Source: Stephanodiscus triporus
Lineage: Eukaryota > Bacillariophyta > Thalassiosirophyceae > Thalassiosirales > Thalassiosiraceae
Assembly: GCA_036939755.1 (NCBI GenBank)
Contig: JALLAZ010001029.1
Location: forward strand, 1 to 10,644
Length of the DNA stretch: 10,644 nt
Reading direction: 5' to 3'
Shown: piece by piece, positions 1 to 10,644 of the stretch
How positions within the stretch are numbered: the stretch's first letter is position 1
Layout of the letters: every line of letters starts with the position of its first letter
Notes under the pieces: model-generated
What the model saw: only the letters and a program-made list of their open reading frames with translations
Told to the model about the DNA's origin: nothing
Database searches by the model: none
Translations under genes and position numbers: made by a program

Positions 1-18
1 TAAAAATCACTAATAAAG

Positions 19-42
19 TAAAAGTATGATTTCATACTTTTA
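19..42. repeat. Palindrome A upstream of the selenoprotein gene
   Basis: This is an 11-bp perfect inverted repeat (19-29 against 32-42) with a TT centre. Its core, 24-37, is GTATGATTTCATAC. The same 14-bp pattern GTATGAWWTCATAC recurs at 59-72 and 3748-3761. It lies about 115-130 bases upstream of the first ATG of the selenoprotein gene, so a promoter or 5' UTR binding site is possible. It could instead be a transposon terminus or a 3' hairpin of a gene to the left of the window. Confidence 0.85.
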
Positions 43-46
43 TCAA

Positions 47-84
47 TGAGGGAAATAAGTATGAAATCATACTTATTTCCCTCA
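47..84. repeat. Palindrome B, 18-bp perfect inverted repeat
   Basis: Bases 47-64 and 67-84 are exact reverse complements around an AA centre, giving a near-ideal hairpin or cruciform. The outer arms are GAGGG and CCCTC, and the core 59-72 is GTATGAAATCATAC. Because the centres are TT and AA, the cores of palindromes A and B are reverse complements of each other. The structure is certain; its role (dimeric transcription-factor site, RNA hairpin or mobile-element remnant) is not. Confidence 0.9.
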
Positions 85-151
85 ACTCCATTGCCCTGTG
101 CAGTTGTGGACTCTCTGCTATTCTCTCACGCGTGGTGATAATAATTTGGCG

Positions 152-1067
152 ATGCTTGTCCAAGCCTCCATCGCGCTCTTCCTCTTTTTATCCCGACACG
201 CGCTCGCCATGTCCACCTCGTCATCGCCCAGCGACAAGCGCATTATTTCCGTCACGGTCTTCAGCGACCTCGCCTGACCGTGGTGCTACGTGGGCCAGAA
301 GAAGCTCGATGCCGCCATCGGCACTTTCCAAGCCTCCTCCGGCAGGCCGCCCATCGTTGTGGAATGGAAGGTGCGAATGCGAACCGATGAAATTGAGGGC
401 CTATTTTTTGATCTTGCGTGTCAGTCACGTCATCCATCCATCCTTCTCATCTCTTTCGTCCCATGTCAATCCTCCTCATCGGCAGCCATACATGATCGAC
501 CCCAACACAAAAATCGACGGCGAAGAATTCGAGGCCTACAACGTCCGCCGGTGGGGTGGCTCCGGCTGGACCCAGGGCTTGAGGACGAGCGGACGGAAGG
601 TCGGGGCAGACTTTAGAAATTGGAGGACGTGGCCGAATACGCTGAGGGCGCATCAGCTCATCGCGTACGTTACAAATCCCGACAGGCGGCGAGTGGTCGA
701 CGACAGCCGCGCGCCGCCGCCGTCCACGTCGGAGTGCAACGCCGCCATCTTCGACGCCATGTACGAAAGGGGGGAGAACGTCTCTCTGACGGAAACGTTG
801 GTGAGAATCGGTACTGAGAAATTGGGCGTCGCGGAAGAGGAGGTTCCCGATTTGCGTTCGCACCTCGAGACGAATGCGGGCGCCAAGGACGTGATCGGGG
901 AGATCCAATCGGGCAGGAGGCGGTATAATATCAAGGGCGTGCCGCACTTCGTCGTCGGCGCCATGGACGGGGAAAGTTTCGTGGGGAGGCCGTACGGGTT
1001 CTCGGGCGCGCAGGATTCGAGTGCGTTCGTGGAGATGTTCGAGGAGTTGGCAGGAAAGCTCGATTAA
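152..1067 (+). CDS. FrnE/DsbA-family selenoprotein (UPWC active site), two exons
   Basis: Predicted thiol-disulfide oxidoreductase of the FrnE branch of the DsbA thioredoxin-fold family. The model is exon 1 at 152-370, intron 371-485 and exon 2 at 486-1067, giving 266 residues. Exon 1 reads VTVFSDLA-UGA-PWCYVGQKKL, so the in-frame TGA at 275-277 sits exactly on the first Cys of the family CPWC motif and is best read as selenocysteine (residue 42, with Cys45 as partner). Splicing joins VVEWK to PYMIDPN. Exon 2 then shows the family landmarks: NTLRAHQL, the helical NAAIFDAMYERGENV, the cis-Pro loop GVPHF, and YGFSGAQ near the C-terminus. Starting at ATG 152 adds a signal-peptide-like MLVQASIALFLFLSRHALA and suggests the secretory pathway. 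Starting at ATG 209 (247 residues) removes it and would suggest a cytosolic protein. A pseudogene with one nonsense mutation is the main alternative, but everything else in the gene is intact. Confidence 0.85.
275..277 (+). other. In-frame TGA read as selenocysteine
   Basis: This is the only stop codon in the otherwise open exon 1 frame. Preceding codons give FSDLA and following codons give PWCYVG. In FrnE-type proteins this position is the nucleophilic Cys of CPWC. TGC or TGT to TGA is a one-base change, as seen in Cys/Sec homologue pairs generally. Confidence 0.82.
371..485 (+). other. Intron in the FrnE-like selenoprotein gene
   Basis: This is a 115-nt phase-0 intron with donor AAG|GTGCGA and acceptor CGGCAG|CCA. 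Removing it joins two different reading frames so that the family motif W-K-P-Y-M is continuous. Without splicing, exon 1 runs into sequence with no family resemblance. Confidence 0.9.
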
Positions 1068-1114
1068 GGGAATGTTTTGATGTCCCGGGACGGATCATTT
1101 GCGGGAGAGTGCCA

Positions 1115-1178
1115 TTTGCTTTGTGTGAATGACTGAGTGGCAAGAAGCTTCATGCTTCGACATTCATGACAATGCAAA
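1115..1178 (+). promoter_or_regulatory. Candidate SECIS element (type II-like)
   Basis: A stem-loop starts 48 bases after the stop. Helix I pairs 1115-1119 (TTTGC) with 1174-1178 (GCAAA). An asymmetric internal loop leads to a core ATGA at 1129-1132 opposite TGAC at 1167-1170, which can form the tandem G.A quartet. Helix II pairs 1134-1139 with 1161-1166, followed by a G/A mismatch and a C-G pair. Unpaired AA at 1142-1143 sits below a mini-stem, 1144-1148 (GAAGC) with 1154-1158 (GCTTC), as in type II SECIS elements. Helix II is shorter than usual (about 8 positions where 11-13 are common), so this is a candidate found by eye and not a scored hit. Confidence 0.55.
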
Positions 1179-1182
1179 CGCG

Positions 1183-1188
1183 AATAAA
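1183..1188 (+). terminator. Polyadenylation signal AATAAA
   Basis: A canonical AATAAA lies 115 bases after the selenoprotein stop and 4 bases after the SECIS candidate, so a cleavage site just beyond would keep the stem-loop in the mature 3' UTR. Signal use in this organism is inferred. Confidence 0.5.
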
Positions 1189-1472
1189 TTTTGACCTCTT
1201 TTGCAGGTGACGTCATGACGTACAGCACACTCCGAGGAGATATCTGTCCTTTGTTCATAACCAGCAATCTCTCTTCCAGTCAAGATAAGATTTATCACCA
1301 GAAATTCATGAGGTGGGGTGGTTGTTGGCCTATGACCAACTTGAAAGACAGGAAGAAGTTGTTGTTATTCGGTGAAGTAGATGTTTGTGTAGTTCAGATG
1401 CATTATCATGTAGATAGTTGGAATGCCACTTTAATGAGAAGCAGGCCATTTTGTTCTTTATAAGTGGCTTCA

Positions 1473-3269
1473 TTAAACTATAATCACGGGAGCATTCACG
1501 ATATTTTTCGTATTCTCGGCGACGAATTCCCTCGCCCACGCATCGCAACTCAGGATATCGTCCAACGTGACGTCGTTGACCCTGAAATCCTCCTTATGCG
1601 CCTCCATCGCCCCCTCGATCAACTTCGGAATGTCCAAGAAACCCAATCCCACGTCCTCGCGGAACATTTCGTTCGCCGCCTCGTTCGCGGCGTTCAGGAC
1701 CGCCGTCATCGTCCCGCCCATCCGTCCGGCGTCGTACGCGAGCTGTATGCAGGGATACTTCTCCCTGTCGGGGGCCTTGAACGTCAGGCTCCCGATCTCG
1801 GCGAGGTTCAACGGCTTGTACGGCATCCTGAGACGATGCGGCCACGAGACGCTGTACACGATGGGGAGGCGCATGTCGGCCCAACCCAGCTGAGCGATGC
1901 AGGACGTGTCCTGAGTCTCGACCATGGAGTGGACGATGGACTGGGGGTGGATTACAATGTCGATGTCGTCATAGCTCGCTCCGAAAAGGTAGTGCGCCTC
2001 AATAACCTTAAAGTTGTGTGCGTGTGTGATGTGAAAGATGTCATGTTTAGCGAACATATATTTGGATCAGTCACGTGTAAATATAGACCGGACAGCCAAG
2101 GATTCAAGGCAAAGCCGCGCAGAGGGGCGATCGAAGGCTCTGTCCGATGGAAAACATGTCGGGCGGAGACATATTACAAGATATAATGATGCCCAACATT
2201 AAAAGTTGACACCTCGACACACTCAACAAGACCGAACCGACGACCCACGTATATACATAACAAAAAAAAACTCAAGACTCACCTCCAATCCCTTGTTCAT
2301 CATCGTGGCGCTATCCAGCGTGATCTTCGCGCCCATGTCCCAATTGGGATGCGTCGTGGCCCTCCCCTGCACGGCCCTCTTGTCGGTCTCGCACAAGCGG
2401 AACAATTCCTCCCTCGTCAGGTCCCTGAACGCCCCCCCCGAGGCGGTTAGGACGATCCTGCGCAATCCTCCGGGAGGGACGCCCTGCAGGCACTGGAAGA
2501 TCGCGGAATGTTCCGAATCGGCGGGGAGCATGTTGATCCCGTGCTTCTCCACGAGGGGATTGATCACGGGTCCGCCGGATATCAACGTCTCCTTGTTCGC
2601 GAGGGCGATGTCCTTCCCGAGCTTGATCGCCTCGATCGTCGGGAGCAACCCCGCCGAGCCGACGATGCCGGTAACGACCGTGTCGGCGGACGATACCGTC
2701 GCGGCCTCGACGATCCCCTCCGGCCCGTGCACGATGTCCGGCATGTCGTCGCATCCCCTCTCCCGAAGTATCGTCCTCAATTTCTCGGCGGCCTCGGGGG
2801 TCGATAGGGACGCGACCCTCGGGCGGTACCTCACGACCTGGTCGGCCATCAGCTCGGCGTTGTTCCCCGCGCTGAGCGCGTCGACGACGAAGTTGTCGGG
2901 ACACGCGTCGACGATCTCGAGCGTCTGCGTGCCGATGGAACCCGTGCTCCCGAGTATCGACAGGCGCTTCCTGAACGTCGACCCCTTGAGGCACTCGTCG
3001 AGCGTCTTGCGCAGGGACGATGCGGTGTTCACGGGGGAGGACGGGTCGATCCACCCCTCGCCGGTCCCCGCGGATCCCGGGGGGGAGAACGACGCGTTCA
3101 GGACGACGACGTCGGCGGCGTTCGTCGTTTTCGTGGTCGACGACGACGCGACGGAGACGGCGGATCGAGGAGGGACGAATGAGTGGGCATCGCGGACGAC
3201 GACGACGAGGAGGAGGAGGAGGAGGGGGGGGGCGCCGTGGGCCAGCAGCGGGGAGGATGGCAGCTTCAT
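1473..3269 (-). CDS. dxr: 1-deoxy-D-xylulose 5-phosphate reductoisomerase (DXR/IspC), two exons
   Basis: DXR converts 1-deoxy-D-xylulose 5-phosphate to 2-C-methyl-D-erythritol 4-phosphate with NADPH, the first committed step of the plastid MEP isoprenoid pathway. Exon 1 is 3269 down to 2283 (329 codons) and exon 2 is 2006 down to 1473 (177 codons plus stop), giving 506 residues. Landmarks in order are the NADPH loop GSTGSIG (107-113), NKE (225-227), the metal-site DSEH (251-254), TASGGAF (275-281), THPNWDMG (306-313), [11 protein letters not shown] (319-329), [16 protein letters not shown] (349-358) and VLNAANE. The N-terminus has a hydrophobic L/V-rich signal peptide (about 13-25), then DAHS|FVPP, a variant of the ASAFAP plastid-import motif with Phe31 at the cleavage point, and a Ser/Thr-rich transit peptide. 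This predicts import into a secondary plastid. The ATG at 3269 is chosen because it directly precedes the signal peptide. Function is near certain; the exact mature end is inferred. Confidence 0.97.
2007..2282 (-). other. Intron in dxr
   Basis: This is a 276-nt phase-0 intron with donor GAG|GTGAGT and acceptor TTTAAG|GTT on the minus strand. Splicing restores the invariant [14 protein letters not shown]. The Glu of NKGLE, by homology with bacterial DXR a metal ligand, is the last codon of exon 1. Confidence 0.95.
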
Positions 3270-3854
3270 GATCGGTGGTGTGTGTGTTGTTCTATGTTGT
3301 GGACTAAGAGAGACGTAAGTAAGTAGAGTAAATATTATGGTTCTGCAAATGTCAAATCGAAACAACACAACAAATTCAGTAGGTAAAAACAAAATGAACC
3401 ATTTCGTTTTATTCCCACAGTAAAATATGATCGTGGGCGCACTCTGATAATACCTATAATATTTGTATATTTATTTACATAATCCTAATGTCGGGTGGAG
3501 GGGGGGGGAACCCGAAAAAAGAAAAAAACGACTTCAACAAGTTTGGATTAAAGTTAAGCAAAAGCAACGAATGTCAGATACATCATATTTTTCTCAATTT
3601 TTCAACCATAAGTATCGTACTCAGTGATGATTTTTCAATGATATGACACCCTTTTTCAGGTACAAAATATGTCTATGTCATCTTTTGATTAGCTCTTAGT
3701 ACGTACTCCCCCAAGGCTCGGTGTGATGGGGGAGGAGAGAGGAGAGGGTATGATATCATACACCCTCTACGGGGAGGATCGAGGAGACTCATACGAACGT
3801 AGGCCGAGGACCTCAGCCCGGCGCCGGGGGCCAAGATCCCGCCCCCGGACAATA
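3270..3854. promoter_or_regulatory. Divergent promoter region between dxr and the gene at 3855
   Basis: About 585 bases separate the two divergent start codons. The part near 3330-3680 is AT-rich, unlike the GC-rich coding DNA on both sides, as expected for a promoter. It holds poly-A and poly-G runs near 3496-3530 and the palindrome at 3748-3761. I could not assign a convincing TATA box or initiator. Confidence 0.5.
3748..3761. repeat. Palindrome C, third copy of GTATGAWWTCATAC
   Basis: This is a perfect 14-bp palindrome, GTATGATATCATAC, flanked by GAGG on the left and, after one extra A, CCCTC on the right, echoing the GAGGG/CCCTC arms of palindrome B. It lies about 95 bases upstream of the preferred start at 3855, a distance similar to that of palindromes A and B from the selenoprotein start at 152. 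Confidence 0.85.
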
Positions 3855-5220
3855 ATGACGACGTCCAACGCCGCGCTGCTCGCCGCCCTGGCGGCGATCC
3901 ATTCCCTACTCGCCTCGCTCCCGTGCACGACGACATCGTCGTCGTCGTCGCATCATCATCATCATCAACGCGCCTTCGTCGTCGTCGTCGACTGCTTCTC
4001 CCCCCCCCATACCCCCCCCGCGCATCATCGTGCTAGCGGCCGACATCGTCGACGACGACTGCGACGACGACGACGACTACGCGACAACGACTACGACGAC
4101 GAACACGACGGCGCGACTGCGTCGTCGTCGTCGTCCGATGGTCGTCTTCATCTCGCGGTGAGCGGCGCGTCGGCGAACGACGACGGCGACGGAGGGATGG
4201 GAGGGGGAGGGGTAGGGGGGGGGATGGGCTTCCACTACGACTCGGAGCCGCGGGGCACGTCGTACATATCCAGGATCAGCGAGATCGACCTGCGGGAGCG
4301 CAGGCGTCCCGATCGATTCGTCGTGCCGCCTCCCGGCGTCGGCGTCGGGTTCGGCGGCGCGTCGTCGTCTTACGCGACAACGAGACAACGACCTCCCCGC
4401 GGCGAGATCGGCGGCGTCGTCCCGTCCCCCTCCTCCGGCAGTCGCAGTCGTCCTCTCCCTCGGGAGGAGGAGAGGGACGACGACGATCTCGTTCACGTCG
4501 AAGACGATCTCGGATCCCGTCGTCGTCGGGACGGCGTCTCCTCGTCGACGGCGGAGGACCTGCTAGATGCGATGACGGCGCTCCTCCGGGAGATGAAGGC
4601 CGCCCGGGTGGGCGCGAATGACGTGCGGGGTCGGCCCTACTCCCGCGGCGACGGCATCTACGACGACGACGACGCTTCTGGGGGAATCGGGAGGGAGAGG
4701 GGTGCGCGTCGATGGGGGGCGCGGGGGGAGGGAGGAAATAATGGATCGACGAGGACGAGGACGAGGACGACGACGGCGGGAGGAGGAGGAGGAGGGGGCG
4801 CCGACGTCGCGAGGGGAGGGAGGGGCGGCGGCGACGACGACCTCCGTCGTAGGATCAGGGATGCGATCGACAGGTTCGAGAGGATCGCGTCCTCCGATCA
4901 TTACCGCGGCGGGAGAAAGAGCGGGAGGAAAGTTGAAGAAGACGACGATGACGACGACGACGAGATCGCGAGGGACGACGACGAGATCGCGAGGGACGAC
5001 GACGAGATCGCGAGGGACGATGACGAGATCGCGAGGGACGACGACGAGATCGCGAGGGACGACGACGAGATCGCTAGGGACGACGACGAGTGGTACTACG
5101 CCGTGTCAGAGGTCTCGTGTCTCGAGGCCGAGTTGGACGAGATCGACGAGGAGGCGACGAGGATGCGATCGTCGTCGACATCGACGGCGGCGGACGACGA
5201 CGATCGCGGCGGGCGGCAAC

Positions 5221-5252
<32 letters not shown>

Positions 5253-5954
5253 AGGGTCGATAGTCGTCGTATCGAGGAAAAATTGACCAGGATCGAGGAC
5301 GCGATACGCAATGTGGAAGACATGCTCGGGGCGCAGGTCGAGGTCGTGGACATGCTGATCAATCGCGGAGGGTTGGACGATGACGACGGCTACTACGACG
5401 ACGATGAGCGTCCGTCGTCGTTCGACGAGGACGCGGAATACCGGATGCGAACGCCTCGGCGTCCCACCCCGACGCCGTTTGTCGAGGGACGAGGACCTCC
5501 GCTGCTCCCACTCCCCCCTCCTCCCCTTCGTCCTATCGACGACGGACGCGCCTACCGCCAAGGGCGGAATATCGACCGCGATGGTGCCATGCCGTCCTCG
5601 CAACGACGACGGGGGAATGAAAGCGCCAACGAGCGCAGCGAGGGGCATTACTACGACCAGATGAACACGTCGTTCATATCGGCGTTCAGCAGGATGGACA
5701 ACGAACGAAGGAGGGAGTTTCGTCCGTTCGCGGACGAGCGGTTGCGAGGGAAGGCGGTCGGCGCAAACAACATGCGGGCTCCTCCGAATCGGGTGTGTTC
5801 CTCATATACGCCGCCGCCTTCGGAGACGTATGCGATGATGATGCCTGAATATTTCGACGGGATGCCGTATCTTTTTGACGAGGACAGATCTTTGATGACG
5901 ATGGAGGAGGAGGACGAAGGCTACTATTACGACAACGGCATTTATGACTTTTGA
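3855..5954 (+). CDS. Low-complexity Asp/Arg/Ser-rich protein with N-terminal signal peptide, unknown function
   Basis: Single-exon frame of 699 residues from ATG 3855. No known family is recognised. The start is chosen because it opens a plausible signal peptide (MTTSNAALLAALAAIHSLLA). The frame extends upstream to ATG 3723, but those 44 extra residues are charged and precede the signal. Next come Ser and His runs, an Arg-rich stretch, an Asp/Gly-rich linker, a more complex segment TSYISRISEIDLRERRRPDRF (about 135-155), and helical segments (AEDLLDAMTALLREMKAA and LRRRIRDAIDRFERIA). Then follow six EIARDDD repeats (370-411), a probable coiled coil with EEKLTRIEDAIRNVEDML (about 472-490), and an acidic, Tyr-rich tail ending NGIYDF. 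Most of the chain looks disordered. The RAFVVVV near residue 39 could be a degenerate plastid-cleavage site, but this is weak. Much of the opposite strand is also open because of the GAC/GTC repeats; the signal peptide and the varied C-terminal region favour this strand. Confidence 0.7.
3935..3970 (+). repeat. Trinucleotide runs (TCG then CAT)
   Basis: A TCG/GTC run is followed by a CAT run within the start of the low-complexity protein, coding for Ser then His homopolymers. Similar (GAC)n and (GTC)n runs recur through about 5440. Confidence 0.8.
4962..5087 (+). repeat. 21-bp tandem repeat, six copies, encoding EIARDDD
   Basis: Six in-frame units begin at 4962, 4983, 5004, 5025, 5046 and 5067. 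The unit is GAG ATC GCG AGG GAC GAC GAC. Only two differences are seen, GAC to GAT in the third unit and GCG to GCT in the sixth, both synonymous. A preceding Asp run (4941-4961) and a following DDDEWYY continue the acidic character. Near identity implies recent expansion. Confidence 0.95.
5226..5249 (+). repeat. (TCG)8 microsatellite encoding Ser8
   Basis: Eight perfect TCG codons lie in the frame of the low-complexity protein. As DNA this is the reverse complement of the (GAC)n runs that encode Asp upstream, so the two classes of run could pair in single strands. Confidence 0.9.
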
Positions 5955-6288
5955 CGTAAAATAGAGATATTAGAGTGCAAGAAGACGATGAGGTCGCCTG
6001 AACAACTTGAGAGTGAAGACAATGACTAAGGTCGCTAGTTTTCGCATTCCACGATGTTTCAACACACAACAGCTCGTGAAATGTCACAATTCAGATGCCA
6101 TGCTGCCGCCGTTACCGGGGAGACACCGCCAAATCCTACTATTGTCTACCTGCTATTAGAGATAGATTTTTCAGATGAATCATGTTTGTGATCATTATAA
6201 CACAGAACTTGATCATCTTTTGCAAATCAATGCATCCATGCCACTACAACGTATTCATCATAGCATTGACTAATAAACTTTTAACTGC
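5955..6288. other. Convergent intergenic region (two 3' UTRs)
   Basis: This stretch separates the stop of the low-complexity protein gene from the stop of the membrane-protein gene on the other strand. A plus-strand AATAAA at 6272-6277 is 318 bases past the left gene's stop and may or may not be used. No minus-strand AATAAA was seen. No other gene or RNA is recognisable here. Confidence 0.5.
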
Positions 6289-7679
6289 CTACGATTTGAC
6301 ACCTCGCTTTCCCGTCAAGCCCGAACAACGAAGATGGTGCTCAAAGCCCATGACTGAATTCCAAGTAGCAAACATGCCGAACGTCATCAGTAATACACCA
6401 CCTAATGGAGCCTGGCTTAGAATGGCGTTGGCCGACGAGCTCAACGACACGACAGATTCGAACAGCATCGCACCGCCCACGCTAAGGCATCCCAATCCCA
6501 ACATTCCACTCAGAGTCGCGAAGAATGGATGATGACGAAAACTACAGTGGTAGGCTGAGAAAGAGGTGTATAGCGCATTTGATGCTCCGGCGAACAGGGT
6601 GAGACGAGCGAGGGAGGCGACTTGTAGTGATAGTTGCCTCGCATTGCTGACGATGGCAGTCGATTCCGAAACCCCTCCAGAAAGTAGACCCGATGCCAGC
6701 GTGAAGATTAATTTGCATACCGGTATACATCGCACGCAAGCAACTACCGCCCCAAGGCGAAATAGAAACGGCGTCAACTCCAATCGGCGGCGGCCGCGGT
6801 CCTTTCTCTCCTCGCTCGGTAATGATCGCAACGGCATCGTCATCGCCGCCCGCATCATCGTCGCGCTCCCCCCCTCCTCTTTCATCAGGGCGCTGACGCA
6901 CGCCAGGACGTTGTGCAGGTTGACCGCGGCCGCGCTTAGTCCGAGGAAGGGCGCGCGGCTCGAGAGGTGGTACCCGGCGTACTGCCCGGCGAGGCAGAGC
7001 GCGCCGAATACGGCCAAATGCAGGAGGAGTCTCGCGCCGCCGCCGTGGCTCCTTCGTTAGAGGACGCACTAGCGACGCCGTCCGTCGTCGTCCTCGACGA
7101 AAGGGACAAGAACCAGTCGCCCATCCTGTCGACGTCGCATCCTTCGTCGCTCTCTCCGTCGGCCCTATTCTCCATGTCGCGCCAGAGCAAAAAGGCGACC
7201 GCGGAAGCCAACGCGAACCCAGACGACAATAGAGCGGTGGGCATCAACACGGACGTTGACAACGACGACGGAGAGCTCGTCGATGCGGCGGCGGCGATCG
7301 TGAAAGGGAAAAGCTCTGCCCGCTTCGACTTGTTAAGGAGGGTGTCGAAGACGAGGGATGCCCACAATGCCGTGACGATTCCGAAGTTACGCGACTGCTG
7401 CTGAGCCGACGCCCCGCCGATTTTCATCCCTCTTATTGACGATGATGATGACGACGACGACAACGCCGAAGATTCCGGCGGCGGCGGCGTTGTCGCTCGG
7501 TTGGCGGAGGACGTTTCGAATGCGTCCAAACCGTCGTCGCCGCCACCATCTTCGACGGCGACCTCCTGGATCTCCTCGCCTGCATGAGTCTCATCGTCGG
7601 ATGTGCCGGCATCGTACTCGTCGAGAGACTCGTAATCGTCACTGACGTCACTGTCGTCGCTCCCACCGCCGCGAACCAT
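6289..7679 (-). CDS. Polytopic membrane protein of unknown function, probable two exons
   Basis: No family is recognised. The conservative model starts at ATG 7679, with exon 1 to 7108, intron 7107-7031 and exon 2 at 7030-6289, giving 437 residues. The first ~95 residues are acidic and Ser-rich, beginning MVRGGGSDDSD. Hydrophobic segments follow: IVTALWASLVF (about 98-115), LMPTALLSSGFALASAVAFLLW (about 145-166), WFLLLLHLAVFGALCLAG created by the proposed splice, then APFLGLSAAAVNLHNVLACV, LFRLGAVVACVRCIPVCKLIF, SLARLTLFAGASNALYTSF, GMLGLGCLSVGGAMLFESVV and GGVLLMTFGMFATWNSVM. This suggests about eight membrane spans. The frame continues upstream to ATG 7889 with a signal-like MRPMLLLLALDPSFVVAVHS but is broken by TGA at 7800-7802, so the true N-terminus is unresolved. 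The loop between spans 4 and 5 is Arg/Lys-rich (EERKDRGRRR). Confidence 0.75.
7031..7107 (-). other. Probable intron in the membrane-protein gene
   Basis: The hydrophobic protein changes reading frame here, because the downstream frame has a TAA at 7057-7059. A 77-nt intron with donor TT|GTCCCT and acceptor GCGCGAG|A, and a CTAAC branch-like motif about 26 bases before the acceptor, joins the frames and makes a clean membrane span, GDWFLLLLHLAVFG. A donor at 7098 (GTCGAG) also fits the frame. Both donors are weak, so a one-base indel remains possible. Confidence 0.55.
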
Positions 7680-7889
7680 CCCGAGAATGACATCATTGTC
7701 ATGGCCGACGATGTCGTTACGTCGGGACCTCCTCGCGGCCACGGTGCGGCGGCAATGATTGAAGGTGGTGGGAATTCCCCGCGTGGCCACATTGAGAAAT
7801 CATGACGATGGCGGATGCGCGATTACGAGACTGTGGACGGCGACGACAAACGACGGGTCCAATGCGAGTAGTAGTAGCATTGGACGCAT

Positions 7890-8149
7890 CATGGGTCATG
7901 GGGGAGGAGGAGGTTCGTGGGGCGATTTTTATGTGGTGATGTGTAATGTTTTGGTTGGGTGGGAGGTATGGTAGGTCTGCTGAGCTACTTACAATATCTT
8001 TTCAAGTGGCTTCGTCCTGCCAAATTGTTTTCTTAAGTACGATAGCGAAGCTTGAAGCCTTTTATCGCATCACTTCGTGCCGGCCGCTGAACTCCTCCGA
8101 CTCGAAGCCGCCAGCCTTCACTACCGCAAAAATAATATAAGAAACAACC
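7890..8149. promoter_or_regulatory. Divergent promoter region for the membrane-protein and CENP-X genes
   Basis: About 260 bases lie between the upstream-most possible start of the minus-strand membrane protein and the ATG of CENP-X. The sequence just before 8150 is A-rich (AATAATATAAGAAACAACC), a favourable translation context with A at -3. No specific binding site is recognised. Confidence 0.45.
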
Positions 8150-8562
8150 ATGCCCCCTTCAAGCACAACATCCGGCCGTCAAAGGAGCCGCGGAGGCCGC
8201 AGTACGTCTTCCACTGCAGCGACGATCCCGACTAGCCTCGCTAAAACATGTCTCCAATTACACCACCCCGACCAAAGATTTACCAACGATGCAATCGAAC
8301 TGTCGTCGGAATTTTTGAAGTTCTTCGTCGTCGAAGCGAGGCGTCGGGCGGCCATCGAAGTGAGTACTGCTAACCACCGCATTCTTAATTATTGGAGCTG
8401 AACGGCGGATACTCATGCACCGGGCAATCAATTATCCAGGCAGAATGCGAGGCCGAAGCGGAAATTGAGGATAACGGGGATCGACGGAGGAAGAAAAAGA
8501 TAGATATACGCGCTGATCACATCGCGAAAATCGCCGCAGAGCTACTGTTGGATCTTTCATAA
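8150..8562 (+). CDS. CENPX: CENP-X / MHF2 (FAAP10) histone-fold protein, two exons
   Basis: CENP-X pairs with CENP-S (MHF1) as a histone-fold complex that binds DNA at kinetochores and, with FANCM-type helicases, at stalled replication forks. The model is exon 1 at 8150-8359 (70 codons), intron 8360-8439 and exon 2 at 8440-8562 (40 codons plus stop), giving 110 residues. After a basic Ser-rich N-terminus, the histone fold begins near IPTSLAKTCLQLHH (26-39). It continues with FTNDAIELSSEFLKFFVVEARRR (44-66, the long central helix) and ends IDIRADHIAKIAAELLLDLS (91-110), matching the family's I-x-x-x-H/L-x-K-I-x-x-x-LLLDF ending. An acidic-then-basic insertion, EAEAEIEDNGDRRRKKK, separates the helices and makes the protein longer than the roughly 80-residue animal version. 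Each exon alone looks like an uninformative short frame. Confidence 0.88.
8360..8439 (+). other. Intron in the CENP-X gene
   Basis: This is an 80-nt phase-0 intron with donor GAA|GTGAGT and acceptor TATCCAG|GCA, and a possible branch motif CTAAC near 8370. Splicing is required to connect the central helix to the conserved C-terminal helix. Confidence 0.93.
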
Positions 8563-8581
8563 GCTGGCAGGCTTGAGTCTT

Positions 8582-8611
8582 AATCTCGCCATGCTTCGAA
8601 AACGGATGAAA
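8582..8611 (+). repeat. Dispersed 30-bp repeat, copy 1
   Basis: Direct repeat of 8856-8885 with three mismatches in 30 bases. The shared core is CATGCTTCGAAAAC. This copy lies 20 bases after the CENP-X stop, probably in its 3' UTR. Confidence 0.8.
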
Positions 8612-8855
8612 TCATATCTTTGGTCCCCGTTGGAGGATGTAAGAAGGTGACGATTTTTTTTTGCCAGAGCGGCAGGTTCGCGTTGCATGGCAAAAAGGAC
8701 TTGGCAAAAAATCGGATCCAATCTTGACTCAATGAAGGCGAGGTCGGGTGATAGTTGGACTCGTACTTATATGGTCCTTGAGCTCTGGGGGGGGGGGCAC
8801 GATGGTTTACCTTTCAACGTAAGATACAAACGACCCATGCTCATACTCTATATCA

Positions 8856-8885
8856 AATCTTGTCATGCTTCGAAAACTGATGAAA
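8856..8885 (+). repeat. Dispersed 30-bp repeat, copy 2
   Basis: Second copy of the repeat at 8582-8611, 274 bases further on and in the same orientation. It may mark the edges of a degenerate mobile element or a local duplication; the DNA between the copies shows no obvious coding capacity. Confidence 0.8.
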
Positions 8886-9153
8886 AAAACATCACTGACG
8901 ATCCGTGCCGTTCTCGCATCCTTCCCTGGCATATCGATCCAATCGCTCAGGCGTCGTACACAATCTGAGATCGGTCATGGTTAAGCTCTGCCGTCAGCCG
9001 CTTGCCTCTCGCTCGCGATGCACATCGGCATCGCTGCCCACAGGGGAAACCCGGCGGGAATCACCTTAGGAGGATGAGAGACGACAATGTCAAAAGTCAA
9101 GCTAGCACCTAACGCACTGACGTATGCGTTTTTGATGTTCACATGAAAACCAG

Positions 9154-9278
9154 CTCAGAATTGTGAATTTTTCACATCAGGCATACTGAACATTTCAGTT
9201 AAACACCTCAGACACAGCGAACTCAGAGTTGTGAAATTTTCACAGCTGTCACAGTGAAAAATTTCAGTTAAACACCTC
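9154..9278 (+). repeat. Two-copy direct repeat carrying paired palindromes
   Basis: Units at about 9154-9209 and 9222-9278 are similar along 56-57 bases, identical at both ends (CTCAG and TTTCAGTTAAACACCTC). Each unit contains two short palindromes: TGTGAA-N3-TTCACA at 9162-9176 and 9230-9244, and a TGAA/TTCA palindrome at 9185-9199 and 9255-9266. Centres within each unit are about 23 bases apart. The array ends about 80 bases before the BTB-TLDc start codon, so a promoter role is plausible. Confidence 0.85.
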
Positions 9279-9359
9279 CGTGCCCCCTATGACGAAGCGA
9301 AGAGCTAGCACATAATTGGACATAATTTATATGAAATAGCTAGTCGAGATTGAAAAAGA

Positions 9360-10644
9360 ATGAACCAGCTGAACGTTGCCCGCAAATCCCTCGAAATAGC
9401 CCGTGACAACATCGAGCGAGATCTTAACGAGATAATCTCGGCACTCAAGCAAGGAAAGAGCGGGCTGGTAAAGCGCTTGAACGAGTTGAATATCAAGAAG
9501 CATGAAATCGCCGAAGCAAATGGCAATCTAGATGCCGCAGACAATGACCTCGTGGAAATCAATGCCGGCGGGAAAATCGTAGTTGCCAAGCGATCTACCT
9601 TGACTCAAATACAAGGAACCAGGTTGGAAGCATTGTTCAGCGGGCGATGGGATAAGAAGCTGTTGCGGGACAGCCACGGACGCATCTTCCTTGACGTTAA
9701 CCCGACTTGTTTCCAAGCCATTGTCGATTATCTGAGCGAGAGGATGATTTCATCCGAGGACAGTCCTCCGAGTCCTCCAAGTGTGGATGATGAGCGCGCA
9801 CACATTCTTCAATGCCAGCTTGAGTTGTTTGGGCTCTTGGATAAGGTGCCAACTATAGACGTTGAATTTCCTGACAGCAACATCATCGAAGATGCTGGGC
9901 ATTGCACCGTACTTCATGATTGGCTCAAGGAAGATGGTTCAGATGGGGAGTTGAGTCTTCTTTATCGAGGATCTAGCGATGGACTATCAACTTCGGCCTT
10001 CCACTCCAAGTGCGACAACATGGGTTGCACCCTCACCATCATCGAAACGACTTGTGGTAAAGTCATTGGAGGGTATTCCAACACATCCTGGACAAGCAGT
10101 GGCAGCTACAGTGCGGCGAACAAGGCCTTTTTGTTCACGCTCTCTGGCGGCGGAATATCATCTCCCTGCAAGATGAAATTGAAGGATGAGAATGACCAAT
10201 ATGCAATCGCCAATGGTTCATATCGTGGCCCAACATTTGGTGGCGGCCATGACATGTCTGTGGATGGTTCTCAAGTTAAAATTTATCCGGGATATTCCTA
10301 CCACGCAGGGCCACTCACAGAAGGATCGTATACCATCAACGAAATGGAAGTCTTTCAAGTGACCAACTCATCACCTCAAGCAAGGATTGCTACTTCGAAA
10401 GGAAAACAACCCAAGCATACCAGCAAGGCCCTCAAGTCTGCTCAGGGTAAAACTCAGACAGTTGAACCATTCACCAGCAGGTTCTCAGATGACATCAATA
10501 AAGCGATCAACGCAAACGTTCAAGCCGAGTCGGAAATGCTCCAGCTTGAAGAAAGTTTTGAGGATGAGCAAACATTCATCGAGAAATTCGCAAGCGGCGA
10601 TGCAAAGGATGTTGTCGCGCTCAATGTCAGCGGCACCATCATGG
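9360..10644 (+). CDS. BTB (T1)-TLDc domain protein, C-terminally cut by the window
   Basis: Open frame of 428 codons with no stop before the window ends. The ATG at 9360 is preceded by an in-frame TGA three codons upstream. Residues 1-60 are a predicted coiled coil. Residues 63-163 are a KCTD/T1-type BTB domain (DLVEINAGGKIVVAKRSTL, then LEALFSGRWD, DSHGRIFLDVNPTCFQAIVDYL). Residues about 185-334 are a TLDc domain (LLYRGSSDGLSTSAFHSKCD, TLTIIETTCGKVIGGYSNTSW, FLFTLSGG, then the FGGGHDMSV and EMEVFQV strands). A Lys-rich linker and a second coiled coil follow. At 416-428 KDVVALNVSGTIM restarts a BTB domain, so the full protein probably has at least two BTB units. By analogy, BTB/T1 domains oligomerise and can recruit cullin-3 ligases, and TLDc proteins are linked to oxidative stress protection and V-ATPase interaction. 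Neither role is demonstrated here. There are no introns so far. Confidence 0.9.
   Translation, partial: MNQLNVARKSLEIARDNIERDLNEIISALKQGKSGLVKRLNELNIKKHEIAEANGNLDAADNDLVEINAGGKIVVAKRSTLTQIQGTRLEALFSGRWDKKLLRDSHGRIFLDVNPTCFQAIVDYLSERMISSEDSPPSPPSVDDERAHILQCQLELFGLLDKVPTIDVEFPDSNIIEDAGHCTVLHDWLKEDGSDGELSLLYRGSSDGLSTSAFHSKCDNMGCTLTIIETTCGKVIGGYSNTSWTSSGSYSAANKAFLFTLSGGGISSPCKMKLKDENDQYAIANGSYRGPTFGGGHDMSVDGSQVKIYPGYSYHAGPLTEGSYTINEMEVFQVTNSSPQARIATSKGKQPKHTSKALKSAQGKTQTVEPFTSRFSDDINKAINANVQAESEMLQLEESFEDEQTFIEKFASGDAKDVVALNVSGTIM

Follow-up and report, generated by a model that had tools for sequence, protein, structure and literature searches.

The 10,644-nt stretch of Stephanodiscus triporus DNA analysed here (the window) very probably encodes a FrnE/DsbA-family oxidoreductase in which selenocysteine (Sec) serves as the active-site nucleophile (U-P-W-C), its UGA codon being recoded via a form-II SECIS element. 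Although a stop codon seems to interrupt it, the gene is, as judged from its sequence and context, most likely an intact selenoprotein gene. The actual insertion of Sec, as well as the chemistry, substrates and compartment of the protein, we infer from the observations described below.

Gene structure and reading frame

The gene is located near the start of the window and consists of two exons followed by a candidate recoding element. The features, in window coordinates, are as follows.

152-370, plus strand: exon 1 of the FrnE-like gene (219 nt, 73 codons, codon 42 being TGA), from the reading frame and PF01323 match
275-277, plus strand: in-frame TGA, predicted to be read as selenocysteine (U42) in SDLA-U-PWC, from the frame and alignment
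284-286, plus strand: resolving Cys codon TGC (C45), from the reading frame
371-485, plus strand: GT-AG intron, 115 nt, phase 0, from the sequence
486-1067, plus strand: exon 2 of the FrnE-like gene (582 nt), with the cis-Pro GVP loop and the stop TAA, from the reading frame and PF01323 match
1115-1184, plus strand: form-II SECIS-like element, from fold and motif comparison

The joined exons comprise 266 codons followed by TAA, and the TGA at codon 42 is the sole in-frame stop within this joined frame. Apart from it, no further disabling change was seen across the frame. Since 115 nt is not divisible by three, exon 1 and exon 2 are read in different frames. The preliminary description had proposed that this intron joins them correctly, in agreement with its GT-AG boundaries, its phase and the presence of a PF01323 match in both exons; the 5' splice site (GTGCGA) does not follow a strong consensus. 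Two starts are possible, at ATG 152 or ATG 209, and by eye the N-terminus appears signal-like from the first and not from the second. The third-position GC is 0.80 before the TGA, 0.84 after it and 0.79 in exon 2, and the overall GC of the intron is 0.49. The ordinary Cys codons TGC and TGT are also used within the gene.

Family membership and the active-site column

Scored with Cys written in place of the TGA, the joined protein matches the DSBA profile PF01323 over residues 34-240 (E 2.7e-14, 53.8 bits, cut-off 25.6). Each exon also matches as a separate piece (exon 1, E 1.6e-5; exon 2, E 2.6e-4), both scores being below the curated cut-off when taken alone. The family homology claimed earlier for both sides of the TGA is in line with the two exon matches and the joined score. 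The NCBIfam profiles gave no match to the protein at E 0.01. Its best solved relative is the FrnE of Deinococcus radiodurans (PDB 5cp1/5cnw, E 3e-13), with CPWC aligned under TGA-PWC. The active site reads U42-P-W-C45, and the cis-Pro GVP loop (residues 224-226) is intact, so that the second Cys and the C-terminal loop are both present as initially described.

From 415 bacterial relatives, 80 were kept for comparison. All 80 carry CPWC at the column of codons 42-45, a count biased toward Cys because one of the two search patterns demanded CPWC. The GVP loop is found in 78 of the 80, and a stop occurs somewhere in the aligned stretch of six. Together with the FrnE structures, these relatives place Cys at the column of the TGA, as expected from the proposal that the TGA replaces the first Cys of the motif. 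Among viral contigs, 47 stretches fit a search pattern, with no relative among them.

In the proposed mechanism, the nuclear Sec machinery (tRNA-Sec and eEFSec) would recode UGA 42 under the direction of the form-II SECIS about 60 nt past the stop. The product would be a thioredoxin-fold enzyme with Sec42 as the nucleophile and Cys45 as its partner. Sec42 would act on disulfides of substrate proteins, either attacking or donating them, and would pair with Cys45 in a selenenyl-sulfide; the enzyme could serve as a reductase, an oxidase or an isomerase.

A second FrnE gene in the same genome

A second FrnE gene was identified at positions 1940-3014 of locus L020 (contig C47), where the only internal stop is again a TGA at the same active-site column (SDTI-U-PWCYIG). 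This gene was modelled as four exons, with GT-AG introns placed by eye. The two proteins share 28% identity by BLASTP (75 bits) and 31% in a MAFFT alignment. In comparisons with the retained bacterial loci, the best scores were 110 bits for the window protein and 146 bits for the second FrnE; since these loci outscore the paralogue match, the two genes are not recent copies of each other. We tentatively consider that two anciently separated FrnE lineages, both with a Sec nucleophile, may be kept in one stramenopile alga, Sec having been either kept or gained independently, a reading that we hold to be possible and no more probable than its opposite. If true, these would represent an unreported expansion of Sec-FrnE in diatoms or their relatives.

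A genome-wide search with the DSBA profile yielded two matches. Both lay on C47, and the window gene was not among them. A third, weak FrnE-like candidate on C865 (E 0.02), which contains a TGA and a TAA, was rejected, as tblastn of the window protein there was empty up to E 10.

The second gene bears on the possibility that the window gene is a pseudogene, in which a nonsense mutation or a sequencing error landed by chance on the active-site Cys codon. The intron donor, not being a strong consensus, counts in favour of such an explanation. Against it, a random stop must strike one particular codon: 86 single substitutions could introduce a stop into the gene, 17 of them in the form of TGA, and the one TGA present sits on the nucleophile codon. 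The frame is otherwise intact, with coding-like third positions on both sides of the TGA, the 28%-identical paralogue has the same TGA, and a SECIS-like element lies 3' of the gene. Chance disablement is accordingly regarded as very unlikely.

It is also hardly credible that readthrough places a canonical amino acid at the UGA (Trp, Arg or Cys from a near-cognate tRNA), or that a downstream start yields a short protein without the nucleophile. UGA readthrough is leaky in general, which speaks for this explanation; against it, the same catalytic position is affected in two paralogues, with a SECIS-like element after each. In addition, exon 1 has no in-frame ATG past the TGA, and a protein begun within exon 2 would not include the CXXC. 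The selenoprotein reading of the TGA can instead be compared with the rest of the genome.

Selenocysteine machinery and other TGA genes

The genome searched comprised 21.65 Mb in 1324 contigs. A tRNA-Sec with the anticodon TCA was identified by ARAGORN, and its score against RF01852 is 83.7 bits. This model is unspecific alone, with matches in 14 of 14 control genomes and above the cut-off in five of them. A second locus over the tRNA-Sec cut-off (L002 1501-1590, C114; 71.1 bits) has an anticodon that ARAGORN could not assign. The elongation factor eEFSec is encoded on C523, where the best PDB match is the eEFSec structure 5izk (E 9e-116). Other matches to the SelB profile, on C66, C143 and C244, were set aside as plastid tufA, eEF1A and an IF2-like factor, respectively (by eye).

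SPS2 (L019, C137) scores 208 bits against a cut-off of 125, and its TGA falls opposite the Thr of GTGCKVP in an alignment with selenide, water dikinase 1. Two further genes carry a TGA at a Sec site recognised by eye, namely GPx (L018, C875; NVASK-U-GLT) and SelT (L024, C1075; FCTS-U-GMK). A TAG listed beside the TGA in the GPx match lies just after GTGAGA and was read as intronic (by eye). The preliminary description had looked to the Sec machinery as a check on its reading, and this machinery is present (tRNA-Sec, eEFSec and SPS2), although SepSecS gave no match with either of two profiles (PF05889 and TIGR03531) in the 1324-contig assembly, searched exon by exon.

The gene for eEF1A, identified by eye, has TGA as its terminal stop, and so has a 743-aa open frame further along the window, which indicates that TGA is otherwise a stop in this genome; the five TGA genes (two FrnE, GPx, SPS2 and SelT) end in TAA or TAG. 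A nuclear code of the kind used by some protists, in which TGA would generally stand for Cys or a different residue, would fit a TGA at a Cys column and has a negligible probability in view of eEF1A terminating at its normal C-terminus, of the TGC/TGT Cys codons in the FrnE-like gene and of the SPS2, GPx and SelT TGAs at Sec sites, that of SPS2 aligning to Thr and not to Cys. The Sec assignment made at the outset is supported by the machinery genes, the other TGA genes with their codons at Sec positions, the paralogue and the SECIS-like element described next.

The SECIS-like element

The AATGAC of the window's SECIS-like element lies 61 nt past the FrnE stop. The element comprises helix I (1115-1126/1172-1184), a core of AATGAC (1128-1133) and TGAC (1167-1170), helix II (1134-1139/1161-1166), an AA (1142-1143) and a mini-stem (1144-1148/1154-1158). 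The predicted fold of 1112-1184 contains helix I, an internal loop (GAAUGAC and UGACA), a short helix II of 6 bp, GCAA, a 5-bp mini-stem and a 5-nt loop. Its stability is only modest (-20.9 kcal/mol, z -2.1, with 6 of 200 shuffles as stable), as is that of the longer stretch 1105-1190 (z -1.65, 15 of 200 shuffles). Excess stability is absent in the element of the second FrnE gene (z 0.26).

The motif AATGAC occurs exactly once within 500 nt 3' of the stop in all five TGA genes, at 58-98 nt (window FrnE, +61; second FrnE, +58; GPx, +98; SPS2, +81; SelT, +90). The background, taken from this genome on both strands with the five elements included and some loci overlapping, holds 67 sites in 206,224 nt, or 0.16 per 500 nt. 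In a mechanical list of 54 open frames of at least 150 codons, six have AATGAC at most 110 nt past their end; these include window FrnE, SPS2 and the SelT element as viewed from a frame lying upstream of it, so that 3 of 51 remain.

Among the 67 sites, five are the elements themselves and four lack an NGA within range, which left 58 for scoring. An AA 4-10 nt past AATGAC combined with five or more of the six helix pairs ahead of an NGA is present in all five elements and in 4 of 58 background sites. All six pairs form in four of the five elements (window FrnE included, the second FrnE having 5/6) and in 0 of 58 background sites. These rules were defined post hoc, with the sites already seen, and the counts are descriptive.

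Rfam SECIS_1 gave no match in the window or the genome and missed the other TGA genes too, and a SECIS_3 match at 10199-10253 was rejected (score 17.9, cut-off 63). An initial hairpin scan, which required at least 36 nt between the quartets, missed the window element. With a relaxed scan, this element was the only match in 405 nt, and the background gave 15 matches (13 distinct starts, the GPx and second FrnE elements included) in 59,690 nt; nothing was returned for SPS2. A wider hairpin descriptor failed to pick up SelT, and its only two hits for SPS2 were at sites other than AATGAC.

Neighbouring genes and other loci

Downstream of the FrnE-like gene, a 1-deoxy-D-xylulose 5-phosphate reductoisomerase gene with at least two exons was identified by Pfam on the minus strand (window 1473-3263). 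The two genes are convergent, which places the SECIS-like element within their shared intergenic stretch. Next on the plus strand (3723-5954) comes a low-complexity open frame of 743 aa, which contains tandem EIARDDD repeats and gave no Pfam match; it ends in TGA, with an AATGAC 67 nt past its stop. A BTB and TLDc domain protein (9360-10643, plus strand; Pfam) runs past the window end. Upstream of the FrnE-like gene, a palindromic stretch (20-84) with weak miRNA-family matches is perhaps a small mobile element.

Elsewhere in the genome, a RuBisCO_large match covering profile positions 1-145 was observed in a 1194-aa open frame (L117, C716:8034-8459). A plastid-like contig carries clpC, tufA, secY, rpoA, thiG, dnaK and groEL-like genes (named by eye), a gene set that we take to fit a red-lineage plastid.

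Significance and comparison with known systems

Standard gene finders would cut the FrnE-like gene at the TGA or begin past it, so that a phytoplankton redox enzyme would be overlooked. With this gene and its paralogue, the algal selenoproteome would gain a selenium-dependent disulfide enzyme in two copies. The AATGAC located 58-98 nt past the stop, observed in five genes of one genome, could aid the search for more selenoproteins of this lineage. What is generally understood about Sec use is unaltered.

Sec-containing FrnE/DsbA proteins have already been published for Micromonas and other Mamiellophyceae, Ciona, Branchiostoma and bacteria. According to the available sections of Jiang 2010 (PMC2874816), the DsbA selenoproteins of Ciona intestinalis, C. 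savignyi and Branchiostoma floridae have Sec at the upstream Cys of CXXC, and both Ciona DsbA genes carry a form-II SECIS. The same sections state that an earlier annotation had placed the Sec codon in the UTR, and cite earlier Sec-DsbA cases from bacteria, marine communities and Micromonas. Sec-FrnE is described in Mamiellophyceae and Mesostigma viride in the accessible part of PMC6627142, and FrnE (DsbA) appears as a selenoprotein family in that of SelenoDB 2.0 (PMC3965025). For the diatom Thalassiosira pseudonana, 16 selenoproteins are listed by Lobanov 2007 (PMC2375036), in the available portion of which the words FrnE and DsbA are absent; the "thioredoxin-fold protein" of that list could be related to FrnE. 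In a limited literature search, no report of a Sec-FrnE in a diatom was seen, and its absence from print is not claimed.

Compared by description with the DsbA proteins in the available sections of Jiang 2010 (PMC2874816), the gene reported here has in common the predicted Sec in place of the upstream Cys of CXXC and a form-II SECIS-like element, as in Ciona; it differs in coming from a red-lineage alga whose genome holds two diverged putative Sec copies. The Sec-FrnE proteins of PMC6627142 and SelenoDB 2.0 (PMC3965025), likewise compared by description from the accessible parts of these sources, share the family name and the kind of substitution, whereas they come from green algae and animals. 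Bacterial FrnE (PDB 5cnw and 5cp1) belongs to the same domain family and has CPWC at the same column; in contrast to the predicted diatom protein, it is a Cys enzyme without Sec.
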